From NCBI RefSeq assembly GCF_008642355.1, contig NZ_CP029193.1:5914001-5978000 (forward strand): a stretch of DNA of 64,000 nucleotides, given 5' to 3'. How positions within the stretch are numbered: the first letter of the stretch is position 1; each line of letters starts with the position of its first letter. The notes beneath the pieces are model-generated. The model did not search any database. It worked only from the letters and a program-made list of their open reading frames with translations, and was not told the origin of the DNA. The DNA is from Streptomyces venezuelae (lineage in GTDB: Bacteria > Actinomycetota > Actinomycetes > Streptomycetales > Streptomycetaceae). The position numbers and the translations under genes were made by a program. Positions 1 through 64,000 of the stretch are shown piece by piece.

Positions 1-2767
1 CGCTCCAGCTGGGCACACGCGGCTGCGGGTTGCCCCCGGGCAGCTCGGCGCGCGGCCCCCCGCGGGGCGGCAGCTGGGGCCTGCGACGCTGCTCACCGGC
101 GTCCGACGGCGCGTCCATGGCGTTCGTACGCTGCTGGGGCACCGGAGGCTGCGGCGCGTTGTCGCCACGGCCGGCTTGGGGCTGACCGGACTGACCGGGC
201 TGACCGCCCTGCGGCTGGTTGTTGCCCTGTCCGCGTACCGGCTGGTTGCCCTGCGGCACCATCGGCTGACCGCTCTGGGGGCCGCCGGCCTGCGGACCGC
301 CCGGCGGACGCTGCTGTCCGGTGTCACGCGAGGGCAGCGCGGCGCGCGGACCCGTGCCCGCGACCTGCTGGCGCGGCGCACCGGCACCGAGCAGCCCGGG
401 ACCACCCTGGCCACCACCGGGTCCACCGGGACCGCCGCCGAGCGCGGGACCGCCGCGACCGGGGCCACCGCCCTGGCCGGGGCCACCGTTGCCACCGGGG
501 CCGACACCGCGTCGCGCGGCAGCGGCACCCGCGGCGGCCTGAGCCGCGGCGGGACCGCCGGTCGCGCCGGGCTTGCCCGGCATCTTCTTGCCCTGGGCGA
601 CGTCGACGGGAAGCATGACCAGCGCGGTCGTACCACCGGAGTCGGACGGGCGGAGCTGGATGCGGATGCCGTGGCGCTGCGACAGACGGCCGACCACGAA
701 CAGACCCATGCGGCGCGAGACCGAGACGTCCACGGTGGGCGGCGACGCGAGCCGCTCGTTGATCGCCGCGAGGTCCTCGGGGGAGAGGCCGATGCCGGTG
801 TCGTGGATCTCGATGAGGACGCGCCCGTCGGGCAGCGCGTGACCGGTCACCTTGACCTTGGTCTGCGGCGAGGAGAACGACGTCGCGTTCTCGAGCAGCT
901 CGGCGAGGAGGTGCACGAGGTCGTTGACGACGCGTCCGGCGACCTCGGTCGCGGGGACCGAGGAGAGTTCGATGCGCTCGTACTGCTCCACCTCGGACGC
1001 GGCGGCACGCAGCACGTCGACGAGCGGGACGGGCCGGGTCCACCGTCGGCCGGGCTCTTCACCGGCGAGGACGAGGAGGTTCTCACCGTTACGGCGCATG
1101 CGCGTGGCGAGGTGGTCGAGCTTGAAGAGCGAGGACAGCTGGTCCGGGTCGGCCTCGCGCGACTCCAGCTCGGAGATGAGCGAGAGCTGGCGCTGGATGA
1201 GGCCCTGCGAACGGCGCGAGAGGTTGGTGAACATCGCGTTGACGTTGCCCCGCAGAAGGGCCTGCTCGGCGGCGAGGCGGACGGCCTCGCGGTGCACGTC
1301 GTCGAAGGCCGCGGCCACCTGGCCGATCTCGTCGCGCGAGTGCACACCCACGGACTCCACCGACGTGTCCACGTCCTGCGGGTCCGACTCCGAGAGCTGC
1401 TTGACCAGCTCGGGCAGGCGGTCCTGGGCGACCTTGGTCGCGGTGTCCTGGAGGCGGCGCAGCGAACGGATCATGGACCGGGCCACGACGAACGCGCCGA
1501 CGAGCGAGACGCCGAGCACGAGGAGGATCAGCGCACCGTTGAGGATGGCCGACTGCTCCGACTCGTTGCGCAGCTCGCGAGCCTTCTGCTCCATCTCGCC
1601 GAGGAGCGTCAGCTCGATCTTCGCCATCGCGTCGATCTTGGTCGTGTCGTTGTCGACCCAGTCCTTGTAGGACCGCTTGTCCTGGAGCTTGATGCCGCCC
1701 TCCTGCTCGAGGACGCGCTTGGCGTACTCGTTGGCGGCCTTGACCGCGGGGTTGCCGCCGTCGATGGGCTTGGTCAGCTCACCGGCGTTGCCCGCGTAGA
1801 TCTTGCTGAAGGTCTGGAGCTCCGAGCGCTCCTTCTCGTTGGCGCTGAGGCCGAAGGTGCGGTCGGTCTCGGAGATCTTGCCGTAGTCGCTGTCGTTGGC
1901 GGGCAGGGCCGCGGCGATGATCGCGCGCTGGACGGACGCGTACTCCTTGGCGGAGGAGAAGGCGGCCAGCGAACGGGTCCGCTGGATCATGTCCGGGTTG
2001 CTCGTCGCCTGCGCCATGTCCTGCGACAGCTTCAGGAGCTGCTCGACGAGCTGGCTGTAGGCCTCGACGGTCTGCGAGGTGGACTTCTCGTCCTGGAAGG
2101 CCTTCTTGCGGACGTCGTTGATGCCCTGCAGCTGCTGGGTGATCTGGACCGCGCTGTGCCGGACGCCGAGAAGGCCCTTCTCGCCGTCGGTGTCGTTGAG
2201 GTCCTGGGTGCCCTGCAGGAAGTTCCGGTAGACGCGGTCGGTCTTGTCCCGCGCGCCCTTGACCGTGTAGTCCGAGGCGCTCGCGCCGTGCGCGAGGGGA
2301 CCCGCCGACTTGTCGCGCTCCTCCTGGAGCGCGGCGGCCAGCTCCGTGGCCTGCTTGGTCATCTCGGTGAGCAGCTTCATGTTGTCGAGCTGCTCGATCT
2401 CGTCCAGGGACGAGTTGATGCGGAGTGCGCCGAGCGAGGTCGCGGTGATCACGGGGAGCGCGAGCAGCGAGACCAGACGGGTGGAGATGCGCCAGTTGCG
2501 CAGGGCTATTCGGGAGCCGGGGCCGGGGGGCGTCGCGGCTCCGGACGCGGTCTTGCCCTTGCTCTTGCCCTTGGCCGGGGCGGCCGCGGGGCCGCTGCCG
2601 ACGGCACCTTGGCGCGCGGCGCCGGGGCCGCTGTCACCGGGTGAGCCCGGGCCGGGGTTCTGGGCGTGCTGGGGCGAGGAGCCGCGCTCCGGCTCCGCCG
2701 GAGCATCCCCTCGGCCGCGGTCGGCCTGGGGAGACCCCTTGCCATCCCTCTTGAAACGTCCCTGCAC
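1..2767 (-). CDS. cvnA: CvnA-type sensor histidine kinase, C-terminus beyond window
   Basis: Membrane sensor kinase of the nitrate/nitrite-sensing (NIT) type that heads Streptomyces conservons. It is read from GTG at 2767 and runs off the left edge, so about 922 residues are visible. In order: a Pro/Gly/Lys-rich N-terminus, a first membrane segment near residues 97-115 after RNWRISTRL, a helical extracellular sensor region, a second membrane segment near 405-430, HAMP, the atypical H-box LDHLATRMRRNGENLLVLAG near 547, an N-box with LLENATSFSSP and a D-box with DTGIGL. The remaining roughly 200 residues are a Gly/Pro/Gln-rich low-complexity tail. Its small cvnBCD partners would lie beyond the left edge. 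Placement next to gltX matches S. coelicolor conservon 1 as I recall it. Family is secure; the paralogue assignment is inference. Confidence 0.85.
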   Translation of the reverse strand, partial: MQGRFKRDGKGSPQADRGRGDAPAEPERGSSPQHAQNPGPGSPGDSGPGAARQGAVGSGPAAAPAKGKSKGKTASGAATPPGPGSRIALRNWRISTRLVSLLALPVITATSLGALRINSSLDEIEQLDNMKLLTEMTKQATELAAALQEERDKSAGPLAHGASASDYTVKGARDKTDRVYRNFLQGTQDLNDTDGEKGLLGVRHSAVQITQQLQGINDVRKKAFQDEKSTSQTVEAYSQLVEQLLKLSQDMAQATSNPDMIQRTRSLAAFSSAKEYASVQRAIIAAALPANDSDYGKISETDRTFGLSANEKERSELQTFSKIYAGNAGELTKPIDGGNPAVKAANEYAKRVLEQEGGIKLQDKRSYKDWVDNDTTKIDAMAKIELTLLGEMEQKARELRNESEQSAILNGALILLVLGVSLVGAFVVARSMIRSLRRLQDTATKVAQDRLPELVKQLSESDPQDVDTSVESVGVHSRDEIGQVAAAFDDVHREAVRLAAEQALLRGNVNAMFTNLSRRSQGLIQRQLSLISELESREADPDQLSSLFKLDHLATRMRRNGENLLVLAGEEPGRRWTRPVPLVDVLRAAASEVEQYERIELSSVPATEVAGRVVNDLVHLLAELLENATSFSSPQTKVKVTGHALPDGRVLIEIHDTGIGLSPEDLAAINERLASPPTVDVSVSRRMGLFVVGRLSQRHGIRIQLRPSDSGGTTALVMLPVDVAQGKKMPGKPGATGGPAAAQAAAGAAAARRGVGPGGNGGPGQGGGPGRGGPALGGGPGGPGGGQGGPGLLGAGAPRQQVAGTGPRAALPSRDTGQQRPPGGPQAGGPQSGQPMVPQGNQPVRGQGNNQPQGGQPGQSGQPQAGRGDNAPQPPVPQQRTNAMDAPSDAGEQRRRPQLPPRGGPRAELPGGNPQPRVPSWS

Positions 2768-3343
2768 TAGCGTCGCAACCTCTGGACCAGGCGTCCTGCC
2801 GGGTAACGGCGGGACGGTGTCGGCGTCGTGGGGCGGCAAACGCCCCATGGGTGGTCGTGAGTGACCGGCGCTTGCTCCCCCTCCCCGCCGCCACTCGGCG
2901 CTGCGTTGCGCCCCTGCGCGCCGGTTCGATCCCGCGGCGGTCCCGGGAATTCCAGCACAGTGCCGGATCTCCAACAAGGCCCGTGTGTCGCGGCGCGAGC
3001 TACGTGACACGTTGTGAGTGCCGAGTTACGAGACGTAGAAAGTGATCTAGTAAAAAACGGACTCATCCCCACAAAGTTCCTACCGATGAGGGGTGTCCCA
3101 GTCTTCATGATCAGGAGCGGAATGATGCCTTCAGTGGCGCAATGTCCGTTTCCGAGTGGTCGACTCCGGGCCTGGATTGACCCTTTTGTCCGCTACCTCG
3201 TGAGCAAACTCACACGAAGATCATGGCGTCTTCCTGACTTTGGCCGGGAATTGGATGTTTAGCCTGACGCTTTACAGGGATGGCGAATCCGACAAGCCGC
3301 GTCTCGTTCGCGCGACGCACAACCGACAAGGTCCGAACAGCAG
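2768..3343. other. Intergenic region between cvnA and a small ORF; no gene seen
   Basis: About 576 bases separate the divergent sensor kinase and the 66-aa gene. The stretch around 3010-3130 is clearly less GC-rich than its surroundings, as expected for promoters of both genes. Short open frames exist here, but they have no ribosome binding site, no codon bias and no recognisable motif, so I call none of them. Confidence 0.5.
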
Positions 3344-3544
3344 ATGAAGACTGTGCAGTCGACGATGTTCCGCAACATAGCCAACCCGCGCCGCACCACT
3401 CTCGCGCACCTCACCGACGCGGACGAGCTCCAGACCGCGGCCGACCGCCCGGAACACGCCGTCGAACTCCCGACGCAGACCGCCAACCCCCGGCGCACGA
3501 TCCTCATGGACGCCCCGGAGCAGCCCACCCCCGTGGCGGGCTGA
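3344..3544 (+). CDS. Small hypothetical protein with two NPRRT motifs
   Basis: Encodes 66 residues that I cannot assign to a characterised family. The sequence holds a repeat: ANPRRTTLAHL near residues 14-24 and ANPRRTILMDA near 48-58, separated by an acidic, Ala-rich linker. There is no signal peptide or membrane segment. The GC-rich third codon positions support real coding. A small gene at this place beside gltX agrees with my memory of other Streptomyces. The ribosome binding site is weak, and the ATG at 3365 is an alternative start. Function unknown; the twin basic motif could bind a partner twice or bind nucleic acid, but that is speculation. Confidence 0.6.
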   Translation: MKTVQSTMFRNIANPRRTTLAHLTDADELQTAADRPEHAVELPTQTANPRRTILMDAPEQPTPVAG

Positions 3545-3623
3545 TCACGGGAGGTCGGACCCCCTTGCCGCGTTAGCCTGGAGCGTCAGACTCCACCCAT
3601 TCCAGCAAGGGGCCGAGGCACAC

Positions 3624-4412
3624 GTGCGCATCGCCAGGTTCTCCATCGACGGCAACGTCGCCTTCGGCGCGGTCGAGGGCGAAAGTCCCCCCGGAACGAC
3701 CGACGGACTCGTCCTCGACATCATCAAGGGCATCCCGTTCGCGGACTTCGAGCTCTCCGGCACGAAGGTCCCGCTGAGCAAGGTCAGGCTGCTGCCGCCG
3801 GTGCTCCCCAACAAGGTCGTGGGCATCGGCCGCAACTACGCCGACCACGCGGCGGAACTCGGCAACGAGGTCCCCGACGTCCCGGTCGCCTTCTTCAAGC
3901 CGTCCACCTCCGTGGCGGGCCCCGGCGACGCCATCGTGTACCCCTCCTTCTCGCAGGAGGTGCATCACGAGGCCGAGCTCGCCGTCGTCATCGGCCGCAT
4001 GTGCCGCGAGGTCCCGCGCGAGCGCGCCCGTGACGTCATCCTCGGCTACACCTGCGCGAACGACGTCACCGCGCGTGACGTGCAGAAGCGCGAGAAGCAG
4101 TGGGCCAGGGCCAAGGGCTTCGACACCGCCTGCCCGCTCGGCCCCTGGGTGGAGACCGACCTCGACCCCTCCGACCTCACCATCCAGTGCACGGTCAACG
4201 GCGAACAGCGCCAGCTGGGGCGTACGACCGAGATGGTCCGCTCCGTCGAGGACCTGATCGTGCACATCTCCGAGGCCATGACGCTGCTCCCGGGCGACGT
4301 CATCCTCACGGGCACCCCGGCAGGGGTCGGCCCGCTCAACGTCGGCGACGAGGTCGCCGTCACCATCGAAGGCATCGGCACTCTCACCAACAGGGTGATC
4401 AAGCGTGGCTAA
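3624..4412 (+). CDS. Fumarylacetoacetate hydrolase (FAA) family protein
   Basis: 262-residue member of the FAH superfamily, metal-dependent enzymes that hydrolyse or decarboxylate beta-diketo and acylpyruvate compounds. The N-terminal cap is short. The core contains KVVGIGRNYADHAAEL, EAELAVVIG with the metal-ligand Glu residues, RDVQKREKQWARAKGFDT and the C-terminal LTGTPAGVGPL typical of the family. The start is GTG at 3624. The stop overlaps the gltX start by 8 bases, so the two are probably translationally coupled. The likely activity is an acylpyruvase or oxaloacetate decarboxylase-like reaction, but the substrate cannot be read from the sequence. Confidence 0.88.
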   Translation: MRIARFSIDGNVAFGAVEGESPPGTTDGLVLDIIKGIPFADFELSGTKVPLSKVRLLPPVLPNKVVGIGRNYADHAAELGNEVPDVPVAFFKPSTSVAGPGDAIVYPSFSQEVHHEAELAVVIGRMCREVPRERARDVILGYTCANDVTARDVQKREKQWARAKGFDTACPLGPWVETDLDPSDLTIQCTVNGEQRQLGRTTEMVRSVEDLIVHISEAMTLLPGDVILTGTPAGVGPLNVGDEVAVTIEGIGTLTNRVIKRG

Positions 4413-5883
4413 CGCGACCCCCGTACGCGTACGGTTCTGTCCCTCGCCGACCGGCAACCCCCACGTGGGCCTGGTCCGCACCGCCCTCTTCAACTGGGCC
4501 TACGCCCGGCACAACGAGGGCACCCTGGTCTTCCGCATCGAGGACACCGACGCCGCTCGCGACTCGGAGGAGTCGTACGAGCAGCTCCTCGACTCGATGC
4601 GCTGGCTGGGCTTCGACTGGGACGAGGGCCCCGAGGTCGGCGGCCCGCACGCGCCGTACCGCCAGTCGCAGCGCATGGACATCTACAAGGACGTCGCCGC
4701 CAAGCTGATCGACGGCGGCTACGCCTACCCCTGCTACTGCACCACCGAGGAGCTGGACGCCCGCCGCGAGGCCGCCCGCGCCGCCGGCAAGCCGTCCGGG
4801 TACGACGGCCACTGCCGCGACCTCACCGCGGAGCAGATCCAGGCGTACGAGGCCGAGGGCCGCAAGCACATCATCCGCTTCCGGATGCCCGACGAGGCCA
4901 CGACCTTCACGGACCTGGTCCGCGGTGAAATCACGGTCCAGGCCGAGAACGTCACCGACTACGGCATCGTCCGCGCGAACGGCGCCCCGCTCTACACGCT
5001 CGTCAACCCGGTCGACGACGCGCTCATGGAGATCACCCACGTCCTGCGCGGCGAGGACCTGCTCTCCTCCACCCCCCGCCAGATCGCCCTCTACAAGGCG
5101 CTGATCGAGCTGGGCATCGCCAAGGGCATCCCCGAGTTCGGCCACCTCCCGTACGTCATGGGCGAGGGCAACAAGAAGCTGAGCAAGCGCGACCCGCAGG
5201 CTTCGCTCAACCTCTACCGCGAGCGCGGCTTCCTGCCCGAGGGGCTCCTGAACTACCTGTCGCTCCTCGGCTGGTCGTTCTCGGCGGACCAGGACGTCTT
5301 CTCGATCTCCGACATGGTCGCGAAGTTCGACCTCGCGGACGTGAACGCGAACCCGGCCCGCTTCGACCTGAAGAAGGCCGAGGCGATCAACGCCGACCAC
5401 ATCCGCATGCTGGACGTGAAGACCTTCGCCGAGGCCTGCGAGCCCTGGCTGAAGGCCCCGCACGCCAACTGGGCGCCCGAGGAGTTCGACGAGGCCGCCT
5501 GGCAGGCCATCGCGCCGCACGCGCAGACCCGCCTCAAGGTCCTCTCCGAGATCACGGACAACGTCGACTTCCTGTTCCGCGCGGAGCCGGTCTTCGACGA
5601 GCCGTCCTGGACGAAGGCGATGAAGGAGGGCTCCGACGCGCTCCTGCGCACCGCCCGCGCCAAGCTGGACGCGGCCGACTGGACCTCCCCCGAGTCCCTC
5701 AAGGAGGCCGTCCTGGCCGCCGGTGAGGAGCACGGCCTCAAGCTCGGCAAGGCCCAGGCCCCGGTCCGCGTCGCCGTCACCGGCCGCACCATCGGCCTGC
5801 CCCTCTTCGAGTCCCTGGAGATCCTGGGCAAGGAGAAGGCGCTCACCCGCATCGACGCGGCCCTGGCGAAGCTGACCGCGTAA
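4405..5883 (+). CDS. gltX: Glutamate--tRNA ligase
   Basis: Class I aminoacyl-tRNA synthetase of 492 residues charging tRNA-Glu. The HIGH-type motif reads PSPTGNPHVG near residue 14 and the KMSKS-type motif reads NKKLSKR near 256. The Rossmann catalytic domain is followed by an all-helical anticodon-binding domain, as in bacterial discriminating or non-discriminating GluRS. Length is normal. The GTG start overlaps the end of the FAA-family gene. A strong hairpin terminator follows at 5903-5933. Three tRNA-Glu and two tRNA-Gln genes lie about 1 kb downstream. Actinomycetes usually mischarge tRNA-Gln with this enzyme and amidate it with GatCAB, which would link enzyme and tRNA cluster functionally. 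Confidence 0.97.
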   Translation: MANATPVRVRFCPSPTGNPHVGLVRTALFNWAYARHNEGTLVFRIEDTDAARDSEESYEQLLDSMRWLGFDWDEGPEVGGPHAPYRQSQRMDIYKDVAAKLIDGGYAYPCYCTTEELDARREAARAAGKPSGYDGHCRDLTAEQIQAYEAEGRKHIIRFRMPDEATTFTDLVRGEITVQAENVTDYGIVRANGAPLYTLVNPVDDALMEITHVLRGEDLLSSTPRQIALYKALIELGIAKGIPEFGHLPYVMGEGNKKLSKRDPQASLNLYRERGFLPEGLLNYLSLLGWSFSADQDVFSISDMVAKFDLADVNANPARFDLKKAEAINADHIRMLDVKTFAEACEPWLKAPHANWAPEEFDEAAWQAIAPHAQTRLKVLSEITDNVDFLFRAEPVFDEPSWTKAMKEGSDALLRTARAKLDAADWTSPESLKEAVLAAGEEHGLKLGKAQAPVRVAVTGRTIGLPLFESLEILGKEKALTRIDAALAKLTA

Positions 5884-5902
5884 CCGGCCCCGTGCCGACG
5901 AA

Positions 5903-5933
5903 GGACCCGGGAAGCCTGACGGCTCCCGGGTCC
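5903..5933 (+). terminator. Hairpin terminator after gltX
   Basis: GGACCCGGGAAGCC pairs with GGCTCCCGGGTCC across a four-base loop with one unpaired A, ending 50 bases after the gltX stop. No U-run follows, as is common in streptomycetes. Confidence 0.75.
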
Positions 5934-5939
5934 TTCGCA

Positions 5940-5985
5940 TACCGTCGTAGACATGCCGATCAAAGCCGTGGTCTGGGACATCGAC
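5940..5985 (+). repeat. Upstream copy of a 46-bp direct repeat (HAD gene 5' end)
   Basis: These 46 bases are identical to 6042-6087, which span the start codon of the HAD gene. The copy includes ATG at 5953, which opens a 17-codon reading frame (MPIKAVVWDID then TAFFGG) that stops at 6004-6006. Confidence 0.9.
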
Positions 5986-5994
5986 ACTGCGTTC

Positions 5995-6014
5995 TTCGGG
6001 GGATAACCCCCGAA
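5995..6014. repeat. Perfect palindrome between the two direct repeats
   Basis: TTCGGGGG and CCCCCGAA form an 8-bp stem with an ATAA loop. It lies in the 56-base segment separating the two 46-bp repeats. The stop codon of the 17-codon duplicate frame falls in the loop. It could be a REP-like palindrome, a terminator or an attenuator. Confidence 0.65.
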
Positions 6015-6041
6015 CCCCCAGCCGGGAGCCGGGACTGCGAT

Positions 6042-6087
6042 TACCGTCGTAGACATGCCGATCAAAGCCGTGGTCTGGGACATCGAC
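6042..6087 (+). repeat. Downstream copy of the 46-bp direct repeat
   Basis: Identical to 5940-5985, offset 102 bases. It covers 13 bases of 5' leader plus the first 11 codons of the HAD hydrolase. Confidence 0.9.
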
Positions 6088-6783
6088 GACACGATCTTCG
6101 ACTACGCGCGCGCCGACACCACCGGCATGCACGCGCACCTCACGGCCGAGGGCCTCCTGGAGCGGTACGAGTCGGCGGAGCGGGCGCTGGAGCGGTGGCG
6201 GGAGCTCACCGAGCGCCACTGGACCCGCTTCGGCGCCGGGGGAGTGACCTTCCAGGAGCAGCGCCGCGACCGCGTACGCGACTTCATGGACGCCCCGGAC
6301 CTCTCCGACGACGACGCCGACGCCTGGTTCCAGCGTTACGTCGGTCACTACGAATCGGCCTGGTCCCTCTTCCCCGACACCCTCCCCGCCCTGGACGCGC
6401 TCGCCGGCGAGTACCGCCACGCGGTGCTCTCCAACTCCGCGCTGGTCGTCCAGGACCGCAAACTGACCGTCCTCGGCGTACGCGACCGCTTTGAGGCCGT
6501 GCTGTGCGCCGCCGACCTGGGCGTCTCCAAACCCGCCCCCGAGGCGTTCCGCGCCGTCTGCACCCACCTCGGCCTCCCGCCCGCGGAGATCGCCTACGTC
6601 GGCGATCAGCCGGAGATCGACGCCAGGGGCGCCAGGGACGCGGGCCTGCTCGGAATCTGGCTCGACCGCGGCGGCGCGGCGGGGGAGGGACCGTCGGGCG
6701 TGCACCGCATCCGGGACCTCTCGGAGCTCCCCGCGCTGCTGCGTGCGGATACCCGTTTTGGAGCGCCGTCCACCTTCGGGTAA
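6055..6783 (+). CDS. HAD superfamily hydrolase
   Basis: 242-residue haloacid dehalogenase-type phosphatase. Motif I is DIDDTIFD at residues 9-16, with both aspartates of DxD present. Motif II is LSNSA, motif III is the Lys of GVSKPAPEAF, and motif IV is GDQPEIDARGARDAG. A helical C1 cap of about 90 residues follows motif I, as in YjjG and phosphoglycolate phosphatase relatives. The substrate is unknown. The start codon lies inside a 46-bp direct repeat, so the region upstream holds a truncated copy of the first 11 codons, which might influence expression. The gene lies alone between gltX and the tRNA cluster. Confidence 0.9.
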   Translation: MPIKAVVWDIDDTIFDYARADTTGMHAHLTAEGLLERYESAERALERWRELTERHWTRFGAGGVTFQEQRRDRVRDFMDAPDLSDDDADAWFQRYVGHYESAWSLFPDTLPALDALAGEYRHAVLSNSALVVQDRKLTVLGVRDRFEAVLCAADLGVSKPAPEAFRAVCTHLGLPPAEIAYVGDQPEIDARGARDAGLLGIWLDRGGAAGEGPSGVHRIRDLSELPALLRADTRFGAPSTFG

Positions 6784-6870
6784 TGTTCTTCCTGCGCCGC
6801 CCGAGAGGGCCGAAAGGTCCGGCCGGGAAGCGCAAGTCAAACAAAACCCCGTCAAGGGGTGGCGCTTTGA

Positions 6871-6942
6871 TGGCCTATGGTGTAATTGGCAGCACGACGG
6901 TTTCTGGTTCCGTTAGTCTAGGTTCGAGTCCTGGTAGGCCAG
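6871..6942 (+). tRNA. tRNA-Gln (CUG)
   Basis: 72-nt cloverleaf. The acceptor TGGCCTA pairs with TAGGCCA, the discriminator is G, and the anticodon loop TTCTGGT has anticodon CTG. The T arm reads AGGTTCGAGTCCT. No CCA is encoded. This is the first of five clustered tRNA genes. Confidence 0.95.
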
Positions 6943-6964
6943 CTCGCAGAGCTCATCTGCAAAC

Positions 6965-6981
6965 TGTGGATCTCATCCACA
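6965..6981 (+). other. Hairpin in tRNA spacer
   Basis: TGTGGAT-CTC-ATCCACA is a perfect 7-bp stem between the first tRNA-Gln and first tRNA-Glu. There is no U-run, so it is more likely a processing or spacer structure than a terminator. Confidence 0.5.
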
Positions 6982-6983
6982 AT

Positions 6984-7056
6984 GCCCCCGTTGTGTAGCG
7001 GCCTAGCACGCCGCCCTCTCAAGGCGGTAGCGCCGGTTCGAATCCGGTCGGGGGTA
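6984..7056 (+). tRNA. tRNA-Glu (CUC), copy 1
   Basis: 73-nt cloverleaf with acceptor GCCCCCG paired with CGGGGGT (one G-T pair), discriminator A, anticodon loop CCTCTCA with anticodon CTC, and T arm CCGGTTCGAATCCGG. No CCA is encoded. It is identical along its length to the other two Glu copies. Confidence 0.95.
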
Positions 7057-7118
7057 CAGATCCTTCCCGCGGGGACAGATCGGGTCGCACCCACTGTCAC
7101 TGATGCAGGATCGCTAGG

Positions 7119-7191
7119 GCCCCCGTTGTGTAGCGGCCTAGCACGCCGCCCTCTCAAGGCGGTAGCGCCGGTTCGAATCCGGTCGGGGGTA
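7119..7191 (+). tRNA. tRNA-Glu (CUC), copy 2
   Basis: Same 73-nt sequence as copy 1. The 62-base spacer before it is unrelated to the other spacers, so only the tRNA body has been kept identical, by duplication or gene conversion. Confidence 0.95.
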
Positions 7192-7196
7192 CTGTA

Positions 7197-7218
7197 GGTA
7201 CTAGACATGGTCTAGACC
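7197..7218 (+). other. Hairpin in tRNA spacer
   Basis: CTAGAC-ATG-GTCTAG at 7201-7215 is a perfect 6-bp stem, extended by GGT/ACC across a bulged A, just before the second tRNA-Gln. It is a likely processing structure in the tRNA precursor. Confidence 0.45.
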
Positions 7219-7222
7219 ACAT

Positions 7223-7294
7223 TGGGCTATGGTGTAATTGGCAGCACGACGGTTTCTGGTTCCGTTAGTTTAGGTTCGAGTCCTGGTAGCCCAG
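7223..7294 (+). tRNA. tRNA-Gln (CUG), second copy
   Basis: 72-nt cloverleaf with acceptor TGGGCTA/TAGCCCA and anticodon CTG. It differs from the first tRNA-Gln by a compensatory acceptor change (third pair G-C instead of C-G region) and by one C-to-T change in the variable region. No CCA is encoded. Confidence 0.95.
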
Positions 7295-7321
7295 CTGGAT
7301 CTGTGGTGACACGAGATCCTC

Positions 7322-7394
7322 GCCCCCGTTGTGTAGCGGCCTAGCACGCCGCCCTCTCAAGGCGGTAGCGCCGGTTCGAATCCGGTCGGGGGTA
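7322..7394 (+). tRNA. tRNA-Glu (CUC), copy 3
   Basis: Same 73-nt sequence as the other two Glu genes. It is the last tRNA of the cluster and is followed directly by a terminator. Confidence 0.95.
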
Positions 7395-7407
7395 CAAGAA
7401 CGACAGA

Positions 7408-7434
7408 GGGCCTTCCCGTACGGGGAGGCCCTTT
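7408..7434. terminator. Terminator after the tRNA cluster
   Basis: GGGCCTTCCC-GTAC-GGGGAGGCCC (one G-U pair) followed by TTT. It ends just before the stop codon of the convergent MerR gene and may serve both transcripts. Confidence 0.8.
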
Positions 7435-7436
7435 CG

Positions 7437-8093
7437 TCATGCCTGCGTGGCCTCCGGCCCGTAGCGCAGGTTGGACTCCTCCGCCTGCGCCATGCGGCGC
7501 AGGCTCAGCAGGACCGGCTCATAGAGCACCGTGAGTGCGACCGCCGCCTCCAGCTGCTCGTCGGGCGACTCGTACCGCTCGATCAAGTCCAGGTCCGCCA
7601 CGGCCAGTTGCCGCCCCGCGTGTGCGTAGGGTGCCAAGTCCGCCACGCCGCACGGGTATCCGAGCCGGGCCAGGGTCCCGACAGCGGTCACCAGCATCCG
7701 GTAGGCCGGGGAATCCGCTCCGTACTCCCGCGCGTTCTGCCAGCCCAGACGTTCAAGGAGGGCGTCCACCGTGCGGCGCGCCGCCTCCTGGGACGGGTCG
7801 TCCGCGGCGGCCTCCGGGCCGTGCGGCAGGGCCCAAACCGCCGTGCCCAGACGGGAGTTGTGGTCCAGCGAGTCGTCCTCCAGGGCGGTCAGCACCACGC
7901 GTGCCGACGCGATCGGCACCCGGCCCACCTGGACCAGCGCCCGCACCAGCCGGAGCCGCTGCAGATGGGTGTCGTCGTACTCGGCCTGCGTCGCCGTCAC
8001 GCGGCGGCCCGGCGGGAGCAGCCCCTCGCGCAGGTAGTACTTGATCGTGGCGGTGGGGACCCCGCTGCGCCGGCTCAGTTCCGCCAGTCTCAT
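7437..8093 (-). CDS. MerR family transcriptional regulator
   Basis: 218-residue DNA-binding regulator. The N-terminal winged helix reads MRLAELSRRSGVPTATIKYY, then LREGLLPPGR, a typical MerR head. The C-terminal effector region of about 130 residues is unlike known metal sensors and lacks a clear Cys cluster. I chose ATG at 8093 because AGGAGG lies nine bases upstream. A longer frame to 8165 would begin inside the operator palindrome. It is transcribed away from the DUF4188 gene, and the 18-bp palindrome at 8135-8152 in the shared promoter region is the probable binding site. The ligand is unknown. Confidence 0.88.
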   Translation of the reverse strand: MRLAELSRRSGVPTATIKYYLREGLLPPGRRVTATQAEYDDTHLQRLRLVRALVQVGRVPIASARVVLTALEDDSLDHNSRLGTAVWALPHGPEAAADDPSQEAARRTVDALLERLGWQNAREYGADSPAYRMLVTAVGTLARLGYPCGVADLAPYAHAGRQLAVADLDLIERYESPDEQLEAAVALTVLYEPVLLSLRRMAQAEESNLRYGPEATQA

Positions 8094-8134
8094 CGGCTCG
8101 TGCCTCCTCTTGCGCTCCTCGTTGGAGAGTGCCA

Positions 8135-8152
8135 CTATCCAAGCATGGATAG
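8135..8152. promoter_or_regulatory. Probable MerR operator
   Basis: The palindrome CTATCCAAGCATGGATAG (7-4-7) lies between the MerR and DUF4188 genes, with a repeated half-site CTATCCA at 8158-8164. MerR proteins bind such dyads between the promoter elements of the gene they control. The assignment is by position and symmetry only. Confidence 0.65.
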
Positions 8153-8200
8153 CAGGACTATCCAATGTTCGGCCAGGGCTCCGTTCAAGGGGGAACCGTC

Positions 8201-8686
8201 ATGAGCAGCAAGCCGATCGAAGGGCGCATGACCGCCGAGGCGGGAGACGGCGTCGTCGTCTTCCACATCGGGATGCGCGTCAACGCCTTCCGCGCCGTCC
8301 GCAGCTGGTGGCCCGTCTTCACTGCGATGCCGCGCATGCTGAAGGAGCTGGCGCGGGACCCGGAGAGCGGAATGCTGGGATACCGGCTGCTGCTCGGCGG
8401 GCCCCGACTGATGTACGTCGTCCAGTACTGGGAGTCGCAGGAGAAACTCCTCGCGTACTCGACCGCTCCGGACAAGGAGCACCGGCCCGCGTGGGCGGCC
8501 TTCAACCGGCGCATCAGGGAAGGCCGGGGCAAGGTCGGCTTCTGGCACGAGACGTTCGTGGTGCCGGCCGGGGCCCATGAGCAGGTGTACGTGAACATGC
8601 CGCCGTTCGGCCTGGGGGCGGCCACCGGCGTGATCCCGGTCGGACGGCGCGGGGAACGGGCCGCCGAGCGGCTGACGGTGGCCTGA
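8201..8686 (+). CDS. DUF4188 family protein (monooxygenase-like)
   Basis: 161-residue protein with the DUF4188 signature regions [36 protein letters not shown] and [12 protein letters not shown]. The family has a ferredoxin-like alpha/beta-barrel fold related to small monooxygenases and stress-response dimeric barrels. No catalytic residue is firmly known. The ATG at 8201 is preceded by AAGGGGGA and fits better than the upstream in-frame start. It is divergent from the MerR regulator and shares the operator region, so it is probably the regulator's target. This pairing recurs in Streptomyces as I recall. Confidence 0.82.
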
Positions 8687-8708
8687 CGCCACGGGCGGTC
8701 CACGAAAA

Positions 8709-8756
8709 AGCGCCGGAAGAGGCTGCCGCGGCGTTGAGGCGGCTTCTTCCGGCGCT
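8709..8756. terminator. Bidirectional terminator between DUF4188 and ndgR
   Basis: A 19-bp stem (AGCGCCGGAAGAGGCTGCC against GGCGGCTTCTTCCGGCGCT) with two mismatches or wobbles and a ten-base loop. It lies between two convergent genes, with A-rich bases at 8705-8709 giving a U-run on the minus strand. Confidence 0.8.
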
Positions 8757-8789
8757 GCGCGTGGGTCGGCGCTCCCGGCGCCGTGGGTG

Positions 8790-9509
8790 TCAGCCGCCGG
8801 AGCGGCGCAGGGCCTCCGAGAGGCGCCCGGCGGCGTCGATGACCGCCTGGGCGTGCATACGGCCCGGGTGGCGGGTCAGGCGCTCGATCGGTCCGGAGAC
8901 CGAGACGGCGGCGACCACACGGTTCGAGGGGCCCCGCACCGGCGCGGAGACGGACGCGACGCCCGGCTCGCGCTCGCCGATCGACTGGGCCCAGCCCCGG
9001 CGGCGTACACCCGAAAGGGCCGTGGCGGTGAAGCGGGCGCCCTGGAGGCCCCGGTGCAGCCGCTCCGGCTCCTCCCACGCCATCAGGATCTGGGCCGAGG
9101 AGCCCGCCTTCATCGTGAGCGTCGAGCCGACAGGGACGGTGTCCCTGAGGCCCGAGAGGCGCTCGGCCGCGGCCACGCAGATGCGCATGTCGCCCTGGCG
9201 GCGGTAGAGCTGAGCGCTCTCGCCCGTGACGTCGCGCAGGTGCGTCAGGACCGGGCCCGCCGTGGCGAGCAGACGGTCCTCGCCCGCCGCCGCCGCGAGC
9301 TCCGAGAGGCGCGGGCCGAGAATGAAACGGCCCTGCATGTCCCGAGCCACCATCCGGTGGTGTTCCAGTGCCACGGCCAGTCGGTGGGCCGTGGGTCGTG
9401 CGAGCCCGGTGGCCGCGACCAAGCCCGCGAGGGTGGCCGGACCGGACTCCAGAGCGCTCAAGACGAGGGCCGCCTTGTCGAGAACGCCGACGCCGCTAGA
9501 GTTGTCCAT
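8790..9509 (-). CDS. ndgR: IclR family regulator NdgR
   Basis: 239-residue regulator of amino-acid metabolism. The N-terminal winged helix-turn-helix includes [22 protein letters not shown]. The C-terminal IclR effector domain spans about residues 80-235. It is divergent from leuC, the arrangement of NdgR in Streptomyces and LtbR in Corynebacterium, which control leucine genes. The ATG at 9509 gives the usual length; the longer frame to 9620 would run through the leuC promoter. Known NdgR proteins bind the ndgR-leuC intergenic region and affect growth and antibiotic production. The effector is not evident from the sequence. Confidence 0.92.
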
Positions 9510-9534
9510 GCGTCGATACTCCCGTCTCACTCTG

Positions 9535-9549
9535 TGAAACGCAAGTTCA
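9535..9549. promoter_or_regulatory. Candidate NdgR operator
   Basis: TGAAACGCAAGTTCA is an imperfect dyad (TGAA...TTCA) in an A/T-richer pocket between ndgR and leuC. Position and symmetry suggest a regulator site. No footprint information was used. Confidence 0.4.
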
Positions 9550-9689
9550 ATTTTCTGCGAGACGCGCCACTCTGTACGAGCGATCCGCGGACCAACGGAT
9601 CGGCGGCCGACGCGCGGCACGAGGGGTACGTGCGTCGGCGAACGGATTCTCTAGTTGGGCCGGCGAAGCGGCCGGTCGGAGGGAAAGCG

Positions 9690-11117
9690 ATGGGTAGGAC
9701 ACTCGCGGAGAAGGTCTGGGACGACCATGTCGTCCGGCGCGCCGAGGGCGAGCCCGACCTCCTCTTCATCGATCTGCACCTGCTGCACGAGGTGACCAGC
9801 CCCCAGGCCTTCGACGGCCTCCGTCAGGCCGGCCGGCCGGTGCGGCGGCTCGACCTCACCATCGCGACCGAGGATCACAACACCCCGACCCTCGACATCG
9901 ACAAGCCGATCGCCGACCCGGTCTCGCGGGCGCAGCTGGAGACGCTGCGCAAGAACTGCGCCGAATTCGGTGTACGTCTGCACCCGCTGGGCGACGTCGA
10001 GCAGGGCGTCGTCCACGTGGTGGGACCGCAGCTGGGACTGACACAGCCCGGCACCACGGTGGTCTGCGGCGACTCGCACACCTCCACCCACGGCGCCTTC
10101 GGCGCGCTGGCGTTCGGCATCGGCACCTCCCAGGTAGAGCACGTCCTCGCCACCCAGACGCTGCCGATGGCCCGCCCCAAGACCATGGCCATCACCGTCG
10201 ACGGCGAACTGCCCGAGGACGTCACGGCCAAGGACCTGATCCTCGCCATCATCGCGAAGATCGGCACCGGCGGCGGCCAGGGCTACGTCCTGGAGTACCG
10301 CGGCAGCGCCATCGAGAAGCTCTCGATGGAGGCGCGCATGACCATCTGCAACATGTCCATCGAGGCGGGCGCCCGCGCCGGGATGATCGCCCCCGACCAG
10401 ACCACCTTCGACTACATCGAGGGCCGCGCCCATGCCCCGCGGGGCGAGGACTGGGACGCCGCCGTCGCGTACTGGAAGACCCTGAGGACCGACGACGACG
10501 CCGTCTTCGACGCCGAGGTCTACATCGACGCCGCGTCGCTGGCGCCGTTCGTCACCTGGGGCACCAACCCGGGCCAGGGGGCGCCGCTTTCGGCGAGCGT
10601 CCCCGACCCGGCTTCGTACGAAGACGCTTCGGAGCGCCACGCCGCCGAAAAGGCCCTGGAATACATGGGGTTGACCGCCGGGCAGCCGCTGCGCGACATC
10701 AAGGTCGACACCGTCTTCGTAGGTTCGTGCACCAATGGCCGCATCGAGGACCTGCGCGCGGCCGCCTCCATCGTCGAGGGCCGCAAAGTCGCCGACGGCG
10801 TACGGATGCTGGTCGTCCCCGGCTCGGTCCGGGTCGCCCTGCAGGCCGTGGAGGAGGGCCTGGACAAGGTCTTCACCGGTGCCGGCGCCGAATGGCGGCA
10901 CGCGGGCTGCTCGATGTGCCTGGGCATGAACCCCGACCAACTGGCTCCCGGCGAGCGCTCGGCGTCCACGTCGAACCGTAACTTCGAGGGCAGGCAGGGC
11001 AAGGGCGGGCGCACCCACCTGGTGTCCCCGCAGGTCGCCGCGGCCACCGCGGTCACCGGCCACCTCGCCTCGCCCGCCGACCTGTCCGACGCCCCCGTGA
11101 CCGCCGGAGTCCGATAA
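9690..11117 (+). CDS. leuC: 3-isopropylmalate dehydratase large subunit
   Basis: 475-residue [4Fe-4S] isomerase subunit that, with LeuD, converts 2-isopropylmalate to 3-isopropylmalate in leucine synthesis. Signatures are [27 protein letters not shown] and the cluster ligands in VGSCTNGR and [10 protein letters not shown]. The ATG at 9690 follows GGAGGGAAAGCG. The frame stays open far upstream because of high GC, but that extension would run through ndgR. leuD follows after two bases, so the two are translated as one unit. Control is probably by the divergent NdgR. Confidence 0.97.
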
Positions 11118-11119
11118 CC

Positions 11120-11713
11120 ATGGAAGCATTCACCAAGCACACGGGCCGGGCCGTCCCGCTGCGCCGCAGCAACGTGGACACCGACCAGATCATCCCCGCC
11201 CACTGGCTCAAGAAGGTCACCAGGGACGGCTTCGAGGACGGGCTCTTCGAGGCCTGGCGCAAGGACTCCGAGTTCGTCCTCAACCGGCCCGAGCGCCAGG
11301 GCTCCACGGTCCTGGTCGCCGGACCCGACTTCGGCACCGGGTCGTCGCGAGAGCACGCCGTGTGGGCGCTGCAGAACTTCGGTTTCAAGGCGGTCATCTC
11401 GTCCCGCTTCGCCGACATCTTCCGGGGCAACTCGCTGAAGAACGGCCTGCTCACCGTCGTGCTCGACCAGAAGGTCGTCGACGCGCTCTGGGAGCTGACG
11501 GAGCGGGACCCCCAGGCCGAGGTCACCGTCGACCTGGAGGACCGCCAGGTCCGCGCGGAGGGCATCACCGCCGACTTCGAGCTCGACGAGAACGCCCGCT
11601 GGCGTCTGCTGAACGGCCTGGACGACATCAGCATCACCCTGCAGAACGAGCCGGACATCGCCGCGTACGAGTCCGGGCGCCCCTCGTACAAGCCGCGGAC
11701 CGTGCAGGTCTGA
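11120..11713 (+). CDS. leuD: 3-isopropylmalate dehydratase small subunit
   Basis: 197 residues forming the swivel domain of isopropylmalate isomerase. Typical blocks are [16 protein letters not shown] near residue 16, [14 protein letters not shown] near 70, and [18 protein letters not shown]. Length is standard. It starts two bases after the leuC stop, and a very strong terminator follows, so leuCD form a compact two-gene operon. Confidence 0.97.
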
Positions 11714-11739
11714 CACCTCGCAACACTCCGCAACACCCC

Positions 11740-11775
11740 GACGTACCCCCAATCGTGAACGGTTGGGGGTACGTC
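11740..11775 (+). terminator. leuCD terminator
   Basis: GACGTACCCCCAA and TTGGGGGTACGTC form a perfect 13-bp stem with a ten-base loop, 27 bases after the leuD stop. Confidence 0.85.
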
Positions 11776-11960
11776 TGTATGCGGCGGTTCTGGGTACCGG
11801 CTGACCTGAACGGGTGGTCTCAACTCCCGTGCCCGCGAAGGAAGAAGAGGCTGGAAATCCCCTTGCACTCGGCGCGACGGGGTACCCTCAGGAAGGCGGC
11901 GGACGGCGGCAGTTACCCCCTGCGGAGGCGACAACTCGCCCCAGATGGCACAATCGGTGC

Positions 11961-12197
11961 ATGGGACGTGACAGCCAACTCGAGCTCTACGGGCTCGTCG
12001 CGGACCAACTGAAGGAAGCGCACTCGCGAGTGCGCGCACTGCAAGTCCCGGAGGGCGTACGGATGGCGCTGACCCGGAAGCTGCTGGTCATTACGGCCGC
12101 GGCCAAACACGATCTCGCCGATGCGGCAAGGCGTCTGGAGCGATTGATGGCGTCCCTCGACGAAGCAGACGAGGACCGATTCCCCCAAGACGGCTGA
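11961..12197 (+). CDS. Conserved hypothetical protein, helical, 78 aa
   Basis: Small soluble protein that I do not recognise by function. It is predicted almost wholly helical: an amphipathic region around DQLKEAHSRVRALQVPEG, then RMALTRKLLVITAAAKHDLADAARRLERL and an acidic C-terminus. There are no Cys residues and no membrane segment. ATG at 11961 is the best start because the upstream extension is Pro/Gly-rich shadow sequence. It lies between leuD and hupS, the same place as in other Streptomyces as I recall. A role near the nucleoid protein HupS would be only a guess. Confidence 0.75.
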   Translation: MGRDSQLELYGLVADQLKEAHSRVRALQVPEGVRMALTRKLLVITAAAKHDLADAARRLERLMASLDEADEDRFPQDG

Positions 12198-12358
12198 GCC
12201 GCAGCCTCAACGGGCCTTCGAGGAACTCCGAGATGGGCCACTTCGTTGCGGCACAAGGGTGATTAGCCCGTTTCGTGTTTGATTTGCGGTATATATCTGC
12301 CTAACGTGCGAAAAAGCCGGAGTATTTCGCTCCCGGCAATGTCTCCGAAGGGGAAGAC

Positions 12359-13060
12359 GTGAACAAGGCGCAGCTCGTAGAAGCGATTGCCGACAAGGTG
12401 GGCGGCCGCCAGCAGGCCGCCGACGCCGTCGACGCGGTCCTGGACGCCGTCGTCCGTGCCGTGGTCAGCGGGGACCGGGTTTCGGTCACCGGCTTCGGCT
12501 CGTTCGAGAAGGTCGACCGCCCGGCCCGTTACGCCCGCAACCCGCAGACGGGTGAGCGCGTGCGGGTCAAGAAGACCTCCGTTCCGCGCTTCCGTGCCGG
12601 ACAGGGCTTCAAGGACCTGGTGAGCGGCTCCAAGAAGCTCCCCAAGAACGACGTCGCGGTCAAGAAGGCGCCCAAGGGCAGCCTGTCGGGCGGCGCTTCG
12701 GCGACGGTCAAGAAGGCCGCGGCCAAGAAGGCCACCGCCAAGAAGGCCACCCCCACGAAGGCCACCGCCAAGAAGACCACGGCGAAGAAGACCACCGCCA
12801 AGAAGACCACGGCCACGGCGACGAAGGCGGCCGCGAAGAAGGCCACCGCCAAGAAGACCGCCACGAAGGCCACGGCCAAGAAGGCGACCCCGGCGGCGAA
12901 GAAGACCACCGCCACCGCCAAGAAGGCCACCCCGGCGGCGAAGAAGGCCACGGCCAAGAAGACCGCTCCGGCGAAGAAGGCCACCGCCAAGAAGGCGCCC
13001 GCCAAGAAGTCCACGGCGCGCAAGACGACCGCCAAGAAGACCACGGCCCGCAAGAAGTAA
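12359..13060 (+). CDS. hupS: HU-family nucleoid protein with lysine-rich tail (HupS)
   Basis: 233-residue DNA-binding protein of the two-domain HU type specific to actinobacteria. Residues 1-95 are HU (MNKAQLVEAIADKVGG, then VTGFGSFEKVDRPARYARNPQTG, the DNA-wrapping beta-arm). Residues 100-233 are a histone H1-like tail of repeated AKKATAKK and AKKTTAKK units, with almost no acidic residues. In Streptomyces, HupS is induced in sporulation and compacts spore nucleoids. The GTG start at 12359 follows AAGGGG. The repetitive tail is prone to length change between strains. A hairpin terminator follows. Confidence 0.95.
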   Translation: MNKAQLVEAIADKVGGRQQAADAVDAVLDAVVRAVVSGDRVSVTGFGSFEKVDRPARYARNPQTGERVRVKKTSVPRFRAGQGFKDLVSGSKKLPKNDVAVKKAPKGSLSGGASATVKKAAAKKATAKKATPTKATAKKTTAKKTTAKKTTATATKAAAKKATAKKTATKATAKKATPAAKKTTATAKKATPAAKKATAKKTAPAKKATAKKAPAKKSTARKTTAKKTTARKK

Positions 13061-13083
13061 GGGCACGAGGGCACTCACGCGCC

Positions 13084-13113
13084 GGGCCGGACTCCCACGG
13101 GGGAGCCCGGCCC
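13084..13113 (+). terminator. hupS terminator
   Basis: GGGCCGGACTCCC pairs with GGGAGCCCGGCCC (one mismatch) across ACGG, 24 bases after the hupS stop. Confidence 0.7.
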
Positions 13114-13130
13114 GCGTCGTGTTCAGGGCC

Positions 13131-13152
13131 TGTCGTCACCCCGGTGACGACA
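13131..13152. terminator. Second hairpin between hupS and the convergent gene
   Basis: TGTCGTCACC and GGTGACGACA are perfectly complementary, with a loop of only a few bases. It ends eight bases before the stop codon of the convergent 67-aa gene and probably terminates that transcript. Confidence 0.6.
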
Positions 13153-13159
13153 CGGGCTC

Positions 13160-13363
13160 TCAGAACGTCTGCAGGGTCACCAGGGTGATGCAGCGCGCCT
13201 CGCCCTCGCCGTCGACCTCGATGCGCACCCGCTGCCCCGGCCGCAGCAGCCGCAGCCCGCCCGCGTCGAAAGCGGGGGCCCCGAAGGGCACCGGAGTCCC
13301 GTCGTCGAGCAGCACACTGCCGCTGCGGGTCTCGGAGTCGTACGTGTACGCGGTCGCCTGCAT
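13160..13363 (-). CDS. Small cold-shock-like beta-barrel protein, 67 aa
   Basis: Begins MQATAYTYDSETRSGSVLLD and is built of alternating short strands and turns (GTPVPFGAPAF, LRLLRPGQRVRIEV), the pattern of an OB or cold-shock fold. The classical RNA-binding motifs RNP1 and RNP2 are not well preserved, so nucleic-acid binding is uncertain. ATG at 13363 is chosen because upstream sequence is the shadow of cofC. It lies 14 bases downstream of cofC on the same strand and is probably cotranscribed. Function is unknown. Confidence 0.7.
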   Translation of the reverse strand: MQATAYTYDSETRSGSVLLDDGTPVPFGAPAFDAGGLRLLRPGQRVRIEVDGEGEARCITLVTLQTF

Positions 13364-13377
13364 GGAAGGCAGCGTAC

Positions 13378-14013
13378 TCAGTCGGGGATGAGCAGGCCCG
13401 CCGCGGTGTCGGCCGTGCGGGGCCCCACACCCAGCAGAAGAGCGGCCCGCAGGTCCTCTCCGGTGTCCACGTCCCGGCGTACGGAATCGACCCCGTCGAG
13501 CGAGAGTTCCACGGCCCCCGACGCGGCGTGCCGGGCCCGGGACGCCATACCGAATGCGGGACGCAATTCCGAACCCGACCCCGCGCACAGCAACGTGGTG
13601 CCGATTCCTTCGGCATCAGGAAGGAATGCGCGGGGAAAAGGACCGGCACCTTCAAGGGCCCGCGCCAATTCCGCGGGGCGCAACGCCGGCAGATCGGCGT
13701 TGAGGGCCGCGACGGCCGCTTTCGGCCGCTCGGCGCGCACGGAGGCCGCTCCGTGCGTCAGAGCGGCGTTCAGGCCCTCTCCCGGCTGGTCCGGCACGAT
13801 CCGGGCGCCCAGCGCCGCGAGCTCACGACCCGCCAGGGCGTCGTCCGTGACGACCACCACATCCCTGACCGCCGGGCAGGCCACCGCCGCGGCCACGGTG
13901 TCCTGCGCGAACGCCAGGGCCAGACCGGGCCGCAGACCGTCCCCGGAGGCCGCGGCGAGCCTGCTCTTGGCGCGCGCGAGCGGCTTCAGGGGTATCACCA
14001 GGGTCCACTGCAC
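13378..14013 (-). CDS. cofC: 2-phospho-L-lactate/phosphoenolpyruvate guanylyltransferase CofC
   Basis: 211-residue nucleotidyltransferase that activates the 2-phospholactate or phosphoenolpyruvate side chain with GTP in coenzyme F420 synthesis. The N-terminus WTLVIPLKPLARAKSRLA is the nucleotide-binding loop of the MobA-like fold. LNADLPALRPAELARAL carries the metal-binding Asp. The start is GTG at 14013, preceded by AAAGGACGGAG; the longer upstream frame lacks support. In actinobacteria the product feeds F420-dependent reductases. It is unlinked to cofD or cofE in this window and divergent from the acyltransferase. Confidence 0.9.
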   Translation of the reverse strand: MQWTLVIPLKPLARAKSRLAAASGDGLRPGLALAFAQDTVAAAVACPAVRDVVVVTDDALAGRELAALGARIVPDQPGEGLNAALTHGAASVRAERPKAAVAALNADLPALRPAELARALEGAGPFPRAFLPDAEGIGTTLLCAGSGSELRPAFGMASRARHAASGAVELSLDGVDSVRRDVDTGEDLRAALLLGVGPRTADTAAGLLIPD

Positions 14014-14168
14014 GCGCGCTCCGTCCTTTGTCTCGCGCCCATTGTGACCTGCTGGAGGGCCGGTGCACGGGGTGGCCGGGAAGGGGTGGGCGTACGGTGT
14101 TCTCGACAGACAGGCAGCCTGGGGCGACACTTGTGCGGCCGACCAGGTTCATGGAGGAAGGTGTCCGA

Positions 14169-14948
14169 GTGTCCCGCCGCAGAATCGGCTTCTGGTACCG
14201 CCTGGCGGCCGTCATCGCTAAACCGCCGCTCGTGGTTCTGTTCAAGCGGGACTGGCGTGGAATGGAACACATTCCGGCCGACGGAGGATTCATCACGGCG
14301 GTGAATCACAACTCGCATATCGACCCGTTCTCCTACGCGCACTACCAGTACAACACCGGACGAGTGCCGCGGTTCCTGGCAAAGGACGGCCTTTTCAAGC
14401 GCGGCTTCGTCGCCAAGGTCATGAAGGGCACCGGTCAGATCCCGGTCTACCGCGAGACCACGAACGCCCTCGACGCCTTCCGTGCCGCAGTCGACGCCAT
14501 CGAGCGCGGCGAGTGCGTCGCCTTCTACCCCGAGGGCACCCTCACCAGGGACCCCGACATGTGGCCGATGACGGCCAAGTCCGGTGCCGCGCGGGTCGCC
14601 CTGAAGACCAAGTGCCCGGTGATTCCCGTCGCCCAGTGGGGTGCCAACCTCGCCCTGCCGCCGTACAGCAAGAAGCCCGCCTTCTTCCCGCGCAAGACCC
14701 TCCAGGTGAAGGCGGGGCCGCCGGTCGACCTGTCGCGCTTCCACGACAAGGAGCCGACGCCCGACGTGCTGCGCGAGGTGACCGAGACCATCATGGCCGC
14801 GATCACCGAACTCCTGGAGGAGGTCCGGGGCGAGAAGGCCCCCGATACGCCGTACGACCCGCGCAGGGCACGGCTGGAACAACGACGCAAGGCGGACCGC
14901 GGAACCACGCGTGGCTCCACGGAGAGCTCCTCGGAGGACAGCAAGTGA
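14169..14948 (+). CDS. 1-acyl-sn-glycerol-3-phosphate acyltransferase (PlsC family)
   Basis: 259-residue membrane-associated acyltransferase of phospholipid synthesis. The catalytic HX4D box is NHNSHIDPF near residue 44. The substrate-binding block is YPEGTLTRDPDMWP, and the later VIPVAQWG region is typical of the family. A hydrophobic N-terminal stretch (YRLAAVIAKPPLVVLF) anchors it. The GTG at 14169 has GGAGGAAGG upstream. Its stop overlaps the gpsA start by four bases (GTGA), coupling acyl transfer to supply of glycerol-3-phosphate. It could be PlsC or a related acyltransferase for another lipid. Confidence 0.88.
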   Translation: MSRRRIGFWYRLAAVIAKPPLVVLFKRDWRGMEHIPADGGFITAVNHNSHIDPFSYAHYQYNTGRVPRFLAKDGLFKRGFVAKVMKGTGQIPVYRETTNALDAFRAAVDAIERGECVAFYPEGTLTRDPDMWPMTAKSGAARVALKTKCPVIPVAQWGANLALPPYSKKPAFFPRKTLQVKAGPPVDLSRFHDKEPTPDVLREVTETIMAAITELLEEVRGEKAPDTPYDPRRARLEQRRKADRGTTRGSTESSSEDSK

Positions 14949-15973
14949 CGAACCCCCTGAACGCGGCGCGCCCCGCGAAGGCCGCCGTCTTCGGAACGGG
15001 CTCCTGGGGTACGGCCTTCGGCATGGTGCTCGCCGACGCGGGCTGCGACGTCACCCTGTGGGGCCGCCGAGCCGAACTCGCCGACGCCGTCAACTCCACG
15101 CGGACGAACCCGGACTACCTCCCCGGTGTGCGGCTCCCGGAGAACCTCCGGGCGACCTCCGACCCCGCGGAGGCCGCCGCCGACGCCGACTTCACCGTCC
15201 TCGCCGTGCCCTCGCAGACGCTGCGCGGCAACCTCGCCGAGTGGGCACCGCTGCTGGCCCCCGAGACCGTCCTCGTCTCCCTCATGAAGGGCGTCGAACT
15301 CGGCTCCGCCATGCGGATGAGCGAGGTGATCGAGGACGTCACGAAGGTCCCGTCGGACCGCGTCGCCGTCGTCACAGGACCCAACCTCGCCCGCGAGATC
15401 GCCGCACGGCAGCCCGCCGCCGCCGTGGTCGCCTGCCGGGACGAAGCCGTCGCCCAGCGCCTCCAGACGGCCTGCCACACGCCGTACTTCCGCCCGTACA
15501 CGAACACCGACGTCGTCGGCTGCGAACTCGGCGGCGCCGTGAAGAACGTCATCGGCCTCGCCGTGGGCATCGCCGACGGCATGGGCCTCGGGGACAACGC
15601 CAAGGGCTCGCTCATCACGCGCGGACTCGCCGAGACCACCCGCCTCGGCCTCGCCATGGGCGCCGACCCGCTGACGTTCTCCGGACTCGCCGGCCTGGGC
15701 GACCTGGTGGCCACCTGCTCCTCGCCGCTGTCGCGCAACCACACCTTCGGCACCAACCTCGGCAAGGGCATGACCCTGGAGGAGACCATCGCGGTCACCA
15801 AGCAGACCGCCGAGGGCGTCAAGTCCTGCGAGTCCGTGCTCGATCTGGCCCGCAGGCACGGAGTCGACATGCCGATCACGGAGACGGTCGTGGGCATCGT
15901 GCACGAGGGCACACCCCCGATGGTCGCCCTCAAGGACCTCATGTCGCGCAGCGCCAAGCCCGAGCGCCGCTGA
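14945..15973 (+). CDS. gpsA: Glycerol-3-phosphate dehydrogenase [NAD(P)+]
   Basis: 342-residue enzyme reducing dihydroxyacetone phosphate to sn-glycerol-3-phosphate for phospholipids. The Rossmann motif is VFGTGSWGTAFG near residue 15. The signature GCELGGAVKNVIGLAVGIADG holds the catalytic Lys, and GDLVATCSSPLSRN is the conserved C-terminal block. The GTG start overlaps the acyltransferase stop. Length is normal. ddlA follows after 45 bases, and the three genes probably form one envelope-related operon. Confidence 0.97.
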   Translation: MTNPLNAARPAKAAVFGTGSWGTAFGMVLADAGCDVTLWGRRAELADAVNSTRTNPDYLPGVRLPENLRATSDPAEAAADADFTVLAVPSQTLRGNLAEWAPLLAPETVLVSLMKGVELGSAMRMSEVIEDVTKVPSDRVAVVTGPNLAREIAARQPAAAVVACRDEAVAQRLQTACHTPYFRPYTNTDVVGCELGGAVKNVIGLAVGIADGMGLGDNAKGSLITRGLAETTRLGLAMGADPLTFSGLAGLGDLVATCSSPLSRNHTFGTNLGKGMTLEETIAVTKQTAEGVKSCESVLDLARRHGVDMPITETVVGIVHEGTPPMVALKDLMSRSAKPERR

Positions 15974-16018
15974 GGCACGACTGACTACTCCGGGACCAAC
16001 GGGTACTCTCAACGCGAT

Positions 16019-17176
16019 ATGAGCAGCGAGAACCTCCCCCAGAGCCCTGAGCAGCCGCCCCGCAAGCCGCGCGTGGCCGTCGTGTTCGGCGGCCGCAGCT
16101 CGGAGCACGGCATCTCCGTCGTCACGGCCGGTGCCGTGCTGCGCGCCATCGACCGCACCAAGTACGACGTCCTGCCGATCGGCATCACCACGGACGGCCG
16201 TTGGGCGCTCACCGCCGACGAGCCCGAGCGCATGGCCATCGCCGACCGCACGATGCCGAACGTCTCCGACCTCGCGGACTCCGTCGAGGGCGGCGTCGTG
16301 CTGCCCCTGGACCCCGGCAACCGCGAGGTCGTCTACAGCGAGCCCGGCTCCGTGCCCAAGGCGCTCGGCGAGGTCGACGTCGTCTTCCCGATGCTGCACG
16401 GTCCCTACGGAGAGGACGGCACCCTCCAGGGCCTGCTCGAACTCTCCGGAGTGCCCTACGTCGGCTCCGGGGTCCTCGCCTCGGCCGTCGGCCAGGACAA
16501 GGACTACATGAAGCGGGTGTTCTCCTCCTTCGGGCTGAACGTCGGCCCGTACCTGGTGATCCGCCCCCGCGAGTGGCGGCAGGACGAAGAGGGTGCCCGC
16601 CGGCGCATCGCGGACTTCGTGGGCGAACACGGCTGGCCGCTGTTCATCAAGCCCGCGCGCGCGGGCTCCTCCATCGGCATCACGAAGGTCGACTCCTTCG
16701 ACGGTCTCGACGAGGCCATCGCCGAGGCCCAGCACCATGACCCGAAGATCATCGTCGAGGCGCTGCTGCGCGGCCGTGAGATCGAGTGCGGCGTCCTGGA
16801 GTTCGACGACGGGCCGCGCGCGAGCGTCCCGGCCGAGATCCCGCCCGTGCAGGCGCACGACTACTACGACTTCGAGGCGAAGTACATCGACTCGGCGCCC
16901 GGGATCGTGCCCGCCCCGCTGACGCCCGAGGAGACCGCGGAGATCCAGCGGCTCGCCGTCGAGGCGTTCGAGGCGGCGTCCTGCGAGGGCCTGGTGCGCG
17001 CGGACTTCTTCCTCACCGAGGACGGCCGGTTCGTGATCAACGAGATCAACACGATGCCGGGCTTCACGCCCATCTCGATGTACCCGCAGATGTGGGAGAA
17101 GAGCGGCGTCAGCTACCCCGAGCTGGTGGACCGCCTCATCCAGGCGGCCCTGCACCGCTCCACGGGCCTGCGCTGA
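16019..17176 (+). CDS. ddlA: D-alanine--D-alanine ligase
   Basis: 385-residue ATP-grasp ligase joining two D-alanines for the peptidoglycan stem. VVFGGRSSEHGISVVTAG is the N-terminal signature. MLHGPYGEDGTLQGLLEL, KPARAGSSIGI and FVINEINTMPGFTPISMYP give the ATP- and metal-binding residues. A Tyr (EAKYIDS in the omega loop) is expected for a true D-Ala-D-Ala ligase; Phe there would suggest the D-Lac enzyme of glycopeptide producers. The visible DYYDFEAKYI supports D-Ala specificity. Standard length with an ATG start. Confidence 0.96.
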   Translation: MSSENLPQSPEQPPRKPRVAVVFGGRSSEHGISVVTAGAVLRAIDRTKYDVLPIGITTDGRWALTADEPERMAIADRTMPNVSDLADSVEGGVVLPLDPGNREVVYSEPGSVPKALGEVDVVFPMLHGPYGEDGTLQGLLELSGVPYVGSGVLASAVGQDKDYMKRVFSSFGLNVGPYLVIRPREWRQDEEGARRRIADFVGEHGWPLFIKPARAGSSIGITKVDSFDGLDEAIAEAQHHDPKIIVEALLRGREIECGVLEFDDGPRASVPAEIPPVQAHDYYDFEAKYIDSAPGIVPAPLTPEETAEIQRLAVEAFEAASCEGLVRADFFLTEDGRFVINEINTMPGFTPISMYPQMWEKSGVSYPELVDRLIQAALHRSTGLR

Positions 17177-17210
17177 CGCACGCCCGGTACGCCGCCCCCG
17201 TCAGGAGGAG

Positions 17211-17711
17211 TCAGTCGGCGATCCCCTTGGGGATCGTCTTCTTGACGGGGCCGGCGAAGTCCGTGAGCGGGCCGAGGCCCTCCGCCGTCCGCTCCTTCGG
17301 CAGCGTCACCTCCACGTAGGCGAGGCGCGCACCGGTCGTGAAGGTGTACGACCCGTCGTCCCGCTTCTCCAGGAGCCAGGCCACGCCGTTCACCTTCACG
17401 CCGTTCTTCGGTGCGTAGGAGGGGTCGATCATCTTGGGGGGCCGCGGCACACCGCAGCGCAGTATGATCGCCGGGTCTCCCCATCCCGCGGTCAGCTCGG
17501 ACGTCGGCCCGGGGTCGGTGCGCCCCAGCCCGTCGACCTTTTCCGGCAGCTGTTCGTGCAGGTCCCGGCAGAGACTCGCGGCCTTCGCGTCCGGGGACGG
17601 AACCACCACTGACGCCTCGTCGTCCGTACCTGAACAGGCGGCTGTCGTGATCGACAGGGCGAGGGCGGACACTCCTGTGAGGCAACGGCGCCGGAGGTGG
17701 GGGATGTTCAC
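17211..17711 (-). CDS. DUF3515 lipoprotein
   Basis: 166-residue secreted lipoprotein. The signal peptide (MNIPHLRRRCLTGVSALALS) ends with a lipobox TAAC, placing the lipidated Cys near residue 26. The mature part matches the DUF3515 pattern, with two further Cys (LCRDL and LRCGVPRPP) likely forming a disulfide. Function is unknown; the family is actinobacterial and often near ddlA and thiL. It converges with ddlA. The palindrome CGATCCCC-TT-GGGGATCG at 17219-17236, within its last codons, may terminate ddlA transcription. Confidence 0.85.
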   Translation of the reverse strand: MNIPHLRRRCLTGVSALALSITTAACSGTDDEASVVVPSPDAKAASLCRDLHEQLPEKVDGLGRTDPGPTSELTAGWGDPAIILRCGVPRPPKMIDPSYAPKNGVKVNGVAWLLEKRDDGSYTFTTGARLAYVEVTLPKERTAEGLGPLTDFAGPVKKTIPKGIAD

Positions 17712-17731
17712 CGGGCCAGGGTAGACGGGGG

Positions 17732-17965
17732 CTACAAGTGCACGACCGGGCAGGTCAGAGTTCTTGTGATGCCGTCCACCTGCTGGACCTTGGCGACCAC
17801 CATGCGGCCGAGTTCGTCGACCGTGTCCGCCTGGGCGCGCACGATGACATCGTAGGGTCCGGTCACGTCCTCGGCCTGGATCACTCCCGGGATCTTGCCG
17901 ATCAGCTCGGCGACGGTCGACGCCTTGCCGACCTCTGTTTGGATCAGGATGTACGCCTGTACCAC
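17732..17965 (-). CDS. Stand-alone Lrp/AsnC ligand-binding (RAM) domain protein
   Basis: 77-residue protein comprising only the C-terminal amino-acid-binding domain of Lrp/AsnC regulators. VVQAYILIQTEVGKASTVAE, IPGVIQAEDVTGPYDVIV and GITRTLTCPVVHL are the RAM strands and ligand-loop region. There is no helix-turn-helix. The GTG at 17965 follows GGAGGTTCC; the long upstream extension is Arg/Pro-rich shadow. Such proteins form octamers that may bind amino acids or modulate full-length Lrp proteins. It sits just upstream of the DUF3515 lipoprotein gene on the same strand and may be cotranscribed with it. Confidence 0.88.
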   Translation of the reverse strand: MVQAYILIQTEVGKASTVAELIGKIPGVIQAEDVTGPYDVIVRAQADTVDELGRMVVAKVQQVDGITRTLTCPVVHL

Positions 17966-18177
17966 GGAACCTCCAGGGCGGCCACGAGGATCATGTGGGG
18001 GGAGAAAGGGACGCCACGGTACCGCGTCGCCGCTCGCCGCGGGGAGACCCGGGTGACCTGTGGCGCGCACATCGCGGTGGACGGACAACAGAAGGTGACG
18101 GTCACGTCGACCGTACCGACGACAGAGACGGCTCGCGACCGGGGGCCGGGCAGCTTGAAAGGGCATGGTGAGACTCG

Positions 18178-19146
18178 GTGAAGGGATCCGTGGGCGAGTT
18201 GGGGGAGTTCGGGCTCATCAGAGAGCTCACTTCACGGCTCACCTCCACGCCGGCCGTACGGCTCGGCCCCGGCGATGACGCGGCGGTCGTGACCGCCCCG
18301 GACCGCAGGGTCGTGGCGAGCACCGACGTCCTCCTCGAGGGGCGGCACTTCCGCCGCGACTGGTCGACCGCGTACGACGTGGGCCGCAAGGCGGCCGCGC
18401 AGAACCTCGCCGACATCGCGGCCATGGGCGCCGTGCCGACCGCGCTGCTGCTCGGTCTCGTCGTGCCCGCGGAACTCCCCGCGAGCTGGCCCACCGAGCT
18501 GATGGACGGCCTCAGGGACGAGTGCCAGGTCGCGGGCGCGGCCGTCGTCGGCGGCGACGTGGTGCGCGGCGACACGATCACCGTCGCCATCACCGCACTC
18601 GGCGACCTGCGCAACCACGACCCCGTCACGCGCGCGGGCGCCCAGCCCGGCGACGTCGTGGCCGTCACGGGCTGGCTCGGCTGGTCCGCGGCCGGGCACG
18701 CCGTCCTCTCCCGCGGCTTCCGCTCCCCGCGCGCCTTCGTCGAGGCGCACCGCAGGCCCGAACCGCCGTACCACGCGGGCCCCGCGGCCGCCGGTCTCGG
18801 CGCGACCTCCATGACGGACGTCAGCGACGGCCTCATCGCCGACCTCGGTCACATCGCCGACGCCAGCAAGGTGCGCATCGACATCCGCTCCGGAGACGTC
18901 GACGTGCCCTCCCAGATGAACGACATCGGGCAGGCCGTCGGAGTCGACCCGCTCCAGTGGGTGCTCAACGGGGGAGAGGACCACGCCATCGTGGCGACCT
19001 TCCCGCCGGACGTGAAGCTGCCCGCCCGCTGGAAGGTCATCGGCGAGGTCCTCAACCCCTCCGCGCTGCCCCAGGTGACCGTGGACGGCGCCCCGTGGAC
19101 CAGCAAGGGCTGGGACCACTTCGGGGACAACGGGGACACGGAGTGA
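18178..19146 (+). CDS. thiL: Thiamine-monophosphate kinase
   Basis: 322-residue AIR-synthase-like kinase making thiamine diphosphate from thiamine monophosphate. GDDAAVV near residue 33 and [16 protein letters not shown] give the metal and phosphate ligands. [18 protein letters not shown] and [16 protein letters not shown] complete the family blocks. The GTG start at 18178 is used; GTG at 18190 is possible. Its stop overlaps the thiD start by four bases, so the two thiamine genes are coupled. It is divergent from the RAM gene. Confidence 0.95.
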
Positions 19147-19931
19147 CCGCCCCGCCGCGGGTCCTGACCGTCGCCGGATCCGACTCCGGCGGCGGCGCGG
19201 GCATCCAGGCCGACCTGAAGACGATGCTGGCCCTCGGCACGCACGGCATGAGTGTCGTCACGGCTGTCACCGCGCAGAACTCCGTGGGCGTCCAGGGCTT
19301 CTGGGAGCTTCCGGTGGAGGCGGTGCGGGCCCAGTACCGCAGCGTCGTCGACGACATCGGCGTACAGGCCGTGAAGACCGGCATGCTCGCCTCGGCCGCA
19401 CTGGTCGAGACGGTCGCCGAGCTCATAGCGGGTACGGACGCACCGTCCGTCGTCGACCCGGTCGGCGTCTCCAAGCACGGCGACTCACTCCTGGCCGCCT
19501 CGGCCCTGGACTCGGTCCGCTCGAAACTGCTGCCGGCCGCCACGGTCGCCACCCCCAACCTCGACGAGGTCGCGCAGCTCACCGGCGTCGAGGTCACCTC
19601 CGAGGACGGCCTTCGGCGGGCGGCGGACGCCGTCCTCGCGTACGGGCCGCAGTGGGTCCTCATCAAGGGCGGCCATCTCCGCGGGGACGCCGTGGACCTG
19701 CTCACCGACGGCTCCGAGGAGCACGTCCTGCGCGCCCCGCGGCACGACAACCGCCACACGCACGGCACGGGCTGCACGCTGGCCAGCGCGATCGCGTCAC
19801 AGCTGGCGAAGGGGCAGAGTGTGCCGGAGGCCGTCATGGCGGCCAAGGAGTACGTCACCGGGGCGATCGCCGAGGGGTTCGCGCTCGGCGGCGGGATCGG
19901 CCCGGTGGACCACGGCTGGCGGTTCAGGTAA
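19143..19931 (+). CDS. thiD: Hydroxymethylpyrimidine/phosphomethylpyrimidine kinase
   Basis: 262-residue ribokinase-fold enzyme phosphorylating HMP and HMP-phosphate in thiamine synthesis. [20 protein letters not shown] is the substrate-binding N-terminus, NSVGVQGF and [12 protein letters not shown] are conserved, and [16 protein letters not shown] holds the anion-hole and catalytic Asp-equivalent region. The motif usually read DPVMVAKGG is DPVGVSKHG here, a modest deviation. The GTG start overlaps thiL. Three 15-bp repeats and a terminator follow. Confidence 0.94.
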
Positions 19932-19962
19932 CGCGCCACGGAGAGACGTGTCGCTGGCAGCC

Positions 19963-20007
19963 GCGTCACGGACAGAAGCGTCACGGACAGAAGCATCAAG
20001 GACAGAC
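19963..20007 (+). repeat. Three tandem 15-bp repeats after thiD
   Basis: Units GCGTCACGGACAGAA at 19963 and 19978 are identical; the third at 19993 (GCATCAAGGACAGAC) has diverged. They are noncoding and lie just upstream of the terminator hairpin. They probably arose by slippage. Confidence 0.8.
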
Positions 20008-20010
20008 GAA

Positions 20011-20043
20011 AGAGCCGGCCCCCCGAAGGGGAACCGGCTCTTT
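20011..20043. terminator. Bidirectional terminator between thiD and rpmB
   Basis: GAGCCGG...CCGGCTC with an inner CCCC-GAA-GGGG stem and a CC/AA internal loop, ending in TTT. AAAG on the other side gives a U-run for rpmB on the minus strand. Confidence 0.8.
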
Positions 20044-20072
20044 CAGCAACCAGCTAGGTGGCCGCGCTGACG

Positions 20073-20258
20073 TCAGCGCGAGACCTTGCCGGCCTTGATG
20101 CACGAGGTGCAAGCGTTGAGGCGCTTCGGCGTCCCGCTCACCACGGCACGCACACGCTGGATGTTCGGGTTCCAGCGACGGGGCGTACGGCGGTGCGAGT
20201 GCGAGATGTTGTTGCCGAAGCCCGGCCCCTTGCCACAGACGTCGCAGTTGGCAGCCAC
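20073..20258 (-). CDS. rpmB: 50S ribosomal protein bL28
   Basis: 61-residue ribosomal protein. CDVCGKGPGFGNNISHSHRRTPRRWNPN-type sequence spans most of the N-terminal half, and NACTSCIKAGKV lies near the C-terminus. The paired Cys-x2-Cys motifs (5/8 and 50/53) mark the zinc-binding form. Streptomyces often carries zinc and zinc-free paralogues, the latter under Zur control. It is monocistronic, converging with thiD and divergent from the DAK-domain gene. Confidence 0.95.
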   Translation of the reverse strand: MAANCDVCGKGPGFGNNISHSHRRTPRRWNPNIQRVRAVVSGTPKRLNACTSCIKAGKVSR

Positions 20259-20498
20259 GGGTCACTCCAAAGACTTCAGATGCACTTACGGTTAAACCCG
20301 GCATGCCGGGATCAGTGCAATGATCGAAGTGGCGTTGCCAGGAGGAATGGCCCGATGCGTATCGGGCAACCGAAGCAGCATACAACGACTGCTTCGGTAC
20401 AACGAAACTACCACGGACGGCCCGGCCCCCGCCCCGCGCCCTCCGTTCACGCCGGGTCTACGCTGCGTCCATTCCGGATGGTCAAGGAGGCGAAACAG

Positions 20499-22181
20499 GT
20501 GCCGCAGAACCTCGACGCGGTCGCGGTGCGCGCCTGGTGCCGACTGGCTCTGGACGCCCTCGGCAGGGCCCGCGAGGAGATCGACTCGATCAACGTCTAC
20601 CCGGTCGCCGACGGGGACACGGGGACGAACCTCTATCTGACCGTGGAGTCCGCCTCCCAGGCGGTGGACGCGGCGTTCACGGGCCACGAGCCCGCCCTCC
20701 CCTCCCTGGCCGAGACGGTGCGCGCGATGGCGCACGGCGCGCTCATAGGCGCCCGCGGGAACTCGGGCACGATCCTGTCGCAGTTGCTGCGGGGGATGGC
20801 GCAGGTCATCGGCGCCCAGGGGGAGCCGGGCGGTGAGGCAGATCACGTCGAGGGGCCGGTCCTCGAGCGCGCGCTGCGGCAGGCCGCCGAATCCGCGTAC
20901 CAGGCGGTCGCCCACCCCGTGGAGGGCACCGTCCTGACGGTGGCCACCGCGGCGGCCGACGCGGCGACCGGCACCGGCGGCGACTGCGGGGCCGTGGCCA
21001 GGGCGGCGTACGACGGGGCCTGTGCGGCGCTGGACGCGACGCCGGGGCAGCTCGCGGTGCTCGGCCGCGCCGGAGTGGTGGACGCCGGAGGGCGTGGGCT
21101 CGTGGCGGTCCTGGGGGCGCTGACGGGCGCCCTGTCGGGTGAGAGCCTCATCCCGAGGAGCTCGGCGCACCTCAAGGGCTCGGTCCACGCGCGCGTGGAC
21201 GTCGACGGAGGCGAGGCCGTCGAGTGCGATGACGTACCCGGCGAGGAGGGCGGCCCCGCTTTCGAGGTGATCTACCTCCTGGAGGCGGACGACGCCGCCG
21301 TCACCCGGCTGCGGGCCCGCCTCGACCGGCTCGGCGACTCCCTCGTGGTGGTCGGCGGCGACGGGCTCTGGAACGTCCACGTCCACGTCGACGACGCGGG
21401 AGCGGCCGTCGAGGCCGGTGTGGAGGCGGGCCGCCCCCACCGCATCCGCATCACCCACTTCGGTGCGGACGACGCGCACACCACCTCCCAGCGCTCCACC
21501 GCCCCGCCTCGGGAACGCGCACAGCGTGCCGTCGTCGCCGTGGTGCCCGGCGAGGGCCTCGCGGGGCTGTACTCCGAGGCGGGGGCGACCACCGTGCCCG
21601 CGCGCGTGGGGGAGCCGCCCGCCAGCGGCGAGCTCGTCGACGCGATCCGGCGGGCCCACGCCCGCGAGGTCGTGCTCCTGCCGAACGACGCCGAGCTGCG
21701 GCACACCGCGGCTGCCGCCGCGGAACAGGCCCGCACCGAGGGCGTACGCGTCGCGCTCATCCCCACCCGCTCCGCGGTCCAGGGCATCGCGGCCCTCGCC
21801 GTGCACGAGCCGGACCGCCGCTTCGACGAGGACGTCGTCGCCATGACCTCGGCGGCCGGCGCGACCCGCTACGGCGAACTCGCCGTCGCCGAGCGCCAGT
21901 CCTGGACGATGGCGGGCATCTGTCAGACGGGCGACGTGCTCGGCCTGATCGACGGCGACGTCGCCGTGATCGGCTCCGAGGTGGCCCGCACCGCCGTCTC
22001 CGTGCTCGACCGGATGCTGTCGGCGGGCGGCGAGATGGTCACGCTCGTCCTCGGCGAATCCGTGCCGGACACCGTCGCCGAGCACCTGGAGAAGCACGTG
22101 CGCGAGACGTACCTGGCCGTCGACACCGTCGTCTACCGCGGAGGCCGCCAGTCGGCGCTGCTGCTGATCGGCGTGGAGTAG
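20499..22181 (+). CDS. DAK2 domain fusion protein (YloV/FakA-like)
   Basis: 560-residue kinase-like protein. The N-terminal DhaL/DAK2 domain (about residues 10-205) contains NVYPVADGDTGTNLYLT, whose Asp residues bind Mg-ATP, and GARGNSGTILSQLLRGMAQ. Middle and C-terminal domains match the YloV/FakA fusion. FakA phosphorylates FakB-bound fatty acids for phospholipid synthesis in Gram-positive bacteria. Whether the Streptomyces protein does so is untested here. The GTG at 20499 follows AAGGAGG; ATG at 20478 is less likely. recG follows after 50 bases, a conserved pairing in actinobacteria and Firmicutes. Confidence 0.88.
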   Translation: MPQNLDAVAVRAWCRLALDALGRAREEIDSINVYPVADGDTGTNLYLTVESASQAVDAAFTGHEPALPSLAETVRAMAHGALIGARGNSGTILSQLLRGMAQVIGAQGEPGGEADHVEGPVLERALRQAAESAYQAVAHPVEGTVLTVATAAADAATGTGGDCGAVARAAYDGACAALDATPGQLAVLGRAGVVDAGGRGLVAVLGALTGALSGESLIPRSSAHLKGSVHARVDVDGGEAVECDDVPGEEGGPAFEVIYLLEADDAAVTRLRARLDRLGDSLVVVGGDGLWNVHVHVDDAGAAVEAGVEAGRPHRIRITHFGADDAHTTSQRSTAPPRERAQRAVVAVVPGEGLAGLYSEAGATTVPARVGEPPASGELVDAIRRAHAREVVLLPNDAELRHTAAAAAEQARTEGVRVALIPTRSAVQGIAALAVHEPDRRFDEDVVAMTSAAGATRYGELAVAERQSWTMAGICQTGDVLGLIDGDVAVIGSEVARTAVSVLDRMLSAGGEMVTLVLGESVPDTVAEHLEKHVRETYLAVDTVVYRGGRQSALLLIGVE

Positions 22182-22231
22182 CCGGGCGGATCCCGGGGAC
22201 CTGCGCCGCATTGTCAGTGCCGTGGTGTGCA

Positions 22232-25200
22232 ATGGATCTCGTGCCCGCGCTCGAAGAACCCCTGAAGAAAGTGGTCGGCCCCGCCACCGCGAAGGTGATG
22301 GCCGAGCATCTCGACCTGCACACGGTCGGCGACCTCCTGCACCACTACCCGCGGCGGTACGCCGAGCGCGGTGAGCTCACCCGCCTCGCCGACCTCCCCC
22401 TGGACGAGCACGTCACGGTGGTCGCCCAGGTCGCGAGCGCACGCATCCTCAAGTTCAACGGCGGCCGCGGCCAGCGCCTGGAAGTCACGATCACCGACGG
22501 CAGCGGCCAGGTCCAGCTCGTCTTCTTCGGGCGCGGCATCCACAAGCCGCACAAGGACCTGCTGCCCGGCACCCGCGCGATGTTCGCGGGCAAGGTGTCG
22601 GTCTTCAACCGCAAGATGCAGCTGGCCCACCCGGCGTACGAACTGCTGCGGGGCGACGGCGACGAGGCGGGCGAGACCGTCGGTTCCTGGGCCGGCGCCC
22701 AGCTGCCGATCTACCCGGCCACCGCCAAGCTGGAGTCCTGGAAGATCGCCAAGTCGGTCGACATGGTCCTGCCCAGCGCCCAGGAGGCCCAGGACCCGCT
22801 GCCGCCCTCCCTCCGCGACGGACGCGGCCTGATCCCGCTCCCCGAAGCCCTCCTGAAGATCCACCGTCCGCACTCCAAGGCGGACATCGAGGCCGCCCGC
22901 GACCGCCTCAAGTGGGACGAGGCCTTCGTCCTCCAGGTCGCCCTGGCCCGGCGGCGGTACGCGGACGCCCAGCTCCCCGCCGTCGCCCGCAGGCCGAAGC
23001 CCGGCGGCCTCCTCGACGCGTTCGACGCCAAGCTGCCCTTCACGCTCACCGAGGGCCAGGAGAAGGTCTCCAAGGAGATCTTCGACGACCTCGCGACCGA
23101 ACATCCCATGCACCGTCTCCTCCAGGGGGAGGTCGGTTCGGGAAAGGCGCAACCACTTGATGCGCTGGTGCTGACTCCCGAAGGCTTCCGCCCGATGGGT
23201 GACATGAAGACCGGTGATCTCGTGGTCGTTCCCACCGGGGAGTCCGCGGTCGTCAGTGGCGTCTTCCCGCAGGGCGAACGGGACGTATGGCGTCTGACCC
23301 TCTCCGACGGCAGCTCCGTCGAGTGTGACGACGAGCACCTCTGGATCGTTGGCACCAGCTGTGGTTGGCACCGAGGGCAGCCGCCGAAGGTTCTGACGAC
23401 AAGAGAAATTCGCCTGGACCTCTTCGAGGCGAACGGTTCCTCGAAGTGGTATCTGCCCGCCGCCGCGCCGGTGGACCTGGGACACGACGAGCCGCTACCG
23501 CTCGATCCCTACCTCTTCGGCCTGCTGTTGGGGGACGGGTCGTTCCGCCACAACCTGCGGCTGTCCACGGTCGACGAGGAGATCCACGACGCGGCGGTCG
23601 ACGCCGTGGCGCCGGAGTGTCGTCTGGTCCGTGTGGCAGGTTCCTCGTGCGACTACACGATCCAGCCGGCACAGCGCTCGGGAGGCGTCCGCAATCCCGT
23701 CATTCAGGCCCTGCGCGACATGGATCTGTGGGGGGTGACCTCGCACGGAAAGTTCGTGCCCGAGGCCTTCAAGAACACTTCGATCAAGAATCGTTTGGCG
23801 TTGCTGCAAGGGCTGCTGGACACGGACGGCACGATTCAGTCGGACGGGTTGAGTATTTCCCTGTGCTCGGCGTCGCTCCGACTGGCCGAGGATGTCGCCT
23901 GGCTCGTGCGGTCACTTGGAGGGAGGGCCAGGGTGCTGCCGAAGAAGGCGGCGTTCAACGTTTCGATCGCGTTGCCCGAGGAGTACATGCCGTTCAGGCT
24001 GACGCGCAAGGCGGCGCGGGTGTGCCCGAGGCCGAAGTACAACACCTTCCGCAGGGGCATCCGCGGTGCCGAGTTCATCGGTCGGAAGCCGGTCCAGTGC
24101 ATCAGTGTCGCTCACCCGAGCAGTGCCTATGTCACCGACAACTTCACGGTCACGCACAACACGATGGTCGCGCTGCGCGCCATGCTCGCCGTCGTGGACG
24201 CGGGCGGGCAGGCCGCGATGCTCGCTCCCACCGAGGTCCTCGCCCAGCAGCACCACCGCTCCATCGTCGAGATGATGGGCGAGCTCGCCGAGGGCGGCAT
24301 GCTGGGCGGCGCCGAGCACGCCACGAAGGTCACGCTGCTCACCGGCTCCATGGGCGCGGCGGCCCGCCGCCAGGCCCTGCTCGACCTGGTCACCGGCGAC
24401 GCCGGGATCGTCATCGGCACCCACGCGCTGATCGAGGACAAGGTCCAGTTCCACGACCTGGGTCTCGTCGTCGTAGATGAGCAGCACCGCTTCGGCGTGG
24501 AGCAGCGCGACGCCCTGCGCGGCAAGGGCAAGCAGCCCCCGCACCTCCTGGTCATGACGGCCACGCCCATCCCGCGCACCGTCGCGATGACCGTCTTCGG
24601 CGACCTGGAGACGTCCGTCCTCGACCAGCTGCCCGCCGGGCGCTCGCCGATCGCCAGCCACGTCGTCCCCGCCGAGGACAAGCCGCACTTCCTGGCCCGC
24701 GCGTGGGAACGCGTGCGCGAGGAGGTCGAGAACGGCCACCAGGCGTACGTGGTGTGCCCCCGCATCGGTGACGATGTCGACGAAGCCGCGGACCCCAAGA
24801 AGGCCAAGAAGAAGGCCGAAGAAGAGGCCACCGCCGAGAAGCGGCCCCCGCTCGCGGTCGTCGAGGTCGCCGAGCAGCTCTCCCGCGGCCCGCTGAACGG
24901 CCTGAAGGTCGAGGTCCTGCACGGCCGCATGCAGCCGGACGACAAGGACGCCGTGATGCGCCGCTTCGCCGCGGGGGAGACACAGGTCCTCGTCGCGACG
25001 ACGGTCATCGAGGTCGGCGTGAACGTCCCGAACGCCACCGCCATGGTGATCATGGACGCGGACCGCTTCGGCGTCTCCCAGCTGCACCAGCTCCGCGGCC
25101 GCGTCGGCCGCGGCTCCGCCCCCGGACTCTGCCTCCTGGTCACCGACATGCCCGAGGCCAGCCCCGCCCGCGGCCGCCTCTCGGCCGTCGCCTCCACGCT

Positions 25201-25456
25201 CGACGGCTTCGAGCTGTCCCGCATCGACCTGGAGCAGCGCCGCGAGGGCGACGTCCTCGGCCAGGCCCAGTCCGGCGTCCGGTCCAGCCTGCGCATGCTC
25301 GCCGTCATCGACGACGAGGAGATCATCGCCGCCGCCCGCGAGGAGGCGGTCTCCGTGGTCGCCGACGACCCGGACCTGGAGCGGCTCCCCGCCCTGCGCA
25401 CCGCACTGGACTCCCTCCTCGACGCGGAGCGCGAGCAGTACCTCGACAAGGGCTGA
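22232..25456 (+). CDS. recG: ATP-dependent DNA helicase RecG, intein-containing precursor
   Basis: 1074-residue precursor. Removing the 338-residue intein (23147-24160) leaves a 736-residue RecG of normal length. RecG is a monomeric helicase that reverses stalled forks and branch-migrates Holliday junctions. The wedge/OB domain lies in the N-terminal third (VAQVASARILKFNGGRGQ, VQLVFFGRGI). Walker A, GEVGSGK/T, is split by the intein. After the intein come the DEQHRFGVEQR box (DExH), TATPIPRT, the VATTVIEVGVNVPNA motif, and QLHQLRGRVGRG near the C-terminus. ATG at 22232 is preferred over the TTG at 22211. The enzyme should be inactive until splicing. The host part shows usual high-GC codons; the intein does not. 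Confidence 0.96.
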   Translation: MDLVPALEEPLKKVVGPATAKVMAEHLDLHTVGDLLHHYPRRYAERGELTRLADLPLDEHVTVVAQVASARILKFNGGRGQRLEVTITDGSGQVQLVFFGRGIHKPHKDLLPGTRAMFAGKVSVFNRKMQLAHPAYELLRGDGDEAGETVGSWAGAQLPIYPATAKLESWKIAKSVDMVLPSAQEAQDPLPPSLRDGRGLIPLPEALLKIHRPHSKADIEAARDRLKWDEAFVLQVALARRRYADAQLPAVARRPKPGGLLDAFDAKLPFTLTEGQEKVSKEIFDDLATEHPMHRLLQGEVGSGKAQPLDALVLTPEGFRPMGDMKTGDLVVVPTGESAVVSGVFPQGERDVWRLTLSDGSSVECDDEHLWIVGTSCGWHRGQPPKVLTTREIRLDLFEANGSSKWYLPAAAPVDLGHDEPLPLDPYLFGLLLGDGSFRHNLRLSTVDEEIHDAAVDAVAPECRLVRVAGSSCDYTIQPAQRSGGVRNPVIQALRDMDLWGVTSHGKFVPEAFKNTSIKNRLALLQGLLDTDGTIQSDGLSISLCSASLRLAEDVAWLVRSLGGRARVLPKKAAFNVSIALPEEYMPFRLTRKAARVCPRPKYNTFRRGIRGAEFIGRKPVQCISVAHPSSAYVTDNFTVTHNTMVALRAMLAVVDAGGQAAMLAPTEVLAQQHHRSIVEMMGELAEGGMLGGAEHATKVTLLTGSMGAAARRQALLDLVTGDAGIVIGTHALIEDKVQFHDLGLVVVDEQHRFGVEQRDALRGKGKQPPHLLVMTATPIPRTVAMTVFGDLETSVLDQLPAGRSPIASHVVPAEDKPHFLARAWERVREEVENGHQAYVVCPRIGDDVDEAADPKKAKKKAEEEATAEKRPPLAVVEVAEQLSRGPLNGLKVEVLHGRMQPDDKDAVMRRFAAGETQVLVATTVIEVGVNVPNATAMVIMDADRFGVSQLHQLRGRVGRGSAPGLCLLVTDMPEASPARGRLSAVASTLDGFELSRIDLEQRREGDVLGQAQSGVRSSLRMLAVIDDEEIIAAAREEAVSVVADDPDLERLPALRTALDSLLDAEREQYLDKG
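23147..24160 (+). mobile_element. Class 3-type intein with LAGLIDADG endonuclease in RecG
   Basis: In-frame 338-residue insertion between Lys and Thr of the RecG Walker A motif. Residue 1 is Ala, not Cys or Ser. The last residues are VTHN, and the +1 extein residue is Thr. The class 3 triad is present: Trp66 in block B (EHLWIV, with His64), Cys318 at block F position 4 (VQCISV) and Thr336 before the penultimate His (block G position 5). The endonuclease domain has two dodecapeptides, LFGLLLGDG (residues 123-131) and LLQGLLDTDG (219-228), each with its acidic residue, plus a block D-like KFVPEAF. The coding is less GC-biased at third positions (for example TTG and CGT codons near 23790) than recG. 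Both splicing and homing functions look intact. Confidence 0.95.
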
Positions 25457-25509
25457 CGCCGCCGTACGCCATATCGTGGGATGACCACCGTCCAGCCAGA
25501 AGGAATCAG

Positions 25510-26103
25510 ATGACCCGCGTGATCGCCGGCACGGCCGGCGGACGCCGCCTGGCCGTCCCGCCGGGCAACGGCACCCGCCCCACGTCCGACCGCGCGCGCG
25601 AAGGCCTCTTCTCCACCTGGCAGGCCCTTCAGGGCACGCTCGACGGGGCCCGTGTCCTCGACCTGTACGCGGGCTCCGGAGCCGTCGGCCTGGAGGCGCT
25701 GTCCCGCGGCGCCGCCCACACCCTGCTCGTCGAGGCCGACGCGCGGGCCGCCCGCACCATCCGCGAGAACGTGAAGGCCGTCGGCCTGCCCGGCGCCGAG
25801 GTACGGGCGGGCAAAGCCGCCCAGATCGTCCGGGCCGGGGCGCCGACCAGCCCGTACGACCTGGTCTTCCTCGACCCTCCGTACGCGGTCACCGATGACG
25901 ATCTTCGGGAGATCCTCCTCACACTCCGCTCGGAGGGCTGGCTCACGGAGGACGCGCTCGTCACCGTTGAACGCAGTACAAGAGGCGGTGTCTTCGGCTG
26001 GCCGGAGGGTTTCGAGGCCCTCAGGTCCCGTCGCTACGGCGAAGGGACGTTTTGGTACGGTCGCGCCGCCTCTACGTGCGACGACTCAGTGATCGCGCCA
26101 TGA
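25510..26103 (+). CDS. rsmD: 16S rRNA (guanine(966)-N(2))-methyltransferase RsmD
   Basis: 197-residue SAM-dependent methyltransferase. [18 protein letters not shown] is the RsmD N-terminus, [15 protein letters not shown] the RNA-recognition loop, [20 protein letters not shown] motif I and LVFLDPPY the catalytic motif IV (DPPY). It methylates G966 of 16S rRNA. Length is typical. It lies between recG and coaD, a conserved order; the coaD frame overlaps or closely follows its stop. Confidence 0.95.
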
Positions 26104-26129
26104 CCGGACCGGAGAGCGAGGGACTCACG

Positions 26130-26609
26130 ATGCGCCGCGCCGTCTGTCCGGGGTCTTTCGACCCCATCACCAATGGACACCTCGACATCATCGCCCGCGC
26201 CTCCAAGCTGTACGACGTGGTGCACGTCGCGGTGATGATCAACCAGTCGAAGAAGGGCCTCTTCGAGATCGAGGAGCGGATCGAGCTGATCCGCCAGGTC
26301 ACCGCCGACTTCGGCAACGTCGAGGTGGAGTCCTTCCACGGCCTTCTCGTCGACTTCTGCAAGCAGCGGGACATCCCGGCCATCGTCAAGGGCCTGCGCG
26401 CGGTCAGCGACTTCGACTACGAGCTCCAGATGGCCCAGATGAACAACGGCCTCTCGGGCGTCGAGACCCTGTTCGTGCCGACGAACCCCACGTACAGCTT
26501 CCTCTCCTCCTCGCTGGTCAAGGAGGTCGCCGCCTGGGGCGGCGACGTCGCGCACCTGCTGCCCCCGCTGGTCCACGAGGCCCTGATCGAACGCCTGGGC
26601 AAGAAGTGA
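26130..26609 (+). CDS. coaD: Phosphopantetheine adenylyltransferase
   Basis: 159-residue hexameric nucleotidyltransferase catalysing the fourth step of coenzyme A synthesis. [20 protein letters not shown] carries the TxGH-type nucleotide motif (TNGH). [19 protein letters not shown] and the ISSTxxR-equivalent [18 protein letters not shown] are conserved. ATG at 26130 has GAGGG seven bases upstream and gives the usual length. An in-frame ATG at 26100 overlaps the rsmD stop (ATGA) and could be used through coupling, adding ten residues. Confidence 0.96.
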
Positions 26610-26720
26610 CCTTCCGGCAGGATCGCTGACAGTTCGTCACCCGGTGTCGGGCGGGCGGCCACTGGCCTTACAGTCGTCCCGTCCGTCTCACAACCAGCTG
26701 TAGAGAGTGGCGAGCACACG

Positions 26721-27788
26721 GTGGACGTGCAGAAGAAGATCGACGAGATCGTCCAGGCGGTCGGCAGCGCCCGGTCCATGCCGATGTCGGCCTCGTGCGT
26801 GGTCAACCGCGCCGATCTGCTCTCGATGCTCGAAGAGGTGCGCCAGGCCCTGCCGGGCTCCCTGGCCCAGGCCCAGGAGCTCATCGGCGGTCGGGAGCAG
26901 CTCGTCGAGCAGGCCCGCCAGGAGGCCGAGCGGATCATCGAGTCCGCGCACGCCGAGCGCGGCTCCCTGATCTCCGACACCGAGGTCGCCCGCAACTCGC
27001 AGAGCGAGGCCGACCGCATCCTCGCGGAGGCCCGCCAGGCCGCCGAAGACGTCCGCGCCGAGGCCGACGACTACGTGGACAGCAAGCTCGCCAACTTCGA
27101 GGTCGTCCTCACCAAGACCCTCGGCTCGGTCGGCCGCGGCCGCGAGAAGCTCCTCGGCACCGGACCCGGCCTCGACGAGAACGGGTACGAGGACGAGGAC
27201 GCCCCCGAGCGCAGCCACGATCCCGAGACGCTGCGCCGCAACGCGGACGCGTACGTCGACGCCAAGCTCGGCGCCTTCGAGGCGGTCCTCGCCAAGACTC
27301 TGGAGGCGGTCGGCAAGGGTCGGCAGACCCTGCACGGCCGGGCCCCCGCTGACGAGCTCGGCTCCCTGGGCGAGGGCACCGCCACCCAGGCTCACACCAC
27401 GGACGCCGAGTACCTGGCGGACCTCGCGGGCCCCGCGGCCACCGCGGAAGCCGTGCAGCCGCGGGCCGTCCCCGCGCCGCCGGTCCAGTCGCCCCCGGTC
27501 CAGGTCCCGCCGATCCCGCCCCAGCAGCCCTACGCGCCACCGCAGCAGCAGCCCGACCCGTACGGGTACCAGCAGCAGGACCAGTACGCGTACCAGCAGC
27601 CGTACGGCCAGCAGGACCCTTACGCGTACCAGCAGCACGATCAGTACGGCTACCCACAGCAGGGCTACGAGCAGCCCCGGTACGAGGCGCCGGCGGCGCA
27701 GGCCCCCGCCGCGCTGGAAGAGGCCAGTCTCTTCGACACGACCATGATCAGCGCCGAGCAGCTGCGCCGGTACGAACAGGGGCGCTAG
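26721..27788 (+). CDS. DivIVA-like coiled-coil protein with Tyr/Gln-rich tail
   Basis: 355-residue cytoplasmic protein of the Streptomyces DivIVA/cell-division-initiation-like group. Residues 1-110 form a coiled coil with the helical pattern QAEELI to QEAERIIESAHAE. Two related blocks follow: ADDYVDSKLANFEVVLTKTL near 114 and ADAYVDAKLGAFEAVLAKTL near 176, each followed by a G(R/K)GR segment. Residues 240-330 are Pro-rich and then contain repeats like DPYGYQQQDQYAYQQ. There is no membrane segment. The location before the DUF177-rpmF-rnc operon is conserved. A role in polar growth or cell-wall organisation is likely but not shown. Confidence 0.82.
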   Translation: MDVQKKIDEIVQAVGSARSMPMSASCVVNRADLLSMLEEVRQALPGSLAQAQELIGGREQLVEQARQEAERIIESAHAERGSLISDTEVARNSQSEADRILAEARQAAEDVRAEADDYVDSKLANFEVVLTKTLGSVGRGREKLLGTGPGLDENGYEDEDAPERSHDPETLRRNADAYVDAKLGAFEAVLAKTLEAVGKGRQTLHGRAPADELGSLGEGTATQAHTTDAEYLADLAGPAATAEAVQPRAVPAPPVQSPPVQVPPIPPQQPYAPPQQQPDPYGYQQQDQYAYQQPYGQQDPYAYQQHDQYGYPQQGYEQPRYEAPAAQAPAALEEASLFDTTMISAEQLRRYEQGR

Positions 27789-27949
27789 CGGCCGTCGGGA
27801 CCGGATTGGGCCGAGAGCGAAAGGTCAAGTATCCTGGCTCTTCGGTCGCGCATACGTCCGCGATCCCGGCTGCCCACCCGAGTGGCGATACTGCGGCATC
27901 GGTGCGGCGGCCCCCCTTGAACTCCCAGGATTCGAAAGCAGGAAAAGCC

Positions 27950-28600
27950 CTGAGCACGCGCCTCGACCACCGGAACCCCCTCGTGTTCGACACACACGAG
28001 CTGGGGCGGCGTCCTGGTGCCATGCAGCGGCTGACCCGCGAGATCGAGGCGCCCGGTCCGCCGAGCGCCTTCGGCATCGAAGGTGTCATCGGTGTGCCGC
28101 AGGGTGCCCCGGTCGAGCTGGAGATCCGACTCGAGTCGGTCATGGAAGGGGTGCTTGTCACAGGCACCGCCCGTGCATCGGCCGAGGGGGAGTGCGTAAG
28201 GTGTCTGGAGCCGCTCGAGCTGGAGCTCGACGCGGACTTCCAGGAGATGTTCTCGTACCCTGACGCCGACGACCGGGGCCGCACCGCGGAACCGGCCGAC
28301 GACGCCGAGGAAGACGAGAGCAGGCTCTACCTCGAGGACGGCATGTTCGACCTCGAGCCCGTGCTGCGTGATGCGGTGGTGCTCGCACTGCCGATGCAGC
28401 CGGTGTGCCAGGACGACTGTCCGGGCCTGTGCTCCCAGTGCGGAGTGCGGCTCGCGGACGACCCGGACCACCACCATGACGCCGTCGACATCCGTTGGGC
28501 GGCTTTGCAAGGACTCGCTGGCACCATCCAGGACGGCGAGAAGGACGAGATGAGCGGCGCCGAAGCGGAAGCGGGCGTCGACGAGAAGCAGGAGAAGTAG
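27950..28600 (+). CDS. DUF177 (YceD) family protein
   Basis: 216-residue protein of the YceD family, linked to 23S rRNA accumulation and usually encoded before rpmF. Starting signals are unusual: CTG at 27950 has AGGAAA at a good distance and yields [23 protein letters not shown] at 27917 or an upstream start are alternatives without ribosome sites. Conserved blocks are VEGVLVTG-like [23 protein letters not shown], and the [13 protein letters not shown] cluster, which may bind zinc. rpmF follows after two bases, so the pair is cotranscribed. Confidence 0.85.
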
Positions 28601-28602
28601 CC

Positions 28603-28776
28603 GTGGCTGTTCCGAAGCGGAAGATGTCGCGCAGCAACACGCGCCACCGCCGGTCGCAGTGGAAGGCTGCGGTCCCCACCCTGGTTTCGTGTGAGCGTTG
28701 CCAGGAGCCCAAGCAGCAGCACATCGCGTGCCCGAGCTGCGGCACCTACAACAAGCGCCAGGTCCTCGAGGTCTGA
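28603..28776 (+). CDS. rpmF: 50S ribosomal protein bL32
   Basis: 57-residue ribosomal protein. [20 protein letters not shown] is the classic L32 N-terminus. The zinc ribbon is CERCQEPK and CPSCGTYN. The GTG start lies two bases after the DUF177 stop, and rnc starts 19 bases after its stop. It is the middle gene of the conserved DUF177-rpmF-rnc operon. Confidence 0.97.
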
Positions 28777-28795
28777 GCGGCTGGTGAGAGGCACC

Positions 28796-29602
28796 GTGTC
28801 TAGCCCCAAGAAGGCGGAAGACGCCAAGAAACCGGCGGAGACAACGGCCTCGTCCCACACGCTTCTGGAAGGGCGGCTCGGGTACAAGCTCGAGTCCGCC
28901 CTTCTGGTGCGTGCGCTGACCCACCGTTCGTACGCGTACGAGAACGGCGGCCTGCCGACGAACGAGCGTCTGGAGTTCCTCGGGGACTCGGTGCTCGGCC
29001 TCGTCGTCACGGACACGCTGTACCGAACCCACCCCGACCTGCCCGAAGGCCAGCTGGCCAAGTTGCGGGCCGCGGTGGTCAATTCGCGTGCGCTGGCGGA
29101 GGTCGGCCGTGGCCTCGAACTCGGCTCCTTCATCCGGCTCGGCCGGGGCGAAGAGGGCACGGGGGGCCGGGACAAGGCATCCATCCTCGCCGACACCCTC
29201 GAAGCGGTGATCGGCGCGGTCTATCTGGACCAGGGTCTGGACGCCGCGGGAGAGCTGGTGCACCGGCTCTTCGACCCGTTGATCGAAAAGTCCTCGAACC
29301 TGGGCGCGGGCCTGGACTGGAAGACCAGTCTCCAGGAGCTCACCGCGACGGAGAGCCTCGGCGTGCCCGAGTATCTCGTCACGGAGAGCGGCCCCGACCA
29401 CGAGAAGACTTTCACTGCTGCCGCCCGCGTCGGAGGCGTCTCGTACGGCACCGGCACCGGCCGCAGCAAGAAGGAAGCGGAGCAGCAGGCCGCCGAATCC
29501 GCGTGGCGTGCGATCCGCGCCGCAGCGGACGAGCGGATCAAGGCGGCCGAGGCCGCCGCTGCCGCCCGGTCCGAGGGGACCGCCGACACCCCCTCGGTCT
29601 GA
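28796..29602 (+). CDS. rnc: Ribonuclease III
   Basis: 268-residue double-strand-specific endoribonuclease that processes rRNA precursors and many mRNAs. In Streptomyces it is AbsB, a global regulator of antibiotic genes. [20 protein letters not shown] holds the catalytic Glu/Asp signature, and [15 protein letters not shown] holds the second set. The dsRNA-binding domain includes [18 protein letters not shown] and [18 protein letters not shown]. The GTG start is at 28796. A Lys/Ala-rich N-terminal extension and an Ala-rich tail are typical of the genus. Confidence 0.96.
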
Positions 29603-29692
29603 TCACCGCCCTCCTTTGTTGCCGGTCGCTCCCTCAGGGGGGCGGCCGGCATCGTGCTGAAGGACGGTCTCGACAGTCCCTGAAGGAGACCC

Positions 29693-30553
29693 ATGCCCGA
29701 GTTGCCCGAAGTCGAAGTCGTCCGGCGCGGTCTTGAGCGCTGGGTCAGCGGGCGCGTCGTCGCCGACGTGCAGGTGCTGCATCCGCGTGCGGTGCGGCGG
29801 CATGTGGCGGGCGGTGCGGACTTCGGGGACCGGCTGACCGGGCACCGGATCGGTCTCGCGCAGCGGCGCGGCAAGTACCTGTGGCTGCCGCTCGCCGACT
29901 CCGCGCAGTCCGTCCTGGCCCACCTCGGGATGAGCGGGCAGTTGCTCGTGCAGCCCCACGAGGCGCCGGACGAGAAGCACCTGCGGATCCGGGTGCGCTT
30001 CGCGGACGCACAGGGCACCGAGCTCCGCTTCGTCGACCAGCGCACCTTCGGCGGGCTCTCGCTCCACGACAACACCCCCGACGGGCTGCCCGACGTCATC
30101 GCGCACATCGCACGCGACCCGCTCGACGACGCGTTCGACGACGACGCCTTCCACTCCGCGCTGCGCCGCAGGCGTACGACGATCAAGCGGGCGCTGCTCG
30201 ATCAGTCGCTGATCAGCGGGGTCGGCAACATCTACGCGGACGAGGCGCTGTGGCGCTCGAAGCTGCACTACGAACGGCCCACCGGCACCTTCACGCGCCC
30301 GCGCACGGCCGAACTCCTCGGTCATGTACGGGACGTGATGAACGCGGCCCTGGCCGTGGGCGGCACCAGCTTCGACAGTCTCTACGTCAACGTGAACGGC
30401 GAGTCGGGATACTTCGACCGGTCCCTCGACGCATACGGCAGGGAGAACGAGCCGTGCCGCCGCTGCGGCGCCGCGATCCGCCGACGTCCCTGGATGAACA
30501 GGTCCAGCTACTACTGCCCGCGCTGTCAGCGTCCGCCGCGCTCCGCGTCGTAA
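29693..30553 (+). CDS. mutM: Formamidopyrimidine-DNA glycosylase
   Basis: 286-residue base-excision enzyme removing 8-oxoguanine and FapyG. It begins PELPEVE, with the catalytic Pro1 and Glu2. [15 protein letters not shown] with Lys in the loop, and [13 protein letters not shown] form the helix-two-turn-helix. The C-terminal zinc finger [20 protein letters not shown] then CPRC is complete, so the enzyme should be active. It follows rnc, as in many actinobacteria. Its last 28 bases overlap the end of the convergent HxlR gene. Confidence 0.96.
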
Positions 30554-30924
30554 CGCTCCTGCGCCCGCACCACGTCGTCCTGCCGGCTCTCCACGAACCG
30601 GATCAGGGCCAGCAGGCGCTCGGCGACCTCCCGCCCCAGCGGGGTGAGCGCGTAGTCCACGCGCGGTGGGTTGGTCGGCTGTGCGTCGCGGTGCACAAGA
30701 CCGTCGCGCTCCAGGGCGTGCAGGGTCTGGGAGAGCATCTTCTCGCTCACGCCGTCGACCCGGCGGCGCAGTTCGTTGAACCGGAACGTGCCCTCGTGCA
30801 GCGCGCCCAGGGTGAGCCCGCCCCAGCGCCCCGTGATGTGCTCCAGGGTGCCGCGGGAAGGGCACTGGCGGGAGAACACGTCGTACGCCAGGTCGGTCGG
30901 CTCCATACCGACGGTCGGTTCCAT
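30526..30924 (-). CDS. HxlR family transcriptional regulator
   Basis: 132-residue winged-helix regulator. The HxlR pattern is [20 protein letters not shown] (conserved Cys near residue 20), [39 protein letters not shown] and [10 protein letters not shown]. Members often sense thiols, quinones or aldehydes through the conserved Cys. The start is ATG at 30924, with Met7 an alternative. No divergent target gene lies beside it, so its regulon is unknown. The 3' end overlaps mutM by 28 bases on the opposite strand. Confidence 0.9.
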
Positions 30925-30987
30925 GCGGACAGCCTACTCGCGCACAGCGCTTTCGAATAGTTAGCGCAGACGGGAGGAGTGGCGGGC

Positions 30988-31875
30988 TCAGAAACCGAAG
31001 TCCTGCGTCCACCACGGGCCGCCCGGTGCGAAGTGCGCTCCGACGCCGAGTGTCTTGTAGTCGCAGTTGAGGATGTTGGCGCGGTGGCCCGCGCTGTTCA
31101 TCCAGGCGTCCATCACCGACTGCGCGTTCGCCTGGCCGCGCGCGATGTTCTCGCCGCCGAGGTCGTCTATCCCGGCCTTCTCGGCGCGGTCCCACGGCGT
31201 CGCGCCGTCCGGGTCGGTGTGGTCGAAGAAGTCGCGCTCGGCCATGTCGGCGCTGAAGTCTCCGGCCAGCGCGGCGAGCCGGTCGTCGGCCCGCACCGGT
31301 CGGCAGCCCGCCTTGGCCCGCTCCTGGTTGACCTGGGCGAGGACCGCGGCCTCGGCCGTGCTCTCGTCGGAGGACGACTCGGAGCGGCCCGGCGGGGGAG
31401 TCCCGGGCTTCTTCTCCGGCTTGTGGGACGGGGTGGTCCTCGCCTTGCCGTCCTTGTCGGCGTCCCGCCGCGGAGCCTGGGACGACGGCTTCTCGGACGG
31501 GGTCCTGGACGGCTTCCGCTCGGCCTTGGAAGGCGTGGGCTTCGGGGCCTCGGAGCGGCCGGTGCCGCGGCTCGGCGACGGTTCGCCGCGACCGGCGTCG
31601 GTGCTCCTGCCGCCCTGGGCGTCCACCTCGGTGGGAACGGCCGCGGAGCGCACCTCGCCGGAGTCGTCCCCGCCGCCGAGGCGGTAACCGTCACTGCCCG
31701 GGAGCACGCCCGCGGCGACCGCGACGGCGCCCATCGCGACAGCGGCGGAGACACCGAGCAGACCCGTGCGGACGGGGGCGACGGCACGGCCCCTGCGGCG
31801 GTGCGACACCGTTCCCGGGTGGTTCTCAGGGGTGGCGGCGGCGCGGCCGGCGCCGGAGCGTCGGTGGCGTCCCAT
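30988..31875 (-). CDS. Secreted CAP-domain protein
   Basis: 295-residue protein with a basic N-terminus and one hydrophobic segment (GLLGVSAAVAMGAVAVAAGV) around residues 38-60, acting as signal or anchor. A long Ser/Pro/Lys/Arg-rich low-complexity linker of about 100 residues follows. The C-terminal CAP/SCP domain includes VNQERAKAGCRPV, MAERDFFDHTDPDGATPWDR, GENIARGQANAQSVMDAW and GHRANILNCDYKTLGVG, with the conserved His and Glu. CAP proteins are extracellular; roles include wall or lipid binding, and the function here is unknown. ATG at 31875 follows AAAGGTCAGGAG; a longer frame to 31911 is less likely. Confidence 0.88.
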   Translation of the reverse strand: MGRHRRSGAGRAAATPENHPGTVSHRRRGRAVAPVRTGLLGVSAAVAMGAVAVAAGVLPGSDGYRLGGGDDSGEVRSAAVPTEVDAQGGRSTDAGRGEPSPSRGTGRSEAPKPTPSKAERKPSRTPSEKPSSQAPRRDADKDGKARTTPSHKPEKKPGTPPPGRSESSSDESTAEAAVLAQVNQERAKAGCRPVRADDRLAALAGDFSADMAERDFFDHTDPDGATPWDRAEKAGIDDLGGENIARGQANAQSVMDAWMNSAGHRANILNCDYKTLGVGAHFAPGGPWWTQDFGF

Positions 31876-32003
31876 CTCCTGACCTTTCGTCCTAAGATCA
31901 ACGTGACTCACCCATATGAGTGAGGCTCATCGATTCGCGACTGTACGCGATGGCGCATGGGGACGAAGTGCTCACTGAGCAATTGGCCGGTTAGCGTGCA
32001 CCC

Positions 32004-32285
32004 ATGAACGAAGACGTACGACTCACCGCCTGGGTGCGCGGACGCGTGCAGGCCGTGGGATTCCGCTGGTTCACGCGGGCCAAGGCCCTGGAGATCGGCG
32101 GGCTGAGTGGTTTTGCTCTCAATCTGGAGGACGGTCGCGTCCAGGTCGTCGCCGAAGGGCCCCGGATCGGCTGCCAGGCACTGCTCGACTGGCTGCGTGA
32201 GGGCGACACACCCGGCCGCGTCGACGGAGTCACCGAGATCTGGGACACACCGCGTGGCATATACGAGACCTTCGCCATCCGCTGA
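32004..32285 (+). CDS. acyP: Acylphosphatase
   Basis: 93-residue enzyme hydrolysing acyl phosphates. The phosphate-cradle loop reads [12 protein letters not shown] with the essential Arg (GVGFR in most members; Ala replaces the first Gly). The second element is [15 protein letters not shown] with the catalytic Asn and the DG turn. It starts at ATG 32004, is divergent from the CAP gene and lies before smc, as in other Streptomyces. Confidence 0.93.
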
Positions 32286-32687
32286 GTCCGACCTCGGAGA
32301 ACGCGGTGGGGCGGGCGCGGCGCGAGGCCGGACGGGTGTCCCGGGCAACTGCCTGAGGCAGAAAAAGCCTGGTGGTTGCCAAGAACGGCTTGTCGTGGCA
32401 GGCTCCCCGGGTAAGGATGATCTCCACGCCCCCAGGGCCCCGAAGGAGTAGCAGCGCCGCCGGTTTCCAGGCCGCGCGCCCCCGGGTCGCCCGCCAATAC
32501 GGGGTGTGATCGTGTTGACCGTCAAACTTTTTGGTGAGACTCTGGAAGCCCCGCGCACCTTAGCTGTTTGGCATGTGAGAACGGCCAGCAAGACCCAGCG
32601 AAACAATGAGTGCCAAGCACCGCGGGTGCGATTCCCTCACGACCCACACCGCTTCGGTCGGTCACTCAGTGTGGAGGACCATCCATC
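32286..32687. other. Intergenic region before coiled-coil microprotein; no gene seen
   Basis: About 400 bases without convincing coding. TTGACCGTCAA at 32515-32525 is an 11-bp palindrome that also looks like a -35 element (TTGACC), in an A/T-richer stretch. No clear -10 sits at standard spacing. Nothing else was recognised. Confidence 0.4.
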
Positions 32688-32891
32688 ATGGCAAAGGCGC
32701 TTCTCGGTTACGTCGGCGGCAGCGACCCGCGACTCCTCGCCGAGATGCGACGGCTCCAGCAGCGCGTCCAGGACCTCGAATCCGAGCTCGGCCGTATCCA
32801 GGCCGAGAACGACGCGCTCGCGGCTGCCGCTTCTCACGAATCGCTCCTGGAGAGCATCGACGTACCCCAGGCGGAGCCTGCGCTCACCTGA
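32688..32891 (+). CDS. Conserved coiled-coil microprotein, 67 aa
   Basis: Small soluble protein that begins AKALLGYVGGSDPRLLAEM and continues with a heptad-like helix, RRLQQRVQDLESELGRIQAE, ending in an acidic tail. ATG at 32688 has GGAGGA ten bases upstream. The helix resembles a leucine-zipper dimerisation unit, but no DNA-binding region accompanies it. A small gene between acyP and smc is conserved in Streptomyces from memory. A perfect terminator follows. Function is unknown. Confidence 0.82.
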   Translation: MAKALLGYVGGSDPRLLAEMRRLQQRVQDLESELGRIQAENDALAAAASHESLLESIDVPQAEPALT

Positions 32892-32988
32892 CCCCTATCC
32901 GATCACGATCAATGGCATCAGGGCCTTGAGCTGTTGAACACGCGCCCTGAGCAGTCCTGAGTACTGTCCTCAGGTAGGCAAGACATTC

Positions 32989-33017
32989 AAGGGACGCTTC
33001 GGCGTCCCTTCTTTCTT
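32989..33017 (+). terminator. Intrinsic terminator upstream of smc
   Basis: AAGGGACGC-TTCG-GCGTCCCTT, a perfect 9-bp stem with a UUCG tetraloop, followed by CTTTCTT. It is one of the most canonical terminators in the window. Confidence 0.9.
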
Positions 33018-33104
33018 GTGTCCGCGTACGCTGCTTTCTTTACCGTCTGATGTGCCCTGCACCTTCATCGGTGAAACGGCCAGTGAAAGGTAGAGTCCGA
33101 CGGC

Positions 33105-36100
33105 GTGCACCTCAAGGCCCTGACCCTGCGCGGCTTCAAGTCCTTCGCGTCGGCGACGACACTGAAGTTCGAACCGGGTATCACCTGCGTCGTCGGACCC
33201 AACGGCTCCGGCAAGTCCAACGTCGTGGACGCGCTGAGCTGGGTCATGGGAGAACAGGGCGCCAAATCCCTGCGCGGCGGCAAGATGGAGGACGTCATCT
33301 TCGCCGGCACCACCGGGCGGCCCCCGCTCGGCCGCGCCGAGGTGTCCCTCACCATCGACAACTCCGACGGCGCGCTGCCCATCGAGTACGCCGAGGTCAC
33401 CATCACGCGGATCATGTTCCGCAACGGCGGCAGCGAGTACCAGATCAACGGCGACACCTGCCGCCTCCTCGACATCCAGGAACTCCTCTCCGACTCCGGC
33501 ATCGGCCGCGAGATGCACGTCATCGTCGGGCAGGGACAGCTCGACGGAGTCCTGCACGCCGACCCGATGGGGCGCCGCGCGTTCATCGAGGAGGCCGCGG
33601 GCGTCCTCAAGCACCGCAAGCGCAAAGAGAAGGCGCTGCGCAAGCTCGACGCGATGCAGGCCAACCTCGCCCGCGTCCAGGACCTCACCGACGAACTCAG
33701 GCGCCAGCTCAAGCCCCTCGGCCGACAGGCCGCCGTCGCCCGCAGGGCGGCCGTCATCCAGGCCGACCTGCGCGACGCCCGCCTGCGCCTGCTCGCCGAC
33801 GACCTCGTCCGCATGCGCGAGGCGCTCAACGCCGAGGTCGCCGACGAAGCCGCCCTCAAGGAGCGCAAGGAGAGCGCCGAGGCCGAGCTGAAGGCCGCCC
33901 TGCAGCGCGAGGCGCAGCTGGAGGAAGAGGTGCGCCGTCTCACGCCGCGGCTGCAGCGCGCCCAGCAGACCTGGTACGAGCTGTCGCAGCTCGCCGAGCG
34001 GGTGCGCGGCACCGTCTCGCTCGCCGACGCCCGGGTCAAGAGCGCCACCGCCGCGCCGCCCGAGGAACGGCGCGGCCGCGACCCCGAGGACATGGAGCGC
34101 GAGGCCGCCCGGATCCGCGAACAGGAGGCCGAGCTCGAAGCCGCCCTCGAAGCCGCCGAACACGCGTTGGACGACACCGTCGCCCACCGCGCCGACCTCG
34201 AACAGCAGCTGGCCGTCGAGGAGCGCAGGCTCAAGGACGTGGCACGGGCCATCGCCGACCGCCGCGAGGGGCTCGCCCGGCTGCACGGGCAGGTCAACGC
34301 GGCCCGGTCGCGGGCCGCGTCGGCGCAGGCCGAGATCGACCGGCTCGCCGTCGCACGCGACGAGGCCGCGGAGCGGGCGGTCGTGGCGCAGGAGGCGTAC
34401 GAGCAGCTGAAGGCCGAGGTCGACGGGCTCGACGCGGACGACGCCGAGCTCGGCGAGCGGCACGACGCGGCGAAGCGGGAGCTCGCCGACGCCGAGGCCG
34501 CGCTCACCGCCGCCCGGGAGGCCGCCACCGCCGCCGAACGCGAACGGGCCGCGGTCGCCGCCCGCCGCGAGGCACTCGCCCTGGGCCTGCGGCGCAAGGA
34601 CGGCACGGGCGCGCTGCTCGCCGCCGAGGACCGGCTCACCGGGGTGCTCGGACCGGCCGCGGGACTGCTCACCGTCGCCCCCGGCCACGAGGTCGCCGTC
34701 GCCGCCGCGCTCGGCGCCGCGGCCGACGCCGTCGCCGTCAGCGGCCCGAGCACCGCCGTCGAAGCCGTCCGCCTGCTGCGCAAGCAGGACGCGGGGCGCG
34801 CGGCGCTGCTGCTCGGCGGCGCCCCCGACGACGTACCGGAGGAACGTCCCGGCGGGCATCCGTACGCCGCCGATCTCGTGCGGGGACCCGACGAGCTGAT
34901 GCCCGCGGTGCGACGGCTGCTGCGCGGGATCGTCGCCGTCGGCACGCTGGAGGACGCCGAGGATCTGGTGTACGCGCATCCCGGACTGACCGCCGTCACC
35001 GCCGAAGGAGACCTGCTCGGGGCGCACTTCGCGCAGGGCGGCTCCGCGGGGGCGCCGAGCCTGCTCGAAGTGCAGGCTTCCGTCGACGAAGCGGCCGAGG
35101 AGCTGGAGCAACTCGCAGCGCAGTGCGAGGAGTTGGCGCTGGTTCAGGAGCGTGCGGGGGAGCGGCGCAGAGAATGTGCCGCTCTCGTCGAGGAGTTGGG
35201 GGAGCGGCGCAGGGCGGCCGACCGTGAGAAGTCGTCCGTGGCGCAGCAGTTGGGTGCCCTCGCCGGGCAGGCGCGGGGCGCCGCGGGCGAGGCCGAGCGC
35301 AGCACCGCCGCCGCGGCCACGGCGCAGGACGCGCTGGACAAGGCCGTCGCGGAGGCCGAGGAGCTCGCCGAGCGGCTCGCCGTCGCCGAGGAGGCGTCCC
35401 AGGGCGGCGAGGACGAGGAGCCCGACACCTCCGTCCGCGACCGGCTCGCCGCCGACGGGGCCAACGCCCGGCAGACCGAGATGGAGGCCAGGCTCCAGGC
35501 GCGTACGCACGAGGAGCGGGTGAAGGCGCTCGCGGGCCGCGCCGACTCCCTCGACCGGGCCGCCCGCGCCGAACGCGAGGCACGCGCGCGTGCCGAGCAG
35601 CGCAGGGCCCGGCTGCGCCACGAGGCGGCGGTCGCCGAGGCCGTCGCGTCGGGCGGGCGTCAGCTGCTCGCCCACGTCGAGGTCTCCCTCGTACGGGCCG
35701 ACGACGAGCGCACCGCGGCCGAGCGCGCCAAGGAGGTGCGGGAGCGGGAGCTGCTCGCCGCGCGGGGCCGGGGCCGCGACCTCAAGGCCGAGCTCGACAA
35801 ATTGACTGATTCAGTTCACCGGGGCGAGGTACTAGGAGCCGAGAAGAGGCTGCGGATCGAGCAGCTGGAGACCAAGGCACTGGAGGAGCTCGGTGTGGAG
35901 CCGGCGGGACTCGTGGCGGACTACGGTCCCGATCAGCCCGTGCCGCCCTCGCCCGCCGCCGAGGGCGAGGAGCTGCCCGACGACCCGAGCCACCCGCGCA
36001 ACCTGCCGGTGCCGTTCGTCCGGGGAGAGCAGGAGAAGCGGCTCAAGTCCGCCGAACGGGCGTATCAGCAGCTCGGGAAGGTGAACCCGCTGGCCCTTGA

Positions 36101-36665
36101 GGAGTTCGCGGCGCTGGAAGAGCGCCACAAGTTCCTCAGCGAGCAGCTCGAAGACCTGAAGAAGACACGCAGCGACCTCCTCCAGGTGGTGAAGGAGGTC
36201 GACGAACGCGTCGAGCAGGTCTTCACCGAGGCCTACTACGACACGGCCCGGGAGTTCGAGGGCGTCTTCTCGCGGCTGTTCCCCGGCGGTGAGGGACGGC
36301 TGATCCTGACCGACCCCGACAACATGCTCGCCACCGGCGTTGACGTCGAGGCCCGGCCGCCCGGAAAGAAGGTGAAACGGCTCTCGCTGCTCTCCGGCGG
36401 CGAACGGTCGCTGACCGCCGTGGCGCTGCTCGTCTCGATCTTCAAGGCGCGGCCCAGCCCGTTCTACGTGATGGACGAGGTCGAGGCGGCGCTCGACGAC
36501 ACCAACCTGCAGCGGCTCATCCGCATCATGCAGGAGCTGCAGGAGGCCTCGCAGCTCATCGTGATCACGCACCAGAAGCGCACGATGGAGGTCGCGGACG
36601 CGCTGTACGGCGTCTCGATGCAGGGCGACGGCGTCTCGAAGGTCATCAGCCAGCGCCTCCGCTAG
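33105..36665 (+). CDS. smc: Chromosome segregation protein SMC
   Basis: 1186-residue condensin ATPase. The N-terminal head has Walker A GPNGSGKSN near residue 32 and MHLKALTLRGFKSFA at the start. Two long coiled-coil arms (about 170-500 and 680-1020) are rich in Ala, Glu and Arg. The hinge around residues 515-660 includes AALGAAADAVAVSG and the Gly-rich HFAQGGSAG. The C-terminal head has the signature LSLLSGGERSLTAVALL and Walker B FYVMDEVEAALDD. In Streptomyces, SMC with ScpAB condenses chromosomes during sporulation. The start is GTG at 33105. The gene stands alone. Confidence 0.97.
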   Translation: MHLKALTLRGFKSFASATTLKFEPGITCVVGPNGSGKSNVVDALSWVMGEQGAKSLRGGKMEDVIFAGTTGRPPLGRAEVSLTIDNSDGALPIEYAEVTITRIMFRNGGSEYQINGDTCRLLDIQELLSDSGIGREMHVIVGQGQLDGVLHADPMGRRAFIEEAAGVLKHRKRKEKALRKLDAMQANLARVQDLTDELRRQLKPLGRQAAVARRAAVIQADLRDARLRLLADDLVRMREALNAEVADEAALKERKESAEAELKAALQREAQLEEEVRRLTPRLQRAQQTWYELSQLAERVRGTVSLADARVKSATAAPPEERRGRDPEDMEREAARIREQEAELEAALEAAEHALDDTVAHRADLEQQLAVEERRLKDVARAIADRREGLARLHGQVNAARSRAASAQAEIDRLAVARDEAAERAVVAQEAYEQLKAEVDGLDADDAELGERHDAAKRELADAEAALTAAREAATAAERERAAVAARREALALGLRRKDGTGALLAAEDRLTGVLGPAAGLLTVAPGHEVAVAAALGAAADAVAVSGPSTAVEAVRLLRKQDAGRAALLLGGAPDDVPEERPGGHPYAADLVRGPDELMPAVRRLLRGIVAVGTLEDAEDLVYAHPGLTAVTAEGDLLGAHFAQGGSAGAPSLLEVQASVDEAAEELEQLAAQCEELALVQERAGERRRECAALVEELGERRRAADREKSSVAQQLGALAGQARGAAGEAERSTAAAATAQDALDKAVAEAEELAERLAVAEEASQGGEDEEPDTSVRDRLAADGANARQTEMEARLQARTHEERVKALAGRADSLDRAARAEREARARAEQRRARLRHEAAVAEAVASGGRQLLAHVEVSLVRADDERTAAERAKEVRERELLAARGRGRDLKAELDKLTDSVHRGEVLGAEKRLRIEQLETKALEELGVEPAGLVADYGPDQPVPPSPAAEGEELPDDPSHPRNLPVPFVRGEQEKRLKSAERAYQQLGKVNPLALEEFAALEERHKFLSEQLEDLKKTRSDLLQVVKEVDERVEQVFTEAYYDTAREFEGVFSRLFPGGEGRLILTDPDNMLATGVDVEARPPGKKVKRLSLLSGGERSLTAVALLVSIFKARPSPFYVMDEVEAALDDTNLQRLIRIMQELQEASQLIVITHQKRTMEVADALYGVSMQGDGVSKVISQRLR

Positions 36666-36698
36666 GCGTCACGGGCGCCTCGCGCTCCCCCTTCACAA

Positions 36699-36713
36699 GT
36701 TCAAGCCTTGAAC
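36699..36713. promoter_or_regulatory. Palindrome upstream of glcP
   Basis: GTTCAAG-C-CTTGAAC is a perfect 15-bp dyad. It shares the CTTGAA core with the second dyad at 36762-36776, so both may bind one regulator. Confidence 0.5.
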
Positions 36714-36757
36714 GCACGCGACCTCAGAGTGCCCATAAATTCACAACGGCGGACCTA

Positions 36758-36785
36758 TTGACTTCGAAACTTGAAGGCATAGTCT
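36758..36785 (+). promoter_or_regulatory. Candidate glcP promoter with embedded dyad
   Basis: A -35-like TTGACT (36758-36763) and -10-like TAGTCT (36780-36785) are separated by 16 bases. The dyad CTTCGAAACTTGAAG (36762-36776) fills the spacer, the usual place for an operator. GCAACGTTGC, another palindrome, lies just downstream. Confidence 0.45.
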
Positions 36786-36892
36786 CTGCAACGTTGCTTT
36801 TACCTTCAGGTGGTGGGCGGCGTGAAGTTGTGCGCCACTTGAAGAGCTCGCCCCCACCCCCGGCAGCGCTGCCGGTGGCCCGAGGAGTACAC

Positions 36893-38317
36893 GTGACCAG
36901 CACATCGCAGGCGCCCCAGTCCGGAGCCAGAGAGGCCCACCCGGACCATCTCGGCCATGTCATCTTCATTACGGCGGCCGCCGCGATGGGTGGCTTCCTC
37001 TTCGGCTACGACAGTTCGGTGATCAACGGCGCGACCGTCGCCATCCAGCACCGCTTCGACGTCGACGCCAACATGCTCGGCTGGATCATCGCCACCGCGC
37101 TCCTCGGCTGTGCCGTCGGCGCCGCCGTGGCCGGCCGCATCGCCGACCGCATCGGCCGCATCCGCTGCATGCAGATCGCCGCCGTCCTCTTCGCCGCCAG
37201 CGCCGTCGGCTCGGCCCTGCCCTTCGCGGCCTGGGACCTCACCATGTGGCGCCTCATCGGCGGCATCGGCATCGGCATGGCCTCCGTGATCGGCCCGGCC
37301 TACATCGCCGAGGTCGCGCCGCCCGCCTACCGCGGCCGCCTCGCCTCGTTCCAGCAGGCCGCGATCGTCATCGGCATCGCCGTCTCCCAGCTGGTCAACT
37401 GGGGCATCCTGAACATGGCCGACGGCGACCAGCGCGGCAAGCTCGGCGGCCTCGAGGCCTGGCAGTGGATGCTCGGCGTCATGGTCATCCCGGCGCTGCT
37501 CTACGGGCTGCTGTCCTTCATCATCCCGGAGTCGCCGCGCTTCCTGATCTCGGCGGGACGCCACTCCGAGGCCAAGAAGGTCCTCGGCGAGGTCGAGGGC
37601 ACCTCCATCGACCTGGACGCCCGCGTCGACGAGATCGAGCGTGGCCTGCACCGCGAGCACAAGCCGTCCTTCAAGGACCTGCTCGGCAAGGTCGGCTTCC
37701 TGCCGATCGTGTGGATCGGCATCGGGCTCTCGGTCTTCCAGCAGCTCGTCGGCATCAACGTGATCTTCTACTACTCGAACCAGCTGTGGCAGTCGATCGG
37801 CAAGGACCCGTCCAGCTCGTTCCTGTACTCGTTCGAGACGTCGATCGTGAACATCATCGGTACGGTCATCGCGATGATCTTCGTCGACCGCATCGGCCGC
37901 AAGCCCCTCGCCATCATCGGCTCCGCGGGCATGGCGGCGGCCCTGTTCACCATGGCATGGGCGTTCTCGTACAAGACCGGCTCCGGCGACACCGTCTCGC
38001 TGCCGAACGCGCAGGGTCTGACCGCGATCATCGCCGCCAACGCCTTCGTGCTCTTCTTCGCCCTGTCCTGGGGTGTGGTCGTCTGGGTGCTGCTCGGCGA
38101 GATCTTCCCCAACCGGATCCGCGCCGCCGCGCTCGGTGTGGCCGCATCCGCCCAGTGGCTCGCCAACTTCGCGATCACCAAGACGTTCCCGAGCATGTCC
38201 GAGTGGTCCCTGACCGGCTCGTACATCATCTACGGCGCGTTCGCCGCCGTCTCGATCCCCTTCGTCATGAAGTTCGTCAAGGAGACGAAGGGCAAGGCCC
38301 TGGAGGAGATGGGCTAA
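36893..38317 (+). CDS. glcP: MFS sugar transporter, glucose permease GlcP
   Basis: 474-residue proton-coupled sugar symporter with 12 predicted membrane segments. Sugar-porter motifs are GGFLFGYDSSVINGA near residue 28, GRIADRIGRIR in loop 2-3, PESPRFL after TM6, DRIGRKPL in loop 8-9 and KETKGKALEEM at the C-terminus. The GTG at 36893 follows CGAGGAG. Position and sequence agree closely with S. coelicolor GlcP1 as I recall it, the main glucose uptake route, needed for glucose repression. Its promoter carries dyads. It converges with the LLM oxidoreductase. Confidence 0.93.
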   Translation: MTSTSQAPQSGAREAHPDHLGHVIFITAAAAMGGFLFGYDSSVINGATVAIQHRFDVDANMLGWIIATALLGCAVGAAVAGRIADRIGRIRCMQIAAVLFAASAVGSALPFAAWDLTMWRLIGGIGIGMASVIGPAYIAEVAPPAYRGRLASFQQAAIVIGIAVSQLVNWGILNMADGDQRGKLGGLEAWQWMLGVMVIPALLYGLLSFIIPESPRFLISAGRHSEAKKVLGEVEGTSIDLDARVDEIERGLHREHKPSFKDLLGKVGFLPIVWIGIGLSVFQQLVGINVIFYYSNQLWQSIGKDPSSSFLYSFETSIVNIIGTVIAMIFVDRIGRKPLAIIGSAGMAAALFTMAWAFSYKTGSGDTVSLPNAQGLTAIIAANAFVLFFALSWGVVVWVLLGEIFPNRIRAAALGVAASAQWLANFAITKTFPSMSEWSLTGSYIIYGAFAAVSIPFVMKFVKETKGKALEEMG

Positions 38318-38345
38318 CCCCCGCTGCCCCCTCCTCTTCAGGAAG

Positions 38346-38393
38346 CTGCCCCGGCCGAAGGACTCGTGCTCACCTGTCCTTCAGCCGGGGCAG
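38346..38393. terminator. Bidirectional terminator spanning the LLM stop codon
   Basis: CTGCCCCGGC pairs with GCCGGGGCAG, and, past one mismatch, GAAGGAC pairs with GTCCTTC around a 12-base loop. The stop codon of the convergent oxidoreductase (38370-38372) lies in the loop, so glcP and that gene end in one structure. Confidence 0.85.
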
Positions 38394-39353
38394 TACGTTT
38401 TCGCAGAAGTGGTGCAGGCTGCGCCAGCCCTCGTCGATCGGCATGCCGCCGGAGAGCGGGTGCAGGATGAGGCTGTCCGTGCCGCTCTTCGCGTACCGCA
38501 CGCACTCGTCGGGCGTCAGAACGCGGTACACACCCTCGGCGCGCAGCTCCTCCACCGTCGTCGCCGTCGACTTCACCGCCGAGCGGATGTCCTTGTTCTG
38601 CCAGGACGCGTACGTACGGGCCTCGTGCAGGAAGTGCTCGCCGTGCTTGGCCCAGGTCAGGTCCGGATCGTCGGCGACGTGCAGCAGCGGGGTCTCGGCG
38701 GCGGGCATCATCGTCCAGCCCTCCGTGCCGTGCTCCGTGAGCTGCTCCTGGTAGTACGCCTCCAGGTCGGGCAGGTGGGCGCTGGGAAAGAACGGCAGGC
38801 CGAGCCGGGCCGCGCGCCGGGCCGCCGCCTTCGACGAACCGCCGACGAGCAGCAGCGGGTGCGGGCGGGTGAACGGGCGCGGCGTGATCCGCACGGTGCG
38901 GCCCCGGAAGGTGAACGGCTCGCCGGTCCAGGCCGCGAGCAGCGTCTCCAGCAGCTCGTCCTGGAGTTTGCCGCGGCTCTTCCAGTCGACGCCCGACTGC
39001 TCGTACTCCTCGGGCCGGTAGCCGATCCCCGCCACCGTCACCAGGCGGCCCGCGCTCAGCAGGTCGAGCACGGCGATGTCCTCGGCGAGCCGCAGCGGGT
39101 CGTGCAGCGGGCCGATGACCGCGGACACCGTCACCGCGATGCGCCGGGTCGCGCCGAACACCGCGCCCGCGAACGTGAACGGCGAGGAGATCCAGTTGTT
39201 CTCCGTGCCGTGGTGCTCCTCGGTCTGGATCGTGGAGATGCCGCGGTCGTCCGCGTACGTGGCCATCTCCAGGGCGGCACGGTAGCGCTCGCTCAACGAG
39301 GCGGGTGTGGCGGCGGGATCGACGAGATTGAACCGTACGACTGTGGTGGGCAT
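38370..39353 (-). CDS. LLM class flavin-dependent oxidoreductase
   Basis: 327-residue TIM-barrel protein of the bacterial-luciferase-like superfamily, using FMN or F420. Visible blocks are TEEHHGTENNWISSP near residue 45, PLHDPLRLAEDIAVLDLLSAGRL, VAGIGYRPEEYEQSG and PLLLVGGSSKAAARRAARLG. The substrate is unknown. ATG at 39353 follows GAAGGGGGA at suitable distance, so the six-codon upstream extension is not used. It is convergent with glcP and shares a terminator, and is transcribed codirectionally with the upstream permease gene. cofC in this window shows that the host makes F420, which it might use. Confidence 0.9.
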   Translation of the reverse strand: MPTTVVRFNLVDPAATPASLSERYRAALEMATYADDRGISTIQTEEHHGTENNWISSPFTFAGAVFGATRRIAVTVSAVIGPLHDPLRLAEDIAVLDLLSAGRLVTVAGIGYRPEEYEQSGVDWKSRGKLQDELLETLLAAWTGEPFTFRGRTVRITPRPFTRPHPLLLVGGSSKAAARRAARLGLPFFPSAHLPDLEAYYQEQLTEHGTEGWTMMPAAETPLLHVADDPDLTWAKHGEHFLHEARTYASWQNKDIRSAVKSTATTVEELRAEGVYRVLTPDECVRYAKSGTDSLILHPLSGGMPIDEGWRSLHHFCENVLPRLKDR

Positions 39354-39467
39354 GGAAACGTCCCCCTTCACCGTGCGTGGGCGGCGAAGGGGGACGCTAG
39401 TTGACCGTGGGTCAGATGGGTAGCCTCGTACGGAAGTTGAGGTTTCCCGCGGCCAAGTTGGCGGGGA

Positions 39468-40916
39468 TCAGGCGGAGACCAGCTCGGTCTCGCCGTTGTC
39501 CTTGCCGGAGGCCGCCGTCTCGGGCAGGGGCGACTTCGGCAGGACCGCGTACAGCACGGCCGCGATGACGATCGTGGTCAGCCAGCCCAGGCCGTGGCGG
39601 CCGATCCACGACGTGGCGAGCGGACCGCTGAACCAGTCGACCTTGGTGAAGAGCAGGCCCACGACCAGGGCGACCGCCCACGCCGTCATGGCCTGCCAGG
39701 CGAAGCCCGCCTTGTACCAGTAGGCGCTGGTGCGCTTGGTGTCCATCAGCGCCTCGCCGTCGTACGTCTTGCGGCGCAGCATGTCGACGCCGAAGACGCC
39801 GATCCAGGCGGAGAAGGCGACCGCGAGCAGGGTGAGGAAGGAGATGAACGAGCCCATGAAGCTCGTCGCCACGTTCATCAGGATGTAGCCGAAGATCAGG
39901 CTGATGATCGCGTTCACGCTGACCGCCCACGCGCGCGGGACCTTGATGCCGAGCGTCATGGCGGTGAAGCCCGCGGAGTACATCGACATCGAGTTGATCA
40001 GCAGCATGCCGATCAGGGCCATCAGCAGGTACGGCACCGCGATCCACATCGGGAGCAGCTCGCCGAGGAAGGAGACCGGGTCCTGCGCCGAGGACAGCTT
40101 CGGATCGGAGACCGCCATGACGGCGCCCATCAGGACCATCGGGACGACGACGATGCCGGCGCCGCCGATGGCGTGGCCGATCAGCGGCTTGTTGGAGGCC
40201 GTGCGCGGCAGGTACCGGGTGAAGTCCGGTCCGGTGGGCACCCAGCTGATGCCGCCGGCGGCGATCGTGCCGACGCCCGCGACCATCATCGCGGTGGAGC
40301 CCGCGGGCTTGTCGAAGACGGCCGACCAGTCGGTCTCGGCGATGAGGTAGATCAGCACGAGCACGCTGAACGCGCCGAAGGCGTACGTCGACCAGGTGCT
40401 GCAGACGTGCAGGATCTTCCGGCCGAGGCCGCTGATCAGGAACGTGCAGGCGACGAAGGCGACCAGCGTGACGACCGTCAGCCAGGTGCTCGACTCGACG
40501 CCGAAGCAGATGTTCAGGACGGTGATGATCGCGTACGCGCCCGTCACCGCGTTGATCGTCTCCCAGCCCCAGCGGGCGACCCAGATCAGGGCTCCGGGGA
40601 AGAGATTGCCCCGCTGGCCGAAGACCGCGCGGGAGAGCGTCATGCCCGGGGAGCCGCCGCGCTTGCCGGCGATGGAGATCAACCCCACCATGCCGTAGCT
40701 CAACAGGGGCGAGACGAGGGCGACGACCAGGACCTGCCAGATGTTCAGGCGGTTGGAGACGATCAGGCCCGCGCCCATGGTGAGCAGCAGAACGCTGATG
40801 TTGGCCGCTACCCAGGTGGGGAAGAGTTCACGGGTACGGCCCGTGCGCTCGGCGTCCGGAACGGGCTCGAGGCCGCGTGTCTCGAGGGCGCCTTCGGTTT
40901 CGGCGGTGGTGCTCAT
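39468..40916 (-). CDS. NCS1 family permease (cytosine/purine type)
   Basis: 482-residue transporter with 12 predicted membrane segments, of the nucleobase-cation-symporter-1 family. Family-like blocks are FPTWVAANISVLLLTMGAGLIVS in the first membrane region, WGWETINAVTGAYAI, and ISWVPTGPDFTRYLPR, with the Asn/Asp of the substrate path. Likely substrates are cytosine, allantoin, hydroxymethylpyrimidine or a related compound; the sequence alone does not decide. ATG at 40916 is selected; its ribosome site is weak. It is divergent from ftsY. Confidence 0.9.
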   Translation of the reverse strand: MSTTAETEGALETRGLEPVPDAERTGRTRELFPTWVAANISVLLLTMGAGLIVSNRLNIWQVLVVALVSPLLSYGMVGLISIAGKRGGSPGMTLSRAVFGQRGNLFPGALIWVARWGWETINAVTGAYAIITVLNICFGVESSTWLTVVTLVAFVACTFLISGLGRKILHVCSTWSTYAFGAFSVLVLIYLIAETDWSAVFDKPAGSTAMMVAGVGTIAAGGISWVPTGPDFTRYLPRTASNKPLIGHAIGGAGIVVVPMVLMGAVMAVSDPKLSSAQDPVSFLGELLPMWIAVPYLLMALIGMLLINSMSMYSAGFTAMTLGIKVPRAWAVSVNAIISLIFGYILMNVATSFMGSFISFLTLLAVAFSAWIGVFGVDMLRRKTYDGEALMDTKRTSAYWYKAGFAWQAMTAWAVALVVGLLFTKVDWFSGPLATSWIGRHGLGWLTTIVIAAVLYAVLPKSPLPETAASGKDNGETELVSA

Positions 40917-41114
40917 GGGGGTGGGTCCGTGCCTCTCGCTCGGCTCGCAACGCTGCGACCCGTCGGTGGGGGTGATCGCGATGGACTCTACGCGCGTTGA
41001 TGCGGAGACCTCCATCGTACTTTAGTCCGAGTAGTGCCCTCGCAAGGCATATGTTCTTTGGAGGAAACCACAATCTGGGCCTCTTCCGGGGCCATGGCTG
41101 ATACTGGACGGGTT

Positions 41115-42347
41115 ATGGAAATCGTCATCCTTGCTGTAGTCATCGCCGTGGTCGTGATCGGCGCGCTCGGCGGGCTCGTGATCGGCAGCCGCAAGAAGAA
41201 GCAGCTGCCCCCGCAGGCCCCGTCGAGCACGCCCACCATCACCGCCCCTCCCGCCGAACCGAAGGTCGGCGACGAGGCCGAGACGCCGCGCGACGAACCG
41301 CGCCGCACGATCGAGGAGGTGGAACTCCCGCTCGCCGAGCCGACGGCGTCGGCACCGGTCGTCGAGGAGCCGGTCGTCGCCGAGCCGGCCGCGCCGGAGA
41401 TCGAGACCCCCGAGCCCACCGCCGGCCGCATGGTCCGGCTGCGCGCCCGGCTCTCCCGCTCGCAGAACGCGCTCGGCAAGGGGCTGCTCACGCTGCTGTC
41501 CCGCGAGCACCTCGACGAGGACACCTGGGAGGAGATCGAGGACACGCTGCTCACGGCGGACGTGGGCGTCGCGCCCACCCAGGAGCTCGTGGAGCGGCTG
41601 CGCGAGCGCGTCCGTGTCCTCGGCACCCGCACCCCGGACGAGCTGCGCACGCTGCTGCGCGAGGAGCTGATCAAGCTCCTCGGGACGGCCGACGGCGCGG
41701 ACTTCGACCGCACGGTGAAGACCGAGTCGGGCCTGGAGACGCCGGGCATCGTGATGGTCGTCGGCGTGAACGGCACCGGCAAGACCACCACCACCGGCAA
41801 GCTCGCCCGCGTCCTCGTCGCCGACGGCCGCACGGTCGTCCTCGGCGCCGCGGACACGTTCCGCGCGGCCGCCGCCGACCAGCTGCAGACCTGGGGCGAG
41901 CGCGTGGGCGCCCGCACCGTCCGCGGCCCCGAGGGCGGCGACCCCGCGTCGATCGCCTTCGACTCCGTCAAGGAGGGCATCGCCGACGGCGCGGACGTCG
42001 TCCTCATCGACACCGCGGGCCGGCTGCACACCAAGACCGGCCTCATGGACGAGCTCGGCAAGGTCAAGCGCGTCGTCGAGAAGCACGCCCCGCTCGACGA
42101 GGTGCTGCTCGTCCTCGATGCCACGACCGGGCAGAACGGCCTCATCCAGGCCCGCGTGTTCGCCGAGGTCGTCGACATCACGGGCATCGTCCTCACGAAG
42201 CTCGACGGCACCGCCAAGGGCGGCATCGTCGTCGCCGTGCAGCGCGAGCTGGGCGTGCCGGTGAAGCTGGTGGGTCTCGGCGAGGGCGCGGACGACCTGG
42301 CACCGTTCGAGCCGGAGGCGTTCGTCGACGCGCTCATCGGCGACTGA
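41115..42347 (+). CDS. ftsY: Signal recognition particle receptor FtsY
   Basis: 410-residue SRP GTPase at the membrane that receives Ffh-ribosome complexes. The N-terminal membrane segment MEIVILAVVIAVVVIGALGG is followed by SRKKKQ and an acidic A domain of about 80 residues. The NG domain has G1 GVNGTGKTTTTGKLAR, DTFRAAAADQL, DTAGRLHTK and TKLDGTAKGG. The N-terminal anchor is typical of actinobacterial FtsY. ATG at 41115. Ffh, its partner, is encoded 7 kb downstream. A 16-bp terminator follows. Confidence 0.96.
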   Translation: MEIVILAVVIAVVVIGALGGLVIGSRKKKQLPPQAPSSTPTITAPPAEPKVGDEAETPRDEPRRTIEEVELPLAEPTASAPVVEEPVVAEPAAPEIETPEPTAGRMVRLRARLSRSQNALGKGLLTLLSREHLDEDTWEEIEDTLLTADVGVAPTQELVERLRERVRVLGTRTPDELRTLLREELIKLLGTADGADFDRTVKTESGLETPGIVMVVGVNGTGKTTTTGKLARVLVADGRTVVLGAADTFRAAAADQLQTWGERVGARTVRGPEGGDPASIAFDSVKEGIADGADVVLIDTAGRLHTKTGLMDELGKVKRVVEKHAPLDEVLLVLDATTGQNGLIQARVFAEVVDITGIVLTKLDGTAKGGIVVAVQRELGVPVKLVGLGEGADDLAPFEPEAFVDALIGD

Positions 42348-42376
42348 GACGGCTTCGCAAGTCTCGCGTACGCGAC

Positions 42377-42417
42377 GAAGGGCCCCCTCGCACGGTGCAG
42401 ATGCGAGGGGGCCCTTC
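42377..42417. terminator. Bidirectional terminator after ftsY
   Basis: GAAGGGCCCCCTCGCA and TGCGAGGGGGCCCTTC form a perfect 16-bp stem with a nine-base loop. It lies between convergent ftsY and the PrimPol-like gene. Confidence 0.88.
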
Positions 42418-42435
42418 TGTCTGCGGGCGCGCGGG

Positions 42436-43098
42436 CTACGCAGGGGAGCGGTGCGCGACGTACGCCAGGGTGCCGAGCAGCAGGCGGGCCTGCGGCGGGT
42501 TCGTCGCCGAGTCGAGGGCGGGGGCGCGCAGCCAGCGGACCGGGCCGAGGCCGCCGCGGTCGGACGGGGGCGCCGTGATGTGGGCACCCCGACCCAGGCC
42601 GTGTAGGTCCAGGTCGGCGTCGTCCCAGCCCATCCGGTAGAGCAGCCGGGGGAGCTCGGTCGCGGCGCCGGGGGCGACGAAGAACTGCGCCCGGCCGTCC
42701 GGCGTGACCGCCACTGGCCCCAGGGGAAGGCCCATCCGCTCCAGGCGGACCAGCGCGCGCCGTCCCGCGGCCTCCGCCATCTCGATCACGTCGAACGCCC
42801 GCCCCACCGGCAGCATGACCGCCGCGCCGGGGAACTCGGCCCAGGCGTCCGCCACTTCGTCGAGTGTGGCCCCGGCCGGGACCTCGGGGGCGAACCCCAG
42901 TGGGTGGGCGCCGGGTGCTGCGCAGTCGGCCGACCCGCACGAGCAGACGCCGTCCAGGGCGCGGGCGCCGGGCACCGCGGCCCAGCCCCAGAGTCCGGTG
43001 TACTCCGCCACCGCCGTGCAGTCCGATGTGCGGCCGCGCCGCCGTGATCCGGTCCGGGGCCGGTCGGTTCCCCGGATGCCGCCGATCGTGAAGCCCAT
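42436..43098 (-). CDS. Bifunctional DNA primase/polymerase (PrimPol)-like protein
   Basis: 220-residue protein of the family annotated as bifunctional DNA primase/polymerase N-terminal. The early block AVAEYTGLWGWAAVPGARAL, then CSCGSADCAAPGAHPLGFAP, is typical, with four Cys that may bind zinc. The middle part contains VMLPVGRAFDVIEM. No helicase or primase C-terminal domain accompanies it, so it is a stand-alone domain. The catalytic DxD/DxE acidic pair is not obvious, and polymerase activity is doubtful. The adjacent genes (ftsY, nsdA) give no hint of a plasmid or phage origin. Confidence 0.75.
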   Translation of the reverse strand: MGFTIGGIRGTDRPRTGSRRRGRTSDCTAVAEYTGLWGWAAVPGARALDGVCSCGSADCAAPGAHPLGFAPEVPAGATLDEVADAWAEFPGAAVMLPVGRAFDVIEMAEAAGRRALVRLERMGLPLGPVAVTPDGRAQFFVAPGAATELPRLLYRMGWDDADLDLHGLGRGAHITAPPSDRGGLGPVRWLRAPALDSATNPPQARLLLGTLAYVAHRSPA

Positions 43099-43518
43099 GC
43101 TCCCTCCAACGGGTCGAGCGTGCCTCGGTTACGTGACGGAATCGGATCGTGACCCTCTGTTCTTGACGGCGCCCGGTTGCACGGAGGGTGGTGCGCCCGG
43201 TGTCATACGCCCCGGTGCACTTCCCTGCGCCCACTTTCATCCGTCCTATGTCAAGTGAATCGCTTGTGGGGGCAAGGGAGTTCATTCGAAGGGGTGGCGA
43301 ATGGTGGCGTTTCCGCGAAGGCCCTCGCCGGACCGGTGATCGTAGGATTACTTTCGGTGCACGGCCCTGGAAGTTCGAGCACTCGTGGGTATGCCGGAGG
43401 CAAGTCGGTTTCCTGTTCGACGGGTGACATTCTCCGGACGGACAGCGGCGAGTGGCGGCATTCTGTTAGGGCTAGCCGTGTACAGCGCGCAGATGTCTTG
43501 AGGGATGGGGGCGTTCCA
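43099..43518. other. Long leader/promoter region of nsdA; no gene seen
   Basis: About 420 bases between the divergent PrimPol-like gene and nsdA. Parts are less GC-rich (43230-43300, 43340-43360). A weak dyad CAAG...CTTG occurs at 43252-43266. No ORF with a ribosome site or codon bias is convincing; the in-frame upstream extension of nsdA is not supported. Confidence 0.45.
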
Positions 43519-44991
43519 GTGAGCGGCAATGGCGGAGGCGGCGCGAACGCGGAGAAGCGCCCCAACGAGATGCTCACGTCGTGGTTCGTGCGCAGCGGTT
43601 GGTCCAAGGGTGAGCTGGCCCGGCAAGTCAACCGGCGGGCACGCCAGTTGGGTGCACATCACATTTCCACGGACACCTCGCGGGTGCGCCGCTGGCTGGA
43701 CGGCGAGAATCCGCGCGAGCCGATTCCCCGCATCCTTTCCGAGCTGTTCTCCGAACGGTTCGGCTGTGTCGTCGCCGTCGAGGACCTGGGCCTGCGCGCG
43801 GCGCACCGCACACCGGCGTCCTCCGGGGTCGACCTGCCCTGGACCGGACCGCAGACGGTCGCGCTCATCAGCGAGTTCTCGCGCAGCGACCTGATGCTCG
43901 CGCGCCGAGGTTTCCTCGGCACCTCGCTCGCGCTCTCCGCTGGCCCCGCCCTCATCGAGCCCATGCAGCGCTGGCTGGTGCCCTCGCCTGCGACGCCGCG
44001 CGACGACCCCGAACCCGCCGCGTCGCGCCGCCCGGCGCGGCTCTCCAAGCCGGAACTGGACCTGCTCGAGTCCACGACGGTGATGTTCCGCCAGTGGGAC
44101 GCCCAGTGCGGGGGAGGGCTCCGGCGCAAGGCCGTCGTCGGGCAGCTGCACGAGGTGACGGACCTGCTGCAGGAGCCCCAGCCCGAGGCGACCTCCAAGC
44201 GCCTCTTCAAGGTCGCGGCCGAACTGGCCGAACTCGCGGGCTGGATGAGCTATGACGTGGGGCTCCAGCCCACCGCCCAGAAGTACTTCGTCCTCGCCCT
44301 GCACGCCGCGAAGGAAGCGGGCGAGAAGCCTCTCGGGTCGTACATCTTGTCGAGCATGAGCCGCCAGATGATCCACCTCAACCGGCCGGACGACGCGCTC
44401 GAACTCATCCACCTCGCGCAGTACGGAAGCCGGGACTGCGCCGGGCCGCGCACCCAGGCCATGCTGTATGCGATGGAGGCCAGGGCGTACGCGAGCATGG
44501 GCCAGCCCGGCAAGTGCAAGCGCGCCGTCAGGATGGCCGAGGACACCTTCGCCGACGCCGAGGACTTCGGCGAGCCCGAGCCGGACTGGATCCGCTTCTT
44601 CTCCGAGGCCGAGCTGAACGGCGAGAACGCCCACTCGTTCCGCGACCTGGCGTACGTGGCGGGCCGCAGCCCCACGTACGCCTCGCTGGCCGAACCGGTC
44701 ATGGACCGCGCCGTGGAACTCTTCGAGAAGGACCTCGAACACCAGCGTTCGTACGCACTGAACCTCATCGGCAAAGCAACCGTCCACCTGCTCCAACGCG
44801 AGCCCGAGCAGAGCACGGTCCTCGCCGGGCAGGCGCTCGGCATCGCCAAGAAAGTGCGCTCGGAGCGGGTCAACACCCGCCTGCGCAAGACCGTCGACAC
44901 CGCCGTGCGGGACTTCGGGGACGTCGCCGAAGTCGTCGAGCTCACCGAACGGCTCGCCATCGAGATGCCGGAGACCGTGGAGGCGGTCTGA
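43519..44991 (+). CDS. nsdA: NsdA, negative regulator of differentiation
   Basis: 490-residue Streptomyces regulator. Loss in S. coelicolor increases sporulation and actinorhodin. The N-terminal region MLTSWFVRSGWSKGELARQV and TSRVRRWLDGENPREPIPRI resemble a helix-turn-helix of the Xre/AfsR-linked type. A TPR-like C-terminal half (KYFVLALHAAKEAGEKPLG, ALELIHLAQYG, YALNLIGKATVHLLQ) suggests protein binding. A twin-arginine-like hydrophobic segment, RRGFLGTSLALSAG near residue 130, is notable. GTG at 43519 is chosen on family length. Identity is by recalled sequence and location next to amtB. Confidence 0.88.
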   Translation: MSGNGGGGANAEKRPNEMLTSWFVRSGWSKGELARQVNRRARQLGAHHISTDTSRVRRWLDGENPREPIPRILSELFSERFGCVVAVEDLGLRAAHRTPASSGVDLPWTGPQTVALISEFSRSDLMLARRGFLGTSLALSAGPALIEPMQRWLVPSPATPRDDPEPAASRRPARLSKPELDLLESTTVMFRQWDAQCGGGLRRKAVVGQLHEVTDLLQEPQPEATSKRLFKVAAELAELAGWMSYDVGLQPTAQKYFVLALHAAKEAGEKPLGSYILSSMSRQMIHLNRPDDALELIHLAQYGSRDCAGPRTQAMLYAMEARAYASMGQPGKCKRAVRMAEDTFADAEDFGEPEPDWIRFFSEAELNGENAHSFRDLAYVAGRSPTYASLAEPVMDRAVELFEKDLEHQRSYALNLIGKATVHLLQREPEQSTVLAGQALGIAKKVRSERVNTRLRKTVDTAVRDFGDVAEVVELTERLAIEMPETVEAV

Positions 44992-45148
44992 CGTCCGGCA
45001 CGACCTGCCCCGGCCGCGGCAGGACCATCCCTTACAGCCCGACTCGGCTCCCCCATGCCAGGTCAGCCGGATGGCCGCCGCGGCCGGTTCCAGTACCGCG
45101 CACACGGGTGCGTCGCGCACCCCGCGCGACCCGCGAGTTCATGGGCAT

Positions 45149-46961
<1,813 letters not shown>

Positions 46962-47032
46962 GCCGAGCTGCGCAAGGGGGGCAGGACGGGACGACTGAGC
47001 AGGACTGAGCGGGACCGAACGGGAGCTGCCGG

Positions 47033-49516
47033 GTGACGAGTATGGACGTACGGACCGAAGCGGAAACGGAAGACTCCGGCCCCAGCGGCTACGCGGCGGC
47101 CCGGCTGCGGCTCCTCCACGAGGAGTCGCGGTCCGGGCCGCCGCGCCGTGGCGCCCTCGCCGACCTGACGGACGACTGGCTCGCCGGCCTCTTCCGGGGA
47201 GGGCCATCGGGCACCCCGAACCCGAAAGGCGCCGCGCTCATCGCGGTGGGCGGCTACGGACGGGGTGAACTGTCGCCGCGCAGCGACCTGGACCTCCTCC
47301 TGCTGCACGACGGGAGCGCCGACTCCAAGGAGCTCGCCGCGCTCGCCGACCGCCTCTGGTACCCCGTATGGGACCTGGGGATCGCCCTCGACCACTCCGT
47401 GCGCACCCCCGCACAGGCGCGGAAGACCGCGGGCGAGGACCTCAAGGCGCACCTCGGACTGCTCGACGCCCGGCACATCGCGGGGGACCTCGGCATGACC
47501 ACCGCGCTGCGCACCGCCGTCCTCGCCGACTGGCGCAACCAGGCCCCCAAACGCCTGCCCGAACTCCGCGAGCTCTGCGACGAACGGGCCGAACGCCACG
47601 GCGAGTTGAGCCACCTGCTCGAACCCGACCTCAAGGAGGCGCGGGGCGGACTGCGCGACGCCACCGCGCTGCGCGCCGTCGCCGCGTCCTGGCTCGCCGA
47701 CGCGCCCCGCGAAGGCCTCGACGAGGCCCGCCGACGCCTCCTCGACGTACGCGACGCACTGCACCTGGCGACCGGCCGCGCCACCGACCGGCTCGCCCTC
47801 CAGGAACAGGACCAGGTCGCCGACGGGCTCGGCCTCCTCGACGCGGACACCCTGCTGCGCCAGGTGTACGAGGCCGCACGCGTCGTCGCCTACGCGGGCG
47901 ACGTCACCTGGCGCGAGGTCGGGCGCGTGCTGCGGGCACGGGCCGGACGCCCCCGGCTGCGGGCGATGCTCGGCGGCAGGAGCGGCGGCCGGACGGCGGT
48001 CGCCGAGCGGTCGCCGCTCGCCGAGGGGGTCGTGGAGCAGGACGGGGAAGCCGTGCTCGCCCGTGCGGCGCGCCCCGAACGGGACGCGGTGCTGCCGCTG
48101 CGCGCCGCGGCGGCGGCCGCGCAGGCGGGTCTCCCGCTCTCCCTGCACGCCGTGCGCCACCTCGCCGCCACGGCACGGCCCCTCACCACGCCGTGGCCGG
48201 CCGAGGCACGCGAGCAACTCGTGACGCTGCTCGGGGCGGGCCGGCCGACCGTGCAGGTGTGGGAGGCGTTGGAGGCCGAAGGACTCATCACCCGGCTCCT
48301 GCCCGACTGGGAGCGGGTCCGGTGCCGTCCGCAGCGCAACGCCGTCCACACCTGGACGGTCGACCGGCACCTGGTCGAGACGGCGGTGCGGGCCTCCGCG
48401 CTCACGCGCCGGGTCGGACGGCCCGACCTGCTGCTCGTGGCCGCGCTGCTGCACGACATCGGGAAGGGGTGGCCGGGCGACCACTCCACGGCCGGGGAGA
48501 CCATCGCCCGGGACGTCACGGCACGGATCGGCTTCGACGCCGCTGACGTGGCGGTCGTCGCGCGCCTGGTCCGGCACCACCTGCTGCTCGTGGAGACCGC
48601 CACGCGCCGGGACCTCGACGACCCCGCGACGGTACGCGGCGTCGCCGAGGCGGTCGGCTCCGTCGGCACGCTGGAGCTGCTGCACGCCCTCACCGAGGCG
48701 GACGCGCTGGCCACCGGGCCCGCGGCCTGGTCGACGTGGCGCGGGGCGCTCGTCGCCGATCTGGTGAAGCGGGTGGCGGCGGTGCTGTCCGGGGAGACGC
48801 CCGAGGAACGGACCGCGCAGGACGCGGCGCCTACGGCGGAACAGGAGCGGCTCGCGGTGGAGGCGTACCGAACGGGCGGTCCGGTGCTCTCGATGCGGGC
48901 GGACTCGGGAATTCCGGCTGAGGACGGGCCGGAGCCGCTCGGGGTGGAGCTGGTCGTCGCGGTCCCGGAACGGCCGGGGGTGCTGTCCTCGGTCGCCGGG
49001 GTGCTCGCCCTGCACCGGCTCGCCGTGCGGACCGCGGAGCTCGGGTCGGTGACGCTGCCGTCCGACATCGGGTCCGGTGCGGGGGGCTCGGTGCTGTTGC
49101 TGAGCTGGCGGGTGGCGGCGGAGTACGGCTCGATGCCGCAGGCGGCGCGGTTGCGGGCGGATCTGGTGCGGGTGCTCGACGGTTCGCTGGACGTCGAGGC
49201 CCGCCTCGCCGAGCGGGAGGCGGCCTACCCGCGCCGCAGGGGCACGGTGGCGCCTCCGGCGCGGGTGACGGTGGCTCCGGCTGCGTCGCGTCTCGCCACG
49301 GTGATCGAGGTGCGGGCCCAGGACGCCCCGGGCCTGCTGCACCGGATCGGGCGGGCCCTCGAAGCGGCAGGGGTGGCGGTGCGCAGCGCCCACGTGTCGA
49401 CCCTGGGGGCGAACGCGGTGGACGCGTTCTATGTGACGGGAGCGGACGGGGCGCCGCTGGCGGGGGAGACGGCGGCGGGGGTGGCCCGGGAGGTGGAGGG
49501 GGTGCTGCGGGGATAG
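47033..49516 (+). CDS. glnD: P-II nucleotidyltransferase GlnD
   Basis: 827-residue bifunctional enzyme modifying and demodifying GlnK. The N-terminal nucleotidyltransferase has GGYGRGELSPRSDLDLLLLH near residue 72, with catalytic Asp-x-Asp. The middle HD domain is LVAALLHDIGKGWPGDHSTAG near 470. Two C-terminal ACT domains start near 645 (ELVVAVPERPGVLSSVAG) and 755 (VIEVRAQDAPGLLHRIGRAL). In Streptomyces the activity is adenylylation, not uridylylation, as known from S. coelicolor. The start is GTG at 47033, with an in-frame ATG at 47042 as alternative. Confidence 0.95.
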   Translation: MTSMDVRTEAETEDSGPSGYAAARLRLLHEESRSGPPRRGALADLTDDWLAGLFRGGPSGTPNPKGAALIAVGGYGRGELSPRSDLDLLLLHDGSADSKELAALADRLWYPVWDLGIALDHSVRTPAQARKTAGEDLKAHLGLLDARHIAGDLGMTTALRTAVLADWRNQAPKRLPELRELCDERAERHGELSHLLEPDLKEARGGLRDATALRAVAASWLADAPREGLDEARRRLLDVRDALHLATGRATDRLALQEQDQVADGLGLLDADTLLRQVYEAARVVAYAGDVTWREVGRVLRARAGRPRLRAMLGGRSGGRTAVAERSPLAEGVVEQDGEAVLARAARPERDAVLPLRAAAAAAQAGLPLSLHAVRHLAATARPLTTPWPAEAREQLVTLLGAGRPTVQVWEALEAEGLITRLLPDWERVRCRPQRNAVHTWTVDRHLVETAVRASALTRRVGRPDLLLVAALLHDIGKGWPGDHSTAGETIARDVTARIGFDAADVAVVARLVRHHLLLVETATRRDLDDPATVRGVAEAVGSVGTLELLHALTEADALATGPAAWSTWRGALVADLVKRVAAVLSGETPEERTAQDAAPTAEQERLAVEAYRTGGPVLSMRADSGIPAEDGPEPLGVELVVAVPERPGVLSSVAGVLALHRLAVRTAELGSVTLPSDIGSGAGGSVLLLSWRVAAEYGSMPQAARLRADLVRVLDGSLDVEARLAEREAAYPRRRGTVAPPARVTVAPAASRLATVIEVRAQDAPGLLHRIGRALEAAGVAVRSAHVSTLGANAVDAFYVTGADGAPLAGETAAGVAREVEGVLRG

Positions 49517-49661
49517 GGGGTGGCGCGGGTGGTGTCCCGGGCCGGACGCGGAGCGTACGGCGTTCGGGAAGTCCCGCCCGCCGCCCCGGGCACCCGCCCG
49601 GGACAGATACTCTGGAAGGCGACCTGTCCCCCTTTCCCCGACCCGAGGATTCGCGACCGCC

Positions 49662-51215
49662 GTGTTCGATACTCTCTCCGACCGCCTCGCAGCGACATTC
49701 AAGAACCTCCGGGGCAAGGGCCGCCTGTCCGAGGCGGACATCGACGCCACGGCGCGCGAGATCCGCATCGCCCTGCTCGAGGCGGACGTGGCCCTGCCCG
49801 TCGTCCGCGCCTTCATCAAGCAGGTCAAGGAGCGCGCGGCCGGCGCCGAGGTCTCCCAGGCCCTCAACCCCGCCCAGCAGGTCATCAAGATCGTCAACGA
49901 GGAGCTCATCGGCATCCTCGGTGGCGAGACGCGCCGCCTCCGGTTCGCCAAGACCGCGCCGACCGTCATCATGCTGGCGGGTCTGCAGGGTGCCGGTAAG
50001 ACGACCCTCGCCGGAAAGCTCGGTCTCTGGCTGAAGGGGCAGGGCCACTCGCCGCTCCTCGTGGCGTGCGACCTGCAGCGTCCCAACGCCGTCAACCAGC
50101 TGGGCGTGGTCGCCGAGCGCGCGGGCGTCGGGGTGTACGCCCCGCAGCCGGGCAACGGCGTGGGCGACCCGGTGCAGGTCGCCAAGGACTCCATCGAGTT
50201 CGCGCGGACGAAGCAGTACGACGTCGTGATCGTCGACACCGCGGGCCGCCTCGGCATCGACCAGGAGCTGATGCAGCAGGCCGCGGACATCCGCGATGCC
50301 GTCAGCCCGGACGAGGTCCTCTTCGTCGTCGACGCGATGATCGGTCAGGACGCGGTCAACACGGCCGAGGCGTTCCGTGACGGCGTCGGCTTCGACGGCG
50401 TCGTGCTGTCCAAGCTCGACGGTGACGCCCGCGGTGGTGCCGCGCTCTCCATCGCGCAGGTCACGGGCCGCCAGATCATGTTCGCCTCGAACGGCGAGAA
50501 GCTGGACGACTTCGACGCGTTCCACCCGGACCGCATGGCGTCCCGCATCCTCGGCATGGGCGACATGCTCACGCTGATCGAGAAGGCCGAGCAGACCTTC
50601 TCGCAGCAGGAGGCCGAGAAGATGGCCTCCAAGCTGGCGTCCAAGAAGGGCCAGGACTTCACCCTGGACGACTTCCTGGCCCAGATGGAGCAGGTCAGGA
50701 AGATGGGCAGCATCAGCAAGCTGCTCGGGATGATGCCCGGCATGGGGCAGATCAAGGACCAGATCAACAACCTCGACGAGCGCGACGTCGACCGCACGGC
50801 CGCGATCATCAAGTCGATGACGCCCGCCGAGCGTCAGGAGCCGACGATCATCAACGGCTCGCGTCGAGCCCGTATCGCCAAGGGTTCCGGTGTCGACGTC
50901 AGCGCGGTCAAGAACCTCGTCGAGCGGTTCTTCGAGGCGCGGAAGATGATGTCCCGCATGGCCCAGGGCGGCGGCATGCCGGGTATGCCCGGGATGCCGG
51001 GCATGGGTGGCGGCCCCGGCAAGCAGAAGAAGAAGCAGAAGCAGGCGAAGGGCAAGCGCAAGTCGGGCAACCCGATGAAGCGCAAGCAGGAGGAGCAGGA
51101 GGCCGCCGCGCGCCGCGAGGCCGCGAACCAGGCGGGTGCCGCCTTCGGGATGCCGGGCGCGCAGCCGGGCAAGGACTTCGAGCTGCCGGACGAGTTCAAG
51201 AAGTTCATGGGCTGA
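49662..51215 (+). CDS. ffh: Signal recognition particle protein Ffh
   Basis: 517-residue SRP54 GTPase binding signal sequences and the SRP RNA. The NG domain contains GLQGAGKTTLAGKLG, CDLQRPNAVNQL, DTAGRLGIDQEL and SKLDGDARGG. The M domain (about 300-430) includes GSISKLLGMMPGM and the RNA-binding SRRARIAKGSG. The C-terminal tail is a Met/Gly-rich stretch then Lys/Gln-rich (KKKQKQAKGKRKSG). The start is GTG at 49662. A strong terminator follows. Confidence 0.97.
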   Translation: MFDTLSDRLAATFKNLRGKGRLSEADIDATAREIRIALLEADVALPVVRAFIKQVKERAAGAEVSQALNPAQQVIKIVNEELIGILGGETRRLRFAKTAPTVIMLAGLQGAGKTTLAGKLGLWLKGQGHSPLLVACDLQRPNAVNQLGVVAERAGVGVYAPQPGNGVGDPVQVAKDSIEFARTKQYDVVIVDTAGRLGIDQELMQQAADIRDAVSPDEVLFVVDAMIGQDAVNTAEAFRDGVGFDGVVLSKLDGDARGGAALSIAQVTGRQIMFASNGEKLDDFDAFHPDRMASRILGMGDMLTLIEKAEQTFSQQEAEKMASKLASKKGQDFTLDDFLAQMEQVRKMGSISKLLGMMPGMGQIKDQINNLDERDVDRTAAIIKSMTPAERQEPTIINGSRRARIAKGSGVDVSAVKNLVERFFEARKMMSRMAQGGGMPGMPGMPGMGGGPGKQKKKQKQAKGKRKSGNPMKRKQEEQEAAARREAANQAGAAFGMPGAQPGKDFELPDEFKKFMG

Positions 51216-51246
51216 CGTGGCGGTACGTGCGTTCCGTACGTACGCG

Positions 51247-51291
51247 CGCATGAGGGCGTTCCCGGTCGCCGGGGGCGCCCTCATGCGTTTT
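51247..51291 (+). terminator. ffh terminator
   Basis: CGCATGAGGGCG and CGCCCTCATGCG form a perfect 12-bp stem with a 17-base loop containing an inner CCCGG/CCGGG pairing, followed by TTTTC. Confidence 0.88.
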
Positions 51292-51333
51292 CGAGCAGGT
51301 GCTGGCCCGTTGTTTGTGTCGTAACGTCCGGAT

Positions 51334-53268
51334 ATGAGCAACCCCGTGCCGCCGGACCGGGCGCCCGACAAGCCGTGGCGCTCCGAGGGCGCGCCCTCGC
51401 CCGACCCCGCGCCGCCGCCGAAGAAGAAGATGCCGGGCGGCTGGGGCGGTCTCGTCCTGACGGCCCTGATCGTCTACCTCATCGCCAACCTCGTGCTCTC
51501 CTTCTTCAACGACGGCGACGAGCCGACCATCTCGTACACGGAGTTCAGCAAGCAGGTCGACTCCGGCAACGTCACGAAGATCTACTCCAAGGGCGACGCG
51601 ATCCAGGGGCAGCTCAAGAAGGAGCAGCCGAGGCCGGACGGCGACAAGGGGAAGTACACCAAGTTCACCACCCAGCGGCCCGCCTTCGCCGACGACAAGC
51701 TCTGGGACGACCTGACCGAACACAAGGTCACCGTCACCGCCGAGCCCGTCGTGCAGGAACGCAGTTTCCTCTCCAACCTCCTCATCTCGCTCGCGCCGAT
51801 GCTCCTGCTCGTCGTGCTGTGGATCTTCATCGCGCGGCGGATGAGCGCCGGCATGGGCGGCGGTGGCGGCATGCTCGGCCGCAAGACGCCGCCCAAGCCC
51901 GTCGAGCTGGAGCCCGGGGCGAAACGGACCACCTTCGAGGACGTGGCGGGCATCGACGAGGTCGAGGGCGAACTCAACGACGTCGTCGACTTCCTGAAGA
52001 ATCCCGGGGCCTACCGCGCCATGGGCGCCAAGATGCCGCGCGGTGTGCTCCTCGCGGGCCCGCCCGGCACCGGCAAGACCCTCCTCGCGCGCGCCGTCGC
52101 CGGCGAGGCGGGCGTGCCCTTCTTCTCGGCCTCCGCCTCCGAGTTCATCGAGATGATCGTCGGCGTCGGCGCCTCGCGCGTACGGGAACTCTTCACCGAG
52201 GCCCGCAAGGTCGCGCCGTCCATCATCTTCATCGACGAGATCGACACCATCGGACGCGCCAGGGGCGGCGGCAGCGGCATGGGCGGCCACGACGAGCGCG
52301 AACAGACGCTCAACCAGATCCTCACCGAGATGGACGGCTTCTCGGGCGCGGAAGGAGTGATCGTGCTCGCCGCCACCAACCGGGCCGACATCCTCGACCC
52401 CGCTCTCACCAGGCCGGGGCGGTTCGACCGGGTCGTCAACGTGTCACCGCCCGACCGCGGTGGACGCGAGGCCATCCTCAGGATCCACACCCGTCCCATC
52501 CCGCTCGCCGACGACGTCGACCTCGCCCAGGTCGCCCGTACGACACCGGGCATGACCGGCGCCGAACTCGCCAACCTGGCCAACGAAGCGGCCCTCATCG
52601 CCGTCAAGCGCAAGCAGCGCACGGTCACGCAGTCCGACCTCTCCGAAGCCATGGAGAAGGTGCAGCTCGGCGCCGAACGGCCGCTGGTGATGCCCGAGGA
52701 CGAGCGCAGGCGCACGGCCTACCACGAGAGCGGACACGCCCTGCTCGGCATGCTCCAGCCCGGCGCCGACCCCGTCCGCAAGATCACCATCGTGCCGCGC
52801 GGGCGCGCGCTGGGCGTGACCCTCTCGACCCCGGACTCCGACAAATACGCCTACACGGAGGAGTACCTCCGGGGACGCATCATCGGCGCCCTGGGAGGCA
52901 TGGCCGCCGAACACGTCGTCTACGGAGTGGTCACCACCGGCGCCGAGAACGACCTGGAGCAGGTCACCAACATCGCCCGCGGCATGGTCGCCCGCTGGGG
53001 CATGAGCGAACGCGTCGGCCGCCTCTCCGCCCTGCCGAACGACGCCCAGCAGGCGTACGGCCTCGCGGCCGCCCCGCAGACCCTCGACACGATCGACGGC
53101 GAGATGCGCCGCATCGTGGACGAGTGTTACGAAAGCGCTTGCCGCCAACTGCGCGACCACCGCGACCAATTGGACGCCCTGTCCGCCGCGCTCCTCGAGA
53201 ACGAGACGCTGGAGGAAGCCGAGGCGTACCGGATCGCCGGCATCACGCGGCTGACCAAGGGCAGCTGA
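51334..53268 (+). CDS. ftsH: ATP-dependent zinc metalloprotease FtsH
   Basis: 644-residue membrane AAA+ protease degrading damaged membrane and short-lived proteins. Two membrane segments flank a periplasmic domain (about 37-58 and 150-167). The AAA module has [24 protein letters not shown] and the SRH region [19 protein letters not shown]. The zinc site is HESGH near 470, with the distal ligand region [15 protein letters not shown] Pro-rich N-terminus precedes the first segment. A methyltransferase gene converges on it with 13 bases between stops. Streptomyces usually has another FtsH elsewhere, so this may be one of two. Confidence 0.95.
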
Positions 53269-53281
53269 CGTACCGCCCCCG

Positions 53282-54142
53282 TCACGGAGTACGTGCGATC
53301 AAGTACCGGAAGACGTTCGGCATCCACACCGTCCCGTCCGCGCGCCGATGCGGATGCAGTGCCTCCGTCAGCTCCTTGTCGACCTGCGCCTGATCCGTCG
53401 CCCGCGCCGCCGCGTCGAACAGTCCCGTCGAGAGCAGCCCGCGTGCCGCGCTCTCCACGTCCGCGTACCCGAAGGGGCACGCGACCCGGCCCGACCCGTC
53501 CGGCTTCAGGCCCGCCCGTTCCGCGACCATCTCCAGGTCGTCGCGGAGCGCGGGGCGCCAGCTGCCCGCGCTCCGGAGCGGGTCCGCGAGCTTCGTCGCC
53601 ACCTTCAGGACGGACGAGGTCGCGCAACGCTCCGGCGGGCCCCAGCCGGCGAGCACCACCGGAGTGCCGTGCCCGGCCAACGGCGTCGCCGCCTCCAGGA
53701 GGTCGGAAAGCCCTTCGGAGTCGCCCGCCCTACAGCCGATCGGCTGGAAGGCCGTGACGAGGTTGTACGTGGGCAGGCCCGGGTCCGCCGCGTCCGCGGG
53801 ACCGCCTTCCACCAGCCGGGCGGCGGCACGCGCGCGTGCGTCACCCGTCGAGTCCGGCAGCAGACGTTCACGCGCGAGAGCAAGACGTTCGGGCTGCGAG
53901 GGGTCGACCCCGGTGACCGCGGCACCCCGTGAGGCCGCCATCAGCAGAGCCAGTCCGGAACCGCAGCCGAGGCCGAGGAGCCGGGTGCCGTTCCCCACGT
54001 CGAGCCGTTCGTACACCGCTTCGTAGAGCGGGACCAGCATCCGTTCCTGGATCTCCGCCCAGTCACGCGCGCGTGCACCCAGGTCCACACGGGGCGCCGC
54101 GCCCGCGTGGGGAAGGTGCGACTGCACGAGTGTTGGTGTCAT
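53282..54142 (-). CDS. Putative SAM-dependent methyltransferase
   Basis: 286-residue class I methyltransferase-like protein. The N-terminal half has RLLGLGCGSGLALLMAASRG and AVTGVDPSQPERLALAR, the SAM-binding motifs I and II; the usual Asp of motif I is Gly here. The later part has VLAGWGPPERC and a C-terminal segment resembling small-molecule O- or C-methyltransferases. The substrate is unknown. ATG at 54142; the frame stays open far upstream across proS, but that is a high-GC artefact. It is divergent from proS and may share its promoter region. Confidence 0.78.
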   Translation of the reverse strand: MTPTLVQSHLPHAGAAPRVDLGARARDWAEIQERMLVPLYEAVYERLDVGNGTRLLGLGCGSGLALLMAASRGAAVTGVDPSQPERLALARERLLPDSTGDARARAAARLVEGGPADAADPGLPTYNLVTAFQPIGCRAGDSEGLSDLLEAATPLAGHGTPVVLAGWGPPERCATSSVLKVATKLADPLRSAGSWRPALRDDLEMVAERAGLKPDGSGRVACPFGYADVESAARGLLSTGLFDAAARATDQAQVDKELTEALHPHRRADGTVWMPNVFRYLIARTP

Positions 54143-54358
54143 CGAATGCGCCCCAATCAGCCGAGAGTTAGTGCCGTGACGTAATCCAACGGTTCGTCCG
54201 CCCCCGTGCAGTGCGCTCGCACTCCCCCCGTATGCCAGAGAACTCCGCATCCGTCGTGGAGTCCAGAGGTTGTGGGCCAATGCTTGCGTTCCACCGTTGT
54301 GCGCCCCCCTGCGACAACCACGCGCACTCTCCGCAGGCCCGCCCCTACCATGCGCGCC

Positions 54359-55789
54359 ATGGCCAAGACACCCGTGCTCACGCCCCAGGCGGACGACTTC
54401 CCGCGCTGGTACCAGGACCTGATCAACAAGGCCGAACTGGCCGACAACGGCCCGGTGCGCGGCACCATGGTGATCCGACCGTACGGCTACGGGCTGTGGG
54501 AACGTATGCAGCGGGAGATGGACGCCCGCATCAAGGAGACGGGCGCGCAGAACGCGTACTTCCCCCTCCTCATCCCGCAGTCGTATCTCACCAGGGAGGC
54601 CGAGCACGTCGAAGGCTTCGCCCCGGAGCTCGCCGTCGTCACGCACGGCGGCGGCAAGGAACTGGAGGAGCCGGTCGTCGTCCGCCCCACGTCGGAGACG
54701 ATCGTCAACGAGTACTTCTCCAAGTGGGTGCAGAGCTACCGCGACCTGCCCCTGCTGATCAACCAGTGGGCCAACGTGGTCCGCTGGGAGATGCGCCCCC
54801 GCCTGTTCCTGCGGACGTCGGAGTTCCTCTGGCAGGAGGGCCACACCGCCCACGCGACGTACGAGGAAGCCCGCGACTTCGCCGCCCGCATCCACCGCCA
54901 CGTCTACGGGGACTTCATGCGCGACGTCCTCGCCATGGACTTCGTCCTGGGCCGCAAGACCGCCAAGGAGCGCTTCGCCGGGGCCATCAACACCCTCACC
55001 CTCGAAGGCATGATGGGCGACGGCAAAGCCCTCCAGCTCGGCACCAGCCACGAGCTCGGCCAGAACTTCGCCGAGGCCTTCGACACCCGCTACCTCGCCA
55101 AGGACGGCACGCGGGAGCTCGTCTGGCAGACCTCCTGGGGCAGCACGACCCGCATGATCGGCGCGCTGGCGATGATGCACGGCGACGACGACGGGCTGCG
55201 CGTACCGCCCCGGCTCGCCCCCGTCCAGGTCGTCGTCCTCGCCATCAAGGGTGATGACGCCGTGCTCGCCAAGGTCCACGAGATCGGCGGCGCCCTGCGG
55301 GCCGCGGGCATCCGCGTTCAGGTCGACGACCGCACGGACACCCCCTTCGGCAGGCGCGCCGTGGACTGGGAGCTCAAGGGGGTCCCCGTGCGCGTCGAGG
55401 TCGGCCCGCGGGACCTGGCGAGCGGCACCGTCATGCTGGTCCGCCGCATCCTGGGCAAGCACAGCCCCGGCGGCAAGGAGCCGGTCCCCGTCGACGCCCT
55501 CGCCACCCTGCTGCCCACGGTCCTCGAAGAGGACCAGGCGCTGCTCCTGACGCAGGCCCGCGCTCGCCGCGAGTCCCGCACCTCGGACGTCCGCACGGTC
55601 GACGAGGCCGTGGAGGCGACGGCCGCCGGCGGCTGGGCACGCGTCCCGTGGGCCGCCCTCGGCGAAGAAGGCGAGGCCAGGCTGGCCGAGCACTCCGTGA
55701 CCGTACGGTGTCTGGTCACGGAGGACGGGGCGGTGCCGCACGCCGAGGAGACCCCGGGTAACGTCGCTCTCGTGGCCCGCTCCTACTGA
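54359..55789 (+). CDS. proS: Proline--tRNA ligase, archaeal/eukaryotic type (ProS type 3)
   Basis: 476-residue class II synthetase. It lacks the editing insertion (INS) found in the roughly 570-residue bacterial-type ProRS, and it ends in Tyr (VALVARSY), the hallmark of the archaeal/eukaryotic type. Motif 1 region is AYFPLLIPQSYL, motif 2 QWANVVRWEMRPRLFLRTSEF then LWQEGHTAH, motif 3 GLRVPPRLAPVQVVV, followed by the anticodon domain. The C-terminal zinc-like domain is short. ATG at 54359 is used; ATG at 54350 is in frame. A bacterial-type ProS probably exists elsewhere in a Streptomyces genome, so this may be a second enzyme. A terminator follows. Confidence 0.92.
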   Translation: MAKTPVLTPQADDFPRWYQDLINKAELADNGPVRGTMVIRPYGYGLWERMQREMDARIKETGAQNAYFPLLIPQSYLTREAEHVEGFAPELAVVTHGGGKELEEPVVVRPTSETIVNEYFSKWVQSYRDLPLLINQWANVVRWEMRPRLFLRTSEFLWQEGHTAHATYEEARDFAARIHRHVYGDFMRDVLAMDFVLGRKTAKERFAGAINTLTLEGMMGDGKALQLGTSHELGQNFAEAFDTRYLAKDGTRELVWQTSWGSTTRMIGALAMMHGDDDGLRVPPRLAPVQVVVLAIKGDDAVLAKVHEIGGALRAAGIRVQVDDRTDTPFGRRAVDWELKGVPVRVEVGPRDLASGTVMLVRRILGKHSPGGKEPVPVDALATLLPTVLEEDQALLLTQARARRESRTSDVRTVDEAVEATAAGGWARVPWAALGEEGEARLAEHSVTVRCLVTEDGAVPHAEETPGNVALVARSY

Positions 55790-55851
55790 GGAGGGCGCCT
55801 CCGGTACGCCCGCGCTCGATCTCGGCTCGCACGCCCGCCCAGGCATCACGA

Positions 55852-55886
55852 GCCCCGGCGCGAGGACTCGATCTACGCGCCGGGGC
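55852..55886 (+). terminator. proS terminator
   Basis: GCCCCGGCGCG and CGCGCCGGGGC form a perfect 11-bp stem with a 13-base loop, 62 bases after the proS stop. Confidence 0.75.
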
Positions 55887-56050
55887 GTACGCGCCGCTAC
55901 GTACCGGCTTGGTGCGAGCTGTGAGGCTTCTCCGCAGATCAGCGCACCCGCCCTCGTCCGGACGCATCAACGGCAACTGACGGGTACGTGCAAATTATTT
56001 GGGATGCCCCGGAATGGAACCCCCGGGGCTCCCGGCTCGTTGTTCACGAC

Positions 56051-56647
56051 GTGAGCACGACACCACCTGTTCTCGCCGCAGAGCTGGCACAGGCGTGGGC
56101 CGACATTCAGCGGCACCACCCCGAGCTGCCCGACCTTGCCGCGCCCGAATCCCTGATCGGAGAGTCGTCGTCCGCCTGTGGCGCCGAGCTCTCTTTCGAG
56201 CGACTGCTTCACGAGGCAGTCCATGGCATCGCCGCCTCGCGCGGTGTACGCGACACCTCACGTGCCGGCCGATATCACAACCGCAGATTCCTCGCGATCG
56301 CCGAGGAGCTGGGTCTGGACCACCCGGAGGAGCCACATCCCAGCAGCGGCTTCTCACTGGTCACGCTCAACCCGGAGGCGAAGAAGCGCTATCGCCCGAC
56401 GATCGAGCGGCTCCAGCGAGCCCTGAAGGCGCACACCGCGGCGACGACGGCGGACACCGCGCGCAGCTTCCGGGGGCCGGCCGCACGGCACGGCTCCTCC
56501 GGCGGAGGCGTGCGCGTCAAGGCCGTCTGCGACTGCGGGCGCAACGTCCGCGTCGTGCCCTCCGTGCTCGCCCAGGCGCCGATCATGTGCGGCGGCTGCG
56601 GCAAGCCGTTCCGGATCCCGGAAGGGGTCGCGGTGGGTGTGGGCTGA
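56051..56647 (+). CDS. SprT-like HExxH protein with C-terminal zinc ribbon
   Basis: 198-residue putative zinc metalloprotease-like protein. LLHEAVHGIAASRGVRDTSR contains the HExxH motif near residue 60. NRRFLAIAEELGLDHPE follows with a downstream candidate ligand, an arrangement like SprT domains. The C-terminus has CDCGRNVRVVP and CGGCGKPFRIP, a four-Cys zinc ribbon. The middle is helical. GTG at 56051 matches the conserved start as I recall; an in-frame GTG at 55988 would add 21 residues. It precedes rpsP in the same direction but is separated by a hairpin, so it is probably its own transcript. Function is unknown. Confidence 0.78.
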   Translation: MSTTPPVLAAELAQAWADIQRHHPELPDLAAPESLIGESSSACGAELSFERLLHEAVHGIAASRGVRDTSRAGRYHNRRFLAIAEELGLDHPEEPHPSSGFSLVTLNPEAKKRYRPTIERLQRALKAHTAATTADTARSFRGPAARHGSSGGGVRVKAVCDCGRNVRVVPSVLAQAPIMCGGCGKPFRIPEGVAVGVG

Positions 56648-56655
56648 GCTGGACC

Positions 56656-56684
56656 GGGGCGCCCGGTCCGGGTGCGGGCGCCCC
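56656..56684 (+). terminator. Terminator before rpsP operon
   Basis: GGGGCGCCCG and CGGGCGCCCC form a 10-bp stem with a nine-base loop. The -10-like CACAAT follows at 56698, so the rpsP promoter probably lies just after this hairpin. Confidence 0.7.
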
Positions 56685-56837
56685 GCCGACGTATGGCACA
56701 ATGGCTAGCTGTACTCGACAGTCGCACAGGACCCCTCTCTCCTCCGGCTGACGCGTCCATCGGGCACTCGAGTACCGCAACCCCACGCGGCATCCACGTT
56801 GTGCCCACCCACGTCAAGACCAGGAGACACCACTCCC

Positions 56838-57275
56838 GTGGCAGTCAAGATCAAGCTGAAGCGTCTGGGCAAGATCCGTTCGCCTCACTACCGCATCGTC
56901 GTCGCCGACTCCCGTACCCGCCGTGACGGCCGGGCCATCGAGGAGATCGGTCTGTACCACCCGGTGCAGAACCCGTCGCGCATCGAGGTCAACTCGGAGC
57001 GTGCCCAGTACTGGCTGTCCGTCGGCGCCCAGCCGACCGAGCCGGTCATGGCCATCCTGAAGCTCACCGGTGACTGGCAGAAGCACAAGGGCCTGCCGGC
57101 CCCGGCGCCGCTGAAGGTCGCCGAGCCCAAGGACAAGCGCGCCGCGTTCGAGGCCTTCACCAAGGGTCTCGAGGGCGACGACGCCAAGGGCGAGGCCATC
57201 ACGCAGAAGGCCAAGAAGTCGGACAAGAAGGCGGACGAGGCTGACGCCGCGTCCACCGAGTCCACCGAGGCCTGA
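56838..57275 (+). CDS. rpsP: 30S ribosomal protein bS16
   Basis: 145-residue ribosomal protein. [20 protein letters not shown] and [15 protein letters not shown] are the S16 signatures. The 60-residue Lys/Glu/Ala-rich C-terminal extension ([19 protein letters not shown]) is typical of actinobacteria. The GTG start at 56838 is preceded by CAGGAG. It heads the rpsP-khpA-rimM-trmD-rplS operon. Confidence 0.97.
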
Positions 57276-57277
57276 GC

Positions 57278-57517
57278 ATGCTCGAGGAGGCTCTCGAGCA
57301 CCTCGTGAAGGGCATCGTCGACAACCCCGACGACGTGCAGGTCGCCTCGCGCAACCTGCGCCGCGGGCGCGTCCTCGAGGTCAGGGTTCACCCCGACGAC
57401 CTCGGCAAGGTGATCGGCCGCAACGGCCGCACCGCGCGCGCTCTGCGCACCGTCGTGGGCGCGATCGGCGGCCGTGGTGTCCGCGTCGACCTCGTCGACG
57501 TGGACCAGGTTCGCTGA
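57278..57517 (+). CDS. khpA: RNA-binding KH domain protein KhpA
   Basis: 79-residue single KH-domain protein. The GxxG loop is in GKVIGRNGRTARALR near residue 43. KhpA pairs with KhpB/Jag in many Gram-positive bacteria to regulate RNA, including division genes. It starts two bases after the rpsP stop, and rimM follows after 111 bases. Confidence 0.93.
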   Translation: MLEEALEHLVKGIVDNPDDVQVASRNLRRGRVLEVRVHPDDLGKVIGRNGRTARALRTVVGAIGGRGVRVDLVDVDQVR

Positions 57518-57628
57518 ACCGGGTTCCCAGGACCGATGGGTTCGTAGAACCACAGCAGCACCGGCTCGGGCCGGGGAGGGCTCCAGGGCCATCCCCGGCC
57601 CGTAGTCGTTGGATGAGGAGAAACGCTA

Positions 57629-58171
57629 GTGCAGTTGGTAGTCGCCCGTATCGGCCGTGCCCACGGCATCAAGGGTGAGGTCACCGTCGAGGTCCGCACC
57701 GACGAGCCGGAGCTGCGGCTCGGCCCCGGCGCCGTGCTCGCCACCGACCCCGCCGCCACGGGGCCGCTGACCATCGAGTCCGGCCGGGTGCACAGTGGCC
57801 GACTGATCCTGCGCTTCGAGGGCGTGCGCGACCGCACGGGCGCCGAGGCGCTGCGCAACACCCTCCTCATCGCCGAGGTGGACCCCGAAGAGCTCCCCGA
57901 GGAAGAGGGCGAGTTCTACGACCACCAGCTCATGGACCTCGACGTCGTCACCGAGGACGGCGAGGAGGTCGGCCGGATCACCGAGATCTCGCACCTGCCC
58001 TCGCAGGACCTCTTCATCGTGGAGCGGCCCGACGGCAGCGAGGTCATGATCCCCTTCGTCCAGGAGATCGTCGTCGAGATCGACCTGGAGGAGCAGAAGG
58101 CCGTCATCGCCCCGCCGCCCGGCCTGATCGACGACCGCGCGGAGATCGCCTCCACCCGGGACGAGGCGTAA
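57629..58171 (+). CDS. rimM: Ribosome maturation factor RimM
   Basis: 180-residue 30S assembly factor binding S19. [21 protein letters not shown] is the N-terminal signature, and [20 protein letters not shown] starts the PRC-barrel. [22 protein letters not shown] ends it. The stop overlaps the trmD start by one base (TAATG), so the two are coupled. Confidence 0.95.
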
Positions 58172-58992
58172 TGCGGCTCGACGTCGTCACGATCTTCCCC
58201 GAGTACCTGGACCCCCTGAACGTCTCCCTCGTGGGCAAGGCACGCGCGCGTGGGCAGCTCGACGTCCAGGTGCACGACCTCAGGGAGTGGACGTACGACC
58301 GGCACAACACGGTCGACGACACCCCCTACGGCGGCGGCCCCGGCATGGTCATGAAGACCGACCCCTGGGGCGCGGCCCTCGACGACGTGCTCGCCGACGG
58401 GTACGAGAACGGGGCCCACGGGCCCGTCCTGGTCGTCCCCACGCCCAGCGGCCGCCCCTTCACCCAGGAACTCGCCGTCGAGCTCTCCGAGCGCCCCTGG
58501 CTGGTCTTCACGCCCGCACGCTACGAAGGCATCGACCGCCGCGTCACGGACGAGTACGCGACCCGCATGCCCGTCTACGAGGTCTCCATCGGCGACTACG
58601 TCCTCGCGGGCGGGGAAGCCGCCGTCCTGGTCATCACCGAGGCCGTGGCCCGGCTCCTGCCCGGCGTCCTCGGCAATGCCGAATCCCACCAGGACGACTC
58701 CTTCGCCCCCGGAGCCATGGCCAACCTCCTGGAGGGCCCGGTGTACACCAAGCCTCCCCAGTGGCGCGGCCACGGCATCCCCGACGTCCTCCTCAGCGGA
58801 CACCACGGCAAGATCGCCCGCTGGCGGCGGGACGAGGCGCTCCGGCGCACGACCCGCAACAGGCCCGATCTCATCGAGCGTTGCGACCCCGGGGCCTTCG
58901 ACAAGAAGGACCGCGAGATGCTCTCGATCCTGGGGTGGCGGCCGGGGCCTGACGGCCGATTTGGGCGTAACCCCGAGGCCGTGGAAGAATAG
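58171..58992 (+). CDS. trmD: tRNA (guanine(37)-N(1))-methyltransferase TrmD
   Basis: 273-residue SPOUT-class methyltransferase making m1G37 and preventing frameshifts. LRLDVVTIFPEYLDPL-type N-terminus, TVDDTPYGGGPGMVM, the deep-knot region IGDYVLAGGEAAVLVITE and the C-terminal Arg-rich domain are present. It overlaps rimM by one base. The trmD-rplS gap of 131 bases holds a small hairpin (CCCCTG-CCA-CAGGGG at 59018-59032). Confidence 0.96.
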   Translation: MRLDVVTIFPEYLDPLNVSLVGKARARGQLDVQVHDLREWTYDRHNTVDDTPYGGGPGMVMKTDPWGAALDDVLADGYENGAHGPVLVVPTPSGRPFTQELAVELSERPWLVFTPARYEGIDRRVTDEYATRMPVYEVSIGDYVLAGGEAAVLVITEAVARLLPGVLGNAESHQDDSFAPGAMANLLEGPVYTKPPQWRGHGIPDVLLSGHHGKIARWRRDEALRRTTRNRPDLIERCDPGAFDKKDREMLSILGWRPGPDGRFGRNPEAVEE

Positions 58993-59123
58993 AACGCTGC
59001 TGTACGTCCAGCGTGCGCCCCTGCCACAGGGGGAACGACGCCCGCCCGACGCGATCAGCTACCGAAACCTCATCACCACGTTCCGCTGATGACCTGTGGC
59101 ATCAGTGAAGAAAGCAGACGATC

Positions 59124-59474
59124 ATGGCTAACCTGCTCGACTCCGTCGACAGCGCGTCGCTGCGCAGCGACATCCCGGCCTTCCGCCCGGGTGACACCGT
59201 CAACGTCCACGTCCGCGTCATCGAGGGCAACCGCTCCCGTGTGCAGCAGTTCAAGGGCGTAGTCATCCGCCGCCAGGGTGCCGGCGTGCGCGAGACCTTC
59301 ACGGTCCGCAAGGTCTCCTTCTCCGTCGGCGTCGAGCGCACCTTCCCGGTGCACACCCCGATCGTCGAGAAGATCGAGCTCATCACCCGCGGTGACGTGC
59401 GTCGCGCGAAGCTGTACTACCTCCGTGACCTGCGCGGCAAGGCCGCGAAGATCAAGGAGAAGCGCGAGAGCTGA
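59124..59474 (+). CDS. rplS: 50S ribosomal protein bL19
   Basis: 116-residue ribosomal protein at the subunit interface. [39 protein letters not shown] and [20 protein letters not shown] are the family blocks. ATG at 59124 follows AGAAAGCAG, a moderate ribosome site. It ends the ribosomal part of the operon and is followed by the signal peptidase genes after 45 bases. Confidence 0.97.
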
Positions 59475-59519
59475 GCTCCCGCGCGGGTCCACAGCGGGGC
59501 CGGATAGCATCTGGCCCCG

Positions 59520-60242
59520 ATGGACACCGAAGCACAGCACACGGAGCGCGACCGCTCCTCCCCACCCTCCGAGCCCGGAGACGTCACGGACGTCGCCGAA
59601 GCATCCGAGGAGACGGAGGAACGGTCGCGCTCCGTTTTTGCGTCCCTCGTCGACCGCGTGCCCGGCGGCGGGCTCACGCTGTCGTTCCTGCTGTGCGTGG
59701 GTGCCCTGCTCCTGCTCAGCGCCTTCGTGGTGCAGCCCTTCCAGATCCCGAGCGGCTCCATGGAGCCCGCGTTCCGCTCCGGGGACCGGGTACTCGTCAA
59801 CAAGTTGGCGTACCGTTTCGGTTCCGGGCCACAGCGGGGTGACGCGGTGGTCTTCGACGGAAGCGGCTACTTCGGAGAAGCCGACTACATCAAGCGCGTC
59901 GTGGGCACCGGGGGAGACCGGGTGGTCTGCTGCGACAAACGGGGGAGGGTCCAGGTGAACGGCGAGCCGGTCGACGAGCCGTACCTGTACCCCGGCGACA
60001 CCGCCTCCAAGGTGCCCTTCGACGTCGTCGTACCCGAGGGCAGCCTCTTCCTCCTCGGCGATCACCGCAGTGACTCCCGTGACTCCCGCGACCACCTCGG
60101 AGAGCCCGGCGGCGGCATGATCCCCGTCGACGCGGTCATCGGCAGGGCCGACTGGATCGCCTGGCCCGTCGGCCGCTGGACGTCCCTGGAGCGCCCCGAC
60201 AGCTACGCGCGCGTGCCCGCACCCGGAGGCGCCCATGGGTAG
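59520..60242 (+). CDS. sipW: Type I signal peptidase, SipW-like
   Basis: 240-residue membrane serine protease cleaving Sec and Tat signal peptides. One membrane segment, LTLSFLLCVGALLLLSAFVV near 55-75, is followed by PSGSM with the catalytic Ser and by YIKRVVGTGGDRV with the catalytic Lys. The later block GDHRSDSRDSR is also typical. The C-terminal second anchor seen in relatives is not evident. It is the first of four tandem signal peptidases in the same direction and overlaps sipX by eight bases. Name by recall of the S. lividans sipWXYZ cluster. Confidence 0.9.
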   Translation: MDTEAQHTERDRSSPPSEPGDVTDVAEASEETEERSRSVFASLVDRVPGGGLTLSFLLCVGALLLLSAFVVQPFQIPSGSMEPAFRSGDRVLVNKLAYRFGSGPQRGDAVVFDGSGYFGEADYIKRVVGTGGDRVVCCDKRGRVQVNGEPVDEPYLYPGDTASKVPFDVVVPEGSLFLLGDHRSDSRDSRDHLGEPGGGMIPVDAVIGRADWIAWPVGRWTSLERPDSYARVPAPGGAHG

Positions 60243-61317
60243 CCGCGGACGCGCCCGCGCCGGCCACGCCGTCGACACCCGGCTGCCCACGGGATCCCGG
60301 CCGACCGACGGCCCCGCCCTGCCCGGCCGTGCAGAGCGGCGCAAGCTCGCGAAGAAGGTCAAGCGACGCAGGCGACGTTCGGCGATCAAGGAGATACCCC
60401 TTCTCATAGGGGTGGCGCTGCTCATAGCCCTCGTCCTGAAGACCTTCCTGGTGCAGGCCTTCGTGATTCCGTCGGGCTCCATGGAGCAGACGATCCGGAT
60501 CGGCGACCGCGTCCTCGTCGACAAACTCACCCCCTGGTTCGGATCGAAGCCGGAGCGCGGCGACGTCGTCGTCTTCAAGGACCCCGGCAGCTGGCTCGAA
60601 GAGGAACAGGGCAAGAAGAAGGACGACCCCGTGGTCGTCAAGCAGGTCAAGGAAGGGCTGACCCAGATCGGCCTGCTGCCGTCCGACAGCGAACGCGACC
60701 TCATCAAGCGGGTCATCGGCGTCGGCGGCGACACCGTGAAGTGCTGCGACAAGAACGACAAGGTCACCGTCAACGGCGTGCCCTTGGACGAGCCCTACAT
60801 CAACCCCGGTGACAAGCCCTCCGCCTTCGAGTTCGAGGTGAAGGTCCCCGAAGGCCGCCTCTTCATGATGGGCGACCACAGGAGCGACTCGGCCGACTCC
60901 CGCTTCCACCGCACCGAGAAGTTCAGCGGCACGATCGCCGAGGACCAGGTCGTCGGACGCGCCATGGTCATCGCGTGGCCCTTCGGACACTGGCGCAAGC
61001 TCGAGGCACCGGACACCTATGCGTCAGTTCCCGACGCGCGTGCGGGATCGGACATCGCCACAGGAGCGTCGCATAGGCTGACCCCTGACGATCGATACGG
61101 ATTGATCCGGCTCCCGACCCCTGCGGAACTCCCGCTCGTTATGGGAGTGGTGGGCCTGCATCGCATATGGGGCAGGCGGCGGCACGGACTGAGGAGTGGA
61201 TGTGGGGGATTTGGCGGTCGGCGCACGATCCGGACACGAGGGGCCCGAAGATCGGCCGGTACGATCCGACGAGCCGGGCGTCGACCCCGTCGCGGACGGT
61301 ACGACCCCCGGGAATGA
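60235..61317 (+). CDS. sipX: Type I signal peptidase, SipX-like
   Basis: 360-residue signal peptidase. An Arg/Lys-rich N-terminus precedes the membrane segment IPLLIGVALLIALVLKTFLV near 54-75. The catalytic Ser lies in IPSGSMEQT and the catalytic Lys in DLIKRVIGVGGD. The GDHRSDSADSR block is present. A second hydrophobic stretch, PAELPLVMGVVGL near 300, may be a C-terminal anchor. The last 40 codons are Arg/Gly-rich and overlap sipY by 116 bases in another frame. That Arg-rich tail could be real or could mark the site of a frameshift. Confidence 0.88.
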   Translation: MGSRGRARAGHAVDTRLPTGSRPTDGPALPGRAERRKLAKKVKRRRRRSAIKEIPLLIGVALLIALVLKTFLVQAFVIPSGSMEQTIRIGDRVLVDKLTPWFGSKPERGDVVVFKDPGSWLEEEQGKKKDDPVVVKQVKEGLTQIGLLPSDSERDLIKRVIGVGGDTVKCCDKNDKVTVNGVPLDEPYINPGDKPSAFEFEVKVPEGRLFMMGDHRSDSADSRFHRTEKFSGTIAEDQVVGRAMVIAWPFGHWRKLEAPDTYASVPDARAGSDIATGASHRLTPDDRYGLIRLPTPAELPLVMGVVGLHRIWGRRRHGLRSGCGGFGGRRTIRTRGARRSAGTIRRAGRRPRRGRYDPRE

Positions 61318-62176
61318 CGCCGTGGGCGACGACGGCGACGGTGGCGCGACGCGCGAGCAGGATCCCGAGCAGCCCAAGAAGAAGCCCCGCTCCTTCTGGA
61401 AGGAGCTGCCGCTCCTCATCGGTATCGCCCTGGTCTTGGCGCTGCTCATCAAGACGTTCCTGGTCCAGGCGTTCTCGATTCCGTCGGACTCGATGCAGAA
61501 CACGCTGCAGCAGGGCGACCGCGTCCTCGTCGACAAGCTGACGCCATGGTTCGGCTCCGAGCCCGAGCGCGGCGAAGTCGTCGTCTTCAGGGACCCCGGC
61601 CACTGGCTGGACGGCGAGCCCACGCCCGATCCGAACGCGATCCAGCGGGTCCTCGGCTGGGTCGGTCTGATGCCGTCCGCCGACGAGAAGGACCTCATCA
61701 AGCGCGTCATCGGCGTCGAGGGCGACACGGTGGAGTGCAAGGGCACGGGTCCGGTGAAGGTCAACGGCAAGGCGCTGAACGAGCCGTACGTCTTCGCGGG
61801 CAACACCCCGTGCAGCGTCGACGACCAGGGCGGCCAGTTCAAGATCAAGGTTCCCAAGGGCAAAATCTGGGTCATGGGTGACCACCGGCAGAACTCGCTG
61901 GACTCCCGGTACCACCAGAAGCAGCCGGGCGGCGGCGCCGTCCCGGTGGACAACGTCGTGGGCCGCGCCATCGTGATCGCCTGGCCGCCCACCCGCTGGG
62001 CGACGCTGCCCAAGCCGGACACCTTCGACCAGCCGGGCATCAACGCGCTCTCCGGCGCGGCTCCGGGCGTCCTCGGACTCGCGGGTGCCGTGCCGCTCGT
62101 ACTGTGGCGCAGGCGCCGTCTCACGGTGACCGCCGCGCGCGCCGCGAGGGTTTCTGGCGGCAGTACCGCCGGGTAG
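61202..62176 (+). CDS. sipY: Type I signal peptidase, SipY-like
   Basis: 324-residue signal peptidase, usually the major one in Streptomyces. An acidic, Gly/Asp-rich N-terminal extension of about 60 residues precedes LPLLIGIALVLALLIKTFLV. The catalytic Ser is in PSDSM (Asp replaces the usual Gly) and the catalytic Lys in DLIKRVIGVEGD. A C-terminal hydrophobic segment (GVLGLAGAVPLVLW) is followed by Arg residues, giving two anchors. GTG at 61202 follows GAGGAG; GTG at 61196 is possible. The 5' end lies inside the sipX frame. Confidence 0.9.
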   Translation: MGDLAVGARSGHEGPEDRPVRSDEPGVDPVADGTTPGNDAVGDDGDGGATREQDPEQPKKKPRSFWKELPLLIGIALVLALLIKTFLVQAFSIPSDSMQNTLQQGDRVLVDKLTPWFGSEPERGEVVVFRDPGHWLDGEPTPDPNAIQRVLGWVGLMPSADEKDLIKRVIGVEGDTVECKGTGPVKVNGKALNEPYVFAGNTPCSVDDQGGQFKIKVPKGKIWVMGDHRQNSLDSRYHQKQPGGGAVPVDNVVGRAIVIAWPPTRWATLPKPDTFDQPGINALSGAAPGVLGLAGAVPLVLWRRRRLTVTAARAARVSGGSTAG

Positions 62177-62256
62177 GGTGCCGTCCCAGATCGCCGATCT
62201 TCCGCCGCCCGTACGCACGGGCGGCGAGGTCGTCTCCGAGATGGGGGAGCACCGGG

Positions 62257-63015
62257 ATGAGCAGGACACAACGTACGAACGAGGGCCGCGGACGGCTCGG
62301 CAGCGTGCTGTCGGGCATCGCCGTGGCCCTCGGCTGTGTGCTCTTCCTCGGCGGGTTCGTCTGGGGCGCGATCCTGTACCAGCCGTACACCGTCCCGACC
62401 GGATCGATGGCCCCGACGATCGGCTCGGGCGACCGTGTGCTCGCGCAGCGGATCGACGGCGACGAGGTGCGCCGCGGCGACGTCGTCGTCTTCGAGCAGT
62501 CCACGTGGGGCGACCTGCCCATGGTGAAGCGCGTCGTCGGCATAGGCGGCGACAGGATTGCCTGCTGTGAGAACGGCAAGCTCACCGTCAACGGCGAGGA
62601 CGTCGCAGAACCGTATCTCCTTGATCAGGGCGAGGCCGCCGTGGCCACCCGCATCCCCGCCACGACGGTGCCCAAGGGGCGCTTGTTCCTGCTCGGCGAC
62701 GAGCGCAGCGGGTCGCTGGACTCCACCGCGCACCTGACCGACGGGGAGAACGGCACGGTGTCGCGGAAGGCCGTGAAGGCGCGGGTCGACGCGGTGGCCT
62801 GGCCGATGGACCGGTTCGGCATGATCGAGCGGCCCGACGGCTTCGCTGCCCTGCCGGGCGGCACCTCCGAGCCGGGCCCGCTGCGCCTGATGGTGATTGC
62901 CGTCGTCGCGGGCATGGTCCTCGTCCTGGGCGGCGCGGCCTACGGTCCTGTGGCCAGGCGCGCGGGTCGGCGCCGCGCCGACAGCGGTGCTCAGGAGACC
63001 GCCGGTGTCGGCTGA
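62257..63015 (+). CDS. sipZ: Type I signal peptidase, SipZ-like
   Basis: 252-residue signal peptidase. The first membrane segment is VLSGIAVALGCVLFLGGFVW near 16-40. The catalytic Ser is in PTGSM (Thr replaces Ser at the first position), and the Lys is in MVKRVVGIGGD. GDERSGSLDS replaces the GDHRxxSxDS of its neighbours. A C-terminal anchor (LMVIAVVAGMVLVLGGAAYG) precedes a basic tail. The longer upstream frame would overlap sipY. ATG at 62257 has GGGGGAG upstream. The NUDIX gene starts 11 bases before its stop. Confidence 0.9.
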   Translation: MSRTQRTNEGRGRLGSVLSGIAVALGCVLFLGGFVWGAILYQPYTVPTGSMAPTIGSGDRVLAQRIDGDEVRRGDVVVFEQSTWGDLPMVKRVVGIGGDRIACCENGKLTVNGEDVAEPYLLDQGEAAVATRIPATTVPKGRLFLLGDERSGSLDSTAHLTDGENGTVSRKAVKARVDAVAWPMDRFGMIERPDGFAALPGGTSEPGPLRLMVIAVVAGMVLVLGGAAYGPVARRAGRRRADSGAQETAGVG

Positions 63016-63493
63016 GCTGCGCAGGGTCGCCCGGGTGATCCTGCTCGACCCGAGCGACCGCATCCTGCTCATGCACGGCTTCGAGCCGGGGAACGCGTCG
63101 GACGACTGGTGGTTCACCCCGGGCGGCGGGGTGGAGGGCGACGAGACGCGGGAGCAGGCGGCCCTGCGCGAGTTGCGGGAAGAGACCGGCATCACGGAGG
63201 TCGAGCTCGGTCCGGTCCTGTGGCGGCGCGTGTGTTCGTTCCCCTTCGCGGGGCGGCGCTGGGACCAGGACGAGTGGTACTACCTGGCGCGTACGTCGCA
63301 GACCGCGATCGCCGCGCAGGGTCTGACCGAGCTGGAAAGACGCAGTGTCGACGGAGCACGTTGGTGGACGTGCCGAGAACTGACCGAGGCTCATGAGACG
63401 GTGTACCCGACCAGGCTCGCCGAGCTGCTTCGCAGACTGCTCGACGAGGGGCCCCCGGACAGGCCCGAGATCCTCGACACGGAAATCGTGTAG
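63005..63493 (+). CDS. NUDIX hydrolase
   Basis: 162-residue pyrophosphohydrolase. The Nudix box reads GGVEGDETREQAALRELREE then TGI near residues 40-63, with all Glu metal ligands of GX5EX7REUXEEXGU. Upstream RRVARVILLDPSDRILLMHG is the typical first strand. The substrate is unknown (nucleotide or other diphosphate). GTG at 63005 overlaps sipZ by 11 bases, so it is translated with the signal peptidase cluster. The same order occurs in S. coelicolor from memory. Confidence 0.93.
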   Translation: MSAELRRVARVILLDPSDRILLMHGFEPGNASDDWWFTPGGGVEGDETREQAALRELREETGITEVELGPVLWRRVCSFPFAGRRWDQDEWYYLARTSQTAIAAQGLTELERRSVDGARWWTCRELTEAHETVYPTRLAELLRRLLDEGPPDRPEILDTEIV

Positions 63494-63548
63494 GGGTTCG
63501 CGGGGCTGACGCACAATAGGGGGACGCACGGCTGAAGGGGAACATGCC

Positions 63549-63857
63549 ATGAGCGCCGAGGACCTCGAGAAGTACGAGACCGAGATGGAGCTGAAGCTCT
63601 ACCGGGAGTACCGCGATGTCGTCGGGCTGTTCAAATACGTGATCGAGACCGAACGCCGTTTCTATCTCACCAATGACTACGAGATGCAGGTGCACTCGGT
63701 TCAGGGCGAGGTGTTCTTCGAGGTCTCGATGGCGGATGCCTGGGTGTGGGACATGTACAGGCCCGCCCGGTTCGTCAAGCAGGTGCGGGTGCTCACGTTC
63801 AAGGACGTGAACATCGAGGAGCTCAACAAGAGCGATCTGGAGCTGCCGGGCAGCTGA
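63549..63857 (+). CDS. DUF2469 family protein
   Basis: 102-residue conserved actinobacterial protein of unknown function. It begins MSAEDLEKYETEMELKLYRE and contains EYRDVVGLFKYVIETERRFY, NDYEMQVHSVQGEVFFEVSM and ADAWVWDMYRPARFVKQVRV, a nearly invariant pattern. No catalytic motif is visible. ATG at 63549 is preceded by AAGGGGAA. It lies between the NUDIX gene and a yraN-like gene, its conserved place. Confidence 0.92.
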   Translation: MSAEDLEKYETEMELKLYREYRDVVGLFKYVIETERRFYLTNDYEMQVHSVQGEVFFEVSMADAWVWDMYRPARFVKQVRVLTFKDVNIEELNKSDLELPGS

Positions 63858-63995
63858 ACGCAGCCGTACTCGCCCGCCGCGTGCGGCTGATTCACTCGGC
63901 GGGGTGAGGGCGTTTTCCACAACCGGTGAGTAGTGCACCAAGATCCAACAGGTGCGGGCTGAACCGTGACCGTGGGTGTCGGAGGTGGTGCCGAC

Positions 63996-64000
63996 ATGAA
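63996..64000 (+). CDS. Start of next gene, probably YraN-like (truncated)
   Basis: ATG at 63996 with GGAGGTGG twelve to five bases upstream. Only the first two bases of codon 2 are visible. YraN (UPF0102) follows DUF2469 in other Streptomyces, so this identity is by synteny alone. Confidence 0.4.

Follow-up and report, generated by a model that had tools for sequence, protein, structure and literature searches.

We found that the recG gene of Streptomyces venezuelae carries an in-frame insert in its P-loop that we read, at a probability a little above nine in ten, as a class 3 intein that is mobile, carries a LAGLIDADG homing endonuclease (probably intact) and has become fixed in the only recG detected in this genome. 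The insert occupies positions 23147 to 24160 on the plus strand of the window (the whole stretch of 64,000 nucleotides that was analysed). It comprises 338 codons without a stop and falls between GSGK and T of the RecG Walker A motif, exactly where the initial annotation had placed it.

The insert and its class 3 signature

The RecG equivalog model (cut-off 995 bits) identified the host gene as recG with 1127.7 bits, and the source genome, a single 8.0-Mb contig, gave one match to the intein. The coding sequence runs from an ATG at 22232 to 25456 and specifies a precursor of 1074 amino acids and 116.6 kDa. The calculated products are a spliced RecG of 736 amino acids and 79.7 kDa, close to the earlier estimate of about 78 kDa, and an intein of 36.9 kDa. 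The earlier proposal that RecG would be inactive before splicing is supported by inference. A promoter and terminator scan over 22000 to 25700, of a kind that is uninformative for Streptomyces, found none. The features are as follows.

22232..25456, plus strand: recG precursor gene, 1074 codons (frame open from a TTG at 22211; ATG at 22232 adopted as start)
22232..23146, plus strand: RecG N-extein, ending in LLQGEVGSGK
23147..24160, plus strand: class 3-type intein, 338 amino acids
23147..23497, plus strand: predicted Hint splicing domain, N-terminal half, residues 1-117 (boundary drawn by us)
23336..23338, plus strand: His64 codon (block B:10), invariant in 135/135 rows
23342..23344, plus strand: Trp66 codon (block B:12), first residue of the WCT triad, invariant in 135/135 rows
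23498..23989, plus strand: LAGLIDADG homing endonuclease domain, residues 118-281 (boundary drawn by us)
23513..23539, plus strand: LAGLIDADG motif 1, LFGLLLGDG, acidic residue D130
23804..23830, plus strand: LAGLIDADG motif 2, LQGLLDTDG, acidic residue D227
23990..24160, plus strand: predicted Hint splicing domain, C-terminal half, residues 282-338
24098..24100, plus strand: Cys318 codon (block F:4), presumed initiating nucleophile (role as in excerpts of PMC5222942), invariant in 135/135 rows
24152..24160, plus strand: Thr336-His337-Asn338 (G:5, G:6, G:7), invariant in 135/135 rows
24161..24163, plus strand: C-extein +1 Thr, the Walker A Thr of RecG (Thr in 135/135 occupied and 41/41 empty recG rows)
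24161..25456, plus strand: RecG C-extein

The segment is absent from orthologues and shows what is expected of an intein: exact junctions, blocks A, B, F and G, a terminal His-Asn, Thr at +1 and a predicted Hint fold. Insertion between the Lys and Thr of a P-loop is termed classic for inteins in excerpts of PMC5050341. Class 3 inteins are defined, in excerpts of PMC5222942, by Trp at B:12, Cys at F:4, Thr at G:5, a position 1 without a nucleophile and Ser or Thr at +1. Here position 1 is Ala rather than Ser, Thr or Cys, and it is joined by His64, Trp66, Cys318, Thr336-His337-Asn338 and a +1 Thr, so that by sequence criteria the insert is a class 3-type intein, with the signature as first described. 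Ala1, His64, Trp66, Cys318, Thr336, His337 and Asn338 did not vary in 135 RecG-intein rows (111 distinct sequences), a count that is partly conditioned because the pattern behind 55 sampled copies required Ala1 and two of the six patterns behind the other 80, named, rows include signature-block residues. Twenty-four named rows were identical to a sampled one, and the conditioning is bounded by an independent protein search and by four unplaced genomes.

The initial annotation had proposed a search against Hint and LAGLIDADG profiles. Pfam returned the latter (LAGLIDADG_3, E 9e-8) and listed no Hint or splicing-domain family for the insert; the splicing half was therefore assigned from PDB matches, motifs and the predicted fold. 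The NCBIfam replicative-helicase model PRK07773 matched insert residues 32-263 with E 8e-14, far under its cut-off. A phmmer search of PDB chains gave the gp41-1 intein (E 6e-10) and the mycobacterial DnaB intein 6bs8 (E 3e-4); the nearest chain by sequence is thus gp41-1, a class 1 intein, rather than any class 3 intein. Grafting the WCT triad onto gp41-1 gave mainly cleavage, according to excerpts of PMC7664689. An AlphaFold model (pLDDT 91.5) predicts a Hint splicing domain together with a LAGLIDADG endonuclease, and the structure with the lowest rmsd to the splicing half among the matches listed is the class 3 DnaB intein of M. smegmatis (1.5 Å). In a quick tree with only three class 1 rows as outgroup, on long branches, the class 3-type inteins split from these rows with an SH-aLRT support of 100.

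Distribution and movement among Streptomyces

Across 295 Streptomyces genomes, the recG site was filled in 55, empty in 236 and never both; neither pattern was seen in four (G001, G050, G099 and G119), two of which are 79% and 82% complete. The intein protein itself matched in 95 of the 295 (E <= 0.001), many of these matches being in other hosts. On inspection, each of the 55 filled loci was recG with the intein between VGSGK and T, and the 41 empty sites inspected (41/236) were all recG with an intact VGSGK-T. In an order-level draw, 46 of 245 genomes carried the filled pattern, among them 1 of the 18 from outside Streptomyces (G574), whose recG intein has a damaged endonuclease; a further match, in G689, is atypical in sequence. 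A class-level draw gave matches to the intein protein in 112 of 296 genomes, with identities above 50% only in Streptomyces among the matches listed, and a contig search returned 141 relatives of the intein, of which the best 80 are all titled Streptomyces. The insert is common in its genus, and its recurrence in many Streptomyces genomes places it in a known kind of mobile element; the earlier impression that it would be unusual in Streptomyces recG did not survive this sampling. A recurrence of 55 in 295 could also resemble that of a lineage-specific domain. That the segment is an ordinary part of RecG, or a sequencing or assembly artefact, is nevertheless scarcely credible, given the hallmark intein junctions, the predicted fold and the 55 distinct copies across independent assemblies. 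The 236 genomes that lack it at the same codon rule out the ordinary domain, the reading that the initial annotation had named as its own refutation.

This copy is full length and, as the initial annotation had described, has two LAGLIDADG motifs with their acidic residues, D130 and D227. Its endonuclease domain scores over the cut-off of Pfam PF14528 and matches PI-SceI and I-DmoI. Twenty of the 55 copies in the sample are shortened, to 247-327 amino acids, and 20 have a LAGLIDADG motif without its acidic residue; one or both kinds of damage affect 26, and 29, including this one, look intact. From these features the homing endonuclease of this copy is probably intact.

To compare the histories of intein and host, we built a RecG tree from the 55 filled genes and 41 of the 236 empty ones (12 chosen by the tool and 29 picked by hand among the matches listed, mostly from large contigs). 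The filled or empty state changed at least 17 times on this tree, against a mean of 30.9 after shuffling, with 0 of 500 shuffles as low; well-supported branches force at least 8 changes. This RecG groups in the tree with its nearest sampled relative, L141 (98% identity), which has an empty site, as do the next two. Intein data placed on the RecG tree lost 781 units of log-likelihood and the reverse placement 1533, and the two trees have 13 of 52 splits in common. As a control, the RecG halves were compared with one another; they too reject each other's trees (153-220 units, 26 of 52 splits shared), so that only the size of the conflict between intein and host is informative. Either RecG half set against the intein gave 491-963 units and 12 of 52 shared splits, a conflict several-fold above that between the host halves. 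By these comparisons the RecG intein moves horizontally, and the conflict, with the empty site in the nearest relative, bears out the earlier suggestion of acquisition by transfer.

Inheritance is mixed overall by the same kinds of comparison, because inteins diverge faster at silent sites generally (median pS 0.554 against 0.350 for RecG) and because distances in RecG track those in the intein (Spearman 0.77 for pN over 1485 pairs). This correlation, and the endonuclease damage in nearly half of the sampled copies, would also be expected if the intein splices with an endonuclease already inactive here, the element being inherited vertically and its patchiness coming from losses. We regard that alternative as improbable in view of the full-length copy with both Asp residues, the three empty nearest relatives and the size of the tree conflict. 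It also has to accommodate the pair L009 and L016, whose recG genes are near-identical (pS 0.088) and whose inteins are distant (pS 0.590), even allowing for the faster silent divergence of inteins. A second pair, L003 and L019, has pS 0.125 for recG and 0.420 for the intein. For co-conversion of flanking DNA, the ratio of near to far differences was 1.115 in carrier/empty pairs, compared with 1.058 and 1.026 in controls.

The third-position bias noted at the outset is real, GC3 being 0.825 in the insert compared with 0.955 in the RecG parts. Taken alone, it supports transfer weakly, because 47 of the 55 copies have similarly low values, and we set it aside as proof of a recent one. Mean GC3 was 0.899 in shortened inteins and 0.819 in full-length ones (Mann-Whitney p 5e-5), a difference that is confounded by clade; with that confounding, it fits an amelioration of codon use after loss of mobility.

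Probable splicing and homing, and possible redox control

Selection on the host gene bears on whether the precursor splices. Among full-length copies, median dN/dS was 0.106 for the Hint domain, 0.157 for the endonuclease and 0.145 for the RecG parts (simple counting over non-independent pairs). RecG dN/dS in carriers and empty-site genes was 0.105 (21 pairs) against 0.129 (11 pairs) at dS 0.05-0.25, and 0.127 (618 pairs) against 0.242 (224 pairs) at dS 0.25-0.45. By these estimates RecG in carriers is under purifying selection and its dN/dS is not raised. A permanently broken P-loop would be expected to relax selection, so the RecG intein very probably splices its precursor.

We propose that translation would yield a 117-kDa RecG precursor whose P-loop is broken, and that in it His64 and Trp66 would assist attack by Cys318 on the Lys-Ala junction. 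The N-extein would then be transferred to Thr+1, Asn338 would cyclise and an acyl shift would rejoin GSGK to T, releasing a 37-kDa endonuclease and leaving RecG at 80 kDa. The endonuclease would cut recG alleles that lack the insert, and recombination repair would copy the intein into them. After fixation the endonuclease would decay, with splicing kept because RecG is under selection.

It has also been suggested that the insert is a regulatory switch, in which oxidation or zinc at Cys318 delays splicing and makes RecG conditional. By analogy, excerpts of PMC6195587 report that H2O2 inhibits the class 3 DnaB intein of M. smegmatis by way of a disulfide between Cys48 and Cys118, and excerpts of PMC7360933 that zinc does so at the catalytic Cys. 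In the RecG intein, 133 of the 135 rows have Cys at position 60, which adjoins an Asp61-x-x-His64 motif. The partner Cys48 aligns with Val47 here (V in 134 rows and I in one), so a redox partner of the Cys48 type is absent and any redox or zinc control would need another residue, for which Cys60 is a candidate. With 236 of the 295 Streptomyces genomes managing without the insert, we think such a switch unlikely. A further reading, which we hold quite improbable, is that the Streptomyces RecG inteins make up a natural time series of homing that spread on plasmid-borne RecG copies, and that lineages with a decayed endonuclease keep the splicing domain as a slow post-translational switch on recombination repair, gated by Cys60 and Cys318.

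The RecG intein is an unusually clear record of a mobile element spreading and decaying, and its value is that of a well-sampled natural experiment. If splicing is confirmed, a single genus would provide the same intein in filled, empty and half-decayed form within a helicase gene that is not duplicated, each state being represented by many genomes. Near-identical recG pairs would then allow direct tests of how the element homes, how fast its endonuclease decays and what an intein costs a repair helicase. Confirmation would also give the class 3 inteins a family at the RecG site. Annotation is affected as well, since many listed source names for these proteins read 'helicase-related protein'. 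The InBase registry may list a Streptomyces RecG intein. A 2018 review (PMC5874633) tabulates RecG among intein-containing proteins, its excerpted table giving neither class nor species. Our literature search found no class 3 intein in RecG, and the surveys of Tori and Perler (2011) and Novikova (2016) may hold a RecG entry.

Related inteins and origin

Class 3 inteins had initially been taken to occur mainly in phage and replicative-helicase hosts, a description that proved too narrow. The related Actinomycetes inteins that we inspected lie in PhoH, DnaB (P-loop), TraG/VirD4-like and Clp-like AAA proteins (the TraG- and Clp-like names are ours, from sequence) and the G567 methylase-helicase; excerpts of PMC6195587 also show PhoH class 3 inteins in mycobacteria. 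In a quick tree of these kin, inteins from each host site formed a separate clade, with 8 changes, the minimum possible, among 9 groups. All RecG-site inteins, including one from a Rhodococcus plasmid, fell into a single clade (99/95). Phage records matched in 471 of 50,697 cases, all below 60% identity and at best 37.5% among those listed. A single-sequence search of viral contigs for the RecG-specific intein matched two stretches, neither confirmed. Searching them with alignment A1 gave 22 loci at 30-34% identity, of which a loose junction search returned four, L257 and L264 having the junction GTGK/AQPLD (slash, insertion point). The kin pattern fits the phage origin proposed for class 3 inteins in excerpts of PMC4031507 and PMC3196547.

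Among plasmid records, 36 of 72,556 matched, and three of the 36 are Rhodococcus plasmids (NZ_CP120357.1 and two more) with inteins of 46.9% identity to ours. These share the same site (LLQGDVGSGK/T), the WCT triad and both LAGLIDADG motifs, although their RecG-like host lies on a mobilizable plasmid adjoining two integrase genes and scores under the RecG equivalog cut-offs. The RecG-like gene with a P-loop intein lies at 2603-6280 of locus L279 (Rhodococcus rhodochrous plasmid NZ_CP120357.1). These matches point to plasmids as carriers of RecG-site inteins, by a route that we infer.

The inteins M. smegmatis DnaBi1 and M. chimaera DnaB1 (PDB 6bs8, 6rix and 6riy) are also class 3 P-loop inteins, but they are mini-inteins in DnaB with Ser+1, whereas the RecG intein has an endonuclease and Thr+1, lacks Cys48 and is 24-28% identical over the aligned part. 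Phage helicase and DarB-like P-loop inteins and the chromosomal methylase-helicase L252 (VGAGK/T) are class 3-like with the same kind of site. Actinomycetes PhoH inteins share the class 3 signature, an endonuclease and Thr+1 with the RecG intein (39-46% identity at the loci inspected) but differ in host, site (YMRGR/TLN) and clade (support 100). They occur in many Streptomyces and other Actinomycetes (L111-L115, L117, L126, L129, L130 and most of L174-L190), with Ser at position 1 in L111 and L190.

At one site in a TraG-like gene, the inteins of L127 and L116 begin with Ala, and that of L119 (G128) begins with Cys and keeps the class 3 Trp, Cys and Thr; from these residues, L119 is a possible class 1/class 3 intermediate. 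The Clp-like AAA proteins of L127 (G090) and L119 (G128) have inteins in both P-loops, the N-junction of the first L119 intein lying outside the cut taken. The DnaB P-loop site holds class 3 inteins in L118, L120, L122-L124 and L128, and a class 1-type intein in L125 (G073; Cys1, VVHN/S).
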